Positions 1 through 64,000 of a DNA stretch of 64,000 nt are shown here, one piece after another (positions within the stretch are counted from its first letter, which is position 1; every line of letters begins with the position of its first letter). The notes under the pieces were generated by a model that saw nothing but the letters and a program-made list of their open reading frames with translations, made no database searches and had not been told where the DNA came from. The stretch covers positions 1 through 64,000 of the forward strand of contig QNYO01000045.1 of NCBI GenBank assembly GCA_003978765.1. The letters are read 5' to 3'. Origin of the DNA: Hydrogenimonas sp. (lineage in GTDB: Bacteria > Campylobacterota > Campylobacteria > Campylobacterales > Hydrogenimonadaceae). Both the position numbers and the translations under genes were made by a program.

Positions 1-1049
1 AATCTATTGGCTTCAATAATATTGTTTGCTTGATCATGAAAGTTTTTGATGATTCTTGCAGTTTCTCTATTAGCAACACTAATCATTTGCCTATTTTTTT
101 TATTAGAGTTAATATCCAAAAAATCTGCTTCATCCTTAAAAACTGCTTCTCTTAAATTCAATTGTCCTTCTACTGTAGTGTCTCTAAAGATAGCCTTATC
201 TGTAAATTTTGTATTTTTAAAATCTAAATCAGACTCAAAAGTTGCTTCTGCAAAAATTACGATATCCTCAAAATGAGCCTTTTCAAAATGAGCATTTTGA
301 AATTTTGTACCAGTAAAATCAGCAAAACCTTTAAAGTTTGTATTATAAAAATTTGCTTTTCCACGAACAGAACAATTTTTAAATATAAACTCTTTATGAA
401 ATTCAGATTCTGAGAAATCTATATCTTTACAGTTATCAAACTCTATACTACTCTCAAAAATAGATTGATTAAAGTTCAATTTTTTATTGAAAAAACCACA
501 ATGAGTAAACTTAACTTTAGACTCATTCATAGTACTTAGTGCTATACCATTTTTAAACTTACATTTGTCAAATACTATTTCTCGTTTAAAGTGATACTTT
601 TTAAAATTTGCGAAATCTAAGAATGTACAGCTTATAAATTTTATAGATAATTTATTAATTATTTTATTAATATCTTCTATATAGTCTTGTGGAGTTTCAA
701 ACACACCATACGAATAAAAATTTGTTCCTAAATCTTCTATATTATCTACATATGGATTATATTCGACTTCTTTTTGAAAAGCTGGAAAAATAACACCTTC
801 ATAACTGTGATTAAAATCATATAAATCACCTAATAAATCAAGCTTATATAAGCTATCAAGCTCATCTTGAATATACTTCCAAAATTTATCTACTTTTTTC
901 TCATTCCAATCTTTTTCGCCATTTGAACTAATAACATACCAATCATTTTCTTTTTTCTCACAATGTAAGATACACCTCTTTTGTTCTATATCAAAATATT
1001 TCTCATCAACCTCTTCATCACAAACAGAGCAAATAAACCCTCCATTCAA
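1..1049 (-). CDS. Pentapeptide-repeat protein, partial (C-terminus beyond window start); N-terminal Cys-pair (zinc-ribbon-like) segment
   Basis: Read by hand on the minus strand; absent from the ORF track because it has a TTG start and no stop in the window. TTG at 1049 preceded by AGGAG. Translation begins (M)NGGFICSVCDEEVDEKYFDIEQKRCILHCEK and continues into A(D/N)F-type pentapeptide repeats (NTNFKGFADFTGTKFQNAHFEKAHFEDIVIFAEATFESDLDFKNTKF). Confidence 0.8.
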   Translation of the reverse strand, partial: MNGGFICSVCDEEVDEKYFDIEQKRCILHCEKKENDWYVISSNGEKDWNEKKVDKFWKYIQDELDSLYKLDLLGDLYDFNHSYEGVIFPAFQKEVEYNPYVDNIEDLGTNFYSYGVFETPQDYIEDINKIINKLSIKFISCTFLDFANFKKYHFKREIVFDKCKFKNGIALSTMNESKVKFTHCGFFNKKLNFNQSIFESSIEFDNCKDIDFSESEFHKEFIFKNCSVRGKANFYNTNFKGFADFTGTKFQNAHFEKAHFEDIVIFAEATFESDLDFKNTKFTDKAIFRDTTVEGQLNLREAVFKDEADFLDINSNKKNRQMISVANRETARIIKNFHDQANNIIEANR

Positions 1050-1181
1050 AACTATTCTCCTATAAAGATTTTATACTTACCATTTGCTTTACTTTTCCAA
1101 AGTAACCATTTAACTCATTCAAAAAAATAATATTGATTTTATTAAAAAATAACTTTTTTTGTAATAAAAATAGGAACTTTT

Positions 1182-1751
1182 TTACACCTTCACCCGATCC
1201 TGCAATGCACGTGAGAGTGAGAGCATATCGATATTCTCCAAACTTACACCTGTTGGAACACCTTGGGCAATCTTTGTAAAGATTAGGTTGTAATCTTTCA
1301 GTTTCTCTTCGATAAAGAGGATCATCGCATCGGTGGCAATGCTTGGCGTGAAGGCAAAAATCACCTCTTCTACGCCCTCTTCGATACGTTTTGCCAACTT
1401 TCCACTATCAAGATGTTCGACAGACTCTACAACAAAGTAGGTACCGTCATACTCTCCCCCTGCCTCAATTTGCAAAATATCTTTTGCATGTTCGACAATA
1501 CAGAGCTTGCTATGGTCACGTGTCATATCTGAACAGACTGGGCAAAGCTCATCTTCACTCATCGCCCCACACCGTTCGCATCGCTGAATCTTCTGCACCG
1601 CCTTTTCAATCGCATGGGCAATCTTCATCGCCGCAAAATGATCCTCTATCGCCATATAGTATGCCATCCGTTGTGCCGACTTTTTCCCAATCGACGGGAG
1701 TGCTTCAAGGGCACTTACCAAATTTTCAAAACTCTCAATCTTATTTTTCAT
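1182..1751 (-). CDS. recR: Recombination mediator protein RecR
   Basis: Full-length RecR-like sequence: [34 protein letters not shown] zinc finger, Toprim segment. Confidence 0.95.
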
Positions 1752-1907
1752 AGTAACAGCTCTATCCTCTTTCTAAACCTTATCGATGATCTTTTATCAA
1801 GACTTTTTCGTGCTAAAACTAACCGCGATTATACTGAAAATATGATAAAATCGCAGGCGGAATTTAATACTTCTATCCCTACAAGATATAATCGATCAGG
1901 AGCCATT

Positions 1908-3038
1908 TTGACTGAACTTAGCTATTATGAAATACTTGAAATCGAACGGACTGCAACACAAGATGAGATTAAAAAAGCCTATCGTAAGCTGGCACTAAAG
2001 TACCATCCAGACCGTAATCCGGATGACAAAGAGGCCGAAGAGAAGTTCAAACTCATCAATGAGGCTTACCAAGTTCTCAGTGATGAGAAGAAACGTGCCG
2101 TCTATGACCGCTATGGTAAAGCAGGTCTTGAGGGGCAAGGCTTCCACGGCTTTGAAGGACAAAGCTACGACGATATTATGGATGATTTAAGTGCCATTTT
2201 CGAGTCCGTATTTGGCGGTGGCTTTACAGGTCGAAGAGCAAGCCGTGGTTCAGGAGAAAAGTACAACCTTGACCTATCGGCACAGATGGAGATCAGCTTT
2301 AAAGAGGCAATTTTTGGATGCCAGAAAGAGCTGAAGTACCACTACAAAAAGCCGTGTGAACCGTGTAAGGGTACGGGTGCCAAAGATGGTGCTGTCACCA
2401 CATGTGAGTATTGTAATGGTCAAGGACAGGTCTATATGCGTCAAGGCTTCATGACCTTTGCACAAACCTGTCCACAGTGTCACGGTAGCGGTCAATCGAT
2501 TAAAGAGAAGTGCCCAAGCTGTTCGGGATATGGTTATGAAGAGGTTGAAACAACCATTACTGTCGATATTCCAGAAGGCGTTGACGATGGTAACCGCCTA
2601 CGCATTCCAAATGCTGGAAATATGGCAGTAGATGGTCGCCGTGGTCACCTCTATATCACCTTCTATGTTGAAGAGGATGAACACTTCATCCGCCATGGTG
2701 ATGATATCTACCTTGAAGTACCTGTTTTCTTTACACAGGCTGTCTTAGGTGATACGATTGAAATCCCAACACTCCGTGGAAAAAAAGAACTCAAGTTGCC
2801 ACAAGGGGCTAAAGATAAACAGCAGTTTGTCTTTAGAGGTGAAGGTATCCGTAATGTCCACAGTGGACAGCTTGGAAATCTGATTGCACAGATTACGATT
2901 GTCTATCCAAAATCACTCAACGATAAGCAAAAAGAGCTATTAAGAGAGTTGCAAGAGAGTTTCGGTATCGAATCAAAACCGCATGAAAGTATCTTTGAGT
3001 CAGCCTTTGAGAAGATCAAAGGGTGGTTTAAAAAGTAG
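1908..3038 (+). CDS. dnaJ: Chaperone DnaJ
   Basis: J-domain with HPD ([11 protein letters not shown]), four CxxCxGxG-type zinc repeats. The listed ORF starts at 1614, but the conserved N-terminus and a CAGGAG SD support TTG at 1908. Confidence 0.93.
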
Positions 3039-3060
3039 TCGCTTTCACGCTACCACTTAG

Positions 3061-3079
3061 GGAGGGCTAACAGCCCTCC
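3061..3079 (+). terminator. Hairpin terminator after dnaJ
   Basis: GGAGGGCT-AAC-AGCCCTCC (8 bp perfect stem) followed by a pyrimidine-rich TCTTCTTC...TTTTTT run. Confidence 0.65.
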
Positions 3080-3086
3080 TCTTCTT

Positions 3087-6000
3087 CTACTTCTCTTTTT
3101 TGATCGGTAAAAGCTCACGTTTACGATACGCTAAAAGAATCGTCACTGCCACAACTACAACTACATAATAGACAAATGTTGGAATCGGTACAGGGTCACC
3201 TTTTGCATAAGAGTGCATGCCTGAAAGATAGTAGTTGACACCAAAATAGGTCATGACAACCGAGCTAAATGCCAAAAGTGATGCAACATTGAAGGCAAAA
3301 ATACCCTTCATCGACTTAATAAAGCGCAGGTGAACCACAACCGCATAGATAAGAATTGTGACCAGTGCCCATGTCTCTTTTGGGTCCCATCCCCAGTAGC
3401 GTCCCCAACTCTCATTCGCCCAGACACCACCTAAGAAGTTTCCAACGGTCAAGAGTGAAAGCCCAAAAATGAGGCTCATCTCATTGATATGGGTCAATTC
3501 ACGGATTGAGTATTCGATATTGGTACGATTCTCACCATGTTTAATGATGTAGAGCCAAAGGGTAATAAATCCAAGCAGTGCACCCAACCCAAGGAAACCG
3601 TAGCTTGCCGTAATAACAGCCACGTGAATCATAAGCCAATAGGATTTCAAAACAGGTACAAGGTTGGTAATCTCTGGATCCAACCAGTTAAGGTGGGCAA
3701 CAAAGAGAATCAAGCCCGACAAAATCCCTGTCGCCGCTAAAGTAATCGGTGACTTTTTAGAGAAGATAAAGCCTGCTAAGAGTGTTGCCCATGCGATATA
3801 GAGCATCGACTCATACCCATTACTCCACGGTGCGTGACCTGAAATATACCATCGAAGTCCAAGCCCTATGGTTTGAACCAAAAAGCCTGCAACCAAAACA
3901 GCCATTGCAATACGAACAGGCCACTTAAGATGGAACTTTGGCTTGATAATATGGGCAATGGTGAGCATCAAAAGGATAAAACCGATACCCAAATAGAGCG
4001 GTATTAAGCGTTGGAAAGGCTTCATCTCATTCATCCAAAGCTCTGCTTCAATACGCCCTTTGGTGGGAATGATTGCCGCACCATAAAATTGTTGATACTC
4101 TTTAATCACCTCCAACGCTTTATCTGCTTTGCTCCAGTTCCCATCGGTCAATGCACCATCAATATTATTGAAATAGTTTGCAAGAATCGCTTGAACAAAC
4201 CTTCCATTCTTCTCATTAAACTGTTTCATCGCATCAAGCGGTGCATACCAGCGTCCTGTCTTATCTTTCGGATTCGGGAAGATACGCAGGAGTGATCCGG
4301 TAAAGGTCATATACATCACGTTGACCCGCTCATCAACCTTTAGAATCTCTTTATCAAGCTTCGTACGCTCTGCTGGACGCTTACGGGTAATCTCTTCGAC
4401 CAGTGTACCGAGTTTATAGCTCTCTTTTTGTGAAAAGTCGAAAAAGTCGTTAAAAGTTGCATATTTGAGCTTTTTATCGATACCGATAATATCATTTACA
4501 CCTGGTAAGGAGATCTTAATCATCGGTATATTCTGCCAATGCTCTGGGCGGATAATCATACTTAAAAAGATTTGATCCGCTTCAAGCCCAAAGTGCTCCT
4601 CTTTTCGACTGATTTTGCGTAGAACCTCTCGTGCCAATGTATCAACTGGCTCAATCCGCCCCCCATTATCTTGCACCAACAGCTCACCAAACTTTTCGGC
4701 ATGTGCTTTTGGAATGACAGGTAGATCTTTGGGGCGTTCAATCTCACTCGCATAACTTGGAAGTGCAAAGATGCTTGAAAGTGCTAAAACCGCAATCAGT
4801 GAGGCACACTTTTTAGAGAGTTTCTGAAGATCACGCGCACGACGCATCAAAGTTTGGAATCGGCTTGAATAGGTCAACATCGAGCCAAACATACCAATGG
4901 CAAGAAGCAGATACCCCAAATAGGTTGGCAGTGTTCCTGGGTCATGGTTTACAGACAAAATGGTTCCTTTCTCATCCATATCATAGGAGCTTTGGAAGAA
5001 GCGGTAGCCTTGATAATCAAGGACATGGTTCATATAGATACGATATGGCATCTTCACCCCATTTTTTGGATCGATCACAATCACTTCACTCGCATACGAA
5101 GATGGACTCATTGATCCAGGATAACGTTCAAGCTGGAAGTCAACCAGTTTTAATGCAAATGGAAGGTGAATCATACGTGCACCGTAGCTGACGGCAAGTG
5201 TCCAATCTTTCAACTGCACATGGACAGGATCACCCGGCTGTCCTTTGGCTCCAAAGACCGTGACAACCTTTGAAGTATCCCCCATCGTCAACTTCAACTC
5301 CACAGCATCGAGCATACTACGCATCATTGGTCCACTCTGCTTACTATCCGCACTGCTTACAACAATTTTAGCGTGTGGCAATGCCTGCTTAATAACAAAG
5401 TTAACACCTGATGTACTATAAAGATGGCGTGTTTTAAGCTCTTGATCACCCGCTTCAAGCATACCAGAGCTTCGGTCGCTCATACGTAAATATTGAAGCA
5501 CAAAAGGGAGTTTTGCTTGGAGTTTATCGCCATCCATATGGATCTCTATAATCGGTTTACTGCTCTGAACATGAACTTCAAAAGCGATCACAAAAGATGG
5601 TGTTTCAAAACTCTCACCCGCTTTGAGTGTCACCTGCTGAGGCTTCTCACCCGATGCAATCATTAATGAGATAATCGGTCCACCCGACTGATCGACAACA
5701 ATCTTTTCGGTCGCATTAGGAATATAACGTAAAACTTCAAGGGTCACTGTCTCATCACCAAAACGGATATCCTGCTCCATATGGTTGCTTCCGATCTTAG
5801 AGAAGAGAACAGGCTTGGCATACATCAAATGTTTACCATCTTTGACAGCTTTAATCTGAAGATAGGTACGATCACTAATAATCGTATTGCTGGTTTGACC
5901 TTCACGAATATGCATCATCCCTTCATAACCGATATAACGGGTAATCGCCGCACCAATAAGAATCACAATAAAGGCGGCATGAAAAACAAAGACAAGACGC

Positions 6001-6224
6001 TTTCCTGCACGCCACATGCGGTAACGAATGATATTGGCAATCAAATTGATTGTCAGGAGCAGTAAAAGAAACTCAAACCACCGTGCATTATAAACCAATG
6101 CTTTTGCCGTTTGGGTTCCATAATCATTCTCAATAAATGTGGCGGCACCAATCGAAAAGGCAAACACCAGCATCAGTATGATTGCACTATGCATCGAGAG
6201 GATATACTCAAAGAGTTTTTTCAT
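3087..6224 (-). CDS. ccsBA: Fused cytochrome c biogenesis protein CcsBA (ResB-ResC)
   Basis: N-terminal ResB-like membrane domain; C-terminal WWD heme-handling motif WANESWGRYWGWDPKETWAL; about 1045 aa from the start MKKLFEYILSMHSA. Confidence 0.92.
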   Translation of the reverse strand: MKKLFEYILSMHSAIILMLVFAFSIGAATFIENDYGTQTAKALVYNARWFEFLLLLLTINLIANIIRYRMWRAGKRLVFVFHAAFIVILIGAAITRYIGYEGMMHIREGQTSNTIISDRTYLQIKAVKDGKHLMYAKPVLFSKIGSNHMEQDIRFGDETVTLEVLRYIPNATEKIVVDQSGGPIISLMIASGEKPQQVTLKAGESFETPSFVIAFEVHVQSSKPIIEIHMDGDKLQAKLPFVLQYLRMSDRSSGMLEAGDQELKTRHLYSTSGVNFVIKQALPHAKIVVSSADSKQSGPMMRSMLDAVELKLTMGDTSKVVTVFGAKGQPGDPVHVQLKDWTLAVSYGARMIHLPFALKLVDFQLERYPGSMSPSSYASEVIVIDPKNGVKMPYRIYMNHVLDYQGYRFFQSSYDMDEKGTILSVNHDPGTLPTYLGYLLLAIGMFGSMLTYSSRFQTLMRRARDLQKLSKKCASLIAVLALSSIFALPSYASEIERPKDLPVIPKAHAEKFGELLVQDNGGRIEPVDTLAREVLRKISRKEEHFGLEADQIFLSMIIRPEHWQNIPMIKISLPGVNDIIGIDKKLKYATFNDFFDFSQKESYKLGTLVEEITRKRPAERTKLDKEILKVDERVNVMYMTFTGSLLRIFPNPKDKTGRWYAPLDAMKQFNEKNGRFVQAILANYFNNIDGALTDGNWSKADKALEVIKEYQQFYGAAIIPTKGRIEAELWMNEMKPFQRLIPLYLGIGFILLMLTIAHIIKPKFHLKWPVRIAMAVLVAGFLVQTIGLGLRWYISGHAPWSNGYESMLYIAWATLLAGFIFSKKSPITLAATGILSGLILFVAHLNWLDPEITNLVPVLKSYWLMIHVAVITASYGFLGLGALLGFITLWLYIIKHGENRTNIEYSIRELTHINEMSLIFGLSLLTVGNFLGGVWANESWGRYWGWDPKETWALVTILIYAVVVHLRFIKSMKGIFAFNVASLLAFSSVVMTYFGVNYYLSGMHSYAKGDPVPIPTFVYYVVVVVAVTILLAYRKRELLPIKKEK

Positions 6225-6313
6225 GTTACAGACTCCAGTCATTTTAATCTTGTTATGGTAGCATATATTTCATCAAGTTATTTATAAAAATATGCTAACT
6301 AATTTTTTAACCT

Positions 6314-8995
6314 CTATTTTAGGTCACTCCAGCGTTCACCAATCTTAATACTTGTTGTCAATGGTACACGCAACGTAGCTGCTTTCTCCATCATCTCTGA
6401 AAATCTTTTTGACAACGCTTCAGCCTCTTCAGCTCTGATTTCAAAGATCAATTCATCGTGAATCTGCAACAAAATCACAGCGGGTAGTTGCTCCTCTTTA
6501 ATGGTGCGATGAATATCAAGCATGGCACACTTAATCAAGTCTGCTGTACTTCCTTGAAAAACCGTATTTCCCGCTTCACGCAGATAAGCCGCCAACTGCA
6601 TCGCATTGGCATGTTCAAAATCGAAGTAACGACGACGACCTAAAAGTGTCTCAACATAGCCCTGCTCTTTGGCTTTGGTCTCAATCGATTCAAGAAATGA
6701 TTTAACCGTTGGAAATGAGGCAAAGTAGTTTTCGATAATCACTTTTGCCTCTTTGGTTGAGATCCCCAGTGTCTGTGCCAACTTACGACTTCCCATACCA
6801 TAGAGGAGTCCAAAATTGACCGTTTTTGCGATATGGCGTTTCTCTGCCGCCTCTTCTGGACCAAAAAGCTTAATCGCAGTCTCCATATGAATATCTTTAT
6901 TTTCGGCAAATGCTTCTGTTAAGACAGGATCGCCAGAGAAGTGTGCCAAGAAACGGAGCTCAATTTGTGAATAGTCGATCCCTACAAGTAGCTTACCTTC
7001 ACTTGCTACAAACCCTTCACGAATCCGTCTCCCCTCTTCTCGTTTCACAGGGATATTCTGCAGGTTCGGGTTCTTACTACTCAAACGTCCCGTTGCAGTA
7101 CCAGTTTGAATAAATGAGGTATAGATACGGTGGCTCGAGTCACTCTTTCCAAGCTTAAGCAGTGGCTCAATATAAGTACTCATCAGCTTATGCAGTTCAC
7201 GATAATCAAGAATCTTTGGAATAATCGGATGAGCCTCTTTGAGGGAGTCAAGCACCTTCTCATTGGTACTATAACCGGTTTTAGTCTTTTTACCCGCTGG
7301 GAGTTCAAGTACCTCAAAGAGAATATGCCCCAACTGTTTAGGAGAGTTGATATTAAAGGTTTGACCTGCCAACTCATAGATCTGTTGGGTCAATTCGCTC
7401 AAACGTTTGGCTGTCTCCTCTTTTAAAGACTCAAAACGATCAATATCGATGGCGATACCATGATGCTCCATACAGATGAGAAGATTAACAAAAGGGTACT
7501 CCACTCTCTTTGCCTCATCAACCAGATGCTCTGCCCCTTGCAGTTTCAACATCTCCATCAATTTAAAGTAGAGGCGATAACTCATCCAAGCATCTTCAGC
7601 CGCATACTTGGTTGCCTCTTCAAGAGGAACGGTACTAAAGTTCTCTCCCTTTTTGACAGTATCTTTAAAGGCAACCATCTCATGATCGAAATAGCGCAGT
7701 GCCAAACGATCAAGCCCCACAGCACCCTCTGGATCAACCAACCATGCCAAGAGCATGGTATCGGCATACGGCTCAACCTCTTCAAATCCAAAGACCCGAT
7801 ACAAAAGCCCCAAGTCAAACTTCATATTGTGACCGAAGAAGCACTTTTTCAAAAGTATCTCAAATGCTCTTTTCGCATCCTCAAAGGCAATTTGCGTCCC
7901 AACCCCAAGATAGTTATGTGCTACAGGAACATAGTAGGCTCTATCATCTTCAAAGCAGAAGCTAAACCCTACAAGCTCAGCACTTTTGGTATCGAGTCCA
8001 TCGGTTTCAGTATCAATTGCCACCAATCTATCGTCATCAATCTTCTCTAAAATCTCAAAAAGCTTGTCACAATCATCGATCAAAATCGCCTCAAAGGTGC
8101 AAGCCTCTTTTTTACGCTCTGTCACAGTGGTTTGTTCAACCTTTTGTCCAAGACGGCGTAGAATGTTGCGAAGTTCATACCGCTCAAGCTCATCTTTAAT
8201 CTTTAGCAGTGGATCACTCGGTGGCATACGAAATGCAGTTAAGTCGCAATTATCAAAGATATCATCACGCAGTGTGACAAGTGCTTGACTACGATAGGCA
8301 TCATCTTTATGCTTTATGAGTAGATTTTTGATCCGTTCTGGTTTTACCTCATCAATATGTTCATAGATACCATCAAGTGTCTCAAACTGAGTCAACAACT
8401 TTACAGCTGTTTTGGGACCAATCCCAGGAACTCCTGGAACATTATCGGCACTATCACCAATGAGTGCCTGATAATCGACAAATTGTCGGGGGTGGATGCT
8501 ATATTTTTGCAAACACGCCTCTTCGTCAATCTCTACCTTCTTCATCGGATCAAAAAGGACAACCCGTCCATCATCAATAAGTTGGTAGAGATCTTTGTCG
8601 TGACTCACAATGCGAACTTTGATCCCCTGCTCTTTGGCACACTTCACCATCGAGGCGATCACATCATCCGCTTCATAATTTTCAAGGCTCAATTTACTAA
8701 GCCCCATCTTCTCAATCCACTCAATCGCCACAGGCAACTGCTGTTTCAACTCTGGTGGTGCTTCGGGTCGTTGGGCTTTATAGTTGGGATCAATCGTTTG
8801 ACGAAAGCTTGGTCCTGGTGCATCGAGAGCAAAAAGAAGATAGTCGGTCGGATACTCTTTCTCTAAGTTATGGATGAGATTGGCAAATCCTGTTAAGAGA
8901 CCTGTTGGAAACCCTTCAGAGTTTTTCAATGGTGGAAGGGCATAGAAACTTCTAAAAAAGAATCCAAATGTATCGATAATGGTTAATGTTTTCAA
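6314..8995 (-). CDS. polA: DNA polymerase I (5'-3' exo, DnaQ-like exo and polymerase domains)
   Basis: YEADDVIAS, IGDSADNVPGVPGIGPKTA, exo motif AIDTETDGLD, polymerase motifs GIDYSQIELRFLAHFSGD and LLQIHDELIFE. Confidence 0.97.
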   Translation of the reverse strand: MKTLTIIDTFGFFFRSFYALPPLKNSEGFPTGLLTGFANLIHNLEKEYPTDYLLFALDAPGPSFRQTIDPNYKAQRPEAPPELKQQLPVAIEWIEKMGLSKLSLENYEADDVIASMVKCAKEQGIKVRIVSHDKDLYQLIDDGRVVLFDPMKKVEIDEEACLQKYSIHPRQFVDYQALIGDSADNVPGVPGIGPKTAVKLLTQFETLDGIYEHIDEVKPERIKNLLIKHKDDAYRSQALVTLRDDIFDNCDLTAFRMPPSDPLLKIKDELERYELRNILRRLGQKVEQTTVTERKKEACTFEAILIDDCDKLFEILEKIDDDRLVAIDTETDGLDTKSAELVGFSFCFEDDRAYYVPVAHNYLGVGTQIAFEDAKRAFEILLKKCFFGHNMKFDLGLLYRVFGFEEVEPYADTMLLAWLVDPEGAVGLDRLALRYFDHEMVAFKDTVKKGENFSTVPLEEATKYAAEDAWMSYRLYFKLMEMLKLQGAEHLVDEAKRVEYPFVNLLICMEHHGIAIDIDRFESLKEETAKRLSELTQQIYELAGQTFNINSPKQLGHILFEVLELPAGKKTKTGYSTNEKVLDSLKEAHPIIPKILDYRELHKLMSTYIEPLLKLGKSDSSHRIYTSFIQTGTATGRLSSKNPNLQNIPVKREEGRRIREGFVASEGKLLVGIDYSQIELRFLAHFSGDPVLTEAFAENKDIHMETAIKLFGPEEAAEKRHIAKTVNFGLLYGMGSRKLAQTLGISTKEAKVIIENYFASFPTVKSFLESIETKAKEQGYVETLLGRRRYFDFEHANAMQLAAYLREAGNTVFQGSTADLIKCAMLDIHRTIKEEQLPAVILLQIHDELIFEIRAEEAEALSKRFSEMMEKAATLRVPLTTSIKIGERWSDLK

Positions 8996-11811
8996 GACAA
9001 AATCCTTTTAAGCTCTTTTTTCAAAAATTCTCCCGTATAACTTCCCGTTTTCTCTGCTGTTTTAGCAACCTCTTCAGGGCTTCCCACAGCAACAACTCTT
9101 CCCCCTTTGCTACCACCTTCAGGTCCCATATCGATAATATAGTCAGCATTTTTGATCAGATCGAGGTTGTGTTCAATCACCAAAACCGTATTTCCAAGGT
9201 CAGTGAGGTGGTGGAGTACCTTTGTTAAACGATCAACATCGGCAAAGTGGAGCCCTGTTGTTGGTTCATCAAGGATATAGAGGGTATTGCCTGTATCGCG
9301 TCGGCTCAACTCTTTAGCCAACTTAATCCGTTGGGCTTCACCCCCTGAGAGTGTCACAGCATTTTGACCAAGTGTAATGTATCCCAAACCAACATCTTGC
9401 AGTGTCTTAAGCTTTGTAAAGATTTTTGGAATATTCTCAAAGAAGTGGAGTGCTTCATCGACACTCATTGCCAAGACATCGGCAATATTTTTCCCCTTAT
9501 AGGTGATCTCCAAAGTTTGTGGATTGTAGCGTTTGCCTTGGCATGCATCACACTTGACCATAATGTCGGGCAAAAAGTGCATCTCAATCTTAATCTCCCC
9601 TTCACCTTGACACTTTTCGCACCGCCCCCCTTTGACGTTAAAGCTAAAGCGTCCTGGCTTGTATCCACGAATCTGTGCCTCTTTGGTCTTGACAAAAAGT
9701 TGGCGAATCTCATCCATCACACCCGTATAGGTTGCAGGGTTGGAGCGTGGTGTTCGCCCAATAGGACTCTGGTCAAGGTAAATCACCTTATCAAAATGCT
9801 CAAGCCCTACAATCTCGACACCATCAACCTTTTGTACCTTCTTAGCACGATTCAAAATCTCTTTAGCGGTTGGTAAAAGTGTCTGAAGAATCAAAGAGCT
9901 CTTACCACTACCACTCACCCCTGTAATACAGACCAAATTACGCAGAGGGATTTTGGTAGAGAGATTTTGGATATTGTTGATCGTGACATTCTTAATCTCC
10001 AACCACTCCTTCTGCTCCCGACGGTAGAAGTACTCAATCTTTTTGCGCCCCGTCAAATAGTGTGCAGTGAGTGTATCAGCTTTTTTAAGCTCATCTAGTG
10101 TCCCAGCAAAGATCACCTCACCACCAAACTTTCCAGCTCCCGGTCCAATATCGACAATAAAGTCTGCCGCTTCGATTGTCTCTTTGTCATGCTCAACGAC
10201 AATAACACTATTCCCCTTCTTCTGAAGCGACTTTAGGGTACGAATAAGCTTTTGGGTGTCACGTTCATGCAGTCCGATACTCGGCTCATCCAAAACATAC
10301 ATCACTCCTGTCAAGCCACTTCCAATTTGGCTGGCGATACGAATCCGTTGCGCTTCCCCTCCACTGATTGTTCGGGCATCACGCCCCAGTGTCAAATAGC
10401 CCAACCCCACATCATAGAGGAAAAAGAGACGCTCTTGAATCTCTTTTAAAATTGGGGTGGCAATCATCTTTTGCTGATCGGTTAAATCACTAAAGTTCTC
10501 TTCATTGTGGAAAAATTCATAACAGTTTTCAATCGGCATATCGATAATTTCAGCAATGGTCTTACCCCCAACACGAACCGCCAATGATTCAGGTTTGAGG
10601 CGATGCCCGTTACAGCTATCACACACCTTTTCGGTCATATACTCACCAAACTCTTTATCCTCTTTGAGCATATCGTAAGAGATTTTGATAATACCTGGCC
10701 ATACCCGCTCCAAGCGATGACGCTTCCATGTAAAGCTCACCTTATCTGGCGTACCATAAAGGATCTGCTTCTGCTGATGGGGTTCAAGCGCTTCATACGG
10801 CATATTGATATCGATACCAACGGTTTCACAAAAGGCTTTAAGAAAACCGAAGTAGTACCCTTTGTTAAATCCATAAAGTGTTTTGATGGCTCCTTCAGCA
10901 ATGCTTAGGTGAGGGTCGATGACACGACTCAGATCAAGGGTGTAGCGAAGCCCTAACCCATCACAGGTGGGACATGCCCCTTTGGGAGAGTTAAAAGAGA
11001 AACTCAATGGCTCAAGAGGATCGAAGCTCACTTTACAGTGAAAACAGGCCAAATGCTCGCTATAGTGGATAAGGGGTGCTGTATTCATATCTTCATGATT
11101 GAGCACCTCAATCTCCACTTCACCATAACTCTCACTCAACGCCTTCTCAATATCTTGAGCAATCCGCTCTTTTGCCCCCTCTTTGACTGCTACACGGTCA
11201 ATCACTGCTTTGATCGTATGCTTTTTGGTCTTACTTAGCTCTACATCCTCATCCAAGCGTACCATCACACCATCGATATGGGCACGCACATACCCTTTGT
11301 GACGTAGTGATTCGATCAGATCCGCAAAGCTCCCCTTCTTTTCACGCACAAGTGGTGCCATAATGACCAGTTTTGAGCCTTCTGGAAGCTTAAGGACTTG
11401 ATCGATAATATCACTCGCACTCATCTGTGAGATGGGGCGACCACAGAGGTGACAATACTGCTTACCCACCCGTGCATAGAGCAGGCGAAGATAGTCGTAG
11501 ATTTCAGTAATTGTCCCCACCGTTGAACGGGGGTTTTTCGATGTAGTCTTCTGATCGATGGCAATCGCAGGTGTCAACCCCTCAATCTTATCCACATCGG
11601 GTTTACCAACACGATCAAGAAACTGTCTTGCATAAGATGAGAGTGATTCGATATAACGGCGTTGTCCCTCGGCATAGAGGGTATCAAATGCCAATGTACT
11701 CTTTCCGCTACCACTTAAACCTGTAAAAACCACCAACTTATTTTTCGGTATCTCCAAGTTAACAGACTTGAGATTATTCTCTTTGGCACCGAAAATTTTA
11801 ATTGTATCCAA
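8992..11811 (-). CDS. uvrA: Excinuclease ABC subunit A
   Basis: FTGLSGSGKSTLAFDT, two ABC signature regions, zinc-finger cysteines, LSGGEAQRIKLAKEL; overlaps the polA start by 4 nt. Confidence 0.98.
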   Translation of the reverse strand: MDTIKIFGAKENNLKSVNLEIPKNKLVVFTGLSGSGKSTLAFDTLYAEGQRRYIESLSSYARQFLDRVGKPDVDKIEGLTPAIAIDQKTTSKNPRSTVGTITEIYDYLRLLYARVGKQYCHLCGRPISQMSASDIIDQVLKLPEGSKLVIMAPLVREKKGSFADLIESLRHKGYVRAHIDGVMVRLDEDVELSKTKKHTIKAVIDRVAVKEGAKERIAQDIEKALSESYGEVEIEVLNHEDMNTAPLIHYSEHLACFHCKVSFDPLEPLSFSFNSPKGACPTCDGLGLRYTLDLSRVIDPHLSIAEGAIKTLYGFNKGYYFGFLKAFCETVGIDINMPYEALEPHQQKQILYGTPDKVSFTWKRHRLERVWPGIIKISYDMLKEDKEFGEYMTEKVCDSCNGHRLKPESLAVRVGGKTIAEIIDMPIENCYEFFHNEENFSDLTDQQKMIATPILKEIQERLFFLYDVGLGYLTLGRDARTISGGEAQRIRIASQIGSGLTGVMYVLDEPSIGLHERDTQKLIRTLKSLQKKGNSVIVVEHDKETIEAADFIVDIGPGAGKFGGEVIFAGTLDELKKADTLTAHYLTGRKKIEYFYRREQKEWLEIKNVTINNIQNLSTKIPLRNLVCITGVSGSGKSSLILQTLLPTAKEILNRAKKVQKVDGVEIVGLEHFDKVIYLDQSPIGRTPRSNPATYTGVMDEIRQLFVKTKEAQIRGYKPGRFSFNVKGGRCEKCQGEGEIKIEMHFLPDIMVKCDACQGKRYNPQTLEITYKGKNIADVLAMSVDEALHFFENIPKIFTKLKTLQDVGLGYITLGQNAVTLSGGEAQRIKLAKELSRRDTGNTLYILDEPTTGLHFADVDRLTKVLHHLTDLGNTVLVIEHNLDLIKNADYIIDMGPEGGSKGGRVVAVGSPEEVAKTAEKTGSYTGEFLKKELKRILS

Positions 11812-11847
11812 GGGATTCTACTCCTATCACATTTATTTTTAAAAGCA

Positions 11848-12591
11848 TTAAAGACCCAATACCTTCTTAAGCATCAAAACCAAAATGACCACATAGAGTG
11901 CAATCAATGCACGTTTATACTTTTGGTTACCTGTTCGATCGGCCAGCCAGATACCCACTTGTACACCTACTAAGGAGGCGATACCGATTAAAAAGCCGTG
12001 CCAATAGTCGATATGCCCAACCATTGAGAGACTGATAAAGCCAGAGATCGAAGAGAATACCACAAAGAAGAGACCTGCTGAAACCGCCTTTTTGAGTGGA
12101 TAGTGCAATACCCCCACCAAAATAGGTGTCAATAGAATCGATCCACCAATTCCCATTGAAATAGCAAAGAGTCCAATCACAGCCCCTACACTTGCTAAAA
12201 GAAAGGGTGAAAGGGTATGCTCCTCTTCACCTTCTGTTGAAGCTGGCACCTTAAAAAAGCGATAGAGTGCAAAGAGTACAACCCCAACAAACATCGACTC
12301 TAAGACAATTTCGGGAACGGTTTTGACCAACCAACCACTTCCAAGGGCCCCTGCAAAACCACCAAGACCTATCACCAATCCCTCTTGAAAATTGAGGTGT
12401 CCTTTTCGGTGATTGAGCCATGAACCGTAGAGTGAGCTAAAGACCATCTGCATCACAGAGATACCGACGGCTGTCTTGATGTCAAAGCCCAGTAACATCA
12501 GTGTTGGTACAAGCATCGTACCGCCACCGATACCGAAAAACCCCGACATACCACCAATTACAATACCGACAAGAATCAGCAAAATTTCCAT
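11848..12591 (-). CDS. TauE/SafE (TSUP) family permease
   Basis: Multi-TM protein, GIVIGGMSGFFGIGGGTMLVPTLMLLGFD and second-half GIGGSILLTPILV repeats. Start taken at MEILLILVG. Confidence 0.85.
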   Translation of the reverse strand: MEILLILVGIVIGGMSGFFGIGGGTMLVPTLMLLGFDIKTAVGISVMQMVFSSLYGSWLNHRKGHLNFQEGLVIGLGGFAGALGSGWLVKTVPEIVLESMFVGVVLFALYRFFKVPASTEGEEEHTLSPFLLASVGAVIGLFAISMGIGGSILLTPILVGVLHYPLKKAVSAGLFFVVFSSISGFISLSMVGHIDYWHGFLIGIASLVGVQVGIWLADRTGNQKYKRALIALYVVILVLMLKKVLGL

Positions 12592-12869
12592 CTCTATCCT
12601 CAGAAAAAAGTCATCTATTATACTCAAATCGGATTGAATCGGTCGATACCATTAATGCGTAATTTAAATTTTTTATTCTATAATCAAACACCATTTACCT
12701 AAAAAGGGGAAGATTTGATCGATCGATTCTATCATCGTCCTCTAAACCATTTTTACAATACGCCGATTATGGGCACAATCCCTTTCGACAGTCCACTTTT
12801 TAGGTCTTAAAACTTTAGAACGAAAAGATGAAATCATTATGAATTGTTGCAATTGCTAAAAGGGTCTGA

Positions 12870-13184
12870 ATGAATCAAACACATACAATAGAAGAAAAAA
12901 AGAGAGAGTTGCAACTCGACTTTGAAAAGCTTTTAGATATAGAGGTCGAGATTAGTGCCTACCTTGGTGAAACAGAACTATCACTTAACGATATTTTACA
13001 CTTAAATGTCGGTTCTGTCATTGACCTCAAAAAACCTGCTGGTGAGAGTGTCGAAACCTATGTGAATGGGCGTATTATCGGTAAGGGCGAAGTGATGGTC
13101 TATGAACAGAATCTTGCGATTCGAATCAATGAAATTCTTGATGCCGATGCTGTCATCTACTACCTCTCTAAAGAGAAGAAATAG
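12870..13184 (+). CDS. fliN: Flagellar motor switch protein FliN (SpoA domain)
   Basis: LLDIEVEISAYLGETELSLNDILHLNVGSVIDLKKPAGESVETYVNGRIIGKGEVMVYEQNLAIRINEI. Confidence 0.92.
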   Translation: MNQTHTIEEKKRELQLDFEKLLDIEVEISAYLGETELSLNDILHLNVGSVIDLKKPAGESVETYVNGRIIGKGEVMVYEQNLAIRINEILDADAVIYYLSKEKK

Positions 13185-13186
13185 CC

Positions 13187-14065
13187 ATGCGATTCCTTCT
13201 GGTTTTCGCACTCTTTACACATACTCTATTTGCTTCCTTACTCCTTAACCAAAAACTTTCTCAAGATCCAAACCAAATCGATCTTCTCCTCTCTTTTGAT
13301 ACCCCCTTTTCAGGTACCGTCTCCAAACAGATTGAAAAAGATGGAACGATTACAATTCTTTTAAGCAATACTGATCTTCAAAAACCTTTTGAACAGAGTT
13401 TGCAACAAAGCTTCCTTCAATCGATCACCCTCCATACCCAATCCAACCACACAACTGCGATCCAACTCAAGCCGTCACAGAGCCATCATCTATCGGTCAA
13501 AGCGATTAAAACAGCCGATGGCTTTAACCTACGCCTTCGTATCACACCATTAGAGAATCCATCGATACATGAGGGATCGGGGATGATGGCTCTAAAGACT
13601 GTTGTCAATACCCCCAAACCACTTCAAACCCTCGATGATCGAGAGACTCTCCCAGGTTGGCGATACTGGAGTGTTCTTGGAGTCCTCTTTCTTCTTCTTT
13701 TCATCTTATGGCGTATCAAAAAGAGAGGTGTTCCATCCTTTTTACAACATCGCTGGCTCTTTCCTTCAGCCTACTCTACTCAAAAACCTACTCATGAGGC
13801 AACCATTCGCTACCAAAAACCGCTCGATCCAAACAATCGACTCCTCCTTTTAGAGTTTGCTGATAAGCAGTATCTTATGGTTGTTGGTACCACCAACCTA
13901 CTCCTTGATACATTTAACACTCAAAAGCAAGAGCCAAATGAAGATAACCCCAACACTTTTTCTCACCTCCTCAATGCCAGCCAAGAGGAGCTTGAAGCCT
14001 TTTTACAAGAGAACCATTCAGAGGCGTATGAAGCCTTTAAAACTCATGCGAATAGAGAGAAGTAA
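13187..14065 (+). CDS. FliO-like flagellar biosynthesis protein with long N-terminal periplasmic domain (putative)
   Basis: Signal peptide, periplasmic beta-rich N-terminus, single TM (WSVLGVLFLLLFILWRIKKR), C-terminal FliO-like segment NRLLLLEFADKQYLMVVGTTNLLLD; begins 2 nt after fliN. Confidence 0.6.
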   Translation: MRFLLVFALFTHTLFASLLLNQKLSQDPNQIDLLLSFDTPFSGTVSKQIEKDGTITILLSNTDLQKPFEQSLQQSFLQSITLHTQSNHTTAIQLKPSQSHHLSVKAIKTADGFNLRLRITPLENPSIHEGSGMMALKTVVNTPKPLQTLDDRETLPGWRYWSVLGVLFLLLFILWRIKKRGVPSFLQHRWLFPSAYSTQKPTHEATIRYQKPLDPNNRLLLLEFADKQYLMVVGTTNLLLDTFNTQKQEPNEDNPNTFSHLLNASQEELEAFLQENHSEAYEAFKTHANREK

Positions 14066-14085
14066 ACCGTTATAAAAATTCAGAA

Positions 14086-14110
14086 GAAAAAGCCCCGCCA
14101 AAGGCGGAGC
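14086..14110 (-). terminator. Rho-independent terminator for the cytochrome c peroxidase gene
   Basis: Minus strand: GCTCCGCC-TTT-GGCGGGGC-TTTTTC, 8 bp GC-rich stem (one G.T) plus U-tract. Confidence 0.85.
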
Positions 14111-14115
14111 AGAGA

Positions 14116-15147
14116 TTAGTGAAGGTCAGGTTTTGGAGTATCGTTGGTGCTTGCAGGAAGTTCAGGGTAGCGAATCTCTGGTTTTTTACCTGTTAAGGCA
14201 CCAAAGAAGGTTTTAATCTTTTCAGCCTCTTCATCGCTAATCTTCACACCAAGCTGGGTTTCACCCATAATCTTAATCGCCTCTTTAATATCCCAAACTG
14301 CACCATTATGGAAGTATGGACGTGTTTGAAGGATATTGCGTAGTGTTGGGGTTTTTACCAATCCATTCTTATCCCCTTTAAAGTCACCAATGTTGGCATA
14401 CTTATAGGTTCCAACCGCTGGGAATGGTTGCATGCTTCCACCCAATCCAACACCATTGTGACAGCTCACACACCCTTTATCGATAAAGACTTTCAGCCCC
14501 TCTTTCTCCTCTTCAGTGAGAGCCTTATCATTTCCATTCAAGAAGTCATCATAGCGTGATGGTGTGACAAGTGTGCGTTCAAAGACAGCAATCACATCAG
14601 CAACATCTTTAAATGTTGGTTTGAAGTTTGGATCGTTGTAAGCATCTTTAAAGGCTTCAACATAAGCAGGAATAGAGTTAATGACCTTTTCAACATGCTC
14701 TTGCGTTGCTGCCATTTCAGGTGCTGCTTGAATTGGACCTTGTGCCTGGTCTTCAAGATCTGGACTGCGTCCATCCCAGAACTGCTTTTGCATAAAGACG
14801 GCATTATAGACAGTTGGAGAGTTAAGATGGTGTGGATTGGATCGCCACTTATGCCCTGTTGCAACATCGACACCATCAACACCACCGGTTGCAAGGTTAT
14901 GGCAGGAATTACAACTAATCAATCCACTCTTACTCAAACGTGGATCAAAATAGAGCATTTTACCCAATGCAACCTTTTTCTCAGTGATTGGGTTTTTAGG
15001 GTTGTCAATCAATTGATAAAGTTCTGCTTGATTATCTGGAATTGGTTTTAAACCAGCATTTTTTGCTTTTTCAATTAATGTATCTGACGCAATCGAACTA
15101 ATACCAAATAGCGAAAAGATTGTGAGTGTTAGTGCCATCTTTTTCAT
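14116..15147 (-). CDS. Di-heme cytochrome c peroxidase
   Basis: Signal peptide; two CxxCH motifs (CNSCHNLATGG, CVSCHNGVGLGG); FWDGRSPDLEDQAQGPI. Confidence 0.93.
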   Translation of the reverse strand: MKKMALTLTIFSLFGISSIASDTLIEKAKNAGLKPIPDNQAELYQLIDNPKNPITEKKVALGKMLYFDPRLSKSGLISCNSCHNLATGGVDGVDVATGHKWRSNPHHLNSPTVYNAVFMQKQFWDGRSPDLEDQAQGPIQAAPEMAATQEHVEKVINSIPAYVEAFKDAYNDPNFKPTFKDVADVIAVFERTLVTPSRYDDFLNGNDKALTEEEKEGLKVFIDKGCVSCHNGVGLGGSMQPFPAVGTYKYANIGDFKGDKNGLVKTPTLRNILQTRPYFHNGAVWDIKEAIKIMGETQLGVKISDEEAEKIKTFFGALTGKKPEIRYPELPASTNDTPKPDLH

Positions 15148-15217
15148 ATTCCTGCTCCTTTAAAGTTTTTTTAGAATCATATCATCAAAAAATGAATATT
15201 TTCCTAAATAAAATGAT

Positions 15218-16090
15218 TTATTCCCATTGATATAAATTCATTGGTGTATCATCACGATTTGCCCACTCTCGCATCGAAGCATCATAGAGTTTTGCTTTTG
15301 AAAAGCCCAATAGACGGTGCAGAACAAAGTAGTTCATTGAAGTTTCCAAACCACCTGTACAGTAGGTAATCACCTCTTCTTTAGGGTCAAGTTTCATCCC
15401 ATCAATCAACATCTCCCGAAGAAGAGGAGTCGGTTTCATAGTACCATCACCATTGAAACTAAACTTCCAAAAGTAGCTACTTGCACCGCTAATATGACCA
15501 GCACGCTTTAAGACCGGTTGCTTTCTCGCACCAAAGTAAAAAATAGGTGGACGGGCATCGAGCATACGGACTTTTCCGATACGTGCTTTCACACCTTCAA
15601 GATCGATAACCAATTCGGGATGATAAACTGCTCTGAAATCCCCTACTTTGACCACAGATTTTGTCGTAGAAACTTTTTCACCCGCTGATTTCCATGCTTT
15701 TAGTCCACCATCTAATATCGCCGTATTTTTCAATCCGTACAACTCCATTGCCCAAATCACATAGGAGGGTTTGAGCATATCTTTACTATTACTATGGTGT
15801 GAATAGAGCACCACTTTACTATTGTGATTAATCCCTAAAGCACGCATATGTGCTTCAATCTCTTTTAATGAGCGAACCAGTGCAAAGGTACCATGTACCT
15901 TACGCCACTTTCCAATACCGCTATGTACAGCACCTGGGATATGCTCTTTTTTATAAAGTTTACGGGATGAGACATCAACAATCACAAGATCTTTATCGTG
16001 CAGATGCACTTTTAACCAATCAACACTCACCAATGGCTCCATAGCAAAGAGTGAGAGTGTCATCACGACCATCATCCATAACTTTTTCAT
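15218..16090 (-). CDS. Exported tandem-rhodanese thiosulfate sulfurtransferase
   Basis: Signal peptide; two rhodanese domains, active-site loop VITYCTGGLETS in the second. Confidence 0.85.
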   Translation of the reverse strand: MKKLWMMVVMTLSLFAMEPLVSVDWLKVHLHDKDLVIVDVSSRKLYKKEHIPGAVHSGIGKWRKVHGTFALVRSLKEIEAHMRALGINHNSKVVLYSHHSNSKDMLKPSYVIWAMELYGLKNTAILDGGLKAWKSAGEKVSTTKSVVKVGDFRAVYHPELVIDLEGVKARIGKVRMLDARPPIFYFGARKQPVLKRAGHISGASSYFWKFSFNGDGTMKPTPLLREMLIDGMKLDPKEEVITYCTGGLETSMNYFVLHRLLGFSKAKLYDASMREWANRDDTPMNLYQWE

Positions 16091-16116
16091 TCCATTACCC
16101 CCTTTTGATCAAATGG

Positions 16117-16635
16117 CTAAAGATCCATTGTATCCTTAATCTGTTGAATAAATGCCGTAATATCTTCATGAAGTGCTACCAGATCCTCTTCATGCTCCAC
16201 TTCATCAGCCAAAATCTGATTCACCATATCGTAGGTGACAACATCTTTTCCTTGGGTCACTTCAGAGAGTTGACTATAAATCCCAATAGCACACTGTTCG
16301 CCCTTAATGGCATCTTCTAAAATCTTTACAACATCAAAGTTGGTTGGTGCATCATAACCGCAATGGGTCTGTTCAAACCACTCACGTGGATCAAGGAGTG
16401 GCGTACCACCCAACTGTATAATACGGTTTGCAATCAAACCAGCATGACGCAACTCATCCATAGCATGTTGATCTAGCTCCACGACCACAGCATCTTTCAT
16501 AATGCCTTTAATTACTTTACTCTCTGTGTAGTATTGATAGTAAGCCAACCACTCATCGGCATAAGCACGATTGAGTAGTGCAATCACCTCATCAATCTCT
16601 ATCCCTTTAACAATCGAATTTCCACCTCTTGCCAT
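16117..16635 (-). CDS. Ferritin-like/Dps-like protein
   Basis: Four-helix ferritin-like iron ligands: ADEWLAYYQYY, ELDQHAMDELRHAG, GEQCAIGIY, DEVEHEEDL. Confidence 0.85.
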   Translation of the reverse strand: MARGGNSIVKGIEIDEVIALLNRAYADEWLAYYQYYTESKVIKGIMKDAVVVELDQHAMDELRHAGLIANRIIQLGGTPLLDPREWFEQTHCGYDAPTNFDVVKILEDAIKGEQCAIGIYSQLSEVTQGKDVVTYDMVNQILADEVEHEEDLVALHEDITAFIQQIKDTMDL

Positions 16636-16718
16636 CTCTATCTCCTTGTTAGGACAAAATATCCCTTATTCCATTGTTGTACAATTCAACTTAAAAGGAT
16701 GTTAGTTTCTATTTGAGT

Positions 16719-16763
16719 CAATATAAAGCTATACAATATAAAGCTTGTGAATATAAACTGATA
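16719..16763. promoter_or_regulatory. Three 15-bp-phased repeats; candidate operator
   Basis: CAATATAAAGCTATA / CAATATAAAGCTTGT / GAATATAAACTGATA, cores starting at 16720, 16735 and 16750, in the intergenic region between the divergent ferritin-like gene and the Fur-family gene. Confidence 0.6.
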
Positions 16764-16810
16764 AAAATTAATATTTTGATAGAATGGAGGAAATTTATGA
16801 GGGAGCATTT

Positions 16811-17221
16811 ATGAGAGGAACAGCAGAGCTACTAAAGGAGTATCAACTTAAAGTTACACCTCAACGGTTAAAGATCATTACAATCCTTGAAGAGTATGGT
16901 CATCTCAATATTGAAGACCTCTATCACAAAATGCTAAAAGAGTTTCCCAATGTTTCATTAGCCACTATCTACAAAAATATCAATCAAATGGTTGAAAGTG
17001 GTCTCGTACAAGAGGTGAAGCTACCTCGTACCAAATCTGTCTATGAACTAAAGAAAGAGCCTCATCTCCATATGATCTGTAGTCTATGTCAAAAAGTTGA
17101 AGATATTGTTGTCAAGACAGACAAAATGGTTAAAAGTGCTGAAGTGGTAAGTGGTTACCATATCAAAGAGAGTTTTATTACACTCTGTGGTATCTGTCCA
17201 GAGTGCCGAAAATCGGCATAA
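16811..17221 (+). CDS. Fur/PerR-family transcriptional regulator
   Basis: LKVTPQRLKIITILEEYGHLNIEDLYHKM..NVSLATIYKNINQMVESGLVQE, HLHMICSLCQ, LCGICPEC. Confidence 0.92.
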   Translation: MRGTAELLKEYQLKVTPQRLKIITILEEYGHLNIEDLYHKMLKEFPNVSLATIYKNINQMVESGLVQEVKLPRTKSVYELKKEPHLHMICSLCQKVEDIVVKTDKMVKSAEVVSGYHIKESFITLCGICPECRKSA

Positions 17222-17225
17222 AGAA

Positions 17226-17260
17226 TAAAAAAAGGGGTTAGGCACATACGCCCAACCCCT
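17226..17260 (-). terminator. Rho-independent terminator of groESL
   Basis: Minus strand: AGGGGTTgGGC-GTATGT-GCCtAACCCCT-TTTTTTATTC. Confidence 0.85.
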
Positions 17261-17290
17261 AAAAGTGCTCTTACATAGAAGCAAAGCGGC

Positions 17291-18934
<1,644 letters not shown>

Positions 18935-18945
18935 TCACCCTCCTC

Positions 18946-19215
18946 TTATTTCAAAATTCCGAGAATGTCATCACTGTTAAGAATCAGCAACTCTTTTCCG
19001 TCAATGGTGATCTCTGTTCCGCTATATTTACCAAATACAACTTTATCACCTTTTTTGATATGTCCCTCTTCTTCTACTTCGGGTCCAATTTCAAGAACAA
19101 TCGCTTCTTGTGGTTTCTCTTTAGCATTATCAGGAATAATAATACCAGATGCAGTTTTTTGTGGTTCATCAACACGCTCTACCAGAACTCGGTTCGCAAG
19201 TGGTTGGAAACTCAT
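18946..19215 (-). CDS. groES: Co-chaperonin GroES
   Basis: MSFQPLANRVLVERVDEPQKTASGIIIPDNAKEKPQEA; SD GGAG upstream; next to groEL. Confidence 0.98.
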   Translation of the reverse strand: MSFQPLANRVLVERVDEPQKTASGIIIPDNAKEKPQEAIVLEIGPEVEEEGHIKKGDKVVFGKYSGTEITIDGKELLILNSDDILGILK

Positions 19216-19268
19216 TGACGCTCCTTTCAAGGTTGTTATTTTAGCAATTACTTTTTTTAAGTGCCGAA

Positions 19269-19297
19269 ATTTTAACCCAATTTTTTTTATTTGTCAA
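19269..19297 (-). promoter_or_regulatory. Sigma-70-type promoter of groESL
   Basis: Minus strand TTGACA-17 nt-TAAAAT upstream of groES. Confidence 0.7.
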
Positions 19298-19434
19298 GAG
19301 TTTTGTCAACTTATTTAGTTTTTTTGTTACATATTCTTTAGTCTATTGGACTAAATATTTTAGATAGAGTCACCTGCTTTCAATTCACATGATATAATTC
19401 ATGAAGGATTTTATATTATAAAGAAAGGCATGCG

Positions 19435-20940
19435 ATGAAGTATCTTTTATCCATCATCATCTTACTATTTCTACTGGTAGGAACCATTTATGGCCTACTC
19501 TTTACTGCACCAGGCAATCAGTTTCTTCAACCAATCATCGAACAAAAGATTGCAGACCAAATAGCACTATCAACCAAGCTTGAACACTTTCTTCTCCGTC
19601 CAGATCGCTTTGAAGTTTCTCTAAAGATTGGAGATGACACATCGATCCAAACCAAAGGTACGATTGAACTCGGCACACAATCGATCGATGCGACTTATGA
19701 TGTTGCTATTCATGAGCTCTCTCAATTACAAACATTGATCGGTCAACAACTCAATGGTCCTTTTCAGACACACGGGAATATCAAAGGCGATCTAAAAATC
19801 ATGACCATCGATGGTGTTAGCGATGTTGCAAAGAGTCAGACAGCCTATCACCTCACACTTCGAGAGTTTACACCCGAAGCATTAACGGCAAAGATTGCAC
19901 ATCTGCATATTGATCAACTCCTCTACATGCTCAATCAACCGATCTATACCAAAGGATTGGTTGATATTGATGCCAACATTCCACAACTTGATATGGAGAG
20001 CCTCAAAGGAAATATCGTTACCACACTCTCTCAAGGTATGCTCCAGCCAACACCGATCCAAAAAGATTTCAATATCTCTATCCCTCATAACCTCACTTTC
20101 AACGGTGATATTCAAACCCGACTCATCGGTACCAAAGCGATCTCACATCTTGATCTGACAACATCCATTGCAAACTTTCAATCAAAAAGCTTGGTCTATA
20201 ATCTGAAAGAGGGATCACTATCGACAGACTATGATCTTCAAGTACCAGACCTCGATAAACTCTACTTTATCACGCAACAACATATGGATGGAGAGGTCAA
20301 TCTGACAGGTGATGTCAAAGTAGATCAAGAGAATATTCAAATAAATACCCATGCTAATATTTTTGGTGGTGTTCTTGAAGCAACTTATAAAAAAAAACTA
20401 AGTAAATTATATGTAAAAATACAAAATATCCAAACCGTTGCATTGACCGATATGCTTCTTTATCCTCATATTTTTGACTCACGTGCCAATGTCACAATCG
20501 ACTATAATACAGATAAAGAAGATGGAACACTCCATGCTGAACTTCTTAATGGTCAGATTCTTCCTAATAAGATGAGCTTCCTCCTTCAACAGATGGCAAA
20601 CTTCGATATTACAAAAGAGATCTATCAACGCACTATCATCGATACAAAGATTGATAAAAAGGTACTCCACTCTGATCTCTATATGAAAAGCCGTCTTACA
20701 GAGATCAACTCGACAAATGGCACGATTGATTTAGAAGATCAAACGATCGATACGACACTCAATATCAAAATCCGTAAAAACAAACTTCCAGTGACACTCA
20801 CAGGCGCACTTACATCGCCCGACATCAAAATCGATACCAAGGCTCTATTTAAATCAAAAGCAAAAGAAGAACTTAAGAAAAGGCTTCCTGAAAACATAAA
20901 AGAGTCTCCTTTTGGCGATTTGATCAAAAATTTTCTCTAA
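19435..20940 (+). CDS. AsmA/TamB-like envelope protein (putative)
   Basis: N-terminal membrane anchor followed by long repetitive beta-rich sequence and a terminal segment LPVTLTGALTSPDIKIDTKALFKSKAKEELKKRL typical of AsmA-like proteins. Confidence 0.6.
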   Translation: MKYLLSIIILLFLLVGTIYGLLFTAPGNQFLQPIIEQKIADQIALSTKLEHFLLRPDRFEVSLKIGDDTSIQTKGTIELGTQSIDATYDVAIHELSQLQTLIGQQLNGPFQTHGNIKGDLKIMTIDGVSDVAKSQTAYHLTLREFTPEALTAKIAHLHIDQLLYMLNQPIYTKGLVDIDANIPQLDMESLKGNIVTTLSQGMLQPTPIQKDFNISIPHNLTFNGDIQTRLIGTKAISHLDLTTSIANFQSKSLVYNLKEGSLSTDYDLQVPDLDKLYFITQQHMDGEVNLTGDVKVDQENIQINTHANIFGGVLEATYKKKLSKLYVKIQNIQTVALTDMLLYPHIFDSRANVTIDYNTDKEDGTLHAELLNGQILPNKMSFLLQQMANFDITKEIYQRTIIDTKIDKKVLHSDLYMKSRLTEINSTNGTIDLEDQTIDTTLNIKIRKNKLPVTLTGALTSPDIKIDTKALFKSKAKEELKKRLPENIKESPFGDLIKNFL

Positions 20941-20944
20941 ACCC

Positions 20945-20973
20945 TTGACATCACCTCTGTTTTTAGCTAAAAT
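20945..20973 (+). promoter_or_regulatory. Promoter of tRNA-Met gene
   Basis: TTGACA-17 nt-TAAAAT ending 23 nt before the tRNA 5' end; same architecture as the groES promoter. Confidence 0.75.
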
Positions 20974-20996
20974 GCCACTCCACAAAGACAGAGGTT

Positions 20997-21073
20997 GGCT
21001 GGGTAGCTCAGCTGGCTAGAGCGCTGGTCTCATAAGCCGGAGGTCGGGAGTTCGAGTCTCCCCCCCGCCACCA
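20997..21073 (+). tRNA. tRNA-Met (anticodon CAT), 77 nt including encoded CCA
   Basis: Cloverleaf folds by hand: GGCTGGG TA GCTC AGCTGGCTA GAGC G CTGGT CTCATAA GCCGG AGGTC GGGAG TTCGAGT CTCCC CCCCGCC A CCA; one acceptor mismatch at 4-69. Confidence 0.93.
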
Positions 21074-21199
21074 TTTATCTTCCAAGCAACATTATAAAGA
21101 CTCCAAGAATCTTTCAAAGTCATAATCAACAAACTATCTAACTACAAAACTTTTTAACCCTCATTAGTTAATCCAAAAGTATGACGATCTACTAAGCCT

Positions 21200-21214
21200 G
21201 CGATATAATAACGC
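21200..21214. promoter_or_regulatory. Near-palindrome upstream of modA (possible ModE-type operator)
   Basis: GCGATATAATAACGC, matches its reverse complement at 12/15 positions, about 60 bp upstream of the modA start. Confidence 0.35.
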
Positions 21215-21273
21215 CATACAATTCAATCTACGCCCTCACCTGCCATATGAAGATGGCACCGATAAGGAGTACT

Positions 21274-22026
21274 ATGATGAAAAAGATGCTATGGGCATAT
21301 TTTATGATCTTGCTTACCATCCATGCCATAGCTGAAGAGATCACCGTTGCCACAGCAGCTAATGTGCAGTTTGCAATGGCTGAATTACAACAAAGTTTTC
21401 AAAAAGAGTATGGTATTCGAGTGCATACTGTTATCTCCTCTTCAGGTAAGTTGACGGCACAGATTAAAAGCGGTGCGCCATTTGATCTCTTTCTATCTGC
21501 CAATATGAAATACCCCAACTATTTAAAAGCTCATAAATTGGCTGTTACAGAGCCCAAAGTCTATGCCTATGGCTCTCTGGTGATCTGGACACTTAAACCA
21601 ATTGATCTCAAAAATGGACTCAAATCTTTAACAGACCCTACCATCAAACGTATTGCCGTTCCTAACCCCAAAAATGCTCCGTATGGTACGCAAGCAGTGA
21701 AAGCTATGAAACAGGCAGGCATTTACGACACTATTCGACCAAAACTGATCTATGGCGAAAGTGTTTCACAAACCAACCAATATATCGTCTCTAAAGCAGT
21801 CGATATGGGTATCACTGCCAAATCGGTCGTACTCTCACCTAAAATGGCAGGCAAAGGAGAGTATATTGATGTTGATCCTGCACTCTACACCCCTATCCAA
21901 CAAGGTGTTGTGATCCTCAAACATGGTCAAGAACACCATCCCAAAGCTGTCAAAGCCTTCTACGACTATCTTTTTAGCCCACAAGCTCAAAAAATCTTCA
22001 AAGCATATGGCTATACCACACCATGA
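21274..22026 (+). CDS. modA: Molybdate ABC transporter substrate-binding protein
   Basis: Signal peptide; VATAANVQFAMAELQQSFQKEYGI, SSSGKLTAQIKSGAPFDLFLSAN; followed by mop-modB-modC. Confidence 0.93.
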   Translation: MMKKMLWAYFMILLTIHAIAEEITVATAANVQFAMAELQQSFQKEYGIRVHTVISSSGKLTAQIKSGAPFDLFLSANMKYPNYLKAHKLAVTEPKVYAYGSLVIWTLKPIDLKNGLKSLTDPTIKRIAVPNPKNAPYGTQAVKAMKQAGIYDTIRPKLIYGESVSQTNQYIVSKAVDMGITAKSVVLSPKMAGKGEYIDVDPALYTPIQQGVVILKHGQEHHPKAVKAFYDYLFSPQAQKIFKAYGYTTP

Positions 22027-22427
22027 ACCGCTTAAAAGGGCATATCACTGCGATACAATCTTCTGGTGAACTCTCACTGGTCGATATCGCTTACAATCAA
22101 ATTCATTTGACAGCTTTTATGCTTGGAAAACCCGATGAGCATCCAGAGGTTACTGTGGGGCAAGATATTTGGGTACTCTTTAAAGAGAGTGAGGTAGCCA
22201 TTGCCAAAGATTTTAGTGGTTCTATTAGCCTTCGTAACCGCCTTGAGGGGTATATTGAAAAGATTGTTGTTGGCGATCTGTTGGCAGAGGTGACCCTAAA
22301 GGTTGGAGATGATACGATTGTCTCCATCATTAGTCGCCGTGCCTGTGATGCGATGAAGCTCAAAGTTGGTGACCATGTGACAGCACTGATTAAGGCCAAT
22401 GAGATGACACTGATGGAGTATCACTAA
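22023..22427 (+). CDS. Tandem TOBE/Mop-domain molybdate-binding protein
   Basis: Two Mop-like repeats; second: RNRLEGYIEKIVVGDLLAEVTLKVGDDTIVSIISRRACDAMKLKVGDHVTALIKANEMTL. Confidence 0.85.
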   Translation: MNRLKGHITAIQSSGELSLVDIAYNQIHLTAFMLGKPDEHPEVTVGQDIWVLFKESEVAIAKDFSGSISLRNRLEGYIEKIVVGDLLAEVTLKVGDDTIVSIISRRACDAMKLKVGDHVTALIKANEMTLMEYH

Positions 22428-23101
22428 TGGATGCAGAGTTTTGGACAACGATGACACTCACCTTTAAGCTTGCACTGATCACAACCATCATTCTACTCTT
22501 CATTGGCATACCACTCGCCTATTTTCTCGCCTCCACACGCTCACGCTTTAAACCTATTATTGAAACGATCGTGAGCATGCCACTGGTATTACCACCAACG
22601 GTACTTGGATTTTATCTCCTTGTAGCCTTTAGCAGTGAACACGCTTTTGGAAAGTTTTGCGAAGAGGTCTTAGGATTTCGGCTCTCTTTTACCTTTGAGG
22701 GATTGGTACTTGGTTCGGTCATTTTCAGTCTTCCCTTTATGGTACATCCCATTCAAAGTGGTCTGCAAAACCTTCCAAAGTCACTGACCGAAGCGGCACA
22801 GATGCTTGGCAAATCTCGCACAACCATCCTTTTTCGGGTGCTACTGCCCAATATCAAACCCTCGCTATTGACAGGCATTGTCATTACTTTTGCCCACACC
22901 GTTGGAGAGTTTGGTGTCGTCTTAATGATCGGTGGCAATATTCCAGGTGAAACACGTGTTGCCTCCATTGCGATCTATGATGAAGTCGAAGCACTCAACT
23001 ACGCAACAGCACACAACTATGCACTCATCCTCTTTGCCATCACCTTTTTCATTCTACTACTCGTCTATCTTGTCAACCGCTCATTTATGCATAAGGTGTA
23101 A
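22427..23101 (+). CDS. modB: Molybdate ABC transporter permease
   Basis: Six-TM permease with MVLPPTVLGFYLL and EAAQMLGKSRTTILFRVLLP (EAA loop). Confidence 0.93.
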   Translation: MDAEFWTTMTLTFKLALITTIILLFIGIPLAYFLASTRSRFKPIIETIVSMPLVLPPTVLGFYLLVAFSSEHAFGKFCEEVLGFRLSFTFEGLVLGSVIFSLPFMVHPIQSGLQNLPKSLTEAAQMLGKSRTTILFRVLLPNIKPSLLTGIVITFAHTVGEFGVVLMIGGNIPGETRVASIAIYDEVEALNYATAHNYALILFAITFFILLLVYLVNRSFMHKV

Positions 23102-23103
23102 CG

Positions 23104-23997
23104 ATGATCGAGCTTTCTGTAAAAAAACGACTTCTCTCGGCTGAAGGGTCACTGGAGCTTATGCTTGAAACAACGATTGAAGAAGGTGAATTTATCGCCT
23201 TTTTCGGGCAATCTGGTGCAGGAAAGACAACAATACTGCGAATGATTGCGGGACTTGAAACGCCTGATAGTGGCCACATTATCGTCAATGGTACCCCATG
23301 GTTTGATAGCCAAAAGAGGATTAATCTACCCCCAGCCAAACGCCCCATCGGTTTTGTCTTTCAAGATTACGCCCTCTTCCCCAATATGAGCGTGAAAGAG
23401 AATCTCCGCTTCGCCCTACAAAAAGGAGATAATCCTGCCATCGTTGAGGAGTTGATCGAAGTCATCGGCCTTCGTGAACTTGCCGATCGTCTTCCTGCAC
23501 AACTCTCTGGCGGTCAGCAACAACGCGTAGCGATGGCACGTGCATTGGTGCGTCGTCCTCGCCTTCTCCTACTCGATGAACCGCTCTCAGCACTCGATCA
23601 TGCCATGCGTCATAAATTACAAGATGAGTTGGCAAAAATCCATCAACGGTTTGGACTCACAACGATCCTCGTCAGTCACGATCCAAGTGAAATCTTCCGT
23701 TTATGTGGACGGCTCTATCATCTTGAACAAGGATGTATCAAAAAAGCGGGAACCCCTTCAGAGATTTTTGTTAAAGAGAAGATTAGTAGTAGTTTCAAAT
23801 TTGTCGGTGAAGTGCTTGCGATTGAGCAGTGTGAAATGATCTATCTACTCACTGTCGCGATTGGAACGCAAGTAGTTAAAGTGATGGCGACCGAACGTGA
23901 ACGTGAAGGTCTCACGATCGGGAGCCCTATTCAAATAGTCTCAAAAGCCTTTCACCCAATCATCTCTCCCATCACGCATGATGATCGGGAGCAATAA
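23104..23997 (+). CDS. modC: Molybdate ABC transporter ATP-binding protein
   Basis: Walker [11 protein letters not shown], signature [15 protein letters not shown], Walker [14 protein letters not shown]-terminal domain. Confidence 0.93.
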
Positions 23998-24748
23998 AGA
24001 GTGTGCCACCTCGATGGACACCCTCAATCAAGAAAGCATAAGCATCTTTAAGATCAAACCCACTTGCAAGAAACATCTTACGATAACGGCGAAGTAGAAA
24101 GTCTGCCGCTTTGAGTTTGGTCACAATACCGCCTGTTGCAAATGCGGCATTGGGTGTACACTCAGCCTCTAATGCCTCTTTGGGGATATGATGCACCACT
24201 TTAAGTGGCTTGGCATCCTCAAATTTATGTGGATCTTTATCATAGTAACTATCGATATCGGAAAGTATCACCAGTAGATCTGCATCAAAATAGTAGGCGA
24301 CATGTGCTGAGAGTTGGTCATTATCTCCAAACACCAACTCTTCTGTCGCTGTGACATCATTCTCATTGATAATCGGTACAACTCCTTGCACCAATAGTGT
24401 ATCGATAGCACACTTGGCATGATAGGTTCGTTTTCGCGAATCAAAATCATCTGCTGTTAAAAGAATTTGCGACACGATTATGCCATGCTTTTCAAACTTC
24501 TTTTGATACATTGAAACCAGTTTGGGCTGACCAATTGAGGCAAGGGCTTGTCGGTTAGCGACAATCTTCTTATCAAGTCGGCAAAGCGTATAGCCTGCCG
24601 CTACGGCTCCAGAGCTTACAAGGATCACATCGATCCCTTTTTGCTTAATATTGGCAATCAGATCCACCAGTGCTGCCATACGCTCCTTAGCCACACGATT
24701 CTGCTCAGTAAGTACGGCACTACCAACTTTAATGACAATACGCCGCAT
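23972..24748 (-). CDS. proB: Glutamate 5-kinase (no PUA domain)
   Basis: [58 protein letters not shown]-like [13 protein letters not shown]; 258 aa. Confidence 0.93.
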
Positions 24749-24751
24749 CGA

Positions 24752-25822
24752 CTACTTTCCCATAATGTCGCTAAGTGCAAAAATTAGAGGCTGGATATTG
24801 ACTTTAGAGACAGAAGAGATTGGCATCACAAAGAGAGGATTGCTTTTCTCTTCACTCAAATACCCTTGATAACTCTCATCGACACCATACTTTTTAAGCC
24901 CATCATTGGCTTGAAGTCCTAAGGTCTCAAGAAGCTCTTCCATCTTTGTATTCGCCTCTTCCGGCGTGATGGCATCGATACGTGTTAAGGCGATGGCATA
25001 CGGGCGTTTAGCCAACTCTTCACTATAACGTTCAAGCTCATTTTTGAGCGCTTCATACTGTTGACCCACTTCACGATAATTGGCCGCATCAATCATAAAA
25101 AGGAGCGTCTTGGTGCGCTCAATATGCTTCAAAAACTCAATCCCCAGTCCACGTCCATCACTTGCACCCTCAATAATCCCTGGGATATCAGCCATTACAA
25201 ATGAGCGAAACTCATCAATAGCAACAACGCCCAACTTTGGTGTCAGCGTCGTAAATTCGTAATTGGCCACTTCTGGATGGGCATTGGAGACCGTTGAGAT
25301 AAGTGTCGATTTACCGACATTCGGGAAACCAACCAACCCAACATCGGCGATCAATTTGAGCTCAAGACGTACCTCTTTTTCTTGACCAGGTTGCCCAGGT
25401 TGCGCATAGGTTGGACGCTGATTGGTAGAGGATTTAAAGTGAACATTTCCCAAACCACCTTTACCACCTTCAAGGAACTTCACCTTCTGCCCATCTTCTG
25501 TCAGATCCAGAAGCAGTTCCCCTGTCTCTTTATCAATGACCTGTGTTCCTGGTGGAACTCTTACATAGAGTGATTCACCCGTCTTTCCTGCACACTTTCT
25601 TGGCATACCAGGGCGACCATTTTTGGCTTTAAGGTGGGTTTTGCCTTTAAAGTGAGAGAGTGTATCGGTGTTTTTGTCGACGACAAACCATACATCGCCA
25701 CCGCGTCCACCATCACCACCATCAGGGCCACCCTTATTGACAAATTTTTCACGCCGAAATGATGAACACCCTTGTCCACCCTTTCCAGAGCTCAGTTTTA
25801 GTTCTACACTATCTACAAACAT
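24752..25822 (-). CDS. obgE: GTPase ObgE/CgtA
   Basis: Gly-rich Obg fold [13 protein letters not shown]1 [10 protein letters not shown]3 DIPGIIEGA. Confidence 0.97.
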
Positions 25823-25931
25823 AGTATTGTTGCCTTAAAATTTTTTAATATAAAATATCAGATTTTTATGAATTTGTCAAAGAGATTAAGAAGAGAAAAT
25901 GGCACCATGAAGGTGCCAAAGATTGGGTAGA

Positions 25932-26186
25932 TTATGCAGGATAGACAGAAACTTTTTTGCGATGTTTGTCTTTACGCTCATACTTTACAACACCGTCAAT
26001 AAGTGCGTAAAGAGTATGATCTTTTCCCATACCTACGTTGTTACCAGGATGGATCTTCGTACCGCGTTGGCGATAGATGATGTTTCCTGCAACAACTGCC
26101 TGTCCGCCGATCTTCTTAACGCCTAATCTACGACCCGCTGAATCGCGGTTATTCTGGGTTGAGCCTTGACCTTTCTTGTGAGCCAT
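25932..26186 (-). CDS. rpmA: 50S ribosomal protein L27
   Basis: [62 protein letters not shown]. Confidence 0.98.
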
Positions 26187-26205
26187 ATTTATCTCCTTTA
26201 TTTAC

Positions 26206-26282
26206 GGTAATCGAACAAAGTCCGTTTACCAAGCAGTGATGGCATCTCAAAGAGAGCCCATCACGCTAACGTAGCTTTGTTC
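26206..26282 (-). ncRNA. Candidate structured RNA element between rplU and rpmA
   Basis: Minus strand: 8-bp outer stem GAACAAAG/CTTTGTTC (26275-26282/26213-26220) enclosing GCTA-CGT-TAGC and GTGATGG...CCATCAC hairpins; alternative stem GGTAA/TTACC spans one outer arm. Confidence 0.45.
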
Positions 26283-26290
26283 TTTCAAAC

Positions 26291-26599
26291 TTACGCGATT
26301 TTTGTAATGCGAACGCGAGTGAAGTCTCGGCGGAAGCCGCGCTTAAGTTTGCTATCTTTACGACGTCGCTTTTTATAGATGATAACTTTTCTTTCGCGAC
26401 CTTCGTTGATAACTTCCGCTTCGACAACAGCGCCATCGACATATGGTGTACCAATTTTTAGTTCACCATCATTGTCAACAGCCAATACCTCTTTGATCTC
26501 AATTTTGGCTTTTGGTTCAAGGCCCATGTGATCAAGGCAAAGAATATCGCCTTCACTGACCTTGTATTGCTTACCGCCATGCTTGATAATTGCTGTCAT
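26291..26599 (-). CDS. rplU: 50S ribosomal protein L21
   Basis: [18 protein letters not shown] ... [27 protein letters not shown]; start corrected from the longer ORF. Confidence 0.98.
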
Positions 26600-26686
26600 G
26601 CCGTGTCCTTTTGTATTCGTCAAACGATTTTAGTGGCGAATTATATCTATATTATAATTAAGATTAGTTTAATAGGCTTAGCTATC

Positions 26687-27079
26687 TTAGTTTGGAATCG
26701 GTGCTTCAACCAAGGCGATACACTCAATCTCAACCAATGCATTTTTTGGCAACGTTTTCACTGCTACCGTACTACGTGCTGGTTTATGCCCCTCAAACCA
26801 CTTTTCATAAATCGCATTAACCTTGGCAAAATCATCCATATTTGCCAAAAAAATCGTTGTTTTAACCACATTTTGCAAACTGCTACCTGCTGCTTCAAGA
26901 ACCGCTTTGAGATTTTGCATCACCTGTGTGGTTTGAAGCTCAATATCATCTTGTACCATGACACCATTGGGTGTGAGTGCAATCTGTCCAGAGGTAAAGA
27001 TAAAGTCACCCACTTTCATCGCTTGTGAATAGGGTCCGATCGCTTGTGGTGCTTGATCGGTTTGGATGGTTCTCATCAT
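26687..27079 (-). CDS. ridA: RidA/YjgF family reactive intermediate deaminase
   Basis: QAPQAIGPYSQAMKVGDFIFTSGQIAL ... GHKPARSTVAVKTLPKNALVEIECIA. Confidence 0.92.
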   Translation of the reverse strand: MMRTIQTDQAPQAIGPYSQAMKVGDFIFTSGQIALTPNGVMVQDDIELQTTQVMQNLKAVLEAAGSSLQNVVKTTIFLANMDDFAKVNAIYEKWFEGHKPARSTVAVKTLPKNALVEIECIALVEAPIPN

Positions 27080-27102
27080 GATAAATCTCCTTTGTTGTGT
27101 GG

Positions 27103-27537
27103 TTATTGATCTGTCTGCTTTCTCTTTTCAAAAAAGCGAATCGCCATTGTTAAATCACTCATATAATCTACCGGTTCCCAGTAACCGATAGAAGGTTGAA
27201 TAATCGTCTCCTCATCAGGTGTCAGAAAAAAGGTCGCAGGTACCATGGATGATTCGATAAAGTCAGGATAGGCTGGATTTTCATCATCCCCACGATCTTC
27301 ACGATAGACAATCACCGGTACAAAATGTTGATTGATATAGTCAACAACTCTTGGATTTTGTAATGTTCTATTTTCTAACTTTCTACACCATCGACAAGTG
27401 TGCGATACCAACAAAACGAGCATCGGTTTACCCGTCTTTTGTGCTTCTGCTTTTGCAGAACGATAATCGGGTTGCCAATTCACCTCTGCCATTAGAAATG
27501 TTGTCAATGCCAGAAGCAATAGGATGATCTTTCTCAT
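27103..27537 (-). CDS. Exported thioredoxin-fold protein
   Basis: Signal peptide; KPMLVLLVSHTCRWCRKLENRTLQNPRVVDYINQHFVPVIV (CxxC). Confidence 0.8.
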   Translation of the reverse strand: MRKIILLLLALTTFLMAEVNWQPDYRSAKAEAQKTGKPMLVLLVSHTCRWCRKLENRTLQNPRVVDYINQHFVPVIVYREDRGDDENPAYPDFIESSMVPATFFLTPDEETIIQPSIGYWEPVDYMSDLTMAIRFFEKRKQTDQ

Positions 27538-27581
27538 GGTTACTCCCCTTTACAAAAAACTGATCGTATGTAACCTATCAG

Positions 27582-28685
27582 TTAAAAAGCTTTAATCACA
27601 TGATCAAAGACCGCTTTTAATCCTTCAACCTCTTCAATGGTTGTTCGCTCATTAGGTGCATGGATCGTATCATTTTTTACACCAAACTCAACCACATCCA
27701 CACCAAATTCAGCCAAAAATCTGGCATCGCTTGTACCACCCGCTGTTGAGTATTTGGTTGTGACCCCTGTCACCTCCTTAATCGCTGAAGTGATCACTTG
27801 AACAACTTTAGAGTCTTTGTCTGTCATAAATGGCTTCGCCGATTGACTCAATGTCAAAGTATAGTTCATATCTTTAAAATAGCGATCGATAAAGGCTTCA
27901 ATATCCTCTTTGGTTGTTTTGGTGTTATTGCGGACATTGAACATCATCTTGAGCTTTCCAGGGGTAACGTTGGTTACCTCCATACCTGCACGAATATCGG
28001 TGATCACAAATTTACTTGGAGCAAAAAATTCGTCTCCTTCATCAAGATTGACCCCAGCAATATGAGGCAACACTTGCGCCACTTTATGGATCGGGTTAAT
28101 CGCCTTTTCGGGATAGGCGGCGTGTCCTTGCTTTCCAATCTTCTCAATCACTCCATTGATCGAACCACGCCGTCCAATCTTAATGGCATCACCAAAAACC
28201 TCCTCACATGTCGGTTCCGCAACAATCGCATAGTCTGGTAGAAAATCTTTCTCTTTCAGATATTTAAGCACTTCAAGGGTTCCATACTTGGCTTCACCCT
28301 CTTCATCACTTGTTAAAAGGAGTGAAAGCGTTCCATGAAACGATTCTGCTTCACGACAGGCTTGAACAAATGCTGCCACACCACTCTTCATATCTTGTGT
28401 ACCACGGGCATAGATATACCTATTTTCAACCTTTGGAACAAAAGGGTCACTCTCCCACCCATCACCTGGTGGTACTACATCGATATGACCTGCAAAACAG
28501 AGGTGTGGACCTTCACCAAACTTTTTATAGAGAAAGAGGTTTTTGACATTCATCTTATTGATCCACTCTGCTTCAAAATCGTCCAAATAGTCCCGAATAA
28601 ATGTCAAGGCTCCCTCATCATTCGGTGTCACCGAAGGATAAGAGAGAAGCTTAATAAAGAGTTCTATCGTATCAAGTTTCTGCAC
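27582..28685 (-). CDS. dapE: Succinyl-diaminopimelate desuccinylase
   Basis: CFAGHIDVVPPGDGWESDPF, LLTSDEEGEAKYGT, STAGGTSDARF. Confidence 0.95.
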   Translation of the reverse strand: MQKLDTIELFIKLLSYPSVTPNDEGALTFIRDYLDDFEAEWINKMNVKNLFLYKKFGEGPHLCFAGHIDVVPPGDGWESDPFVPKVENRYIYARGTQDMKSGVAAFVQACREAESFHGTLSLLLTSDEEGEAKYGTLEVLKYLKEKDFLPDYAIVAEPTCEEVFGDAIKIGRRGSINGVIEKIGKQGHAAYPEKAINPIHKVAQVLPHIAGVNLDEGDEFFAPSKFVITDIRAGMEVTNVTPGKLKMMFNVRNNTKTTKEDIEAFIDRYFKDMNYTLTLSQSAKPFMTDKDSKVVQVITSAIKEVTGVTTKYSTAGGTSDARFLAEFGVDVVEFGVKNDTIHAPNERTTIEEVEGLKAVFDHVIKAF

Positions 28686-28697
28686 GTATCTACCCTC

Positions 28698-29045
28698 TTA
28701 ACCTTCTGGATTCTCATAAAAGATATATGGAGTAAAGTTACTAATCTCAAAATAGAGCTTTCTCTCCCCTTCATCTCTTTTGTAATTGAAATTTTTATCA
28801 AGATAGCCATAACCATAACGGTACTGACGTGGTTTATTATCATCTGTTCCCATTGCGGTTGTGAGTTTATCAATTTTGATAAAACGCATCACCAACTTTT
28901 CACCTTGATAGATATCAAGAACCCCATTAGTACCTGTCCAATTTTGTATCGAACGCCCTAGCTTATTTTGTGTCTCTTGGGTACATCCACTCAATAGCAG
29001 AAGCATACCTGAGAGTAAAGCCACTATTATCCATCGACTACGCAT
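28698..29045 (-). CDS. Hypothetical lipoprotein
   Basis: Start re-set to MRSRWIIVALLSGMLLLLSGC (lipobox). Confidence 0.7.
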   Translation of the reverse strand: MRSRWIIVALLSGMLLLLSGCTQETQNKLGRSIQNWTGTNGVLDIYQGEKLVMRFIKIDKLTTAMGTDDNKPRQYRYGYGYLDKNFNYKRDEGERKLYFEISNFTPYIFYENPEG

Positions 29046-31893
29046 CACTCTTCTCCTCTTTTTTACGTGCATTATACCATGCTTCAAACGCTTCTGATGA
29101 CATTGGTGGAGAGAAGAGATAGCCTTGAATATAGTCGCATCCATTCGCTTTTAACCATTGCAGTTGTTCTTCGGTCTCTACTCCCTCTGCAATCGTTTTA
29201 CCATCAAAGAGTTTTGCAATCTGAATAATAAAACGTACCACCTCATTGTTACGTTTGTCACTCACAATACGATCGATAAAGCTCTTATCAATCTTTAAAA
29301 TATCAAAGTCAATCTGTGTGATTTCATGTAAAGAGGATTGTGCCACTCCAAAGTCATCAATCTCAATCACAATCCCAAGTGATTTGGCATGTGTAATAAA
29401 GAGCTGAACCACTTCTGATTTATCAACAGCTATGCGCTCTGTAATTTCAATGGCAATGGCATCACTGCTTAGTCCATAATATTCCAACTGCTCTTTCAAC
29501 ATATCAAAAAAGTTATGATCTTCAATATCAACCACTGAAACATTAATAGCAACACGCAAGTAGATCCCACGCTCACGCCACTCTTTTTGCTGGGCAAGCA
29601 CTTTTCTGATCACAATTTGTGTAATCTGTTGCCCTAATCCAAGATCTTCAGCTACTGAAATAAAAAGATCAGGGCGTACAGGTTTTCCCTCTTCATCATT
29701 GACACGAAGGAGTGCTTCACACTGCACCACCTTACCACTTTGTGTATCGATAATCGGCTGATACTGTAGAGTAAAACTCTCTTCACTAATCACTTGATAA
29801 AGCAGTGACTCAATGGCAAGACGTTTCTGTGAGAGCTTCTGCATCCATGGCTCAAAACGTGTCACAGGTGCCCCATGATTTCTAAAGTTAAGGGTACTCA
29901 TTGCAAGCTCATGCAGACGTACAGGATCATCACAATCTTCTGGTGTTGCAACAATTCCCATGCGCAGATAGATAGGAATCGTATATTGTTCCGCTTTGAC
30001 CCCTTTTGTCAAACGTCTCTGAATACGACATGCAATAGCCTCCATCTCAGACTTATCAGCACCAAGAACTAAGAGTGCAAACTTATCACCCCCAAGATGG
30101 TAAAGTGTATCTTTTTTAGTCACACACTCCATAATTGCTTTGGCAGTTTGACACAAAATCACATTACCAAGAGAGTAGCCAAAGTTGAGATTAACTGTGG
30201 AGAAGTCATGAATGTTAATGACAGCAATCGCAGCAGCTCCTTTTAAAGATGCAAGGCGTGACTTGAGTGCATTAATATTGGGAAGCCCACAAAGAGCATC
30301 GTGGTAGCTTAAGTATTGAAGTTTTTCACGATTTTTGAGGTCTCGAATGGCAAAACCGATATTTTTTGCCAAAGTCATCAACAGAGGATTCAAAGAGTAG
30401 TCAAACCAGTTTGGAAGATCTGCATAGAGATTGAGTGTTAAGATTGTATCACCCTCAGCCTCAATAGAGATTGAGACCGATGAGAGAAATCCCCGTGACA
30501 ACATCGCTTCCCGCCATGGTGCTATAGCAGGATTGGTACGGGTATCACTATTAAAAACTATCTCTTTCACACCTCTTGCCACTTTACCAGCTGGTCCTAA
30601 ACTTGTAAAGAGTGTTTGATCGAGTGTCACTTTGATCTGTCTATCATAATCTTCTGTCTCTGGATAACGACAGATTGATGTCAAATATTGGTCTTGATCA
30701 TTCGCTTTTCCCACCCATGCATAGCAACACAATCCACTCTCCACCACAGCCTGACAGACACGCTTTAAGAGTTTGATTTCACTCTTTGCACGAAGCATAC
30801 TTTCATTCGCATCAGCCAAGGCATTATGGGCAAACTGCCAAATCTTCTCACGTGTCACATCATTCCAAAATCCTGCAAACTCCCTTGCTCCATCTTGATA
30901 AGAGAGGAGTACAACCCGTTCATCTACCCATAAATAGGTTCCATCTTTTCTAAGCAAACGATAGCGATGGTGTAGTTTTCCAATACTAAACAATCTTTGC
31001 TGATCGAGCTTAACCTGTTCATAGTCATCCGGATGGATATGTGACCCCCACCAGTTGGATTGTGACTTCACCTCATCGGGACTATACCCTGTTAAATCGG
31101 TAATGGCATCAGAGATATAGTGGATCTTATCCCCATCAGAAGTTCGTGTAATATGGTATGCCACCATAGGAAGATGGCGCTGTAACTGAGCCAACTCTAA
31201 CTCTACCTTGCGTAACTCAGATATATCGATAAATGTAACAATACCTGCCGGTTTATCATTGTACTCTATCGTATCAGAGACTGCAAACACATGGATACTT
31301 TTCTTCTCTGTTTTCAACAGCGTCTCATACGATACACGCTCTCCCTCTCCACGCATACGTTGTAGCATGATCTCTAAAAACTTCTCTTTTTTCTCTTGGT
31401 CTAACTGATCTTCGAGAAAATCAATGGGGGTCATCTTTTGCAATGTTTCTAGATCGGTCTCTAAATGTTCAAGAGTATATCGGTTGGCATAGATCACCGT
31501 AGGTTGATAGATAATGACTCCAGCTGGCATATGATCAAGTATCCAATCAAGCATAAACTTTTGTCGATGAAGCTCTTTCGCCCCTTTAGAGACGGTATCG
31601 ATAATTTGCTGGAGCTCCGGTTCATCAAAAAAGGTGTATTGGGATGTCCCATGAGTTAAAAGGTCATCAATCGTCTCATGTAGAGTCTGTAACCTCTTGC
31701 GAACCGGTTTTACAAAAAGTTGGTCAATGACTAAGAAGAAGATCATCACACCAATAATTGTTAATACAATCAACACTAAAGCATGACGATTGATTGGAAG
31801 ATAGTCAAACCCATAGAGCATACTGAGTGCAACCACGGTCTCTATCACCACAATTGTATAGAGTAGAAAGATTCTCTTTGAGATACTCATCAT
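29038..31893 (-). CDS. Membrane PAS(-GAF)-GGDEF-EAL protein, degenerate GGDEF (GGDKF), intact EAL; probable c-di-GMP phosphodiesterase
   Basis: Two N-terminal TMs; PAS segments; LYHLGGDKFALLVLG; QCEALLRV; DDFGVAQSSL; IAEGVETEEQL. Confidence 0.9.
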   Translation of the reverse strand: MMSISKRIFLLYTIVVIETVVALSMLYGFDYLPINRHALVLIVLTIIGVMIFFLVIDQLFVKPVRKRLQTLHETIDDLLTHGTSQYTFFDEPELQQIIDTVSKGAKELHRQKFMLDWILDHMPAGVIIYQPTVIYANRYTLEHLETDLETLQKMTPIDFLEDQLDQEKKEKFLEIMLQRMRGEGERVSYETLLKTEKKSIHVFAVSDTIEYNDKPAGIVTFIDISELRKVELELAQLQRHLPMVAYHITRTSDGDKIHYISDAITDLTGYSPDEVKSQSNWWGSHIHPDDYEQVKLDQQRLFSIGKLHHRYRLLRKDGTYLWVDERVVLLSYQDGAREFAGFWNDVTREKIWQFAHNALADANESMLRAKSEIKLLKRVCQAVVESGLCCYAWVGKANDQDQYLTSICRYPETEDYDRQIKVTLDQTLFTSLGPAGKVARGVKEIVFNSDTRTNPAIAPWREAMLSRGFLSSVSISIEAEGDTILTLNLYADLPNWFDYSLNPLLMTLAKNIGFAIRDLKNREKLQYLSYHDALCGLPNINALKSRLASLKGAAAIAVINIHDFSTVNLNFGYSLGNVILCQTAKAIMECVTKKDTLYHLGGDKFALLVLGADKSEMEAIACRIQRRLTKGVKAEQYTIPIYLRMGIVATPEDCDDPVRLHELAMSTLNFRNHGAPVTRFEPWMQKLSQKRLAIESLLYQVISEESFTLQYQPIIDTQSGKVVQCEALLRVNDEEGKPVRPDLFISVAEDLGLGQQITQIVIRKVLAQQKEWRERGIYLRVAINVSVVDIEDHNFFDMLKEQLEYYGLSSDAIAIEITERIAVDKSEVVQLFITHAKSLGIVIEIDDFGVAQSSLHEITQIDFDILKIDKSFIDRIVSDKRNNEVVRFIIQIAKLFDGKTIAEGVETEEQLQWLKANGCDYIQGYLFSPPMSSEAFEAWYNARKKEEKSDA

Positions 31894-31949
31894 AGATACT
31901 GCCTTGTTGGCAAATAGATTAAATAAAACTATTACAGTTACTTACGTAA

Positions 31950-32339
31950 CTATTGTAAAGTTTTTTGTATTAAAGAGAGATTACTTAGCTGATACTTTCT
32001 AAGAAGGGCAAGAAGTTTTGCAACCCGATCATATCTTACTGAAGCATCAATACGAAGAGTGACAGGTCGATTATGATCCATCACTTGTGAAACTCTCTCT
32101 TCGAGAACTTGAAAGGTGACAACCTCTCCATTGAGTGCTATCGCATCTTGAGAGAGTTCAATCTGCAATACCTTTTTAGATGATGATACCTTCTCACCCT
32201 CCTTCACTTTAGGTAGATCAAGAAGAAGTGCCAACTCATCTTTTTTAAAGACCGATGTTACAAGAAAAAAGATGAGTAGCAAAAAGACAACATCAACCAA
32301 TGGGGTCATATCGAGTGTTAATGACTCTCTTCGTCTCAT
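31950..32339 (-). CDS. exbD: ExbD/TolR family protein
   Basis: LTLDMTPLVDVVFLLLIFFLVTSVFKKDELALLLDLPK. Confidence 0.88.
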   Translation of the reverse strand: MRRRESLTLDMTPLVDVVFLLLIFFLVTSVFKKDELALLLDLPKVKEGEKVSSSKKVLQIELSQDAIALNGEVVTFQVLEERVSQVMDHNRPVTLRIDASVRYDRVAKLLALLRKYQLSNLSLIQKTLQ

Positions 32340-32863
32340 GCCCGATCTCCATAAAAGCGGATAAAAAGCACCTCTTCAATCCCCGCTTCAATACGATCAA
32401 GATAGGCAATAAGATAGTTGTAACCAATCGTATGGATAATTGCAACGATCAATCCACCCACTGTCGTCACCAATGCCATAGAGATACCATTGGCAAAGAC
32501 TGAAGGATCACCCATCCCCACTTTAGCAATTGCTTCAAACGCCATTAAAACTCCAACCACTGTTCCAAGAAGTCCAAAGAGTGTGGCCGTGGTTGCAATA
32601 ATCTTAATCGTCGGCATCCCTCGTTCAAGCTGTTTCAAACGGCTTTGAAGCAACTCTTTAATAATAAAGAGAGCCTCACTCTTCTCCTCTAACGCAATGG
32701 CTGAAAAGGATTGAACAATCGCTTCGGCATGCCTCTCTTTTTGAGCATGATAACGCCAAAACTGAATCGCTTTGGTTAACATGATCGTGATCCCTATGGT
32801 ATTCATCACGATCAAAATCTCCATAATCATACCGCCAGACTCAATATAGTGCATCATATTCAT
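32336..32863 (-). CDS. exbB: ExbB/TolQ/MotA family proton channel
   Basis: GGMIMEILIVMNTIGITIML, LFGLLGTVVGVLMAFEAIA, SMALVTTVGGLIVAII. Confidence 0.88.
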   Translation of the reverse strand: MNMMHYIESGGMIMEILIVMNTIGITIMLTKAIQFWRYHAQKERHAEAIVQSFSAIALEEKSEALFIIKELLQSRLKQLERGMPTIKIIATTATLFGLLGTVVGVLMAFEAIAKVGMGDPSVFANGISMALVTTVGGLIVAIIHTIGYNYLIAYLDRIEAGIEEVLFIRFYGDRA

Positions 32864-32873
32864 TAGATCTATC

Positions 32874-33716
32874 CTAGTGTAATCGATATACGATTGGAAT
32901 ACTAATTTGTAGTGATGCCGTCTCAAAGACGGCAGGTAAAGGGTCAAACTGTTCAATCCGCATGATCGTCTCTTTAGCCGAACGATTCAAGCGTTGATAA
33001 CGAGATGCTTTAAGAATTTTAAAACAACAGACATGACCATCCTTTTGTATCGTAAATTGTACCTCAACCACCCCTGTTTGATGAAGCTTTTTCGCAATTC
33101 TGGGATAATACTTATTGCGTTCAATCGTTTCACGCACCTTCTTGAGATAAGCTGACTTAATCCGATCAATCTGCTCACGATCAACCCGCTGAACCGCCTC
33201 TTCCTTTTTACGTTGCACAACACTCGATGGATGTTGTGGTGTCGATGCTTGCACCGGTTTTGAAACAGGCTTTGGAGGAGGTGATATTGTCGATGTGGGT
33301 TCTGCCTCCACCTTTTTGGAAACTTTTTTGACAATAGAGTGAGGCTTGGAAGTTGGTTGAGGATCTGGCTGATGTTTTGGAACCACACTTTTTTCTACCT
33401 TCTTGGGCTGAGGCTGATGCTTAACCACCCTCTTTTTTATCTCTTTCATCGGCTCTTTTGTCAGAGACTTTTTAGAAGGCTCTTTAGGTGTCGGTTGTGG
33501 CAATGTAGAAGGTGGTGTAATCAGGTGCAGATGCACACGCTTTATCTGTGTCGCTGATTTTTGAGAAGGAGTTTCAAGCGGTAGATACAAAAAGATCAAT
33601 GACTCTAAAGCAATCACCATACACAAAATGAAAAAAAAGAGAAACCACTGACGATATTGCACTGCAACCACCTTACCCCCGCCCACTTTTTGATCTGAAA
33701 CTATAATTATATACAA
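32874..33716 (-). CDS. tonB: TonB energy-transducing protein
   Basis: N-terminal TM, Pro/Lys-rich linker, C-terminal YYPRIAKKLHQTGVVEVQFTIQKDGHV TonB domain; upstream of exbB-exbD. Confidence 0.88.
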   Translation of the reverse strand: MYIIIVSDQKVGGGKVVAVQYRQWFLFFFILCMVIALESLIFLYLPLETPSQKSATQIKRVHLHLITPPSTLPQPTPKEPSKKSLTKEPMKEIKKRVVKHQPQPKKVEKSVVPKHQPDPQPTSKPHSIVKKVSKKVEAEPTSTISPPPKPVSKPVQASTPQHPSSVVQRKKEEAVQRVDREQIDRIKSAYLKKVRETIERNKYYPRIAKKLHQTGVVEVQFTIQKDGHVCCFKILKASRYQRLNRSAKETIMRIEQFDPLPAVFETASLQISIPIVYRLH

Positions 33717-33800
33717 TAGAAGTTATGGTAATGTTAATTCAATGTCATCCTATAACCTGAAAAATTTGCTAAAATTCCCGACTTTAAAAAAAGGAAGGCT

Positions 33801-35015
33801 ATGCAAAACTATTCGACACACCAACCCAACCCTTCACGCTTTTCCTCTTTTCTCTCTCAACCACATCAACCCTTTTTTCTGATGGGAATCGTCTGGTCTG
33901 TCGTCACCATGATCCTCTTTATGCTCAACTACAAAGGTATCTTACCATTACACCTTAGTACCTCTATATTTCATGCTTATGCGATGATTTTTATCCTCTT
34001 TAGCCACTTTTTTTATGGCTTCTTACTCACAACATTTCCAAAATTTTGTACCACACAACCTTTTCCACAGTCGATCTATATCCGCCTGTTCATCTTCTAT
34101 GAAATTGGTACACTTCTCTTTATTATCGGTTCGCTCTTCTTGACAGAACTTATCATCATCGGTATGCTCATCCTCTTTGCGAGCCACCTTTTTGCTATTC
34201 GACACTTCAACACCATCTATCACACCAGTGATACTTCTGAAAAGAGTGATCCCTTTTGGTTGCTCATTACACATACAGCAGGTCTAACCTCTCATCTTCT
34301 CTTTATCATTGGGGTGATATCTGAACATTTCAATATCGAATTTATAGCATGGCAACCTTTTGCTGTAAGTCTTGGTGTCTATCTCTATCTTATCTTTCTT
34401 ACTTTCGTCATTGCACAACGCATGGTTCCCTTCTTTAGCTATGTAAACGTTCATAAACCTCGTCACTTTGTACTCACCGTCTTTACACTCTTTATGCTAA
34501 AAATCCTTGCCTTTACATTTGACTTCTACCTTCTCAACATTGCCATTACACTTGGATTGGCTGCTTTTCTTCTTAGAGAGTTTCTACGTTGGAAACTCCC
34601 GATCTTTACCTCTCCAGCCATCTTATGGGTACTCCACTTAGCACTCTTTTGGCTTCCTGCAGGACTCTTTATCGATGCCATCAGTACATTGGCAGAGTTT
34701 TGGTTTGAAACCTCATTCCTCTTTGCAGGAATGCACCTTATTACGATCGGATTTATGACCACTATGCTGATTGGATTTGGTACCCGTATTACCCTAGGCC
34801 ATGCAGGGCAAGCCCCTTATGCAGATAAGATCGCGATCATGCTCTTTTGGTTAACAGAGATCGTAGCACTAATACGCTTTCTCTACTCACTAGGAATGGG
34901 CTTGGGGCTTGATCTCTCATGGCTCTTTGATCTGAGTGCAACACTTTGGATAGTACTCTTTGTTGGTTGGGGGATTAAATTTGGTCCTCTACTCTTTCGA
35001 GGAAAGTCAGCTTAA
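33801..35015 (+). CDS. NnrS family multi-TM protein
   Basis: HAYAMIFILFSHFFYGFLLTTFPKF, AQRMVPFF, HLITIGFMTTMLIGFGTRITLGHAGQ. Confidence 0.88.
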   Translation: MQNYSTHQPNPSRFSSFLSQPHQPFFLMGIVWSVVTMILFMLNYKGILPLHLSTSIFHAYAMIFILFSHFFYGFLLTTFPKFCTTQPFPQSIYIRLFIFYEIGTLLFIIGSLFLTELIIIGMLILFASHLFAIRHFNTIYHTSDTSEKSDPFWLLITHTAGLTSHLLFIIGVISEHFNIEFIAWQPFAVSLGVYLYLIFLTFVIAQRMVPFFSYVNVHKPRHFVLTVFTLFMLKILAFTFDFYLLNIAITLGLAAFLLREFLRWKLPIFTSPAILWVLHLALFWLPAGLFIDAISTLAEFWFETSFLFAGMHLITIGFMTTMLIGFGTRITLGHAGQAPYADKIAIMLFWLTEIVALIRFLYSLGMGLGLDLSWLFDLSATLWIVLFVGWGIKFGPLLFRGKSA

Positions 35016-35038
35016 GAGGAGGTATCTCTCCTCTTAAG
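35011..35038. terminator. 11-bp inverted repeat between convergent stops (nnrS-like / addA)
   Basis: CTTAAGAGGAG-GTATCT-CTCCTCTTAAG; no U-tract on either side. Confidence 0.5.
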
Positions 35039-37684
35039 TTAAATCACTTTCACAAGATTTAGTTTATCAAGAAAGTAGAGATAGGCTTCAATCTCTTTAA
35101 ATTGGGGCATAAGGTAGTGGAGTGCCTCTTTATAACGCCGTAACTGCTGCATATAGTTGCTCATATCGTGCGGTGTTGTGGTTTTGTAGTCGATAATCAC
35201 CCCTCTCTCTCCTTGATCGATAAAAAGATCGACCACACCAGGATCTCCTTCATAGACATAAGGAAGCTCATAGATCTTTTTACCCTCAGTCAGGATTATA
35301 TATTCCATATGAGAGGCTCCTGCTTGGGCAAGTGATAGTGCTTTATTGGTATCACACAAAGCCCCATAACGGTTCAAAAAGGCCTCTTGATCACCTGTTT
35401 CAAAGAGATAATGAACACCAAGCCCCAAAAAGATCGCTTCAAAATCATTCGCCTCATAGGTTTCAAGTGGTGGTGCCACCTCTTGACGACCATAATCTTT
35501 TAATTTAATGATGAATGATGGATGATGGATGATGGATGATTTGTTGCTACTCTTTTCTACTTCAAGTTTTCCTATGGTTTGCGGTGAAAGATTGAGAAAA
35601 TCAAAAACCGAACTTTTCGATTTTTTGATCACAAAGAGAGAGCTTTTGGCACGGGTAAAGGCGACATAGATCTTATTCATCCTATCCTCTCCTGCCAACC
35701 GCTTCTCCTTCTCAACAACCCTTTGAAAGGCTTCATCAACAGCATCACGTTTTTTAAACTTCATTCGCACCGCTTTAAGATCGATACCATCATAGTCAAA
35801 GATGACCGGAGTTGTATCGGACTGTCCCCGTCCAAGACGATCAAGCACAATCAGATATTCAAACTCCAACCCCTTAGATTTATGAATCGTCAAAACATTG
35901 ATCCCTGCAACCTCTTTCGGAGGAAGCTCCTCTTCGTAGTGTTCAATCTCATAGATAAATTCGGTCAAATCGTGCAGAGGTAAGGCAAACTCTAAAAGTT
36001 TCATTGCCGCCTCATCATAGAGGTTATAACGCTCCATCGCCACCTTAATCATCATAGCAGGTCTTTGGAGTGGAAGGTTGGGTTGAAACTCTGGATCGTA
36101 AGGTTGACCAATGAGAGAGAGGAAGTTGAGACGATGCAAAGAGCCTTGTAGCCCTTTGGTATTGGCATAAACCAGTCGCATCAACTCAATCATTGCCTTA
36201 GCACTTGGCTGTTCAGCCACCTTAGCACGCTTATGGGTTGCAATCACCTTACCAAAACGCTCCCAAATGTAGTCACCCACTTGCAAAATCTCTTTATTAT
36301 CATGTGTCAGTACAGCAATCTGCTCATCTGCCACACCTGCTTCAAAGAGTCTTTGCAACGATTTTCCCATACTCTCAAGCACCTCATCCTCTTCGATCAC
36401 CTCCACATAACCACCTGGTTTGAATGCCTTTTGTGGGGGTTGTACATAGGGGAAGGTGCGGTTGACAAACTCGACAATCACCTCTTTCGAGCGATAGTTG
36501 GTCTCCAAATATCCCACAGGAATGTTAAATCGGTCAGCGACATGCAAAAAGAGCTCTTTTTGTCCCCCTCGAAAACGGTAGATTGACTGCTTGGTATCTC
36601 CGACATAGAAAAATGTACGGTCACTCTCACTTGCCGCAATCTCTTCGATAATTGGTTCAAAAATCTTATATTGGGTAACCGATGTATCTTGGAACTCATC
36701 AAAAAGGATATGCCCGATACGTGCATCAAGACGGAAGTAAAGAAAGTCGGTAAAATCTTTTTGACGCAGTAGCTCATAAGTAAGATGCTCAATATCTTTA
36801 AAGTGAAGCTTTCCACTACGCTTAAGGTGATTCTGTTTGCTCTGTCGGTAGGCTCTGTAGAGGGTGAACATCTTAGAGAGGAAAAATTGCTCTTTCTTCT
36901 CATAGTAGCGTGCCGTCTCTTTATAGAGATTGTGAAGCCATACATCCATCTCTTCAATGAAGCCTTTAGAGAAGGTTCGATAGTTCAAAGAGGGTCTGCC
37001 AAACCAACTCTTTTCAATCACTTCACTGAGATTTTCAAACTCCATCATCCGTTTGGCTGTATTGCTAAAGTTACCATTGATAACAAACTCTTTGAGTTTA
37101 AATGCCCACTGCATTGCAGGCTCTTCATCGTAAGGCTCAACCAGAAACTCCATAGGGGGAAGCTCTTTATCTTTTTCGTAAAGGAGTTCAAAAAAGTCGG
37201 CGATACTTTGACGCTTTTGCGCCTCAAAACGGGCAAAGTTGATCAGGTCATAGTAGTGATTCTCCTCCAACTCTTCCAAAAAGCGTTCAAAGAAGGTATC
37301 ACGAGACTCTGGCTCCACAGTAAAATCACTCTGTAATCCTGCATACCAGCAAAACTTCCTTAAAACCTGATGGATAAACTTATCAATCGTCATCACCTTC
37401 AGATCGCTTTTTAAAAAAGTGTGAAACACTTCTGGGCGTCTTTTTTCAATCTCTTCGACACTGAGCCCACTCATCTTTGCGACCTCTTGTGCCATCGCTT
37501 CAGGCATTGCTTGGAGTGAGCTAAGCAACCTCTCACGCATCTCACCCGCTGCTTTGTTGGTAAAGGTAATCGCCAAAATCTCCGAAGGTTTCGCCCCTAA
37601 AAAGAGGAGTGCCAAATAGCGCGCCACAAGCGCAAAGGTCTTGCCACTGCCTGCACTAGCACTTAAAGCATAGAGTCGTTCCAT
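35039..37684 (-). CDS. addA: AddA-type RecB-like helicase-nuclease
   Basis: ALSASAGSGKTFALVARYLALL, LFDEFQDTS, FYVGDTKQSIYRFRGGQ, NVLTIHKSKGLEFEY, AFTRAKSSL, C-terminal nuclease motif GVIIDYKT. Confidence 0.9.
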   Translation of the reverse strand: MERLYALSASAGSGKTFALVARYLALLFLGAKPSEILAITFTNKAAGEMRERLLSSLQAMPEAMAQEVAKMSGLSVEEIEKRRPEVFHTFLKSDLKVMTIDKFIHQVLRKFCWYAGLQSDFTVEPESRDTFFERFLEELEENHYYDLINFARFEAQKRQSIADFFELLYEKDKELPPMEFLVEPYDEEPAMQWAFKLKEFVINGNFSNTAKRMMEFENLSEVIEKSWFGRPSLNYRTFSKGFIEEMDVWLHNLYKETARYYEKKEQFFLSKMFTLYRAYRQSKQNHLKRSGKLHFKDIEHLTYELLRQKDFTDFLYFRLDARIGHILFDEFQDTSVTQYKIFEPIIEEIAASESDRTFFYVGDTKQSIYRFRGGQKELFLHVADRFNIPVGYLETNYRSKEVIVEFVNRTFPYVQPPQKAFKPGGYVEVIEEDEVLESMGKSLQRLFEAGVADEQIAVLTHDNKEILQVGDYIWERFGKVIATHKRAKVAEQPSAKAMIELMRLVYANTKGLQGSLHRLNFLSLIGQPYDPEFQPNLPLQRPAMMIKVAMERYNLYDEAAMKLLEFALPLHDLTEFIYEIEHYEEELPPKEVAGINVLTIHKSKGLEFEYLIVLDRLGRGQSDTTPVIFDYDGIDLKAVRMKFKKRDAVDEAFQRVVEKEKRLAGEDRMNKIYVAFTRAKSSLFVIKKSKSSVFDFLNLSPQTIGKLEVEKSSNKSSIIHHPSFIIKLKDYGRQEVAPPLETYEANDFEAIFLGLGVHYLFETGDQEAFLNRYGALCDTNKALSLAQAGASHMEYIILTEGKKIYELPYVYEGDPGVVDLFIDQGERGVIIDYKTTTPHDMSNYMQQLRRYKEALHYLMPQFKEIEAYLYFLDKLNLVKVI
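35508..35540. repeat. Heptanucleotide tandem repeat (ATGATGG)n within addA
   Basis: ATGATGA ATGATGG ATGATGG ATGATGG ATGAT: 4 units (first with one mismatch) plus 5 nt. Confidence 0.95.
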
Positions 37685-39966
37685 TATCCATCCCTTCCAC
37701 AAGCCATCTTATAGTCACAATATCGGCATACCTTTAAATCATCGGTCATTGCGTAATCTATCTCTTTTTTCTCTTTTAACCCATCTAAAATCTCTGCCAA
37801 CTTCTCTTTTTGGGGTGTGGTATCGACAGAAACAATTTGAGAGCCGTAAATATCCCAATAAAGCGTCTCAATACGCTTATCTGGATAGACCGACTCCGCC
37901 CAAAGTCTGTAAAAGAGGAGCTGAAAGTCATTCTCATCTGCAACTGTTTTGTCGATGGAACGGGTGGTTTTGTAGTCGATGAGGCGAACAACGCTCTCAC
38001 CCAAATCGACTCGATCGATCTTACTACTTAGCTCAAACCCTGCAAACTGCACAGGACACCACGCTTCAATACGCACCTGTTCAAACCCTTTGAGTGCCTC
38101 AAAATCGGCTTGACAAAAAGCACGCAGTTTAGGCTCCCACTCCAGTGAAATCTCAAACTTTTGGAGTGATGAAGGGGTCGCTTTGTAGAGACGATCCATA
38201 ACAAAAGCGTGATAGGCTTCCCATGAGTCAAACGCCTCTTTCTCTCTTACCGCCTCTTCTAATACCGCATGAATCAGTGACCCGATGTTAACCTCTTCAA
38301 CCTCCCCATCCTCTTTAATTTCAAGCATATATTTGTAGTAGAAACGGCGAAGACAAACCAGATAGTCTTTAAGCCGTGAAGGGGTCAGTTTTGGCGTATC
38401 TAAAAAGAGATTCTTGGCAATGATTAGGGCATCGTAACGCTTGGGAGCTTCCGTATGTGGTGCGATAATGGCACGATAGCGATCATCCTCTGTTTCAGAC
38501 TCTTTAAGTCCCAACTCTAACAAGAAACGGCTTGGCAGACTCTCTTCATTCTTCACATAGCAGATTGCTGCACGCTTACTATTTTGAAGCAGTCGGTAGT
38601 AGTAGTTCTTCTGCAAACTCTCCTTCTCTTTTCGTGTCGGCATCCCAGCATATTTTCGGATAACAGAGTTGAGAAAAAGATCCTTTTCACTCACTTTCGG
38701 CACAATATCTTCATTAAAATCGACAATCACCACACCATCAAACTGCTTACCTCGACTCTCAAGCACCCCCATCACAGTGACACGTCCACCACCCACATCA
38801 TCAATCTGTAAATCTTCAATACGTTGTAGCCAACTATGGAGTAGATGGAGCGGTTTTTCATCCTCTAAAAGGGGTGCAAAACGTTTAAATGTGTAACTCG
38901 CTTCATCAATCGCTTCTAACTCTCTTGCAGTGGCTGGAACTGTTTGCAAAAAGTCGATAAAACTCTCAAATCCATCAACTTTGGCAAAGTTTTGGGCAAG
39001 TTCACTTCCTGTCACTTTGGCTTTGGCACTCTCTTTAGTGTTTGTTAGTGCATCGTAAAGATCGGCAAGCCTGCGGTAGTAGCTACTCTGTACAAATGGG
39101 GTTCCCATCGCATAGTTGAAGTTTTTAAGCGTATCAAAGAGCTTAAGATACTCTGCAAAACTCTCATCGGGCACAATCACCGCCACACGATCGGGATCTG
39201 CTCCCTCTTCAATAAAGCGATCAACCTGTTTGAGCACAAATGCCACCTGATTGATCCGCTCTTCAAAGGCTGTCACCTCAATCTGATTACGCTTAAGTCT
39301 GGGTAGTGGTGCTTGATGGATAATCTTTTTACTTTGCCAATCCAGTTCAAAACTGTAATCGATAGGTAGAGACTCCTCAATACCAAGGCGATCGATCAAC
39401 TTCTTATTAAATGGTGTCGAGACAAAATGGATATGCAGTGGGGTTTTAATGCGCTCTAAAACCCCAATCTCAAAACGGCTTAAATAGCCTTCGACATAGA
39501 GGTCAATCTGCTCAAACTGCTCAAGAAAGCTCTCCCCCAATCGAAAGGTATCGATAGTAATGCGATCAACCAGCCCTTCACTCTCAAGAAGACTTTTATA
39601 GCGGTTGAAAATCTCTTCAAGAAGTAGCAAGTGGTCTTCAAAGTCGGCATAGGTATCAGCACTTCTAATCGCATCGATCGTTACCTGTTCAGCAAAAAGC
39701 TCTTCAAAAAATCGGAAAATAAAGGCACTATTTTGCACAAAACTCAAAAAGTTCTTCTCAAATCCGAGTTTGCTAATATCAACCGTCTCAATCGCACGAT
39801 AGAGGTAGAGCACACGACTCGCATCATCAATAAAAACTTTTCCAGGAACAACAACTGAGCGTTTTAAAAACTCATCGATCGTATAGAGTTTGGGCAGTAG
39901 CGAATTATCGTGTTCGGCAATAAAGTCACGAATTTGGCGGTGGGTTGAAAAGACAAGGCACTTCAT
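37684..39966 (-). CDS. addB: AddB-like PD-(D/E)XK nuclease / inactivated helicase with Fe-S cysteines
   Basis: Helicase-like domain; nuclease IDRVDLGESVVRLIDYKTTRS; Cys ligands LVCLRRFYYKYM ... CRYCDYKMACG; stop codon overlaps the addA start (TAATG). Confidence 0.85.
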   Translation of the reverse strand: MKCLVFSTHRQIRDFIAEHDNSLLPKLYTIDEFLKRSVVVPGKVFIDDASRVLYLYRAIETVDISKLGFEKNFLSFVQNSAFIFRFFEELFAEQVTIDAIRSADTYADFEDHLLLLEEIFNRYKSLLESEGLVDRITIDTFRLGESFLEQFEQIDLYVEGYLSRFEIGVLERIKTPLHIHFVSTPFNKKLIDRLGIEESLPIDYSFELDWQSKKIIHQAPLPRLKRNQIEVTAFEERINQVAFVLKQVDRFIEEGADPDRVAVIVPDESFAEYLKLFDTLKNFNYAMGTPFVQSSYYRRLADLYDALTNTKESAKAKVTGSELAQNFAKVDGFESFIDFLQTVPATARELEAIDEASYTFKRFAPLLEDEKPLHLLHSWLQRIEDLQIDDVGGGRVTVMGVLESRGKQFDGVVIVDFNEDIVPKVSEKDLFLNSVIRKYAGMPTRKEKESLQKNYYYRLLQNSKRAAICYVKNEESLPSRFLLELGLKESETEDDRYRAIIAPHTEAPKRYDALIIAKNLFLDTPKLTPSRLKDYLVCLRRFYYKYMLEIKEDGEVEEVNIGSLIHAVLEEAVREKEAFDSWEAYHAFVMDRLYKATPSSLQKFEISLEWEPKLRAFCQADFEALKGFEQVRIEAWCPVQFAGFELSSKIDRVDLGESVVRLIDYKTTRSIDKTVADENDFQLLFYRLWAESVYPDKRIETLYWDIYGSQIVSVDTTPQKEKLAEILDGLKEKKEIDYAMTDDLKVCRYCDYKMACGRDG

Positions 39967-40475
39967 TGCTGAACCGCCTCAAAGATACCACGCTCACGGT
40001 TTTTCATGATGGAGTCATAAGGACGTACCATCCCATGCATCGCAATATAGACCCCTGGTTCTAAAAATCGCACTGCTGAAATTGCCATCACCAAATTGGC
40101 AGTTGCCTCTACAGGGTCAATCGAAAAAGGCACCATCGCTCCTGTAAGCACCACCCGCTTTTGATGTGACTCTCCCAACCATCTATCCAATGCTTTTGCA
40201 CTCTTATCCATCGTATCGGTACCGTGAACGATAACCACTTCCGTTTCACTCACCTTTGTAACAATCTCACAAAGCAAGTCCCGATCGGCATCATCCATCT
40301 GCAAACTATCTTTATAGATCGCACCACTTATTTTGATCTCACATCCGTGGCACATCGAAGCGATAGCAGACTCTACAGCTCTATCATCTGTTGGAACATA
40401 GAGTTCACCTTTGATTGGGTCATACCGTTTGTTAAAGGTTCCACCTGTATTAATAATTCTGACAATATTTTCCAT
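39963..40475 (-). CDS. Single-domain asparaginase-family protein
   Basis: IINTGGTFNKRYD and VIVHGTDTMDKSA asparaginase motifs; only about 170 aa. Confidence 0.8.
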   Translation of the reverse strand: MENIVRIINTGGTFNKRYDPIKGELYVPTDDRAVESAIASMCHGCEIKISGAIYKDSLQMDDADRDLLCEIVTKVSETEVVIVHGTDTMDKSAKALDRWLGESHQKRVVLTGAMVPFSIDPVEATANLVMAISAVRFLEPGVYIAMHGMVRPYDSIMKNRERGIFEAVQQ

Positions 40476-40666
40476 GTAACCTACTCTCTTCCCATTCAAA
40501 TCTCAATACTCCTCTTCTTCCCCTAACCGATACAATTCATCAATTTTAGCGATTTATATCATAATTAAAAAGAAAAAAGAGGTGATTCAAGAGTATCACC
40601 ACATCTATTTACGCTCTATTCACAAAAAAGAGTTATAATTTTTCTATCAACTTAAAGGAGTCATCG

Positions 40667-41383
40667 ATGAAACTCTCAACCAAAGCTATCTCTTTTTCAC
40701 TCTCTGCCCTGCTACTGTTTAGCGGATGTGCAGCAAAAAATGGAGAAGCACCCAACAATGCTGAAAAGACAAAACAGGGGGTCTTGATAGGAACCTTGGC
40801 AGGAGCGGCACTTGGTGCGATTACAAGCAAGCACCATAAAGGAAAGAATGCAGCCATTGGGGCAGCTGTTGGTGCATTGGCAGGTGGTGTTATTGGCTAT
40901 AGTCTTGATAAGCAGGCTGATGAGATTGCCTCTTCCATGAATACCAGTGTCAGTAGCAATGAACAAGAGGCTGCAAAGTTTCAAGATATTATCGTCACAA
41001 AAAATGAGAACTATGTCAAAATTACTTTTAAAAGTGCCATGATGTTTGAGACCAATCAAGCCGATCCCACACCTGAAGCCAAAGAGAAGATTAGACGACT
41101 TGTTGATGTCTTAAAACACTATCCAGAAACCATTGTACAGGTTGTGGGACATACCGATAGTCGTGGCTCTTACGACTATAACCTCAAACTCTCTCAAGAG
41201 CGTGCTCTGCGTGTGGCAAAAATGCTTAAAGATTTGGGAGTGACCAATACACTCTACTCACGGGGCTGTTCATTTGTCAAACCACTTGTTCCAAACGATT
41301 CACCTGCCAATATGGCGATCAATCGTCGTGTTGAGATCTATCTCTATCCAAGTGTCGAGAAGGTGATCGATGTGTGTCGCTAA
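40667..41383 (+). CDS. OmpA-family lipoprotein with glycine zipper
   Basis: Lipobox LLLFSGCAAK; GTLAGAALGAI; OmpA motif VVGHTDSRGSYDYNLKLSQERALRVAKML ... NRRVEIYL. Confidence 0.92.
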   Translation: MKLSTKAISFSLSALLLFSGCAAKNGEAPNNAEKTKQGVLIGTLAGAALGAITSKHHKGKNAAIGAAVGALAGGVIGYSLDKQADEIASSMNTSVSSNEQEAAKFQDIIVTKNENYVKITFKSAMMFETNQADPTPEAKEKIRRLVDVLKHYPETIVQVVGHTDSRGSYDYNLKLSQERALRVAKMLKDLGVTNTLYSRGCSFVKPLVPNDSPANMAINRRVEIYLYPSVEKVIDVCR

Positions 41384-43133
41384 CATGTAGGTGTGATTTG
41401 AAGTAGTTACGAATATTATCATACATATAGCCATTAGGCTCTTTGTAAAAGAGGTCAGACTGCTTGACCTCATCGATCGAATATTTACCCATACTGGCCA
41501 ATAGTCCAACCATTCCATCAAGAAGCTTTTCATGATACAGAGCAATATGGCGTGACTTCTGCTCCACTAAAAATGAGGCTCGCTTGCGTAGGTCCTGTGT
41601 GGCTAACCCCACAGGACAGTGACGCCCATTGGCACCACTACACTCTCTGGCACGAATACACCCTGCACTCATCATAAACCCCCGTGCAATTGCAATAAAA
41701 TCGGCACCCAGTGCTTTAAGTACAAGCACATCATCGGGTGTTAAAACCTTTTCACTGCCAATCAGCTTGACATGCTCTCGAATCCCTGCCGTACGCAATA
41801 CCTCATCAACAATATAGATCGCCTCTTTAAGCGGTAGCCCCATACGTAACATCATCTCCAAAGGAGCAGCACCGCTTCCCCCATCACCACCATCAATCGT
41901 TAAAAAGTCGGGATAGGCTTGGGAATCTGCTTGAATACGTAGGCGTATCTCATCAATAATCGGTTCAATATCTTCACGTGATGAGATGACAATCTTAATC
42001 CCTACCGGTTTACCCGAAAGACTCTTGAGTTTGCCAATAAAGTCAAAGAGCATACCAATTGAGTCATAAAAAGGAAAACGGTTTGGACTCACAATATCTT
42101 GAAAAGGTTCAACCCCACGATAGTAAGCAATCGCCTCTGTCACCTTTTCAGCAAGAAGTTTACCACCTGTCTGCTTCGCCCCTTGAGCAAGCTTAATCTC
42201 TGTCATTTTACAAAAACGCATCACTTTGGTATAACGCACTTCATCAAACGTACCTTCACTATCACGCACCCCATAGAGTCCACTGCCGATCTGAAAGATA
42301 AAGTCAGGGAGATCTTTGGGTACACTTTTAGGAAAGTCAGAGAGTGGTCGATTCCAGTTGACACGGAAACAGGTCATATGCTTCTTATCAAACAAAAAAG
42401 TCTCCGCCTCTTTTTTGGGTAAAACAAGGGTACGGTAGATATCGACAGCCACCTCTTGATTAAAACAGAAGTTAAAAAGATAGTAGACCCCTTTGGCAAA
42501 CCATGTCCCTTCATAGTACTCAAACCACTTCTGCTCACGAGGATCACACTGGTGTGTATAGAAAAAGTTTGTTGTCAACCCACCTTCACCCGTATTGATT
42601 GGAAATTTTCCAAGATAAGCCCCTTTTGTAAAGGCTTGTGTCGCTTCTGGTGATACCGAACCATCACTCAAACCACTGCGTCCAATGATGGAACGTGTTG
42701 TAAATGGAGATTCGCACCCCTCTCCAAAGGTCACTTCAAATGTTGGATCAATCTCCTCTTGGTTTAAAACACGTAGTGCATTTTTCAATCCAATAAGACC
42801 ATGATTAATCGGTTGTCCAGGAGAAAACGATGAAAAAAGTGCACGCCCTTCTGCTGCATTGTAAACCCATCGTACCTTATCAAACGACTCATAAAACTTC
42901 TCATCACCAAAGTATTGGCGCATAGGATCACGAATCATATAGAAGAAGTAGCGGAGTCGACCAATAAGTGGATAGTTAATAAGAAGTTGATTTTCACGTT
43001 GAACAAAGCGATCGTAGATGATCATAAAGAGTGCCATGATCACAGCTATAATAAAGAGAATTTTGAGCAGAAAGATAAGAACAGAGAAGCTAAATACATC
43101 CGACCTTTGCGTAAATTCTAACAGTTTTTCCAT
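41319..43133 (-). CDS. Membrane-anchored FMN-binding glutamate-synthase-like protein
   Basis: N-terminal TM; DFLTIDGGDGGSGAAPLEMM, GADFIAIARGFMMSAGCIRARECSGANGRHCPVGLATQ (3Fe-4S cysteines). Confidence 0.9.
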   Translation of the reverse strand: MEKLLEFTQRSDVFSFSVLIFLLKILFIIAVIMALFMIIYDRFVQRENQLLINYPLIGRLRYFFYMIRDPMRQYFGDEKFYESFDKVRWVYNAAEGRALFSSFSPGQPINHGLIGLKNALRVLNQEEIDPTFEVTFGEGCESPFTTRSIIGRSGLSDGSVSPEATQAFTKGAYLGKFPINTGEGGLTTNFFYTHQCDPREQKWFEYYEGTWFAKGVYYLFNFCFNQEVAVDIYRTLVLPKKEAETFLFDKKHMTCFRVNWNRPLSDFPKSVPKDLPDFIFQIGSGLYGVRDSEGTFDEVRYTKVMRFCKMTEIKLAQGAKQTGGKLLAEKVTEAIAYYRGVEPFQDIVSPNRFPFYDSIGMLFDFIGKLKSLSGKPVGIKIVISSREDIEPIIDEIRLRIQADSQAYPDFLTIDGGDGGSGAAPLEMMLRMGLPLKEAIYIVDEVLRTAGIREHVKLIGSEKVLTPDDVLVLKALGADFIAIARGFMMSAGCIRARECSGANGRHCPVGLATQDLRKRASFLVEQKSRHIALYHEKLLDGMVGLLASMGKYSIDEVKQSDLFYKEPNGYMYDNIRNYFKSHLHVSDTHRSPSRHLDRDRSQHDD

Positions 43134-43152
43134 CGGATGTATCCTCTTTTCA

Positions 43153-43596
43153 CTACACTTCCTCTTTAAATATCAGACGATCAATACTAAAACGTCCAGG
43201 GCCATGTGATGCCAATGCAAAGAGCATCAACATATAGTAGAGTGGTATCTCAAACCCATTATTTCCAGCTGAAAATCCATGAGGAAGGTGAACAGTTATA
43301 ATCGCGACAATCATAACAACCATTAAAGGGAGAGTAATCAGACGTGTCATCAGCCCAAGTGAGAGGAGAATGACACCCGTCAGCTCTGTTGTTGCTGCCA
43401 TATAGGCATTGAGTGTCGGAAAAGGTATGCCCATCGAACCAAACCACTGAGCAACCGCTGAGATATCATTCCACTTCATCATGGCTGGCTCAAAAAATCC
43501 GTACGCAAGTACCAAGCGTATCAAAAGCAGTGCAATACTCTTACAGTATCCCAATAACCTTGAAAACTCTATATAGACCTCTTTAAACAACATCAT
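43153..43596 (-). CDS. DoxX family membrane protein
   Basis: LLIRLVLAYGFFEPAMMKW, PTLNAYMAATTELTGVILLSLGLMTRL; follows the HvfC-like gene. Confidence 0.85.
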   Translation of the reverse strand: MMLFKEVYIEFSRLLGYCKSIALLLIRLVLAYGFFEPAMMKWNDISAVAQWFGSMGIPFPTLNAYMAATTELTGVILLSLGLMTRLITLPLMVVMIVAIITVHLPHGFSAGNNGFEIPLYYMLMLFALASHGPGRFSIDRLIFKEEV

Positions 43597-43605
43597 ACAC
43601 TCCCT

Positions 43606-44277
43606 CTAAACGAGAACCCCTTCTTTAAGGAGCCCTTTAAGCCCTTTTTTAAGCACCACTTTGGCATCTTTAGAATCAACACCATACTTTTTGGCAACCT
43701 TTTTAACACATTGCATCAGAGGTTTTTGTCCATCACACTGCTTGATCAGTTCTCCCATAAATGGGGTCACTTCTATCCACTCAACATCACCTGAAGCACT
43801 CTGATACATGACAATCCAATAGTCACCTTTGGGCTTAAATGCTCCATACATGACAGGATAGGAGAAACGTCTCACAGATGCACTTTTGCCTATCTTATAG
43901 GGTTTTGAAAAGTCAATCTTATCGGTTTTGGGTCGCTTACGGGTTGCCATCATCAACTCCACCTCTTTCCACTCATACCATAGAAGATCTTTCAAATATT
44001 TGGGCTTTTTCATCTGAGATCGTACAAACTTACCAAATTTCTTAGGCATCTTCCAGATAAAAGGGGTCGTCGTTTCGGTAGCGATAAAGCCTTTAATAAG
44101 CTTTTTCCACCGCTTTGCACCGATCTGAGTATGAAACATCGGATAGGTTGCTAAAAGCACCTCTTCAAAGCGATAAAAGATCAACTTTTCATAGATATCT
44201 CCATGCTGATACTCCTTAGCATCTCCCATACGAATCGATTTAAAGAAATGTTTTAGAACCTTTTTCTCATGCTGCAT
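43606..44277 (-). CDS. HvfC/BufC-like RiPP maturation partner (DUF2063-type)
   Basis: Position after the MNIO gene with 11-nt overlap; YEKLIFYRFEEVLLATYPMFHTQIGAKRWKKLIKGFI and DLLWYEWKEVELM match the family pattern. Confidence 0.8.
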   Translation of the reverse strand: MQHEKKVLKHFFKSIRMGDAKEYQHGDIYEKLIFYRFEEVLLATYPMFHTQIGAKRWKKLIKGFIATETTTPFIWKMPKKFGKFVRSQMKKPKYLKDLLWYEWKEVELMMATRKRPKTDKIDFSKPYKIGKSASVRRFSYPVMYGAFKPKGDYWIVMYQSASGDVEWIEVTPFMGELIKQCDGQKPLMQCVKKVAKKYGVDSKDAKVVLKKGLKGLLKEGVLV

Positions 44278-45073
44278 GATAGATACCTTGCATCGTCTGA
44301 TACTCTTTTATAAGCTCAGTCAGTGGTGGAATATTATTGTCTCGCTCAAGCATAATAGGTAACCTCTTTTTTTCCATCGTATAACGCATCAGATCCCATA
44401 CAACATCTTTAACCGCCATACCGTGGGTATCAATCAAAAGGTCATCATCATAAACCATATGTCCTGCAATATGACAATAGGCGACACAATCAAGATCAAT
44501 CGCATCGATAAAATCTTTGGCATTAAATCCATGATTAAAGCTATTGACAAAGAGATTATTAAGATCTAAAAGGAGTTTGGCACCACTTCGATCTAAAATT
44601 GCCATAATAAATGCACTCTCTTCCATCGTTGATGGCAAGCATGTATAGTAGGTGGGATTTTCAATAATGAGTGGACGTTCAAGAATCTCTTCAACCCTTC
44701 CAATCTTCTTAACAATTCCCTCAACCATCGGCTCTGTCATCGGTAGTGGTAGCAACTCATAACTCTGTACACCATCGAGTGATGTAAAGCTTAAATGCTC
44801 TGAATACTCTTCAATCCCATACCGATCAAGAAACTTTTTAAGGCGTTTGAGATGTTTAATATTGAGTGTTTCAACATCACCTAAAGAGAGGGATAGACCG
44901 TGCGCAACTACGGAAAACTTCTCACATATTCGCGCAAACCTTTTGGCCTCTTTTTTATCCATATGCATCAGATTTTCAGGTGCCACTTCAAGGAAATCGA
45001 TCTCTCCTTGATAGTTTTCAATCTCATCGATAAAGTTATCCCTTAACCCAAGGCCACATCCATCGATACACAT
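44267..45073 (-). CDS. DUF692/MNIO multinuclear iron oxidative enzyme (HvfB/BufB-like)
   Basis: GCGLGLRDNF, DFLEVAPENLM, VAHGLSLSLG, EYSEHLSFTSLDG, LIIENPTYYT, LLLDLNNLFVNSFNHG, YCHIAGHM, DTHGMAV. Confidence 0.92.
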   Translation of the reverse strand: MCIDGCGLGLRDNFIDEIENYQGEIDFLEVAPENLMHMDKKEAKRFARICEKFSVVAHGLSLSLGDVETLNIKHLKRLKKFLDRYGIEEYSEHLSFTSLDGVQSYELLPLPMTEPMVEGIVKKIGRVEEILERPLIIENPTYYTCLPSTMEESAFIMAILDRSGAKLLLDLNNLFVNSFNHGFNAKDFIDAIDLDCVAYCHIAGHMVYDDDLLIDTHGMAVKDVVWDLMRYTMEKKRLPIMLERDNNIPPLTELIKEYQTMQGIYHAA

Positions 45074-45123
45074 AATCTATTGGATGCTTTCATGATATTG
45101 GGCCATCTTAGATACAGACACCA

Positions 45124-45453
45124 TCATTCATCATTCTCTTTTTTCATTGTACCACTACACTTACCGGTACCACACTGCCCCTTCATCTTCTCTCTCTTCT
45201 CCTGCATCTTAGCACCACACTTACCCTTCATCTTCTCTTGCATCTTCTCATCACAATTGCTTCCACACTTCCCTTTCATATCACGATCCATCTTACCGGC
45301 ACATGTACCTTTAGGGTTTTGCTTCTTCTCATGTAGTTCTGTCCCACATTTACTTGGAACATATCCATTCATACCAGCTACTGCAGCAGTTGCACCTGCA
45401 GCCATTGCACCTAAAATTACTCTCATCGCTTTACGTCGATTCATCGTTCTCAT
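45124..45453 (-). CDS. HvfA/bufferin-like Cys-rich RiPP precursor
   Basis: MRTMNRRKAMRVILGAMAAGATAAVAGMNGYVPSKCGTELHEKKQNPKGTCAGKMDRDMKGKCGSNCDEKMQEKMKGKCGAKMQEKREKMKGQCGTGKCSGTMKKENDE: leader plus 7 Cys, mostly in K/Q-C-G contexts; immediately upstream of the MNIO gene. Confidence 0.88.
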   Translation of the reverse strand: MRTMNRRKAMRVILGAMAAGATAAVAGMNGYVPSKCGTELHEKKQNPKGTCAGKMDRDMKGKCGSNCDEKMQEKMKGKCGAKMQEKREKMKGQCGTGKCSGTMKKENDE

Positions 45454-45586
45454 TTCTAATCCTTATTTTTTAAACGTTAAAAGAGTATATTTCCTTACTG
45501 TGCAAGGAGTGTGCAGAGTATGCAACAAAGTGTTGATAAGATAGAGGAGAATAAAAAGGTGTATGGTTAAGAAAGAGTCTCTCTCT

Positions 45587-46735
45587 TTAAGAGGAGGGTT
45601 TAGAGAGTCTCTCTTTGACTAATGCTTGAATCTCATGCAGAAGTGCCAACTGCCGTTGACCAATAAATGCAGAGAGAATCTGCTCTTTTCGCAAGGTGGG
45701 ATATAAAAAGATATGGTAGCGCCGTCGTCCATCTGAAGAGGTTGAGATATATTTGAGTGTACCTCGAAGAAGAAGCTTTCTTTGGTGGCCACTCTTTTGA
45801 GGGATAGGAAGCATCACTTCCACAGGTTCACTCATGGGTAAACCATAGTGTACATCGGTCTGAAGACAGATACCATGGGTTGAGAGATCCATCACATCCA
45901 CATCAAACTGTCGTCCTAAAGTAACAATACGGGCTCGCAACGGTTCATCAAACTTTACCCGTAACTGCTTTCGACGATCAATAAAGCTCTCAATCCATTT
46001 AAAGGCTGTAATCTCCAAGTAGGCCCACTCTCCTTCATAAGTCACGCTATGGACAGAGAGCTGAATACTTTTAGGCTCCAATGCACTATCATACATAATC
46101 GTATAGCCTTCCCACTCCGCGACAACCCCCTTCTTCAAAGGGACTTTCAGCCGAATCATTGTTCCTTCATTCTCAACAACGACCCCTTTGTAGCGGATTG
46201 TAATTCCTTTGTACATATTAAATAGTTGTACAATTGTATCTTTTTGAAACCATCGCTCAACCGCTTTATACGATAGACGCTCACCACAGCCCCCAATATG
46301 ACAGGTATGATAACTCTCTGCCAACTCTTCAAGATACTCAAAAGTGTTTTGAAAATAGTTATTAAGATAAGCAAGATACTGCATTAAGAGTGGATCTTCA
46401 CGATAGGCTTTAATTAAACGTACCTGCATCGAAGCCAAAACCCGTCGCAAAACCTGTCCAATATGGATCTCTTTTTTAATCAGATAGAGAAGCTCCTCTT
46501 CAACTTTATTCGGAATGGGGCGTTTAAAGTCAAAGAGTGCACGATGAATTTTTAAAAGGATTGGCAGTAACTCTTTGGCACGCATCCCTTTGGCACCCTT
46601 CTCTCGTTTCAGCTCCTGTACAAAGTGCAAAACAAACCGCTCTTTATCTTCAGCAAAAAAGTCTACTAATGGTGCAAGCTCTTTATAGAGTTGCTGCATC
46701 GCTTCAAAATCTTGATTATCTTTTGGAAGAATCAT
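45587..46735 (-). CDS. PilZ-domain c-di-GMP-binding protein with N-terminal extension
   Basis: RRKQLRVKF...VDVMDLSTHGICLQTD gives RxxxR ... DxSxxG. Confidence 0.83.
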   Translation of the reverse strand: MILPKDNQDFEAMQQLYKELAPLVDFFAEDKERFVLHFVQELKREKGAKGMRAKELLPILLKIHRALFDFKRPIPNKVEEELLYLIKKEIHIGQVLRRVLASMQVRLIKAYREDPLLMQYLAYLNNYFQNTFEYLEELAESYHTCHIGGCGERLSYKAVERWFQKDTIVQLFNMYKGITIRYKGVVVENEGTMIRLKVPLKKGVVAEWEGYTIMYDSALEPKSIQLSVHSVTYEGEWAYLEITAFKWIESFIDRRKQLRVKFDEPLRARIVTLGRQFDVDVMDLSTHGICLQTDVHYGLPMSEPVEVMLPIPQKSGHQRKLLLRGTLKYISTSSDGRRRYHIFLYPTLRKEQILSAFIGQRQLALLHEIQALVKERLSKPSS

Positions 46736-46742
46736 CGCCCTC

Positions 46743-47156
46743 TCACTCTTTGGTTTCGATACTAACTTGCTTAAATCCGTGTGACTTTAAAAGATCAATC
46801 ACTTTGACAAAATTTTGGAATTGACTCTTGGCATCACTCCGAATCACTAATCTCTCTGTTTTGGGATTAAGTGAAAGAATCTTTTTTTGTAGTGCTTCAA
46901 ATGTCATCTTGTGATTCTCAAAATAGAGCACTCCTGTTTGATCAATAATAATGTATTTCATGGGTTCTGTCGAAGCCGATTCCCCTTTACCTTGAGGAAG
47001 GTCGATAGGGATTTCACTTTTACTGACAAATGAGGCACTTGTTAAAACAATCACAAGCAGAACCAGCATAATATCGATAAAAGGCAATACATTAATCTGA
47101 TCAAACTTTTTAATTTTCACGACGATGACCTCTTTTGCCTCTGCATCATCTCCCAC
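46743..47156 (-). CDS. ExbD/TolR family protein (second copy)
   Basis: KKFDQINVLPFIDIMLVLLVIVLTSASFVSKSEIPIDLPQG. Confidence 0.88.
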   Translation of the reverse strand: MGDDAEAKEVIVVKIKKFDQINVLPFIDIMLVLLVIVLTSASFVSKSEIPIDLPQGKGESASTEPMKYIIIDQTGVLYFENHKMTFEALQKKILSLNPKTERLVIRSDAKSQFQNFVKVIDLLKSHGFKQVSIETKE

Positions 47157-47563
47157 TGTGCCACCAAAATCTCAGCTTTACGCCCCAATAGGTTATAAAA
47201 CCAAATCACAGGAATCGCTACCAAAATTCCCCCTGCTGTGGTTTTCAGTGCCAATGCCAAACCGACCATAATCTCTTTGGTCTCAATCAATCCACTCTGA
47301 CCGATGGTGATAAAGGTCACCATAATCCCCATAACCGTCCCAAGCAGACCAATAAATGGTGCATTAGAACCGATGGAAGCGATCATCGTAAGATTCTCTC
47401 CAAGTGCAATCTCAAGCTCTTCACGGGCTTCAAAACGCTCTAAGTCGATATGGCGGTAGTAAAAATAGCGCTCCAAAATCAGCCACAAGGCAATGACACT
47501 CAAAAATCCCAACAGACCAATAAAACTGTAATCAACTATATCGGCCATCTGTGCTATATCCAT
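47117..47563 (-). CDS. ExbB/TolQ family protein (second copy)
   Basis: SIGSNAPFIGLLGTVMGIMVTFITIG, LALALKTTAGGILVAIP; start taken at MDIAQMADIVDYS. Confidence 0.88.
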   Translation of the reverse strand: MDIAQMADIVDYSFIGLLGFLSVIALWLILERYFYYRHIDLERFEAREELEIALGENLTMIASIGSNAPFIGLLGTVMGIMVTFITIGQSGLIETKEIMVGLALALKTTAGGILVAIPVIWFYNLLGRKAEILVAQWEMMQRQKRSSS

Positions 47564-47567
47564 AACC

Positions 47568-48461
47568 CTACGCTCCTCTATAGAGACTTCTAAAGTCAAG
47601 ACGGAAGATCGTCCCCTCATTCAAACGTGATGTCAACTTGATCTCAACTCCATGCTCATCACAAAAACTTTTGACAATATGTAAACCGATACCATATCCT
47701 GAAGCATTCATATCTCGCTGATAGTAACGATCAAAAATATGAAAAAGTGTCGTTTCATCCATGCCAATTCCCGTATCCCGAATAATAAGCCATCCATTTT
47801 CACAAACTATTTCAACCAAACCGTCAGGACGATTATATTTGATCGCATTGGTTAGGAGATTATCGATCGCTTTTTGACATCCTCGTCGGTCTGCAGTGAT
47901 AGGAAAGTTAGTTTTTGCATATTGTATCGAAATATCCCCTTTCATCTCCTCAACTTTGGCAATACTCTCTTCAATCACTTCACTTAAATCAAAGGACTCT
48001 TTGGTAATCGACCCAATCTCCTTTTTGATAAAGTAGTCAAGATCTTCATAGAGCTCTTGAAGATTTTCACCCGCCTTCTCAATCCGTTCCAACCGTCGAT
48101 ACCGTTTGGGATCCTTTTCACTCCGTTTGAGTAGTGAAACATTGGCAAAGATGGTGGCAAGGGGGATATTGAGTTCATGCAGGGTATCTTTAAGGAGGCG
48201 ATCTAGAAGATCATTAGTAATAAAGAGAGGCTCTAATGCCACTTTAGAGAGAATATAACCAAAGAGCAAAGAGAGTGGCAAAAGCATCATCATTACAATC
48301 AAAAAGTTTTCATTGCTATATCCAAAGTTTTCAAAGACACCCCACATTAAGATGCCCATCGCTACAAAGGTTATCACATAAAAAATGAGGACTTTAAAGA
48401 TCTCTTTACGCTTCAAAACAGTATCCAATGCCTCGAATATTGGTAATCGCCTCTTTACCAA
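47568..48461 (-). CDS. Sensor histidine kinase
   Basis: Two TMs; KDTLHELNIPLATI H-box; NLLTNAIKYN; DTGIGMDETTLFHIFDRYYQ. Confidence 0.9.
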   Translation of the reverse strand: MVKRRLPIFEALDTVLKRKEIFKVLIFYVITFVAMGILMWGVFENFGYSNENFLIVMMMLLPLSLLFGYILSKVALEPLFITNDLLDRLLKDTLHELNIPLATIFANVSLLKRSEKDPKRYRRLERIEKAGENLQELYEDLDYFIKKEIGSITKESFDLSEVIEESIAKVEEMKGDISIQYAKTNFPITADRRGCQKAIDNLLTNAIKYNRPDGLVEIVCENGWLIIRDTGIGMDETTLFHIFDRYYQRDMNASGYGIGLHIVKSFCDEHGVEIKLTSRLNEGTIFRLDFRSLYRGA

Positions 48462-49059
48462 AGAGCTGTTTAAGTTTATTGATATAGACTCTCAATGCCC
48501 CTGTTCCTGGATCTTCATCACCATAAAGCTCTCGTAAAATCTCTTCCGTACTGACCACTTCACCTCTATACTTTACAAAGAGTGCAAGGAGTTCAGCAAG
48601 TTTTTTGGGAAGTGGGATAGGTGTACTATCTCGATAAAGAACCAACCTCTCCATATCAAACAGGTACTCTCCAACCACCACTCTTGGAGTACCATATCGG
48701 CGGCGTAAGTGCGCTTCAATACGGAGCAAAAGCTCATCCAAATCGATCGGTTTTTTCATGTAGTCATCAGCACCACTACGGAACCCTGTAGTCAGCGCCT
48801 CTTTATCGCGTGCTGATGTAATATAGATGGCAGGGGTGCTATCCCCGCTTTCACGTAACTGCTGTAAAAGATCAAACCCATTCATCTCTGGAACATTGAC
48901 ATCAAGCAGATAGAGGTCGAAATCTTCATGGTAGAGTGCATCAATCGCACTCTTGGCATCAAGATAGTGATGCACTTCATAGGCTTCACCCTCTAAAAAG
49001 TCAACAAGCGTCTCACCAAAGAGCCTGTCATCTTCAAGAAGCAGAAGCTTACCCTGCAC
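48406..49059 (-). CDS. OmpR-family response regulator
   Basis: GTG start at 49059 with [33 protein letters not shown], winged-helix [14 protein letters not shown]. Confidence 0.92.
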
Positions 49060-50059
49060 GCACGACCCTCCATGCAAGGCTCTGTCCAGCAAACATCGGA
49101 ACAACAGTTTGGTCATAAATTTCAGGTACCAGATAAGGAGATTTTTCGAGAATAACCTCTTTTTCAGGCGGTGTGATGCCATAGATACGTTGTGCATTAT
49201 CACTCACAAAGGCTTGCAAATTATCAAGGGCTCCATGTTGATCAAAGAGTTGGGCTAAGGCGGGCAAGGCAATCGGTGCTGTAAAGACACCTGCTGCACA
49301 TCCCGGTGCCTCTTTGCTATTGCGTGGATGGGGTGCTGAATCGGAACCAAACATCACTTTAGGATGTGCTCCCAATGCAACATTGAGCAGTGCAGTACGA
49401 TCTTCGGGGCGTTTGGCGATCGGTTTACAGAAAAGATGGGGTTGCAATAGACCACCTGCAACATCATCGAGCGTAATATAGAGGTGGTGCAGTGTAATCG
49501 TGGCATAGAGATTCTCAAAACGATCAAGTGCTGCCACTGCCTCTTTGGTTGTGATATGTTCCATAATGATCTTAAGGTCTGGAAAGTTGGTTGCTAACAT
49601 CTCATAGATCGGAATAAACTCTGCTTCACGATCCATAACAAATCCACCCGTTTCACCATGCACACAAAGTGGAATCCCCAAATCACTCATCACACCCAAC
49701 ACAGGAGAGAGCTCTTTAAGATCAAATCCACTTACACCGCCTTCAGAGTTGGTTGTAATCCCTGCTGGATAGAGTTTAATCGCTAAAATCTCATCTTTGA
49801 CCGACTCTAAAAACTCTGGCGTATAGTCTGAACGGAAAAAGAGCGTCATATATGGAGTAAAGCAGTGATCCCCTTGGGCTTTACAGATACGGTTACGATA
49901 GTCACACACCGCCTCTTTGGTGGTCACAGGGGGTACAAGGTTGGGCATAATCAATGCCCCACTAAAGGTTTCACTACTGAGTGGTGCGACAATCTCTAAC
50001 ATATCACCATCACGAAGATGTAGATGCATGTCTAATGGATTTGAAATTGAAATAAACAT
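49049..50059 (-). CDS. pyrC: Dihydroorotase
   Basis: [46 protein letters not shown]. Confidence 0.96.
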
Positions 50060-50126
50060 TGAAAAACCTTTTTTTTAATATTTTTAATGGTATTATACCG
50101 CTATCACGTTAGGAGGAAGTTAATCT

Positions 50127-51106
<980 letters not shown>

Positions 51107-51173
51107 TTATTAAGATTTTATATCACACACAAGAGAGAATCTCTCTTGGTGTATGACGGGATAGAACATCTCG

Positions 51174-52352
51174 TTAAATAGCCCGCTTAAATTCTGGATA
51201 GGCCTCAATACCGCATTCACTAAGATCCATACCCTCCAACTGTTCATCATCACTCGCTCGGAATCTAACAATTTTATTAATAATAAAAATTGTTATATAT
51301 GATACCATAAAAGTAAAAAGAGCGACAACAATAATCCCTTTAAGTTGATCAATAAGTGAAACATCTTTAGCAAAAAGCCCCACTGCAATCGTTCCCCAAA
51401 TACCATTGACCAAGTGGACAGAGAGCGCTCCAACAGGATCATCAATACGCAACTTATCGAAAAATGGTACCGCAAAGACAACCAGTGCTCCACCAATCAT
51501 ACCAATCAAGATCGGTGTATAGATATCAAACAGATCCGCCCCTGCTGTAATGGCAACAAGACCTCCCAATGCCCCATTGAGAATCATTGTAATATCGAAC
51601 TTTTTATATTGCACGTAGATAATCACTGCGGCAATAATGGCTCCTGCCAATCCTGCTGTGTTTGTATTCATAATGGTCAATGCAACGGTATCAGCACTCT
51701 CTTTAGAAGAGATAGAGCCTACTGAACCACCATTAAATCCAAACCAGCCGATCCAAAGAATCATTGCCCCCAATGTTACTAATGGAATATTGGATGCAGG
51801 AATCGCTCGCACTTTACCATCGGAGTATCGACCTTTACGTGGACCAATGATTAAAATTGCTGCCAAAAGTGCCCATGCACCAGTTGAGTGAATCACTGTA
51901 GAGCCTGCAAGATCATGCATCGCACTAATATCAAGGAATGTTCCTTCAAGCATATTGGCTCCCCATGTCCAGTTCACAACAAGTGGATAGATCACTGCTG
52001 CCATTGCAACTGTAAAGAGCATCAATGGAATAATACGGGTACGTTCACTCACACCACCACTCATAATATTGACAGTCTTTCCAACAAAGGCCATCTGAAA
52101 CAGAAAAGCTGCCCACTTGCTCATGCTATCGTTTTCCCAGCTACCAAATGCCAATTGATAACCGATCAATAAAAATGCCATCGATGCCACCGCATAGATC
52201 ATGGTGTTAACCGTCAAAACAGCACTCACATTCTTAGTACGTACAATACCTGCCTCCAACATTGCAAAGCCTGGTACCATAAAGATAATCAGGGTCATTG
52301 CAAAGAGCATAAATAGCGTATCGACCACATAGGCCAGTTCGCTTGGCTGCAT
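51174..52352 (-). CDS. amtB: Ammonium transporter
   Basis: GFAMLEAGIVRTKNV, DLAGSTVIHSTGAWALLAA, GWFGFNGGS, PVGALSVHLVNGIWGTIAVGLFA. Confidence 0.93.
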   Translation of the reverse strand: MQPSELAYVVDTLFMLFAMTLIIFMVPGFAMLEAGIVRTKNVSAVLTVNTMIYAVASMAFLLIGYQLAFGSWENDSMSKWAAFLFQMAFVGKTVNIMSGGVSERTRIIPLMLFTVAMAAVIYPLVVNWTWGANMLEGTFLDISAMHDLAGSTVIHSTGAWALLAAILIIGPRKGRYSDGKVRAIPASNIPLVTLGAMILWIGWFGFNGGSVGSISSKESADTVALTIMNTNTAGLAGAIIAAVIIYVQYKKFDITMILNGALGGLVAITAGADLFDIYTPILIGMIGGALVVFAVPFFDKLRIDDPVGALSVHLVNGIWGTIAVGLFAKDVSLIDQLKGIIVVALFTFMVSYITIFIINKIVRFRASDDEQLEGMDLSECGIEAYPEFKRAI

Positions 52353-52365
52353 GAAAACTCCTTTA

Positions 52366-52392
52366 AATTAAATTTTAATTTCAAATTTAATT
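52366..52392. repeat. 10-bp AT-only inverted repeat just upstream of the amtB (copy 1) SD
   Basis: AATTAAATTT-TAATTTC-AAATTTAATT. Confidence 0.6.
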
Positions 52393-52449
52393 ATAAATGA
52401 TAGAGAAAGAGAGTCGATAGAGGAGAATTGATTAAATTTTATGCAGTTT
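52390..52449 (-). promoter_or_regulatory. amtB copy 1 promoter region: 23-bp element plus TATAAT
   Basis: + strand ATTGATTAAATTTTATGCAGTTT (52427-52449); minus-strand TATAAT at 52390-52395. Confidence 0.65.
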
Positions 52450-52498
52450 TTTGATTATTTAAAATATTTTTAAGATGGGGTTGATTAAAAATTAGACA

Positions 52499-52527
52499 CT
52501 CCCCATTTTCGCCTTGAAAATGGGGAG
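52499..52527 (-). terminator. Terminator after the amtB-glnK copy 2 module
   Basis: 12-bp perfect stem CTCCCCATTTTC-5 nt-GAAAATGGGGAG; minus strand followed by TGTCTAATTTTTAAT. Confidence 0.75.
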
Positions 52528-52550
52528 AATAGAAGGGAGATACGAGAGTA

Positions 52551-52910
<360 letters not shown>

Positions 52911-54161
52911 TTAGAGGTTCAAGGCACGTTCGCCATGTGTTGACTCATCAAGACCGATTGTTTCAGTCTCTTCATCAACACGTCCACCACCAGTAACCGC
53001 TGCTGATACAAAGTAAACAATCGCTGTCATCACACCGCTATAGACAATGGTCAAACCAACTGCTTCAAGCTGGCTTACAAGCTGGCTTCCAATGCTGTAG
53101 TTTTCAGGCATTGCATAGTCAGCAATAAAGAGTGCTGTTGCGATAGATCCCCAGATACCAACCAAACCGTGAACCCAGAAGGCATCCAAAGAGTCATCGA
53201 CTTTAAAGATCTTCTTAATTTTAGAGACGGCAAGGAAACCAAGGAAACCACCGACAAGACCGATGATAATCGCACCACCAACACCTGCTGTACCAGACGC
53301 TGGAGTAATTGCAACAAGACCTGCAACGGCACCAGAAGCACCACCAACAAGGGTTGGTTTTTTGAAGATCAACCACTCACCGATAATCCATCCGATCACA
53401 CCAAGTGATGCTGCAACGTTTGTTACAAGGAATGCAGATGCCGCTGTACCGTCAGCCGCAACTTCTGAACCTGCGTTGAATCCGAACCATCCAAACCAAA
53501 GGAGCATCGCACCAAGAACAACAAGGATTGGAGAGAAAGGCTTAATAGCTGTCTTTTCATAATCTTTTCGGCGACCAAGAAGCATTGCTACAACAAAACC
53601 TGCAACACCTGCATTAATATGGACAACCGTACCACCTGCAAAGTCAATTTCACCAAAGTTTAGGGTTTCACCACCACCCCATGCCCAGTGTGTCACTGGT
53701 GCATACACAACAATAATCCAAAGAGCAGAGAAGATGACAAATGTTGAGAACTTCACACGCTCAATCATTGAACCACTTGCAATTGCAACAGTAATCGCTG
53801 CAAATGTGCCTTGGAAAGCAACAAAAAGTAGTTCAGGAATTGTTCCACTCAATGCATTACTATCAATACCAGAAAGCATCACTTTACCAGTACCAATAAA
53901 GTCACCATCACCAAATGCAATCGAGTAACCTACAACAACCCATACCAAAGTACCAATTGCATAGGCTGCAAGGCTCATACCCATAGTATTCAAGACATTC
54001 TTACTGCGTGTCAAACCACCATAAAAGAGTGCCAAACCAGCTGGTGTCATCAACATAACGAATGCTGTCGCAACAAGCATCCATGCTGTATCCCCACTAT
54101 TGAGTTCATCTGCCGATGCCAAAATTGGCAAGAAGAGCAGTGGAAGCAACCATTTCTTCAT
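52911..54161 (-). CDS. Ammonium transporter (second copy, with signal peptide)
   Basis: GLALFYGGLTRSKNVLNTMGMS, AGGTVVHINAGVAGFVVAMLLG, GWFGFNAGS, FWVHGLVGIWGSIATALF. Confidence 0.95.
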   Translation of the reverse strand: MKKWLLPLLFLPILASADELNSGDTAWMLVATAFVMLMTPAGLALFYGGLTRSKNVLNTMGMSLAAYAIGTLVWVVVGYSIAFGDGDFIGTGKVMLSGIDSNALSGTIPELLFVAFQGTFAAITVAIASGSMIERVKFSTFVIFSALWIIVVYAPVTHWAWGGGETLNFGEIDFAGGTVVHINAGVAGFVVAMLLGRRKDYEKTAIKPFSPILVVLGAMLLWFGWFGFNAGSEVAADGTAASAFLVTNVAASLGVIGWIIGEWLIFKKPTLVGGASGAVAGLVAITPASGTAGVGGAIIIGLVGGFLGFLAVSKIKKIFKVDDSLDAFWVHGLVGIWGSIATALFIADYAMPENYSIGSQLVSQLEAVGLTIVYSGVMTAIVYFVSAAVTGGGRVDEETETIGLDESTHGERALNL

Positions 54162-54208
54162 GAAATCTCCTTTTCAATATTTTCCATCATTGGAAAGATT
54201 ACGCCTGA

Positions 54209-54267
54209 ATTATACAAATTTCTAATTCATGATGATAGATAGTGATTGATTAATTTTTAAGCAGTTT
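54209..54267 (-). promoter_or_regulatory. amtB copy 2 promoter region: 23-bp element plus TATAAT
   Basis: + strand ATTGATTAATTTTTAAGCAGTTT (54245-54267); minus-strand TATAAT at 54209-54214. Confidence 0.65.
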
Positions 54268-54442
54268 GTGAAAAGGGATAGAGTTACTTCTCTGAATAAC
54301 AGCAACTTAATCTATGAAAAAAATCCTCAATATAGAAAAATTTATCCATTAATTCTTAATCTTTCTCTCATGAAATATCTGATCCATAAGGTTGTTTTCG
54401 ATAGAATCTATCTTAGTTTTATTTCAAAGCAAAAGGTTTTGA

Positions 54443-56920
54443 ATGTCAGATCTGTTTAAAGAGAGTGAAGATATCCAAGAAGTTTCAATTGAAGAGAGTA
54501 TGAAAGGGAGCTACCTCGACTATTCGATGAGTGTTATCATCGGTCGGGCGCTTCCTGATGCAAGGGATGGGCTTAAGCCTGTACACCGCCGTATTCTCTA
54601 TGCGATGCATGAGTTGGGCGTAACATCACGCGCAGCGTATAAAAAGAGTGCCCGTATTGTCGGGGATGTGATCGGTAAGTACCATCCTCATGGTGATACA
54701 GCAGTTTATGATGCACTCGTGCGTATGGCACAAGACTTTTCAATGCGTATTCCACTTGTTGATGGTCAAGGAAACTTTGGTTCCATCGATGGTGATAATC
54801 CAGCGGCAATGCGTTATACCGAAGCACGTATGACACGCCTTGCTGAAGAGCTTATGCGTGATATCGAAAAGGATACTGTCGATTTTATCCCTAACTATGA
54901 CGATACGATGAGTGAACCCGATGTTCTCCCAAGCCGTGTACCTAACCTACTTTTAAATGGCTCGAACGGGATTGCTGTTGGTATGGCAACCAACATTCCA
55001 CCCCATCGTCTTGATGAACTGATCGATGCCCTACTCGTCCTCATCGATAATCCATCTGCTGAACTTGAAGATCTGCTTGAACATATCAAAGGACCAGACT
55101 TCCCAACAGGTGGCATTATCTTTGGGCGTAAAGGGATTATGGACGCCTATAAAACAGGGCGTGGGCGTATTAAAGTACGTGCCAAAACCCATATTGAGAA
55201 GAAGGGCAACCGAGAAGTTATCGTCATCGATGAACTCCCTTATCAAGTCAACAAATCAAAACTGATCGAAAATATTGCCCAACTTGCCAAAGATAAGGTG
55301 ATTGAGGGAATCAGTGAAGTACGTGATGAGAGTGACCGTGAAGGGATTCGTGTCGTCATTGAACTTAAAAAAGATACGATGAGTGAAATTATTCTCAATA
55401 ACCTCTTCAAATCGACACAGATGCAGACGACATTCGGAATTATCCTTCTTGCGATCCACAATAAAGAGCCAAAAATCTTCACCTTAATGGAGCTTCTTAA
55501 ACTCTTTATTCAGCATCGTAAAACAATTATTATCCGAAGAACCATCTTTGAACTTGAAAAAGCGAAAGCCCGTGCCCATATCTTAGAGGGTCTACGCATT
55601 GCTCTCGATAATATTGATGAGATTGTTGCACTGATCCGTGCTTCTAAAGATGCCAATGAGGCACGTGATGGCTTGATGGAACGCTTTAGTCTGAGTGAAA
55701 AACAGGCACAAGCGATTCTTGATATGCGCCTGCAACGCCTTACAGGACTTGAACGTGACAAGATCGAACAAGAGTATCAAGCCTTGATGGCAGAAATTGA
55801 ACGCCTAAGCAATATTCTAAAATCTGAAGATCTTCTCAATCAGATTATTAAAGAGGAGTTGCTTGAGATTAAAGAGAACTTCTCCACCCCTCGTCTCACT
55901 GAGATTGTCGATGATTATGAAGATATCGATATTGAAGATTTGATTCCAAATGAACCGATGGTTGTCACCATCACCCACCGTGGTTACATCAAACGCGTAC
56001 CCGTTAAACAGTATGAGAAGCAACATCGTGGTGGTAAAGGCAAAACCGCTGTCACCACCCATGATGATGACTTTATCGAAAGCTTCTTTATCTCTAATAC
56101 GCACGATACCCTCATGTTTGTCACCGACCGTGGTCAACTCTATTGGCTTAAAGTCTATAAGATTCCAGAAGGGTCACGTACTGCCAAAGGTAAAGCGGTC
56201 GTCAACCTCATCCAACTTCAGCCAGATGAGAATATTATGGCGATTATTCCAACCACCGATTTTGATGAGAATAAATCACTCGCCTTCTTTACCAAAAAGG
56301 GTATTGTCAAACGTACCAATTTGAGTGAATTCAAAAATATCCGCTCTGTCGGTGTTCGTGCTATTACACTTGATGAGGATGATGAACTGGTCACAGCAAA
56401 AATCATCCTACCTGAAACCGCTTGGCTCTTTGTTCTGACACAAAAAGGGATGTGTATCCGCTTCCCTGTCACAGATGCTAGAGAGATGGGACGTACAGCA
56501 CGCGGTGTCACCGCGATACGCTTCAAAATCGAAGATGACCATGTGATTGGTGCAACCACGATACGTGATGAGAGCCAAGAGCTATTAACGGTAGCTGAAA
56601 AAGGTATCGGTAAGCGTACAGAAGCGGGTGAATATCGCCTCCAAAGCCGTGGTGGTAAAGGTGTCGTTGCGATGAAACTAACACCAAAGACTGGCAATGC
56701 TGTCGGTGTTGTGATTGTCGATGAGCATAAAGATTTGATGGCACTCACCCAAAGTGGTAAGATGATCCGTGTCGATATGCAGAGTATCCGAAAAGCAGGA
56801 CGTAACACCAGCGGTGTCAAGATTGTCACACTCGAATCGGGCGATCGGGTCAACTCCATTGCAAGCTGTCCTAAAGAGGAAGCAGACGAAGAGATCTTAG
56901 AAAAAGAGAATCAAGAGTAA
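54443..56920 (+). CDS. gyrA: DNA gyrase subunit A
   Basis: [61 protein letters not shown]. Confidence 0.98.
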
Positions 56921-56931
56921 CCTCTCTCATA

Positions 56932-56961
56932 CGATCACACCTTCACATAGGGGTGTGATCG
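56932..56961 (+). terminator. Hairpin downstream of gyrA
   Basis: CGATCACACC-10 nt-GGTGTGATCG; no clear U-tract. Confidence 0.5.
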
Positions 56962-57056
56962 CTTATCCCCTCACACCTTCAAACAGAGACAATATCAAGT
57001 CGATTTTAACGATCAATTGGTTATCATAAAAAAAATGGCTAAATGGAGTAGATAGG

Positions 57057-58205
57057 ATGAAGATCGCTATCGTCGAAGATGACATTAATATGCGAAAATC
57101 TCTTGAAATTGCTTTAGGCGATTATGACGACTTTGAGGTCAAAACCTTTCGCAATGCCAAAGAGGCACTCAAAAAGTTAGATGATAGCTACGATCTTGTC
57201 ATCTCCGATATTACAATGCCGGGAATGGATGGGATTGAGTTTGTAACAACCCTCAATGGACAATATGATGTCATTATCATTACAGGTAATGCCACGCTCA
57301 ACCATGCCATTGAGTCGATTCGGCTTGGTGTGAGTGACTTTCTTACCAAACCTTTTGAGGTCGAAACCCTTGTGGAGGCGATTCGACGCAGCCAAAAGGT
57401 ACAAGCCCGTCTTGCTAAAAGAGCTTCTCAAGTCGAAGGACCCTCTTCAACACCCTACTTTTATGGCTCATCAAAAGCACTCGAAAAGGCTCTCAAACTT
57501 GCTTACAAAGCAGCCAAAAGTGATGCATCGATTCTTCTTTTGGGAGAGAGTGGTGTCGGTAAAGAGCTCTTTGCCAAAACAATTCATGAACACTCTCCAC
57601 GAAAAGATAAACCCTTTGTTGCCATCAATATGGCTGCTATTCCAGAAAATTTGATCGAAAGTGAGCTGTTTGGTTTTGAAAAGGGTGCCTTTACAGATGC
57701 GGTTGAAGCCAAAATCGGAAAGTTTGAAGCGGCCAATGGCGGAACCCTCTTTCTTGATGAGATTGCTGAAATGCCCTACCATCTTCAAGCCAAACTTTTA
57801 CGAGCTCTTCAAGAGAAGATTATCTACCGATTGGGATCAACCAAGGGTATTCCAATTGATGTGCGAATCATTAGTGCCACCAATGCCGATATTAAGATGA
57901 AGATGCAAGAGCAGAGCTTTCGTGAAGATCTCTATTACCGTATCGCTACCATTCCTATTGTGATTCCACCACTGCGTGAGCGTGTCGATGAAATTCTTCC
58001 AATTGCTCAAAAGAGTCTTGAAAATGTGATACAAAAGTATAATTTCTCTCCCAAATATTTTAGCGATGAAGCCAAAGCAAAACTCTTAGCCTACCACTGG
58101 CCTGGGAATATACGAGAGTTGATTGCCGTGGTTGAACGTGCTGCCATCTTATCCGAGGGAGATACCATTACCGAAGAGGATCTCTTTTTGGATGCAAGAA
58201 TTTGA
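57057..58205 (+). CDS. flgR: FlgR-like sigma-54-dependent response regulator without C-terminal HTH
   Basis: Receiver (DLVISDITMPGMDG), AAA+ (LLGESGVGKELFAKTIH, GAFTDA, FEAANGGTLFLDEI, YHWPGNIREL); ends 19 aa after the ERAAILSE segment. Confidence 0.85.
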   Translation: MKIAIVEDDINMRKSLEIALGDYDDFEVKTFRNAKEALKKLDDSYDLVISDITMPGMDGIEFVTTLNGQYDVIIITGNATLNHAIESIRLGVSDFLTKPFEVETLVEAIRRSQKVQARLAKRASQVEGPSSTPYFYGSSKALEKALKLAYKAAKSDASILLLGESGVGKELFAKTIHEHSPRKDKPFVAINMAAIPENLIESELFGFEKGAFTDAVEAKIGKFEAANGGTLFLDEIAEMPYHLQAKLLRALQEKIIYRLGSTKGIPIDVRIISATNADIKMKMQEQSFREDLYYRIATIPIVIPPLRERVDEILPIAQKSLENVIQKYNFSPKYFSDEAKAKLLAYHWPGNIRELIAVVERAAILSEGDTITEEDLFLDARI

Positions 58206-58298
58206 TCGATTGAAGGATATAAAGTCACAATATTATACCAATAACTAATCCCCTTTTCGATATAATCGCGTAACTTTCATTCTGACGAGGTAGAGATC

Positions 58299-59327
58299 AT
58301 GCGTAAATTCAATGTTGCAGTTGTAGGTGCCACAGGTGCTGTCGGTGAAGAGATGCTAAGAGTCCTTGAAGAGGTCGATTTTCCTATAGCAAAACTTGTT
58401 CCTCTTGCAAGTGCAAGAAGTGCTGGCGGTACTGTTGAATACAAAGGTCAAGAGGTGACTGTTAAAGAGTTGACCGAAACAGTCTTTGAAGAGGAAGAGA
58501 TTGAAATTGCCCTCTTTAGTGCAGGTGGTTCAGTATCGGCAAAGTTTGCACCTTATGCGGTTGAGGCGGGTGCTGTTGTTGTCGATAATACAAGCCATTT
58601 CCGAATGGATCCTGATGTTCCATTGGTTGTTCCAGAGGTTAACCCAGAAGATATTGCAAAGTGGCGTATCAAAGGGATTATTGCCAACCCTAACTGCTCA
58701 ACGATTCAGATGGTTCAAGCACTCAAGCCACTACATGATGCTTACGGTGTCGAGCGTATCGATGTCAGTACCTACCAAGCGACATCGGGTGCTGGTAAAA
58801 GTGCAATGGAAGAGCTTGTGAATCAGATGCAGGCATTTTTTGCTTTCAAACTTGAAGATAGCCCTAAAGAGCGCTTCCCTCATCAAATTGCACTCAATGT
58901 CATTCCACAAATTGATGTCTTTTTAGAGAATGGATTTACCAAAGAAGAGATGAAGATGGTCAATGAGACCAATAAGATTATGCATGACACCATTCAAGTA
59001 GCGGCAACCTGTGTCCGTGTTCCAACCTTGCGTGGTCATGCAGAGAGTATTACTGTCACCTGTAAACGTGATGTTGATGCCGATGCAGCACGTGAAGTCA
59101 TTGCCAAAGGTGAAAATATCGTTGTTATGGATGATCCTCAACATAGCGTCTATCCAATGCCAACCATCTGTGTCGATAAGAATGAGACCTTTGTGGGACG
59201 TATCCGAAACGATATCTATCGTTCCAATGTTTTACATATGTTTGTTGTGGCTGATAACCTCCGTGTTGGTGCTGCGACCAATGCTGTGCGTATCGCACTT
59301 AAATGGATCGAAATGGAGTCTGAATAA
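58299..59327 (+). CDS. asd: Aspartate-semialdehyde dehydrogenase
   Basis: VAVVGATGAVGEEML, SARSAGG, IANPNCSTIQMVQALKPLHD, STYQATSGAG. Confidence 0.97.
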   Translation: MRKFNVAVVGATGAVGEEMLRVLEEVDFPIAKLVPLASARSAGGTVEYKGQEVTVKELTETVFEEEEIEIALFSAGGSVSAKFAPYAVEAGAVVVDNTSHFRMDPDVPLVVPEVNPEDIAKWRIKGIIANPNCSTIQMVQALKPLHDAYGVERIDVSTYQATSGAGKSAMEELVNQMQAFFAFKLEDSPKERFPHQIALNVIPQIDVFLENGFTKEEMKMVNETNKIMHDTIQVAATCVRVPTLRGHAESITVTCKRDVDADAAREVIAKGENIVVMDDPQHSVYPMPTICVDKNETFVGRIRNDIYRSNVLHMFVVADNLRVGAATNAVRIALKWIEMESE

Positions 59328-59842
59328 TGAAGCTCTTAGAAAAACTTTTTGAGTCAACACTCTGGAATGGTCGGCTCTTTGTACTATTGGCTGTTATCTT
59401 CTCAATGTTTGGATCGATTGTCCTCTTCTTTGTCGCAAGTGTCGATATTTGGGGCATCATGATCAAAACCTTTGAGACCTATCTACACCACCAACACCCT
59501 GAACACTTCCATGAGGAGCTTGTTGGTGTCATTATTGGTGCAGTTGACCTTTACCTCATGGCAATTGTCATGCTGATCTTTAGTTTTGGTATTTATGAGC
59601 TCTTTATCTCCGAGATCGATCCAGCAAAACAGGCTGAAGGCTCTAAAATTCTTGAGATCCACTCGCTTGATCAACTCAAAGATAAGTTGGCCAAAGTAAT
59701 TGTGATGGTTTTGGTCGTCAGCTTCTTTAAAAAAGCGCTCTATACCCACTACGACACACCACTTGAGATGCTCTATTTTGCAGGGGCAATTTTAGCTTTG
59801 GCAGTTGGACTCTATTTCCTACATAAAGGGGGAGAACACTAA
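59327..59842 (+). CDS. YqhA/UPF0114 family membrane protein
   Basis: [50 protein letters not shown]. Confidence 0.85.
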
Positions 59843-60867
59843 TGATTTTTGTTGATGCATGCTTTAATAAACCGACCCCCTATACGCCTGTTTGGATGAT
59901 GCGCCAAGCGGGGCGCTATCTTCCAGAGTATATGGCTGTTCGCCAAAAAGCAGGTGACTTTCTAACACTTTGTAAAAATCCTGCAATGGCAGCAGAAGTG
60001 ACCCTACAACCTATCGATATTGTTGGTGTCGATGCGGCAATTTTGTTTAGCGATATTTTGGTGATCCCTTTAGAGATGGGAATGGATCTTACATTTGCCA
60101 AAGGAGAAGGACCTGTCTTTAGCGACCCTATCCGTACACCAGAAGATCTCAAACGGCTTCAACCCAATGCCCATGAACGACTCACCTATGTCTATGAGAC
60201 CATCAAAATCGTTCGTGAACGGCTTGCTGATGATAAAGCACTTATCGGCTTTACAGGTGCGCCATGGACACTCATTACCTATATGATTGAAGGGCGTGGT
60301 ACCAAAACCTACAATATTGTCAAAAAACTGATCTATACTCAGCCTGAGTTTGTTCATGCCCTCCTTCGTGAAGTGACAGAGGTGGTCAAACTCTATCTTG
60401 AGAAGCAGATTGAAGCGGGTGTCAATGCCGTGCAAATTTTTGATAGTTGGGCAGCGGCTCTCGAAAAACCGAAATATTTTGAGTTCAGCTGGAACTATAT
60501 GAAAGAGATTGCCTCTTATATTAAAGGAAAATATCCCCATATTCCTGTCATTATGTTCCCTAAAGGGATTGGTGCTTACCTTGATGATATTGATGGAGAG
60601 TTCGATGTCTTTGGTGTCGATTGGGGCACACCAATGGCATTGGCCAAAGAGAAACTTGGTGATCGCTATGTTCTTCAAGGAAATATGGAGCCGTGCCGAC
60701 TCTACTCAAAAGAGGCAACCAAAGCGTGTGTCACTGCCCTACATGAGATTATGCAAGGTCAAGGGCATATCTTCAACCTTGGACACGGTATCTTACCTGA
60801 TGTACCTGTTGAAAATGCCAAATATTTTGTTGAGCTTATCCACCAAATCACACGGAAGGGACAATGA
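59842..60867 (+). CDS. hemE: Uroporphyrinogen decarboxylase
   Basis: [68 protein letters not shown]. Confidence 0.97.
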
Positions 60868-61829
60868 CACGCACAATACTTTTTTTGCTTTTGCCACTCT
60901 TTCTCTTTTCAAAGGATATTGTCGAAGTCTATCGTCTGCATGGAATGAATGGGTTGGAGAAAATGCTCGATCTCGAATTGAGCAGTCCAGCCTATTGGCA
61001 AAAGGCTCTTCAAAACCATGATATTCGTTACGGTTTCTTCGATACTCCAACCGATCTTCTTTTATGCACAAAAAGCAAAAGAGAGCTTGCCCTCTATACT
61101 ATCAATGGTCATCTACAACTCAAACAGAAGACTCCAATCATTATCGGGCAAGCCGCTGGTGATAAGATTCGAGAGGGCGATATGAGGACCCCTATTGGGG
61201 TTTATCATATTGTTGCTCGCAAAACAAACTTAGAAAAGAAGTATGGACCTTTGGCGTTTGTTACTGACTATCCCAACCGTTTTGATCGTATCTGGGGTAA
61301 AAATGGTCACGGTATCTGGTTGCATGGACTCCCTCCAGGTAAAGAGGGTGAGAAGAATGCCACCAAGGGGTGTATTGCAGTCGATAACCAAACGCTCTTA
61401 CATCTCGACCGACAACTCTCACTGGATCGTGCACTACTGGTCATTAGTGAAACACCGCTACAAGAGGTTTCAGAAGAGACGATGCGCCATCTTCTCGCCT
61501 TTATCTACCATTGGCGTTACACATGGAAATATAACCTCTTCAATGAGTATCTCGAAAACTACTCACCACGTCTGGTATTTCAATCTGTCCATGATTTTAA
61601 CTACTTCTCAAAATATAAAGAGCGGGTTTTTGAAAAGAATAGAAACCGAAAAAAGACGCTACGATTTAGTGACTTAAAGGTTGTACCCTATCCCAACTCT
61701 TTAGGAAAAAAGTTGTGGTATGTCTCTTTTCATGAATATTACAAAAGTGGGGGCTATATCTTTTCGGGTACTAAAAAGATTCTTGTTGAAGAGAAACGCC
61801 CCAACCATTTCAAAATCATTGTGGAATAG
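60864..61829 (+). CDS. L,D-transpeptidase/carboxypeptidase (YkuD fold), Csd6/Pgp2-like
   Basis: Signal peptide; [52 protein letters not shown]. Confidence 0.85.
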
Positions 61830-61832
61830 TCG

Positions 61833-63128
61833 ATGCGCTTTCTTATTTTTTTACTGTTAAACTACCTCGTTCTCTTTTCTGCCGAACTTCACTTCAAACT
61901 CTATAAATTGACAGGAAAAGAGAAAGGTCCAACCCTGCTTGTTTTTGGTGGTATTCATGGCAACGAACCTGGTGGATATTTTGCCCCTGCCCTTTTGGTC
62001 ACACACTACCATATCGATAAAGGTGCTCTTTGGGTTGCTCCCAATCTCAATTTCGATAGTATTATCCGTTTTCAGCGTGGTCGTTATGGTGATATGAACC
62101 GTAAATTCTCCACTATTGCCAAAAATGACCCCGATAAAGAGATTATTGAAGATATCAAAGCCTTGATTCTTAACGATCAAGTCGATCTAATTTTAAATCT
62201 GCATGATGGTCATGGGTTCTATCGGGACAAGTGGCAAAACTCAATTTTCAATCCAAAAGCTTGGGGACAAGCCTGTATTATTGATCAAAAATCGATTGAT
62301 GCCAAACGTTTTGGGGATCTTGATAAACTGGCACGACAAGTCTCAAAACGTTTGAATAAAAAACTGCTCTATCAACACCATATTTTTAACGTTAAAAATA
62401 CTGAAACCAAAATGAAAGATGAGCAGATGCGGCTCTCATTGACCTACTTTGCCATCACCCATGGCAAACCGGCAATGGCAATTGAGACCAGTAAGAATCT
62501 TACCGATGTCTCCCAAAAAGTACTCTATCAACTGCGTGCAATTGAAGCCTTTATGGATGAGATTGGGATCTCTTATCATCGCGATTTTGATATGAATTTG
62601 CAAACAATTCGCACACTTCTACACCATTATGGTACGGTTGTCATTAACGACAACTTCCTGGTTCCACTCGATACTGTTGATAAACTTCTACGCTTTGTAC
62701 CTCTTAAAAAGCGTGGCAACCACATCACCTATGCCGACTCTCCACTTGCCGCGATCAAAAAGAGTGGTCGCTACTACCATGTGATGATTGGTCCTTGGAA
62801 AATCACAACGCTACAACCAGACTACTTTACGATGAAAGAGCGACTCCCATCGGTTGAAATTGAAGCCGATGAGGAGATCAAAAAGGTAAAAATTCCATCG
62901 ATCTTTGAGTTTAGAGAGAGCTTCAGAGTCCATGCCCCCAAAGGGTATCGTGTCAATATTATCGGCTTCTCTAAAAAGGGAAAAAGTAATGAGAATAATA
63001 TGACCATCACCTTTCATGATCTCAACCCACGCTATGCGATGGATAAACATAACCGTCTTTTCCGTGTCGAGTTTTATCATAACAACCAATTTTGTGGCAT
63101 GACGATTGCCAAAAAGGTAGATCCATGA
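61833..63128 (+). CDS. M14/M99-type peptidoglycan carboxypeptidase, Csd4/Pgp1-like
   Basis: Signal peptide; LLVFGGIHGNEPGGYFAPALL, APNLNFDSIIRFQRGRYGDMNRKF, LILNLHDGHGFYRD. Confidence 0.85.
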   Translation: MRFLIFLLLNYLVLFSAELHFKLYKLTGKEKGPTLLVFGGIHGNEPGGYFAPALLVTHYHIDKGALWVAPNLNFDSIIRFQRGRYGDMNRKFSTIAKNDPDKEIIEDIKALILNDQVDLILNLHDGHGFYRDKWQNSIFNPKAWGQACIIDQKSIDAKRFGDLDKLARQVSKRLNKKLLYQHHIFNVKNTETKMKDEQMRLSLTYFAITHGKPAMAIETSKNLTDVSQKVLYQLRAIEAFMDEIGISYHRDFDMNLQTIRTLLHHYGTVVINDNFLVPLDTVDKLLRFVPLKKRGNHITYADSPLAAIKKSGRYYHVMIGPWKITTLQPDYFTMKERLPSVEIEADEEIKKVKIPSIFEFRESFRVHAPKGYRVNIIGFSKKGKSNENNMTITFHDLNPRYAMDKHNRLFRVEFYHNNQFCGMTIAKKVDP

Positions 63129-64000
63129 GAACGATCTTTGGACCGATTCCCTCAAGACGTTTCGGTACCTCTTTGGGTATCGATTTAAGTCCTGGCAAGA
63201 AACAGTGCAATTTTGACTGTCTCTATTGTGAATTGGCTGCGGCAAAGCCGGTTGATACAATTGAGAATCCACCAAGTGTGGATGAAGTGATGAGTGAACT
63301 CACTATAGCACTCCAAGAGCATAGCGATATTGATGTCATTACGATCACTGCCAATGGTGAACCAACCCTCTACCCCTTTCTTGATGAGTTGATTGAGCGT
63401 ATCAATGCGATCAAAAATGACTACAAAACCCTCATATTAACCAATGCCTCAACAATTCATAACCCAAATATTCAAACCACTCTAAGCAGACTCGATACCG
63501 TCAAACTCTCACTCGATTGTGTCACTTCTGAATGCTTTAAAAAGTTGGATCGTCCGACACAATCGGTCAATCTTGAATCAATCATTAAAGGGATTGAAAC
63601 CTTTAGAAGAATCTATCAAGGTGAGATGGTGCTTGAGATTTTGATGGTCAAGGGGCTGAATAACAGCGATGAAGAGATCGAAGCTTTTAATAAGATTCTT
63701 CCAAAACTTGGAGCCGATCGCATCGACTTAGGCACGGTTGATCGTCCACCCGCCTACCCTATCGAACCCCTTAGCTATGCTGAACTTCATCAAATTGCCC
63801 AAAAGTTCGATCCATCACTTCCTATCCATATCGCCAGCCGTCACCAAGCCAAAGAGGCACAAGGGAGTTATAGTGACGAAGAGATTCTTTCGACACTTCA
63901 AAAGCGTCCACTCACTCTCAATGATATTCATACCCTCTTTGATGCAGAGAGTCTGAAACGTTTTCAAAAACTTTTAGAAGAAAAGAGAGTCGCAACCAAA
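63125..64000 (+). CDS. Radical SAM protein, partial (runs off window end)
   Basis: IFGPIPSRRFGTSLGIDLSPGKKQCNFDCLYCEL (CxxxCxxC), ITANGEPTLYPFLDELI; ATG overlaps the previous stop. Confidence 0.88.
   Translation, partial: MRTIFGPIPSRRFGTSLGIDLSPGKKQCNFDCLYCELAAAKPVDTIENPPSVDEVMSELTIALQEHSDIDVITITANGEPTLYPFLDELIERINAIKNDYKTLILTNASTIHNPNIQTTLSRLDTVKLSLDCVTSECFKKLDRPTQSVNLESIIKGIETFRRIYQGEMVLEILMVKGLNNSDEEIEAFNKILPKLGADRIDLGTVDRPPAYPIEPLSYAELHQIAQKFDPSLPIHIASRHQAKEAQGSYSDEEILSTLQKRPLTLNDIHTLFDAESLKRFQKLLEEKRVATK

Follow-up and report, generated by a model that had tools for sequence, protein, structure and literature searches.

What kind of peptide-modifying operon does this locus encode, and what might its product do? 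The preliminary description had recognised four co-oriented open reading frames, and all four are in place on the minus strand of the window, the whole 64-kb stretch of Hydrogenimonas DNA analysed here. The precursor gene (45124-45453) encodes an HvfA-like peptide of 109 aa with seven Cys, whose N terminus, MRTMNRRKAMRVILGAMAAGATAAVA (45376-45453), appears signal peptide-like when judged by eye from the sequence. The genes that follow on the same strand encode an HvfB-like MNIO (DUF692/MbnB_TglH_ChrH, PF05114; 44267-45073, 268 aa), an HvfC/PME1-type partner with DUF2063 and PqqD-like RRE parts (43606-44277, 223 aa), which overlaps the MNIO gene by 11 nt, and an HvfX-type DoxX membrane protein (43153-43596, 147 aa). 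What had been overlooked is a gene for a membrane-anchored Glu_synthase-like protein (41319-43133, also on the minus strand; PF01645, 200.8 bits), which starts 19 bp past the DoxX stop and is probably a fifth member of the operon. In our neighbour analysis, members of this family were found close to HvfX in 14 Campylobacterales genomes, some with and some without MNIO (elsewhere at L175:4328-6025 and L104:3034-4803). The locus is not a chance arrangement, because the precursor-MNIO-HvfC order, with the precursor directly upstream, is kept in seven of the 18 genomes of the genus, and because a search for secreted KCG-repeat ORFs matched a single site in the window, the precursor itself, and nothing in 293 kb of reversed sequence; conservation, synteny and the reversed-sequence controls together rule out a chance ORF or shadow gene. 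A scan for promoters and terminators found no more sites than in shuffled sequence. Elsewhere in the window's own genome, away from the operon, there is a second HvfX/DoxX copy (G000:C33:1288-1551).

The enzyme genes indicate the class. The MNIO matches PF05114 at 292 bits (cut-off 25) and, among the more specific models, scores highest against HvfB (PRK05409, 305.6 bits, though below the naming cut-off of 360), followed by BufB (256.3), ApyH (88.6) and MbnB (44.3). It aligns with PDB 3BWW (E=1.7e-48), and its closest named relatives come from Hydrogenimonas MAGs (72% and 67% identity). All 20 homologues compared keep residues H58, H93, E138, D170, N172, N173, H181, H201, H205, D215, H217 and E243 unchanged; judging from the motifs, D215 and H217 (in DTHG) and the NN motif probably correspond to D242, H244 and N175 of HvfB, site-3 residues whose replacement abolishes activity (PMC13419390). 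The partner passes PF09836 (33.7 bits, cut-off 27.2) and scores 82.5 bits against the HvfC model NF050145, below its cut-off of 142. The sole strong PDB match of its AlphaFold model (pLDDT 88.9) is 3DEE (TM 0.71/0.78), which is NGO1945, a DUF2063/PME1 protein, with PqqD-type RREs lower in the match list. The DoxX protein clears the HvfX model NF050144 (133.5 bits, cut-off 80). With an MNIO nearest HvfB, a partner that matches HvfC and the 3DEE fold, and a DoxX protein above the HvfX cut-off, the original reading of an HvfA/bufferin-type RiPP operon holds, and we can be more specific: this is an hvfABCX-like member of the MNIO-PME1 RiPPs, the wider class named 'captophorin' (PMC13097082), with a precursor of divergent Lys-Cys type. 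The locus has what distinguishes the Lys-Cys group of that class, namely an MNIO of the HvfB/BufB subgroup of PF05114 (though below the HvfB naming cut-off), an adjacent DUF2063/RRE partner (though below that of NF050145) and a secreted Lys-Cys precursor, its signal assigned by eye, preceding the MNIO, together with the HvfX-family DoxX protein of hvfABCX.

The precursor is the most divergent part. After signal-like residues 1-26, which include a twin Arg, comes a Lys/Met/Glu-rich part containing KCG, with Cys at positions 36, 51, 63, 67, 79, 94 and 99, four of them in Lys-Cys motifs and three outside. The signal starts with NRRKAM, a weak twin-arginine-like motif retained in six of the seven MNIO-linked Hydrogenimonas precursors, and as a sequence motif it could direct Tat export of the modified peptide. 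In the window peptide there is neither an EGKCG motif nor the repeated EGKCG/KCGExKCG of HvfA/oxazolin (Buf_EGKCG, NF050137/NF050188), so that the operon is not filed as EGKCG/oxazolin sensu stricto. A family search of the precursor, as the preliminary description had suggested, gave a divided answer: the window peptide matches neither HvfA model (NF050137, NF050188) at E<=1 nor any Pfam family, DUF2282 included, but one of its orthologues, which are found in seven MNIO-containing Hydrogenimonas genomes including the window's own, passes NF050137 KCGExKCG (21.0 against a cut-off of 19.5 bits; genome G001, locus L003, 62% identical to the window precursor). A CGxGKCG pair is common to the MNIO-linked Campylobacterales precursors, its Cys spacing of 5 being identical to that of the HvfA KCGEGKCG, and the window peptide retains one complete C-x4-C pair plus several single KCG-like motifs; by its sequence it looks like a worn Lys-Cys precursor and not a new design. 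The claim of an unusual Cys-rich precursor is thus borne out insofar as EGKCG and any HvfA model match are missing, but not as regards its KCG units, which are a worn form of the shared HvfA pair. That the peptide departs from the 4-Cys DUF2282 bufferin arrangement was correct, as it has no Pfam match and its seven Cys are arranged differently, which rejects a DUF2282 bufferin precursor; since the M-K-G-K-C-G units are a worn HvfA KCGxGKCG pair, this contrast only places the precursor in the known Lys-Cys class. At least three tandem core modules had also been proposed, and here the data disagree: TRF detected no tandem repeat in the DNA that encodes the Cys-rich part, so that clean tandem repeats are rejected, and the protein repeat is degenerate, with a self-similarity modest enough that 18 of 2000 shuffles were equally good.

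The nearest known systems are hvfABCX/oxazolin of Haemophilus influenzae and the fontiphorin operon fonABC (EGKCG class, Buf_EGKCG), which share with the window the order of signal-bearing precursor, MNIO, DUF2063/RRE partner and DoxX (HvfX), an MNIO nearest HvfB, KCG motifs and the Cys spacing of 5 that KCGxGKC has in common with KCGEGKCG. The window peptide differs in the residues before Gly-Lys-Cys, its one complete Cys pair, its irregular spacing, its Lys/Met-rich spacers and its twin-Arg signal, and the locus differs in having MNIO and HvfC proteins below the NCBI naming cut-offs, a Glu_synthase-like gene that follows, and a host in the Campylobacterota, whereas the known systems are from Pseudomonadota. 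With the bufferins Buf1 (DUF2282) and Buf2 it has in common the core of MNIO, DUF2063 partner and DoxX, a secreted Cys precursor and, likely, the same chemistry; in contrast to them, its precursor lacks DUF2282 and the four conserved Cys of Bufferin 1, and its MNIO scores lower against BufB than against HvfB. Methanobactin MbnABC also combines the MNIO superfamily with an RRE partner acting on Cys, but the window MNIO reaches only 44 bits to MbnB, the precursor is a repetitive, secreted peptide, and no MbnC family match came up for the partner. By itself, then, the window operon is a divergent relative of known systems.

HvfBC and FonBC install 5-thiooxazoles, and their products bind Cu (PMC13097082, PMC13419390). 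We infer the reaction, copper binding and function of the window operon by analogy: before export, its enzymes would most likely convert up to six of the seven Cys to 5-thiooxazoles that bind copper. In this scheme the partner (43606-44277) would bind the leader/signal region of the precursor and deliver it to the MNIO (44267-45073), which, with a mixed-valent di-iron site and O2, would convert Cys in KCG-type motifs to 5-thiooxazole, each losing 4 H; once modified, the peptide would be exported, bind periplasmic copper and buffer metal excess, and HvfX would be a membrane accessory of the peptide. The predicted modifiable residues are Cys 36, 51, 63, 79, 94 and 99, for up to -24 Da, and Cys 67, which precedes Asp, would probably stay unmodified because FonBC refuses a Cys before a charged residue; the same enzymes modify DGKCG fully and AKCGA and GKCGT partly (PMC13097082). 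In two sister species (G013 and G017) the operon adjoins a P-type ATPase and a response regulator/histidine kinase pair, which fits copper handling, and the ATPase copy tested, that of G017, passes a Cu-ATPase model. The proposal is weakened by the sub-threshold scores of MNIO and HvfC and the failure of the precursor to match the HvfA models, by the lack of an evident copper gene adjoining the operon within the window, and by the three Cys outside Lys-Cys and the single C-x4-C pair left, since a short substrate with two repeats was modified by FonBC and one with a single repeat was not (PMC13097082). Weighing all of this, we hold the full proposal of an hvfABCX-like operon, a thiooxazole peptide and periplasmic copper buffering with good confidence. 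With it the known range of copper-binding MNIO peptides would come to include Hydrogenimonas and further Campylobacterota, a group apparently not named in surveys of such peptides.

Our sample of 300 Campylobacterales genomes, in which the window's family is represented by 18 genomes of the single genus Hydrogenimonas, shows that MNIO and HvfC co-occur in exactly the same 27 genomes, at least 24 of which have a KCG precursor encoded upstream of the MNIO gene. HvfA-like peptides have a wider distribution: at least 42 MNIO-less genomes, a count that leaves out weak NF050137 matches in G041, G127, G112, G164 and G243, encode a secreted KCG peptide, often beside HvfX (44 peptides inspected). Among these 42 are complete or near-complete genomes in one or two contigs (G003, G032, G134, G169, G196 and G258). 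Approached from HvfX, 27 of 40 loci in MNIO-less genomes have a KCG peptide beside or near them, while 293 kb of reversed sequence yielded none. In this sample MNIO-less precursors are the majority, whereas a published survey, which for the EGKCG type counted them in 67 of 2583 genomes, describes them as rare (PMC12452194). In seven MNIO/HvfC-less Hydrogenimonas genomes the orphan peptide (G003 L211:628-921; G005 L017:1489-1785; G006 L012:1513-1809; G007 L072:1486-1770; G008 L080:1483-1842; G010 L083:1483-1761; G012 L015:1414-1788) occupies the operon's own site, between PilZ/ExbD and a MutS-like gene. This amounts to a natural experiment: close relatives devoid of MNIO/HvfC, nearly all with a GMC pair (see below), keep the same peptide at an unchanged chromosomal position. 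With it one could test if the peptide functions without modification and, since HvfX is often retained along with the peptide in genomes lacking the modifying enzymes, what role HvfX/DoxX plays. Elsewhere, orphan KCG peptides directly follow a YceI-like gene (L085:5769-9879 in G217, L086:4973-5910 in G169 and L087:1946-6023 in G273), and two of these loci, those of G217 and G273, are preceded by a heavy-metal RND pump of the CusA/CzcA type.

It is tempting to ask whether the KCG peptide, with or without HvfX, is the conserved unit and acts mainly unmodified, as a metallothionein-like periplasmic thiolate whose metal affinity or specificity an optional MNIO/HvfC would tune. Its retention in so many MNIO-less genomes, the position of the Hydrogenimonas orphans at the same PyrC-RR-HK-ExbB-ExbD-PilZ-[peptide]-MutS site and the adjoining CusA/CzcA efflux pump in two Arcobacter-like orphans would all suit such a role, as would the CxC found in six of seven Hydrogenimonas orphans against one of seven MNIO-linked peptides (Fisher p 0.03, for genomes that are not independent). 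Yet over all genomes the CxC enrichment is not significant (p 0.25), which rejects CxC as a general mark of MNIO-less peptides; moreover, the operon order is strict wherever MNIO is present, in 139 of 147 MNIO-linked cases a Gly follows the Cys, as one would expect of an enzyme substrate, and the published products of the MNIO-PME1 class are modified. We therefore regard a mainly unmodified peptide as very improbable.

Hydrogenimonas is a sulfur/hydrogen chemolithotroph, which counts toward another reading, in which the modified peptide serves a different metal or stress (zinc, iron, gold, sulfane sulfur or an oxidant) and HvfX/DoxX is a thiol-quinone oxidoreductase. A DoxX homologue has been tied to oxidative and sulfur stress, there are proposals of MNIO systems for other metals (PMC12452194), and pumps of the CusA/CzcA type are not copper-specific by sequence, but the characterised MNIO-PME1 products bind copper and the P-type ATPase beside the G017 operon passes the Cu model, so that we consider a function other than copper unlikely. 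Copper buffering by a thiooxazole peptide remains our preferred reading for the window.

What accompanies the peptide where MNIO is missing? Our neighbour analysis, which covered about 50 mostly MNIO-less loci, found a GMC oxidoreductase (PF00732/PF05199) with a Gluconate_2-dh3 small subunit (PF13618) nearby in 24-25 MNIO-less genomes, including Tat-signalled examples near the KCG peptide or HvfX at L175:1016-2710 and 2661-3131 (G056), L091:959-3107 (G088) and L203:2434-2931 (G090). Because a twin-arginine motif is present in the small subunit in practically every one of 35 cases and the large subunit has FAD glucose and fructose dehydrogenases as its nearest solved relatives (phmmer E=1.3e-42 to 6A2U), the sequences point to a periplasmic dehydrogenase. 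The large and small subunits, twin-arginine motif included, resemble those of the FAD glucose/fructose dehydrogenase complexes (6A2U, 7W2J), but in these MNIO-less relatives, outside the window, no cytochrome subunit was apparent beside the pair, which is linked to KCG peptide and HvfX genes. Of the 42 MNIO-less peptide genomes inspected, 38 have a GMC enzyme, often linked to the gene for the peptide, against four of 21 MNIO-containing genomes with a profile-detected precursor; among MNIO-less genomes the enzyme is present in 34 of 40 with a profile-detected peptide versus 35 of 233 without a peptide match (p about 3e-18, uncorrected for relatedness). Within Hydrogenimonas, seven MNIO-containing genomes lack GMC, seven orphan-peptide genomes have it and four peptide-less genomes have neither system; four Arcobacter-like genomes (the genus label is a guess) carry both enzyme sets.

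Part of this pattern reflects descent. The Hydrogenimonas GMC genomes form one clade (100/100), so that mutual exclusion of MNIO and GMC in the genus is a single clade split and 'seven independent swaps' are rejected. Across a 68-genome GyrA tree, GMC requires about 15 changes and MNIO about 8; counts of phylogenetically independent pairs, for which the GyrA rows G002 and G013, probably in a wrong frame, were left out, gave about 5 for and 0.3 against a peptide-GMC association (median p 0.06), and about 4 of 4 for MNIO/GMC exclusion, too few for significance. A stronger p of 0.004 is biased, because some of the peptides behind it were discovered through their proximity to GMC or HvfX. Many sampled genomes are draft MAGs, and shared ecology could lie behind part of the link. 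The pairing of the KCG peptide in Campylobacterales with an unrelated secreted GMC dehydrogenase, which may or may not act on it, appears to be undescribed so far. One could imagine that the peptide has two alternative partners, either cytoplasmic MNIO and HvfC or a Tat-exported GMC dehydrogenase that has a Gluconate_2-dh3-like subunit, is often encoded beside HvfX and would take over periplasmic oxidative maturation or redox use; we think this distinctly improbable, but if true it would define an MNIO-independent branch of the HvfA-type peptide family. In another Campylobacterales family, divergent Met/Cys-rich secreted peptides (MKCGSGMMQK...) also adjoin the GMC pair (L255:4928-5596 in G051, L257:5117-5560 in G065 and L259:4921-5337 in G077).
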